This document shows, piece by piece, positions 1 to 7,585 of a stretch of DNA of 7,585 nt. The DNA is from Phycisphaerae bacterium (GTDB lineage Bacteria; Planctomycetota; Phycisphaerae; Sedimentisphaerales; SG8-4): NCBI GenBank assembly GCA_030613765.1, contig JAUWLI010000139.1:1-7585 (forward strand), written 5' to 3'. The position numbers were made by a program, and so were the translations under genes. The notes beneath the pieces are model-generated. The model was not told where the DNA came from, made no database searches, and worked only from the letters and a program-made list of their open reading frames with translations. Positions within the stretch are counted from its first letter, which is position 1; the number at the start of each line of letters is the position of its first letter.

Positions 1-59
1 TGGCGTTTTGATTAGGGGCGAGGGATTAGGGAGAAACCTTCTAAAAACCACATAAATAA

Positions 60-87
60 TTGCTATTTGAGAAAGGCTTGCTATACT
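60..87 (+). promoter_or_regulatory. Putative sigma70-type promoter for the 203-574 gene
   Basis: TTGCTA (60-65) and TATACT (82-87) are separated by 16 bp, a reasonable -35/-10 pair. Initiation would fall near 94 and give a leader of about 110 nt. That leader holds TTGGGG (97-102) pairing with CCCCAA (136-141) and the direct repeat AAGCAGC inside the loop. No known riboswitch class was recognised. Confidence 0.35.
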
Positions 88-202
88 ATTTTTACGTTGG
101 GGAAGCAGCACGACTAAGCAGCTATAATCGAGAGACCCCAAATTATATTACACTAAGTGGGCAGATGATAAAGTCTATTTCGATCTATCAGGTGAGTGAA
201 AG

Positions 203-574
203 ATGGGAATAGTAAGTTTTTTCAATAAATTGTTTGGAAGAAGAGACAGTATCCTGCCGTGCATTCAAACCCGTGAATGCCCTTACGAATACGAAAAGGA
301 GCCGGAGCGAGATATTGAGGGGATGCCTCAAGTAGAGGGTGACAGAAGAAGTTGTCCGGAATACGGCCATATTTGTCCGGCATTCATGGAAGATTTCGGA
401 CTGACTGTTGAGGAACTGGATATTCGAGCAGCTATTCATTGCGGAGGCTTGATGGATTATTTCATACAGGAAGGCACAGTTACAAAGGATTCGCCGGAGT
501 ACATAGAAGTAATGGAAAAGTATAAAGAAATGAAAGAGAAATACCCAAGGAATAAATATCCACAGTACTATTAG
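203..574 (+). CDS. Small cysteine-containing hypothetical protein
   Basis: A 123-residue protein that I do not recognise. The ATG at 203 is chosen because AGGTGAG (190-196) lies 6 nt upstream, a good ribosome-binding site. There is no convincing signal peptide; the short start MGIVSFFNKLFGRR is a basic amphipathic segment that could touch the membrane surface. Five cysteines are present (residues 20, 26, 51, 58, 80), in the settings CIQTREC and CPEYGHIC, so a bound metal or a disulfide pair is possible but not shown. The C-terminal third (about 95-118) is charged, helical and rich in Lys, Glu and Tyr. The gene appears monocistronic, with its own promoter and a 110-nt leader. It is followed 16 bp later by the remnant at 591-677. 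The codon pattern and SD support a real gene; the function is unknown. Confidence 0.7.
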   Translation: MGIVSFFNKLFGRRDSILPCIQTRECPYEYEKEPERDIEGMPQVEGDRRSCPEYGHICPAFMEDFGLTVEELDIRAAIHCGGLMDYFIQEGTVTKDSPEYIEVMEKYKEMKEKYPRNKYPQYY

Positions 575-590
575 ATATCTTAAATTCTTA

Positions 591-677
591 TACGACCTGG
601 CTCGAAAGATTGAATACGTTGAAATCGCGCACCAGCCGGGTTTCCAGGACGTCTTTGCAGACTGTATGGCGTTTTAG
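591..677 (+). pseudogene. Orphan C-terminal tail of an ASKHA/DUF4445-type ferredoxin activator (remnant)
   Basis: The + frame ending at TAG 675-677 reads 28 residues, including the stretches ARKIEYVEIA and PGFQDVFADCMAF. This closely resembles, from memory, the conserved end of DUF4445 proteins (RACo/RamA-like corrinoid-protein reactivators with a 2Fe-2S and an ASKHA domain), which finish with a pattern like 'kIeYvELa..p.FqeeFv.am.fp'. The frame upstream is open only for a few codons and then runs into the 203-574 gene, so the other roughly 600 residues expected of the family are missing. There is no start codon or RBS. The simplest reading is a gene remnant left after deletion or rearrangement. 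Chance similarity of a 28-residue string cannot be excluded without a search. Confidence 0.4.
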
Positions 678-811
678 AGCAAAAGTGCAACGATTTATTG
701 TTGCGTTTGGGGAAGATGGCGGGGATAATAGCAGAGACATAACAGGCAGGAAACTCACGGCTTTATGAAGGCTGAAAGATGAGCGAAGAAGAGAGAAAAG
801 GAATGGAACTT

Positions 812-841
812 CGTATCTCGTGAAGCGTGAAGCGTATCTCG
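812..841. repeat. Short direct repeat CGTATCTCG ... CGTATCTCG
   Basis: CGTATCTCG occurs at 812-820 and again at 833-841, a 21-bp period. Two tandem GTGAAGC units (820-833) lie between and overlap them. This kind of degenerate tandem word is common in spacers of some planctomycete and deltaproteobacterial genomes; no function is implied. Confidence 0.6.
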
Positions 842-913
842 CATAAGCACGAAATACGAATATCGAAATCCGAAACAAATTCGAATGTTCAAATTTTCAA
901 ATGACCAAAATGG

Positions 914-933
914 ATTCCCGCCTTCGCGGGAAT
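914..933. repeat. REP/dRS3-like palindrome
   Basis: ATTCCCGC (914-921), a CTTC loop (922-925) and GCGGGAAT (926-933) form a perfect 8-bp stem. The following TGACA matches the widespread intergenic repeat 'attcccgc..gcgggaatgaca'. The same core (ATTCCC-N8-GGGAAT) defines dRS3 in Neisseria. It is a dispersed repeat, not a gene terminator, since no T-run follows. Confidence 0.75.
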
Positions 934-1033
934 GACAGGTTTTTCGGTATGCAGTCGCACTCTGCAACACTACATTAACTGCGAAACAGTCTATAGTACT
1001 CAGGCTGGCTGGGGATGCGAGGGACGATTTCGC

Positions 1034-1063
1034 TTGACGGGAACCGGGGTTTTGGCATACAAT
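1034..1063 (+). promoter_or_regulatory. Putative sigma70-type promoter for the 1095-1379 gene
   Basis: TTGACG (1034-1039) and TACAAT (1058-1063) are separated by 18 bp; both boxes match the consensus at 5 of 6 positions. Initiation near 1070 would leave a leader of about 25 nt. Confidence 0.5.
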
Positions 1064-1094
1064 TAACGAGAGAGACTACGGGCTTAACTGCATT

Positions 1095-1379
1095 ATGAAC
1101 CGGAAACAGGAAATTATTCTCTGGGTAGGTTTGATTGTCATTCAGTTAATGATAGTCTTTCCGCCGGTAGGGCGGTTGCAGGGGGATTCTGAAAGTGTTG
1201 GAGGCCCGCCTGATAGCTCTATCGCTACCGGCTGGACACAAAGCTACGGCGTTATCACTCGCGATTATAAAAATATCAGGTTCGTCATGCTTGCTGCGCA
1301 GTTGATTATTGTCGCTGCGGTAACCGGCGGCTTTGTCTACGCCTATCGGATAACGGAGCAACAAGAAGATGGGCACTAA
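1095..1379 (+). CDS. Small two-helix membrane protein, uncharacterised
   Basis: A 94-residue protein with two clear hydrophobic segments (about 7-24 and 62-83). They are separated by a polar loop of roughly 38 residues rich in Gly, Ser and Asp, and followed by a short charged tail. The start 'MNRKQEIILWVGL', the 'FPPVGR' turn after helix 1 and the 'VAAVTGGFVYAYR' second helix resemble a small membrane-protein family I associate with planctomycetes. That is recognition by impression, without a name or function. A good promoter lies at 1034-1063, but there is no real Shine-Dalgarno sequence before the ATG (the upstream bases are GGGCTTAACTGCATT), so initiation is probably weak or of a non-SD type. 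It is convergent with the TRIC-family gene 29 bp away, and no strong terminator is visible between them. Confidence 0.7.
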   Translation: MNRKQEIILWVGLIVIQLMIVFPPVGRLQGDSESVGGPPDSSIATGWTQSYGVITRDYKNIRFVMLAAQLIIVAAVTGGFVYAYRITEQQEDGH

Positions 1380-1408
1380 TAGAATCCAGATGGCAGGCCA
1401 TTAAACAC

Positions 1409-2029
1409 TCAGGCCCCCTTGTTCCGAGTCATTAACGGCAGTGAAATCTTCCATTTGATTGCAGACAGGCGTAAGCCGAGCGTCACGATGATTGATGCGA
1501 TAACAGCCAATTCCCGGACTTGTATTTTAGTAATAGTGAGCGTTAGTACGATTGCGCCGCACAGCGATGCCGTGGCGTAGATTTCTTTGCGCAGGATCAG
1601 CGGAATTTCTCCCGATAACACGTCTCTAATCATACCGCCCACGACACCGGTCATAACTCCCATAACGACGGCAATGCCTGCCGGCATATCCAGAGCAAGG
1701 GCTTTTTCAGTTCCGAGCACCGTGAACACAGCTAATCCGACAGCATCCGCTACGGCCAGTAACATCGGTGGAAGCTTATACAATCGGGCGGTGTAAAACG
1801 TTGCGACCGCAGCCGCTACAGCCACGATAAGGTAGGTTTGGTCTGTTACCCAGAATACGGGACCGGTATCCAGAATCATATCTCGGAGCGTGCCGCCTCC
1901 CAGGGCAGTGACTGCCGCCAACACAACAACGCCGAAAAGATCCATCCGTCTTTTACCTGCGGCCAATGCCCCGCTGATTGCGAAAACGGCAACACCAAAA
2001 ATATCCAAAATATGAAGCAGAATTTGCAT
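1409..2029 (-). CDS. TRIC/UPF0126 family trimeric intracellular cation channel protein
   Basis: A 206-residue inner-membrane protein with about seven hydrophobic segments and the internal duplication typical of the UPF0126 (YadS/YicG, Pfam UPF0126/TRIC) family. The first repeat carries D9-x2-G12, 'AISGALAA' (17-24) and GGGTLRD (44-50). The second carries 'ADAVGLAVFTVLG' (94-106) and GGMIRD (131-136), followed by 'RKEIYATAS' (147-155). The glycine-rich kinks followed by Arg-Asp are the conserved pore-helix features of prokaryotic TRIC homologues, which form trimeric K+/Na+-permeable channels. Full family length is about 200-210 residues, so it is complete. The start at 2029 is forced: an in-frame TGA lies four codons upstream and no earlier ATG exists. 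There is no clear SD. It appears monocistronic, with its own promoter at 2098-2126. The physiological role in bacteria is uncertain. Confidence 0.93.
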   Translation of the reverse strand: MQILLHILDIFGVAVFAISGALAAGKRRMDLFGVVVLAAVTALGGGTLRDMILDTGPVFWVTDQTYLIVAVAAAVATFYTARLYKLPPMLLAVADAVGLAVFTVLGTEKALALDMPAGIAVVMGVMTGVVGGMIRDVLSGEIPLILRKEIYATASLCGAIVLTLTITKIQVRELAVIASIIVTLGLRLSAIKWKISLPLMTRNKGA

Positions 2030-2097
2030 TTTGTGGTTTTTTCAATCCAATGGTCGCGCAACAGCGGCGTGTCGAAGCCGCCTATCGAAACACATAT

Positions 2098-2126
2098 ACT
2101 ATCCGCAAAACCAAAACGCTCGTCAA
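2098..2126 (-). promoter_or_regulatory. Putative promoter of the TRIC-family gene
   Basis: On the minus strand TTGACG (2121-2126) and GATAGT (2098-2103) are 17 bp apart. The leader of about 60 nt contains a hairpin: AGCGGC (2063-2068) pairs with GCCGCC (2077-2082), with one G-U pair in the transcript. Confidence 0.45.
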
Positions 2127-2150
2127 TAGAATAATACCAATCTCAGCGTA

Positions 2151-2188
2151 TAGGGGAATTTCCTACAACAATTAAGGCAATTCCCCTA
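2151..2188. repeat. Inverted repeat TAGGGGAATT / AATTCCCCTA
   Basis: A perfect 10-bp inverted repeat: arms 2151-2160 and 2179-2188 with an 18-bp loop. The related element at 4604-4622 has the same arm core AGGGG/CCCCT but a 3-nt loop. In both copies the right arm continues CCCCTA(C/T)GACAA plus an A-rich tract. It marks the left end of the duplicated spacer module. Confidence 0.75.
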
Positions 2189-2200
2189 CGACAAAAAAAG

Positions 2201-2247
2201 GTTTAGACCCGATTTACAAAGATTCGCTTTCTATTTATACTTAAATA
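2201..2247. repeat. Duplicated spacer module, copy 1 core
   Basis: This 47-bp segment aligns without gaps to 4657-4703 at 38 of 47 positions; the longest shared block is GACCCGATTTACAA. A further box at 2341-2366 matches 4724-4749 at 20 of 26 positions and ends in the identical GGCTTTCTTGTT. Both copies are in the same orientation. In both, a promoter begins directly at the end of the final box. Confidence 0.7.
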
Positions 2248-2270
2248 ATCAGTTATAGGCAGAGCTGTCG

Positions 2271-2293
2271 GCCTTGCTTGCGAGGCGTTTTTT
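2271..2293 (+). terminator. Terminator-like hairpin inside module copy 1
   Basis: GCCTTG (2271-2276), loop CTTG and CGAGGC (2281-2286) form a 6-bp stem with one G-U pair, followed by G and six T. No plus-strand gene lies upstream. The hairpin sits in about 60 bp that copy 2 of the module lacks, so it may shield sRNA copy A from read-through or be incidental. Confidence 0.35.
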
Positions 2294-2364
2294 GGCAGCC
2301 GCGGTGGTACCATTTACAGAGACTAAAGCAACAGAGTAGAGTGTGCCGTATATTGGCTTTCTTG

Positions 2365-2392
2365 TTTATTTGTGAACAATTTATAGTAAAAT
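2365..2392 (+). promoter_or_regulatory. Promoter of sRNA copy A
   Basis: TTTATT (2365-2370), a 16-bp spacer and TAAAAT (2387-2392). The spacer shares 12 of 16 bases with that of copy B, including GAACAATT, and the spacing is identical. Conservation of the promoter together with the downstream hairpin supports it more than the match to consensus does. Confidence 0.5.
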
Positions 2393-2398
2393 AATAGA

Positions 2399-2497
2399 AC
2401 ATTTTCGAGCATCTTTGTATATAATAATAGAAGCATACTTACAGGGTTGGGTTTATCTCGCTTTCTCCTCTCCCTCCGCGCCCAACCCTGTTTTTTT
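2399..2497 (+). ncRNA. Putative small RNA, copy A (pyrimidine-loop hairpin)
   Basis: Predicted transcript of about 99 nt. The first 43 nt or so are A/U-rich and unstructured. A hairpin follows: CAGGGTTGGG (2442-2451) pairs with CCCAACCCTG (2481-2490), extendable by A2441-T2491, and a run of seven T (2491-2497) follows, as in an intrinsic terminator. The 29-nt loop is unusually long. Within it CGC (2459-2461) can pair with GCG (2478-2480), which would present TTTCTCCTCTCCCTCC (2462-2477), a pure pyrimidine tract complementary to Shine-Dalgarno sequences. C/U-rich loops of this kind are known to act as antisense seeds in other bacterial sRNAs. The loop is identical in copy B except for its last base. 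The upstream gene is on the opposite strand, so this is not simply a gene terminator. Expression and targets are unproven. Confidence 0.55.
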
Positions 2498-2575
2498 ATG
2501 CGCGGATATTCACTCGTTGTAGTTTTACATCTGAAATGGGGGCGATTTACGGAAGATGGCATCGCGGATTTTGCC

Positions 2576-2902
2576 CTATACACCGATCCCGATGAGGCAG
2601 AAACTCCAAAGCCAATAGATAACGAGTGCGATGTGGGCCGCGACGAAAGTGAGAGTGCGGCGCAGGCGAAAGGCTAATAAGCACAGCCCAATTGCCAGGG
2701 CGGTAATAATCAGGGAAACCAAAGCCATGTCAAGATCGCGCTTCGCGAGGAAGTGGAAGCCATAGTAGGGGGGTGCGGTAGGGGCCAGCCAAATCACCAT
2801 TGCCCTGGCGTGGGAAAGGCCCATCCAGCAAAGAAGAGAAAGCGCCCACAGCAGTGAGAAGTTCACAGCCAGACTAATAATGATAGCTCGTCTGGTAATC
2901 AT
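2576..2902 (-). CDS. Small membrane protein, third gene of minus-strand operon
   Basis: A 108-residue protein that I do not recognise. It has three strongly hydrophobic segments (about 6-27, 57-80 and 84-106) and a partly hydrophobic loop (31-50) containing the sequence APTAPPYYGFHF. A basic RRT turn at 81-83 separates the last two helices. The start at 2902 is supported by AAAGG 6 nt upstream; this RBS touches the stop codon of the preceding gene, leaving a 9-bp gap, so translational coupling is likely. It is the last gene of the operon read 3713 to 2576. No clear intrinsic terminator is visible downstream on the minus strand. It probably works in the inner membrane with the gene before it; nothing indicates a substrate. 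Confidence 0.72.
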   Translation of the reverse strand: MITRRAIIISLAVNFSLLWALSLLCWMGLSHARAMVIWLAPTAPPYYGFHFLAKRDLDMALVSLIITALAIGLCLLAFRLRRTLTFVAAHIALVIYWLWSFCLIGIGV

Positions 2903-2911
2903 AATCGGCCT

Positions 2912-3214
2912 TTACTTTCCACGAAGCCGCTTGATACCGCCGAACAAGACCAACACGAAAACACCCCATATAAGACTGTTAAAGAGGTAAGTCGGGATTT
3001 GAATCACCCACGACCAATACTCACTTAAGTCTGTTACAATAAAAGGCGTAAGAACCGGCACAGCCAATACAAAGGCCAGACCATGGGCACACTTTTCCCA
3101 TAGGGCTGTATGAACATCCGGATTGAAGTTGAACCAGTAGTACTGAAGCAAAACCACAGTCAAAAGGAAATGTAAAGGCACGAACAAGAACAGAAAAATC
3201 ATCTTATTTTTCAT
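2912..3214 (-). CDS. Small membrane protein, second gene of minus-strand operon
   Basis: A 100-residue protein with three hydrophobic segments (about 5-25, 43-61 and 75-93) and a short positively charged tail (IKRLRGK), consistent with a cytoplasmic C-terminus. The loop between helices 1 and 2 holds aromatic and acidic residues (QYYWFNFNPDVH). The start is fixed by GAGGGAG (complement of 3221-3227) 6 nt before the ATG. That SD is a 7-base perfect complement of CTCCCTC in the loop of both putative sRNAs (2470-2476 and 4429-4435). It lies 52 bp downstream of the lipoprotein gene and 9 bp upstream of the third gene. I do not recognise the family; an accessory or sensor membrane subunit is only a guess. 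Confidence 0.75.
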   Translation of the reverse strand: MKNKMIFLFLFVPLHFLLTVVLLQYYWFNFNPDVHTALWEKCAHGLAFVLAVPVLTPFIVTDLSEYWSWVIQIPTYLFNSLIWGVFVLVLFGGIKRLRGK

Positions 3215-3266
3215 TTATAGCTCCCTCAGTTAAAATCCGGCGACTCGTTGTTCGTCCCACGCTATG

Positions 3267-3713
3267 TCAGTTCCCGGAAACAATGTAATACCTAAGCCCC
3301 CTCGAAGTTTGGAGGTTGCCCATTCCCATCGTCAAGTTGTATGAGCCGTGTTCTTTGAAGTATCCTTCTTCGGCGTATGGCACACCTGATCCTACTTCGT
3401 TGGCTTTGCCGAAAACATACTTTACATCCGGATCATCTTTGCATATCTCAGGCCAGTTACAGGAGCCGGAACTCGGCCAGAGGATTTCCATTTCGTTGTA
3501 GTCTTTGGCTCGCCTGGCTTCCCAAAACGCCTCGCACACCGCTTCCGGTGAAGCCGGCCATTGCTGGCGCGTTGCTATGACATTTATAGCCTCAGCATGG
3601 GCCGCTTCCCGTGCATTCACTCCCGCACGCTTGCCGCATGATGGTAACAGTAAGAAGCTGACGAGACAAAAAAGAATGACAAGCTCTTTTGCATTATGCC
3701 TTACACTAATCAT
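3267..3713 (-). CDS. Putative lipoprotein with NTF2-like look, first gene of minus-strand operon
   Basis: A 148-residue exported protein. Basic N-terminus (1-9), hydrophobic core (11-23) and a lipobox-like LPSC with Cys26 as the probable lipidated residue; Pro at -2 is unusual, so cleavage by signal peptidase II is likely but not certain. After a polar linker, residues 53-80 (PASPEAVCEAFWEARRAKDY to LWP) resemble the first helices of NTF2/SnoaL-type domains. The end (VPYAEEGYFKEHGSYNLTMG to RYYIVSGN) reminds me of a planctomycete-specific lipoprotein group. Cys85 and Cys91 may form a disulfide. The start is decided by a perfect AAGGAGGT (complement of 3722-3729). A promoter at 3816-3844 gives a leader of about 96 nt. 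The two following membrane genes are close enough to be cotranscribed, so this may be the periplasmic partner of a membrane pair. The function is unknown. Confidence 0.75.
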   Translation of the reverse strand: MISVRHNAKELVILFCLVSFLLLPSCGKRAGVNAREAAHAEAINVIATRQQWPASPEAVCEAFWEARRAKDYNEMEILWPSSGSCNWPEICKDDPDVKYVFGKANEVGSGVPYAEEGYFKEHGSYNLTMGMGNLQTSRGLRYYIVSGN

Positions 3714-3760
3714 ATTTTGCTACCTCCTTATTTTCCATCAGTTTCTAACATTCGAAATCA

Positions 3761-3785
3761 ATGGTGCTGAGCCTGTCGAAGCGCG
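3761..3785. repeat. Dispersed intergenic word GGTGCTGAGCCTGTCGAAGC
   Basis: The string GCTGAGCCTGTCGAAGC lies within the leader of the operon. It matches a short repeat (TGAGC.TGTCGAA, with its complement TTCGACA.GCTCA) found many times in spacers of diverse environmental bacteria. It is recognised from memory; only one copy is in this window. Confidence 0.5.
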
Positions 3786-3815
3786 AGTCGAATGGGCTGG
3801 TTTGATTTGTAAGCT

Positions 3816-3844
3816 ATTGTATATGCCCTGGATCGGAAAGTAAA
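3816..3844 (-). promoter_or_regulatory. Putative promoter of the 3713-2576 operon
   Basis: On the minus strand TTTACT (3839-3844) and TACAAT (3816-3821) are 17 bp apart; the -10 matches at 5 of 6 positions. The start would be near 3809. The promoter partly abuts the 3' side of the broken gene, which ends at 3861. Confidence 0.4.
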
Positions 3845-3860
3845 GCCTGAAGAAGAAAAA

Positions 3861-4065
3861 CTATTCCTTGAACCAGAACACGTAAAACGGCTTTATCGAG
3901 CATATTATCAGCAATACCACGAACCACCAGATGCTGATATCCATTATTTCGGGTATCAGCTTTGCTATGAATAAGCACAAAGAACCCCGCAGCCCCCTGG
4001 GCAAGTTTGACGTCGAAAATATCAAGTCTTCTCACTCGCAGAGTCATTTCTTCAAAAAGTCCCAT
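3861..4065 (-). pseudogene. Two-helix membrane protein gene interrupted by a +1 frameshift
   Basis: Reading from ATG 4065 gives MGLFEEMTLRVRRLDIFDVK and then AQGAAGFFVL, after which the frame yields polar nonsense. Skipping one base at about 3972 restores a hydrophobic frame (FIAKLIPEIMDISIWWFVV, then LLIICSIKPFYVFWFKE) that ends at TAG 3861-3863. The restored product is about 67 residues with two helices (about 22-38 and 43-63). It resembles, by impression, a small planctomycete membrane family with a 'MG..eel...vk..d..D' start. The RBS AAGGAG sits 9 nt before ATG 4065, which favours it over the upstream in-frame ATG codons at 4071 and 4104. The length 3861-4065 is 68 codons plus one base, consistent with a single inserted base. 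This could be true decay, a sequencing or assembly error in an A/T-rich stretch, or less likely programmed shifting at CTT-A. Confidence 0.65.
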
Positions 4066-4323
4066 TTTCATAATCTCCTTTACATAATGATTATTTACCT
4101 TCATTTACTCTATTAGTCTGAATATCGGCCCAGATGGTTCATTTTTAGCTAAAATTGATTCTCAGGCCATCCCTGAATTTCGAGTCTCAGGAATAATCCG
4201 GGCCAAAAGCGGCAATCTCCGCCCTGGAGTTGCTCTTCGAGATACGCTTGGCGAGCAGTGAATTTGCTGCCGGTTCGAACCGCAGTGAGTTGAAAAAAAT
4301 TTTATATTTTTCGTATTTTTATC

Positions 4324-4351
4324 TTTACTTACGAACAATTCATGGTATAAT
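4324..4351 (+). promoter_or_regulatory. Promoter of sRNA copy B
   Basis: TTTACT (4324-4329), a 16-bp spacer and a perfect TATAAT (4346-4351). The same architecture and the GAACAATT spacer core occur before copy A. The A/T-rich tract just upstream (4287-4323) could act as an UP element. Confidence 0.6.
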
Positions 4352-4357
4352 GAAATA

Positions 4358-4457
4358 TAACATTAGGAGAAGTTGGTATACTTTTTTGGAAGTCATTTTG
4401 CAGGGTTGGGTTTATCTCGCTTTCTCCTCTCCCTCCGCACCCAGCCCTGTTTTTTTT
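4358..4457 (+). ncRNA. Putative small RNA, copy B (pyrimidine-loop hairpin)
   Basis: A paralogue of copy A, about 100 nt long. The leader (4358-4400) aligns only loosely with A, sharing ACATT, a TTG-TATA word and GAAG-CAT. The hairpin CAGGGTTGGG (4401-4410) / CCCAGCCCTG (4440-4449) keeps the same stem: the A-to-G change relative to copy A leaves a G-U pair, so pairing is preserved. The 29-nt loop (4411-4439) is identical except for its last base, and eight T (4450-4457) follow. Similarity continues for ATGCGC past the T-run. The pyrimidine tract is at 4421-4436. The nearest upstream gene is on the minus strand, so a free-standing RNA is more likely than a terminator of a missing gene. A weak frame (QGWVYLAFSSPSAP...) runs through the hairpin, but copy A has no start codon for it. 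Confidence 0.58.
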
Positions 4458-4463
4458 ATGCGC

Positions 4464-4500
4464 AAACTCACCAATCCACCAATTCTCTAACCTGCTAATA
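4464..4500. repeat. Degenerate low-complexity tract (GATTGGTGAG/TTAGAG words, minus orientation)
   Basis: The complement reads TTAGAGAATTGGTGGATTGG, the same word family as 5479-5521 (plus orientation) and 10-30 (GATTAGG twice). These short G/A/T tracts are typical degenerate spacer repeats; no function is seen. Confidence 0.45.
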
Positions 4501-4603
4501 ATTTCAAACAACAATAGCAAATTGCCCACAAGAGTTAACATTTAGCCAGCTTCGCTGAGATCAACCGGCGAGATACGAATGATGACTCCTTAAGGGCCCA
4601 GGC

Positions 4604-4622
4604 CATAGGGGATTCCCCTATG
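4604..4622. repeat. Palindrome CATAGGGG-ATT-CCCCTATG
   Basis: A perfect 8-bp stem (4604-4611 / 4615-4622) with a 3-nt loop. It is homologous to the inverted repeat at 2151-2188 and marks the left end of module copy 2. Confidence 0.75.
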
Positions 4623-4656
4623 ACAATAAAAGCAACTTACCTGATGATAAAAACAG

Positions 4657-4703
4657 GTTCTGACCCGATTTACAAGAATTCGTTTTCTGTTTACTATTAA
4701 ATA
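4657..4703. repeat. Duplicated spacer module, copy 2 core
   Basis: Matches 2201-2247 without gaps at 38 of 47 positions. The distal box 4724-4749 ends in GGCTTTCTTGTT, exactly as in copy 1, and runs into the -35 of the 4806 gene's promoter. Copy 2 lacks about 60 bp that copy 1 carries between core and distal box. Confidence 0.7.
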
Positions 4704-4747
4704 CCAGTAAAAGAGTGAATTGAGCGTGCCGGCAACGGGCTTTCTTG

Positions 4748-4776
4748 TTGAAGGCGGTTACATGAAGGACTATAGC
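4748..4776 (+). promoter_or_regulatory. Putative promoter of the 4806 gene
   Basis: TTGAAG (4748-4753) and TATAGC (4771-4776) are separated by 17 bp. The leader would be about 23 nt. The -35 overlaps the end of the conserved GGCTTTCTTGTT box. Confidence 0.35.
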
Positions 4777-4805
4777 AAATTTCAAAAATAGAGAGGGACT
4801 GAAAA

Positions 4806-5381
4806 ATGAAGACTTTCGTGAAAAAGGTAATTATGCCAGTCGTATTTGCGGCTCTTATATGGTTTACTGTGTCTGAACATGGTGGATTTGTCAATAACCT
4901 CCTGGACTACGTTTATGGTCAAAACTATTATTTTGTCGCAGCTCCGGATGAACCGGATTATACAGCGGAAACAACCGAGCAATATTGGATTGTGACCGGA
5001 GAATACAAGCCGGTCGCAGACCAATACGAAGCGGCAATCTTTCAACAACAAACCTGGAGTTCATACGAAGAAGACGAAGGCGAGGTTTTATACCTGGTGC
5101 TTGAAATAACAGAAGAAAACGGCAAAGACGGTCCGGATGCGTGCGCGCCCGAAGGGTGTTTTCACGACCATGAAATTGTCATGGCCCCCGAGGGCGCAAT
5201 GCATCCAACGATAAAGTTATCTCTAAATCCAATTGAATACTCATGTTTCATTGTCGACGGCGGCCCTTACTGCGGGTTCGAACAAGAAAGAACACCGGGA
5301 GTCGGCTATGACTTTATCCCCAAGTTGTTAGTGACTTACAAGCCTAACTTAACTCTAACTGTTTTCTCCAACCTAAGGTAG
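4806..5381 (+). CDS. Secreted or membrane-anchored four-cysteine hypothetical protein
   Basis: A 191-residue protein that I do not recognise. The basic N-terminus MKTFVKK followed by a hydrophobic stretch (8-22) without a clear cleavage site suggests an uncleaved signal anchor, leaving residues 23-191 outside the cytoplasm. The exported part is acidic and aromatic. It has four cysteines as two close pairs: Cys113/Cys118 (CAPEGC, followed by FHDHE) and Cys147/Cys156. These are probably disulfides, and HDHE could bind a metal. The segments 93-102 and 174-187 look like beta strands. The start is supported by GAGGGA (4793-4798) 7 nt upstream. It is a single-gene unit with a promoter inside the duplicated module and a strong intrinsic terminator about 30 bp after the stop. 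Confidence 0.75.
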   Translation: MKTFVKKVIMPVVFAALIWFTVSEHGGFVNNLLDYVYGQNYYFVAAPDEPDYTAETTEQYWIVTGEYKPVADQYEAAIFQQQTWSSYEEDEGEVLYLVLEITEENGKDGPDACAPEGCFHDHEIVMAPEGAMHPTIKLSLNPIEYSCFIVDGGPYCGFEQERTPGVGYDFIPKLLVTYKPNLTLTVFSNLR

Positions 5382-5412
5382 TCAACTTCAAAATATGTAA
5401 AGGCCGCCATTG

Positions 5413-5440
5413 GGAGCGTCGAAAGACGCTCCTTTTTTTT
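5413..5440 (+). terminator. Intrinsic terminator of the 4806 gene
   Basis: GGAGCGTC (5413-5420), a GAAA tetraloop (5421-5424) and GACGCTCC (5425-5432) form a perfect 8-bp G/C-rich stem followed directly by eight T (5433-5440). A textbook Rho-independent terminator. Confidence 0.93.
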
Positions 5441-5700
5441 CAGTCTTCGCTCCACGACTATTGGTAAGCAGACGGCGTGAGAGATTAGAGAATTAGAGAT
5501 TATAGATTGGTGATTAGTGAGTCGCCGGCCGTTATTATTTAGAATTGAATTTTCAGGAAAGATTCGATATTCTTTTAGAAATATCGGCCGGGGACTTTTT
5601 TGCCAGTGACACTGTTACCTTCTGTCATCTTTATGCCTTTTAAGGGTGAAGACAAGGTCTTTTATGAACAGATATCGAGTCTGTTTTGGAGAACAATGAA
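5441..5700. other. Spacer between the 4806 gene and the repeat lipoprotein
   Basis: Together with the terminator region this makes about 320 gene-free bases. It holds the low-complexity tract 5479-5521. It also has a nested inverted structure: CCGGCCG (5524-5530) and CGGCCGG (5585-5591) flank a hairpin CGATATT (5565-5571) / AATATCG (5580-5586). No confident promoter was found for the lipoprotein. Confidence 0.5.
5479..5521. repeat. Degenerate GATTAGAG/GATTAGTGA tract
   Basis: The words GAGATTAGAG, AATTAGAGAT, TAGATTGG and TGATTAGTGA follow one another, an imperfect tandem array of a roughly 9-10 bp unit. Related words occur at 10-30 and, inverted, at 4464-4500. Confidence 0.5.
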
Positions 5701-6120
5701 ATGAAACGTGTACTGTTAAACCCAGTGATGATTTTGGCGGCGTTTTGGTTGACCGGTTGTACGGTAGTTGTCCATGAGCCGAGAAGGCACCCTCGGAAGC
5801 CCGACGTGATTTGTGTTCCGGTGGACGGGACCATTGAAGAGATAAATGCGGTGGGCAAACTTTCTTTCGAGCCGCACAGACGGGATGCCTACAAGCGAAT
5901 TGCAAAGCGTCCGGGGCTGTCTGATGCCGCACAGGAGCATCTGGTTAACGCCGTCTTTGACAAATTGACATTTGAGCCTTCCAAGCGTGACGTGCTAATG
6001 GCGCTTATCTCAAATCCGTGCTTTAGTCCTGCGGGTCGGCAGGCGATTCTTTCGCAGTTGGACAGGCTCTTCTTCGAACCCACCAAGACTGAAATTCTTG
6101 AAGCGATAAGCCGCCGTTAG
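5701..6120 (+). CDS. Lipoprotein with three tandem ~35-residue repeats
   Basis: A 139-residue exported protein. The signal peptide MKRVLLNPVMILAAFWLTGC has a canonical lipobox LTGC (Cys20), so it should be lipidated. After a basic linker (26-34) the rest is three tandem repeats starting at KLSFEP (53), KLTFEP (88) and RLFFEP (122), a spacing of 35 and 34 residues. Repeats 1 and 2 share the pattern KL-FEP--RD, I--P--S-A, Q, L and F; the third is cut short and ends EILEAISRR. Each unit looks like a helix pair, so a small alpha-solenoid or docking scaffold in the periplasm is a reasonable inference. Similar repeat lipoproteins appear, by impression, in planctomycetes. ATG 5701 is preferred: GGAGA (5688-5692) lies 8 nt upstream. 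A TTG at 5686 is in frame but has no RBS. Confidence 0.78.
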   Translation: MKRVLLNPVMILAAFWLTGCTVVVHEPRRHPRKPDVICVPVDGTIEEINAVGKLSFEPHRRDAYKRIAKRPGLSDAAQEHLVNAVFDKLTFEPSKRDVLMALISNPCFSPAGRQAILSQLDRLFFEPTKTEILEAISRR

Positions 6121-6243
6121 CCCTGCGCCATCCAATCCCCTGATGCCGAGTCAGCAGCAGCCGCAACGTTTGACTGTAGCACGAAGGTTTTATCACTGGA
6201 AGTATTTCGATGCCCGTTGCTGGCAGATAGTATTTTATCGCGA
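6121..6243. other. Convergent spacer
   Basis: 123 bp between the two convergent stop codons. No hairpin with a T-run was found on either strand, so termination here may be Rho-dependent or the transcripts may overlap. Confidence 0.4.
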
Positions 6244-7305
6244 CTACACATCGAGGTTTTTGCTTTTGAGATTTTTATACCAGAGATTCAGGCCGGCTGA
6301 TTTCCTGGTGTACTCCTGGAATATAGCACGGGCACACACAAGAGGAACGAAAGCCATCATATACATCATAGCCAGGGAAAACGGAAACAACATGCTCTTA
6401 GGCAGAAAGAAAGGCAGGATCAACGTTAAGGGAAAAAGAACGCCGGAACTGATGACGATACCGGCTGAGGCATACTTGACGACCTCCAGCTTTGCTTCCA
6501 CAATCTGTTTTAGCTGAGATACCAGCTCGCCGAAACAATCCGCCAGTTTGCCGCTGATTTCATAAGGATGTATGACTGCAACCATCCCCCCGGGAACGAA
6601 AGGGACCGCCTGCAAAGCCGCGGCGAAACTCTGCCTTTGGTCAATTAGCTTAACAGAGGACAGCATTTGTTTCCGTAAGTACCTGTTGTCGATGGCCGAG
6701 ATGGAATCCAGAAACATATCACGCACATTAAGGGTACTATCGTAAGCGATTTCCAGACACACAAAGAACTCCATCAAGGCCATCTGCCTTGTCCATGTCC
6801 CTATAAAGGGAAGTTTTACGATTAGAGCATCCCTGTTGTACCTGAAGGTCTCCGAGTAGATGGGCAGCAGTACAATTACCGCAAGTATTGTCAATCTCAG
6901 GTATTGGAATTGGCCGAGGAAAATCCAGATGAATATCAGGCGGACTAAATACGCACCAATCACAAAGTGCCAGCATCGCTGCAGGCGATAGATTATTGGC
7001 TCGATCCGGTACATGAAGTCGGCTGCATCGCGCAGGGCCTTGGGCCATTTTCCGGTTTTCTGGCCGCACTTAAAAAGAGCCAGATAAAACTGCGGCAGGT
7101 CATATTTAGCAAGTTTTTGTTGGGTGTCACCTTCTCCGAGGAAAACTTCTTTTAAATCGACAACCAGTCTGCGATTGACGGGGCTGGCCAGGTGTTTGCC
7201 GGCAATATCGAAGGCTTTATCGAACATCAGACCGTCTTTAAGCATCTTGCCGAGATTGTCGGTAAAAACGGAAAGCTCAAGCCAGTTTCTGATCTTATAC
7301 TTCAG
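6244..7305 (-). CDS. Orphan type II secretion/type IV pilus F-domain (GspF/PilC-like) inner-membrane protein
   Basis: About 353 residues from the start chosen here. There are two T2SSF domains. The first (about 14-98) runs from FTDNLGKMLKDGL to GQKTGKWPKALRDAADFM, the equivalent of the family's 'GE.sG.L...L..la'. The second (about 176-275) runs from MEFFVCLEIAYDSTLNVRDM to HPYEISGKLADCFGELVSQL. Hydrophobic helices are at about 112-131 and 136-150 between the domains, and at about 279-301 and 305-324 at the end. GspF/PilC proteins are the polytopic platform that couples the assembly ATPase to pseudopilus or pilus growth. No ATPase, pilin or other secretion gene is in the window. Start: the frame is open to ATG 7395, but a good promoter lies inside that extension (7352-7379), and GGGAGA (complement of 7313-7318) is placed 8 nt before CTG 7305, just before KYKIRNWLELS. 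TTG codons at 7320 and 7326 are alternatives. Confidence 0.85.
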   Translation of the reverse strand: MKYKIRNWLELSVFTDNLGKMLKDGLMFDKAFDIAGKHLASPVNRRLVVDLKEVFLGEGDTQQKLAKYDLPQFYLALFKCGQKTGKWPKALRDAADFMYRIEPIIYRLQRCWHFVIGAYLVRLIFIWIFLGQFQYLRLTILAVIVLLPIYSETFRYNRDALIVKLPFIGTWTRQMALMEFFVCLEIAYDSTLNVRDMFLDSISAIDNRYLRKQMLSSVKLIDQRQSFAAALQAVPFVPGGMVAVIHPYEISGKLADCFGELVSQLKQIVEAKLEVVKYASAGIVISSGVLFPLTLILPFFLPKSMLFPFSLAMMYMMAFVPLVCARAIFQEYTRKSAGLNLWYKNLKSKNLDV

Positions 7306-7312
7306 ATGACTA

Positions 7313-7318
7313 TCTCCC
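7313..7318 (-). promoter_or_regulatory. Shine-Dalgarno GGGAGA that may decide the GspF-like start
   Basis: The only good ribosome-binding site near the 5' end of the GspF-like frame. It is correctly spaced for a CTG codon at 7303-7305 and lies downstream of the predicted transcription start near 7345. CTG initiation is rare, so this is a proposal. Confidence 0.4.
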
Positions 7319-7351
7319 AAAGCCAAGTCGTTTATCCGGTCGAATCTATAT

Positions 7352-7379
7352 ATTATAGTATAGTCTGCATTTGGTTCAA
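7352..7379 (-). promoter_or_regulatory. Putative promoter of the GspF-like gene
   Basis: On the minus strand TTGAAC (7374-7379), a 16-bp spacer and a perfect TATAAT (7352-7357). Initiation near 7345 gives a leader of about 40 nt to CTG 7305. It overlaps the first codons of the longest open frame, which argues that the ATG at 7395 is not used. Confidence 0.55.
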
Positions 7380-7569
7380 CTATACAAATAATCAATATTT
7401 AGCCGCTTTTCTTATGCCTTCCGAGATACACTTTCCGAGAAGCAAGCCAAAAAGCTTGAATCTTCAAGACATATTCGATATTCTATACGAAATGAACCTT
7501 AGCTAACTCTTATTTGGTTCGATAAAAGAACGTCTCAGAATTTTCATGTAAAGAAATTAGGAGGCAAAA

Positions 7570-7585
7570 ATGAATTCGAAAAGGT
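7570..7585 (+). CDS. 5' end of a gene cut by the window edge
   Basis: ATG 7570 follows AGGAGG (7559-7564) with 5 nt spacing, an essentially perfect ribosome-binding site. Only MNSKR is visible. It is divergent from the GspF-like gene; if the pair is functionally related this could be a pilin or pseudopilin-type gene, but nothing in five residues shows that. Confidence 0.6.

Follow-up and report, generated by a model that had tools for sequence, protein, structure and literature searches.

RepG of Helicobacter pylori acts in a bacterium that lacks Hfq. It consists in part of a hairpin terminator with an active C/U-rich loop, and the second stem-loop is reported to suffice by itself (PMC8295292). 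The LhrC1-5 RNAs of Listeria monocytogenes are multicopy siblings with CU-rich (UCCC) sites, one of them in the terminator loop; Hfq is reported as dispensable for lapB, and Shine-Dalgarno (SD) blocking is predicted (PMC4132741). For the PVC group as a whole, a review table gives 8 distinct annotated small RNAs (sRNAs) (PMC9029176).

We describe an sRNA family first seen as two copies, A and B, in a 7,585-nucleotide stretch of Phycisphaerae DNA (contig JAUWLI010000139.1; hereafter 'the window'). It is a real, new family of a known general kind, whose mechanism we infer. It shares with RepG the C/U-rich loop of a terminator hairpin, and with LhrC the combination of multicopy siblings and a CU-rich terminator loop. 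RepG, however, pairs with a homopolymeric G-repeat in the tlpB mRNA, whereas the one G-run gene of the new family is a lead only; the new family also has several sibling genes per genome and a conserved loop part devoid of anti-SD sequence. The LhrC layout of two stem-loops with three redundant short UCCC motifs is absent: there is one conserved hairpin with one long conserved loop. The family would join the annotated PVC-group sRNAs, and its elements match none of Rfam's 4227 families, as searched with the window elements and with seven loci carrying the three types of copy (types 1-3). Since neither Rfam nor a literature search yielded a description, this could be the first sRNA family known from this planctomycete order.

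Two terminator-type hairpins with one loop

Both copies are terminator-type hairpins on the plus strand, with loops identical over 27 nt. The predicted features are:

2365..2392, plus strand: upstream promoter candidate P1 of copy A, TTTATT-16-TAAAAT, containing GAACAATT at 2374-2381; found by eye, about 8/12
2420..2425, plus strand: proximal -10-like box TATAAT of copy A (candidate P2), inside the type-1 -10 peak
2442..2490, plus strand: copy A hairpin, 11-bp stem 2442-2452 / 2480-2490 with 27-nt loop; 76.3 bits (R1) and 74.5 bits (R2)
2453..2479, plus strand: pyrimidine-rich loop of copy A, TTATCTCGCTTTCTCCTCTCCCTCCGC, shared unchanged by copy B and by the orthologue from a related MAG
2491..2497, plus strand: T-run of copy A (intrinsic terminator tail), followed by ATGCGC at 2498-2503
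4324..4351, plus strand: promoter candidate P1 of copy B, TTTACT-16-TATAAT with extended TG, containing GAACAATT at 4333-4340; found by scan, 10/12
4377..4382, plus strand: proximal -10-like box TATACT of copy B (candidate P2), read from the sequence, inside the type-1 -10 peak
4401..4449, plus strand: copy B hairpin, 11-bp stem 4401-4411 / 4439-4449 with 27-nt loop 4412-4438; 76.0 bits (R1) and 73.9 bits (R2)
4450..4457, plus strand: T-run of copy B, followed by ATGCGC at 4458-4463

The initial annotation proposed two paralogous small RNA genes that share a promoter, a 10-bp stem, a 29-nt loop differing at its last base, and a T-run followed by ATGCGC. Their reading as paralogous small RNA genes is supported, and the two copies lie in a 140-nt direct repeat of 74% identity. 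The shared hairpin and the T-run with ATGCGC (2491-2503 and 4450-4463) stand as described, but the differing base is better read as part of an 11th stem pair, U-G in copy A and U-A in copy B, that closes the identical 27-nt loop. TGCGC also lies within 25 nt downstream in 42 of 81 type-1 copies. The 61-nt hairpins are more stable than expected (z -5.5 and -5.2; 0 of 200 shuffles equally stable). With the leader added to the fold, copy A keeps z -3.65 (0/200 shuffles) and copy B just -1.24 (22/200). A separate repeat, D2, was considered as another sRNA family and rejected: among the fetched loci it is confined to the window and the window's closest relative, and it has no stable fold.

A conserved loop on covarying stems

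An exact search with the loop core returned 26 further copies from nine Phycisphaerae/Planctomycetota MAGs; 36 matches were counted in nine genomes. A covariance model recovered planctomycete relatives in number: of 161 genomes of the order, 81 have the family, with up to 13 matches per genome; in a phylum-wide sample the model matched one of 294 genomes, the query itself.

Stem pairing is preserved by compensatory changes, as in a structured RNA family. Among 23 copies (16 distinct), 97.7% of stem cells are paired against 54.8% in shuffles, and the covariation score is 1.027 against 0.282 (each 0/500). The covariation that the initial annotation had made a test of its proposal persists in 71 matches (49 distinct), at 0.951 against 0.235. 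Changes on both sides affect 11 of 11 pairs, a count that 123 of 500 shuffles also reach. A compensatory change, U-A to G-C, separates copy B from its counterpart in the window's closest relative; one copy with the exact loop (L012) has a broken stem. Across 108 distinct elements, G-U pairs outnumber A-C 57 to 6 when the pairing register is set by Watson-Crick pairs only (61 to 7 in a register favouring G-U). This excess of wobbles far above A-C identifies the RNA as the plus strand.

Selection on the loop, as initially proposed, is supported. In 144 copies, 24 of 26 loop columns hold a single base in at least 88%. When the window is compared with its closest relative, each copy has 0 changes across the 27 loop positions, while stems, leaders and the remaining segments nearby that can be aligned differ by 9-29%. 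The loop contains UUUUCC in 92 of 144 copies and UUUCUCC in 40; in the UUUUCC form the exact AGGAGA complement is lost. One-base length differences are frequent, with adjacent columns gapped in 37 and 6 of 144. The loop probably changes so little while the stem varies because it grips ribosome-binding sites or a protein.

Promoters and predicted transcripts

The genes are predicted from sequence to have their own promoter at a fixed distance as well as a terminator, with consensus boxes enriched in many, not every, copy. In type-1 copies, -10 boxes peak at -30..-21 and GAAC at -70..-61. Type 2 has position-locked sigma-70-type boxes; type 3 has position-locked GAACYTT-16-CGTA boxes. GAAC...CGTA boxes resemble the promoter style of extracytoplasmic-function (ECF) sigma factors, and MicA and RybB are small, Hfq-dependent stress sRNAs under such a factor, Sigma-E. 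The type 3 boxes, a candidate match to this style, form the likeness to MicA and RybB, but those RNAs are unrelated in sequence to the new family, and the two window copies keep GAAC and not the GTA part. Scored without fixed positions, the ECF promoter shows no enrichment (6.98 versus 6.71); the signal appears only once positions are fixed.

The promoter initially proposed for both copies, with a 16-bp spacer and GAACAATT, fared unevenly: copy B scores 10/12 in the scan, but copy A reaches about 8/12 by eye and was not reported by the scan. The proximal -10-like boxes lie where those of related copies pile up, giving a possible RNA start about 10 nt ahead of the stem; from P1 the start would be about 40 nt ahead of it.

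A putative antisense effector

We favour, at a probability of roughly 0.55, independent sRNA genes whose loop pairs with purine-rich ribosome-binding sites of several mRNAs and lowers their translation without Hfq or ProQ. Each element would be the gene of an RNA of about 65-100 nt that runs along the plus strand from a promoter of its own to the hairpin U-run. The RNA would be little more than one terminator hairpin, whose long and conserved C/U-rich loop reads UAUCUCGCUUU(Y)UCCUCUCCCUCCGC. With several sibling genes that share the loop and differ in stem, leader and promoter, different signals could yield the same effector. The loop would most likely pair with AGGAGA-type SD sites, and perhaps G-runs, of several mRNAs; translation of these would fall without Hfq or ProQ, which were found in 0 and 1 of 161 genomes, respectively. 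In a lineage that shows no Hfq and almost no ProQ, the family is a natural test of sRNA action lacking those chaperones.

Anti-SD pairing is plausible from the loop sequence. The sampled genome G002 uses SD sites, with GGAG and AGGAGA peaking at gene starts. AGGAGA, the SD hexamer seen most often (54 times in start regions against 6 in gene-interior windows and 9 further upstream), is the complement of UCUCCU in the loop. The initial claim that the loop blocks ribosome-binding sites agrees with this complementarity, but UAUCUCGC, the conserved stretch on the 5′ side of the loop, has no anti-SD character, and predicted pairing gives no excess. For 582 genes of G002 (∼14% of that genome), duplex energies with start regions gave the true loop no advantage over shuffled loops (a mean as low or lower came from 41 of 60 mononucleotide and 42 of 60 dinucleotide shuffles) or over its reverse (-11.8 versus -11.5), and start regions were not clearly better than gene-interior windows. 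In an antisense scan of 796 kb, the strongest matches were the family's own copies and the next two fell within the shuffled range; linked neighbour genes, taken as cis targets, gave no consistent pairing signal.

SD-anchored patterns in nine genomes gave 28 matches versus 13 for the reversed control, and 21 versus 13, the family's own copies making up three of each. Among the matches, a cupin-like gene recurred in 3/9 genomes and a PQQ-like gene in 2, both named by eye, as did an 87-aa frame in 2; the cupin-like gene is a target lead only. The pattern GGGGNGAGATA before ATG occurred 15 versus 6 times, and the 7-mer YGAGATA in 20 start regions versus 8 elsewhere, several of them, by eye, within a GAGATACGAA-type genomic repeat. 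Directly before the AUG of a prepilin-like gene, 3/9 genomes have a G-run and GUGAGAUAC, complementing both loop parts; 33-40 of 200 shuffled loops pair equally well with this site.

Alternative explanations and genomic context

A real RNA whose loop is a protein-binding site and not an antisense seed is possible, though we hold it only tentatively; it would be a decoy for, or would carry, an RNA-binding protein or a component of the ribosome. The near-invariance of the loop columns, the lack of excess pairing over shuffled loops and the part of the loop without SD complementarity all speak for it, and the conserved loop is longer than a usual seed. However, long single-stranded regions can be conserved in multi-target sRNAs too, Hfq and ProQ were found in 0 and 1 of the 161 genomes, and the partner protein is hypothetical. 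A doubtful further reading is a clade-specific host/phage RNA effector, in which a fixed ∼25-nt loop on interchangeable stems, expressed from different promoters (sigma-70-type or ECF-type), would act in trans with no known RNA chaperone, its effect passing through a dedicated protein that binds the loop or through contact with the ribosome and not through ordinary seed pairing; phages would bring copies that set off or subvert the same response, and one copy would have an ancestral link to a solitary terminase large-subunit gene on the chromosome. Whether the loop is a seed or a protein site can be tested directly, given its length and conservation, the siblings with different promoters and the copies borne by phages.

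Returning to the favoured sRNA genes, their copies are mostly intergenic and show no tie to an upstream gene. If the elements were plain intrinsic terminators or attenuators serving adjacent genes, this would account for the TTTT within 10 nt after the hairpin (58/81, 43/62 and 23/24 copies across the three types) and for the fact that, of 69 copies that follow a same-strand gene, 17 sit within 60 nt of its end. Yet 79 of 144 copies have their upstream gene on the opposite strand, contrary to the refuting case of the initial annotation (homologues found only right behind plus-strand genes), promoter boxes are at locked positions, and the loop is conserved although terminator loops need no sequence, making this reading unlikely. 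In the window, both copies have a minus-strand gene as their called upstream neighbour, so that neither copy follows a plus-strand gene, as first noted. A conserved short peptide encoded across the loop is hardly credible: mechanical open frames do span both copies, but the common one-base length differences shift the frame and, by eye, there is no start codon in common. Four viruses with copies, one near an integrase, and the many copies per genome would fit a mobile DNA hairpin, a site of recombination or attachment that phages or integrases have spread. Such an element is very improbable given stems that differ yet pair, tolerance of G-U with A-C rare, a T-run on one side, and a copy inherited together with its neighbourhood in many genomes.

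A degenerate pyrimidine pattern picked out ten stretches in viral contigs, none of which (10/10) had a model match. In TerL-downstream regions of 20 genomes, 19 without a covariance-model match and one (G143) with a match, one diverged copy (L233) was found. The viral copies retain the loop, and two (L247 and L025) have it on other stems.

The hairpins in the window

Copy A and copy B sit within a 140-nt repeat of 74% identity. The hairpins, together with the genes recognised by Pfam match, are located as follows; the remaining frames of the window gave no Pfam match above its cut-off.

2442-2490, + strand: copy A hairpin, followed on the 3′ side by a run of 7-8 T and then ATGCGC
4401-4449, + strand: copy B hairpin, followed on the 3′ side by a run of 7-8 T and then ATGCGC
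1409-2029, - strand: Gly_transporter (PF03458) gene
6244-7395, - strand: T2SSF-type gene

For each copy the gene called upstream is a minus-strand one; as the initial annotation had stated, neither copy lies behind a plus-strand gene. As 61-nt hairpins, both fold far more stably than shuffled sequences (z = -5.5 for copy A and -5.2 for copy B); with the leader added, copy A scores -3.65 and copy B drops to -1.24. The loop had been described as 29 nt long and differing at its last base. That difference holds, with the base better counted in an 11th stem pair, which leaves 27 loop nucleotides identical between the copies. Over its main matching stretches, the closest relative is 90-91% identical to the window. 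All 27 loop positions are unchanged there in both copies, a U-A pair of copy B has become G-C in a compensatory change, and the leaders differ by 16-21%, the region upstream of copy A being impossible to align at full length. A second repeat pair (2174-2247 with 4630-4703, and 2334-2366 with 4717-4749) carries a promoter-like TTTACA-17 box close to each RNA gene; among the fetched loci, these repeats occur beyond the window in the closest relative only.

A multicopy family with a conserved loop

Covariance models recovered the homologues with stem covariation that the initial annotation had anticipated. An exact search with the 22-nt loop core, using one genome per species, returned 26 matches, spread over 24 stretches from nine MAGs whose titles say Phycisphaerae or Planctomycetota; allowing up to four mismatches in the MAG loci added one near-copy. 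The 30 copies gathered (two from the window, 27 from MAG loci including the near-copy, one viral) share a loop fixed by the search pattern, so loop invariance is built into this seed set and only the stem and flanks were free to vary. The gapless alignment A2 takes 23 of them in 16 distinct rows. Outside it are five copies in other registers (two in locus L006, one each in L014, L017 and L024), locus L012, whose stem is broken (7 of 11 pairs), and a copy truncated by a contig end. In A2, pairing holds in 97.7% of stem cells, and covariation scores 1.027 versus 0.282 in shuffles, values that none of 500 shuffles reached; the count of double-change pairs (11/11) did not discriminate, being matched by 123 of 500.

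Model R1, built from A2, found 36 matches in the nine genomes (E up to 0.01); in a class sample 23 of 298 genomes were positive, variant loops now included. A second model, R2, was built from 71 matches (covariation 0.951 versus 0.235 shuffled, reached by 0 of 500 shuffles). At E up to 1e-3 it detected the family in 81 of 161 genomes of the order, which we take to be Sedimentisphaerales, with up to 13 matches per genome; all 23 R1-positive genomes of the class sample are among the 81. In a phylum sample, 1 of 294 genomes was positive, namely the query genome itself.

Across 144 type-1 and type-2 copies the loop consensus is UAUCUCGCUUU(Y)UCCUCUCCCUCCGC. A single base occupies at least 88% of copies at 24 of 26 loop columns and at least 94% at 18, figures that under-count strongly divergent loops because the copies were found by models trained on the same loop. 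The U-run, in its length and its last base, is the chief site of variation. In type 3 (24 copies), the loop is related yet distinct. With the register set by Watson-Crick pairs only, the stems of 108 distinct elements contain 1100 Watson-Crick, 57 G-U, 6 A-C and 25 other pairs. The excess of G-U over A-C identifies the plus strand as the RNA and is evidence against a hairpin that acts in DNA only. Among the 81 type-1 copies, TGCGC follows the T-run in 42, as it does at window 2498-2503 and 4458-4463, and in 55 a GCA lies at most 12 nt 5′ of the stem; neither is explained by termination.

Neither copy A nor copy B had an Rfam match at E up to 5, which agrees with the earlier impression of an unrecognised family. 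The lone Rfam hit, FtrB at window 852-958, was far under its gathering score. Among the titles listed for planctomycete, Phycisphaerae or Sedimentisphaerales small RNAs, none describes such a family, and a review table gives eight annotated sRNAs for the PVC group (PMC9029176). Sibling sRNAs with C/U-rich loops are a known general kind; the family itself is not in Rfam.

Gene context and promoters

Both neighbouring genes could be called for 144 of 169 distinct copies. By these crude gene calls, 79 copies have their upstream gene on the opposite strand and 65 have it on the same strand. Of the 69 copies that follow a same-strand gene, 17 are no more than 60 nt away from it, and 32 of the 169 lie inside a mechanical frame of at least 90 aa.

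Promoter-like boxes are locked in position upstream of the RNA, with counts that include related, non-independent loci and are therefore higher than the number of separate events. In the 55 type-2 copies, TTGACA-like boxes fall at -60 to -41 (n = 30; background ~3 per 10 nt), and the TATAAT-like boxes at -40 to -21 (n = 28; background ~2.5). For type 1 (81 copies), the TATAAT-like boxes fall at -30 to -21 (n = 39; background ~7), with GAAC at -70 to -61 (n = 20; background ~3). In type 3 (23 copies), GAAC occurs at -50 to -41 (n = 16; background <1), and TATAAT is not in excess (8/23 versus 11/23 in the background window). The type-3 consensus, GAACYTTT...CGTA with ~16-nt spacing, resembles extracytoplasmic-function (ECF) sigma promoters in style; an unpositioned scan gave no ECF promoter signal (6.98 versus 6.71). 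Since the window copies retain GAAC at -68 and a proximal -10-like box, their RNAs may start closer to the stem than the initial annotation placed them.

Type 3 appears as a sister RNA type near type 1 in fetched loci, with a GGGCTGRGGT stem and a CUCCUCUUUUCCUCCCUCC-like loop. Examples with the GAACYTT-16-CGTA promoter are:

L130:2634-2678
L066:1804-1845
L083:734-782

Mode of action

The loop had been proposed to block ribosome-binding sites. Its segment UCUCCU is indeed the complement of AGGAGA, and in 796 kb of genome G002, with 582 called genes, GGAG is most frequent 6-15 nt upstream of starts, and AGGAGA is found 54 times in start regions, 6 times in gene interiors and 9 times further upstream. 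Whole-loop pairing lends the proposal no support: duplex energies at G002 starts were no better than those of mononucleotide-shuffled loops (41 of 60 with a mean as low or lower) or dinucleotide-shuffled loops (42 of 60), and the reversed loop paired no worse. The conserved part UAUCUCGC has no anti-SD explanation. An antisense scan of the same 796 kb singled out nothing but the family's own loci, and no consistent loop pairing with linked genes was found.

None of the 161 genomes from this order yielded Hfq, whereas 5 of 14 control genomes did; one of the 161, G361 (locus L259), has a ProQ-domain protein. We favour, moderately ahead of a protein site, a mechanism in which the loop would pair with SD sequences or G-runs without a chaperone. 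Such pairing can be likened to that of RepG of Helicobacter pylori, as outlined in PMC8295292, and of LhrC of Listeria monocytogenes, as outlined in PMC4132741.

One possible RepG-like target is a gene judged by eye to be prepilin-like, in which AUG is immediately preceded by GUGAGAUAC and, before that, by a G-run that varies in length, in G001, G002 and G005 (loci L317, L318 and L311). This leader complements both loop parts at -22 to -29 kcal/mol, which 33-40 of 200 shuffled loops equal; the overall pattern occurs 15 times in nine genomes versus 6 for its reverse. A 116-aa gene, cupin-like by eye, shares a AGAGGAGAAA ribosome-binding stretch in three genomes (L260, L263 and L269) and is a weak lead as a loop target.

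Terminase-linked and viral copies

A recurrent host locus combines a solitary terminase-large-subunit gene (PF17289 in two of three representatives, PHROG 2 in all three) with an RNA copy that lies 3′ of it in convergent orientation. This terminase occurs in 124 of the 161 genomes, mostly as one match (for example, L013:1792-3342). Among the matches listed (RNA: 74 of 81 genomes), terminase and RNA are at most 6 kb apart in 36 of 62 genomes with both, and 35 of these 36 pairs are in opposite orientation. The RNA went undetected in 19 of 20 terminase-downstream regions of other genomes. Simple common descent of the locus may account for the linkage. Several loci also have an M78-peptidase/HTH regulator, a small uncharacterised protein and type-1/type-3 RNAs near the terminase; its examined neighbours include no structural phage genes. 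A gene transfer agent or a domesticated packaging motor is possible.

Five IMG/VR contigs, which stand for four viruses, also carry loop variants, all matched by R2 at 53-69 bits. Ten more viral stretches, drawn from degenerate pyrimidine patterns, had no model match and were rejected. In L247 (63% G+C), the loop is kept on a quite different stem sequence. L244 and L246, the latter encoding terminase and portal, have one stretch in common, where the RNA lies 6 nt 5′ of a tRNA-Met gene. At L246:10421-10549, the phage RNA directly follows a short start that by eye is cytosine-methyltransferase-like.
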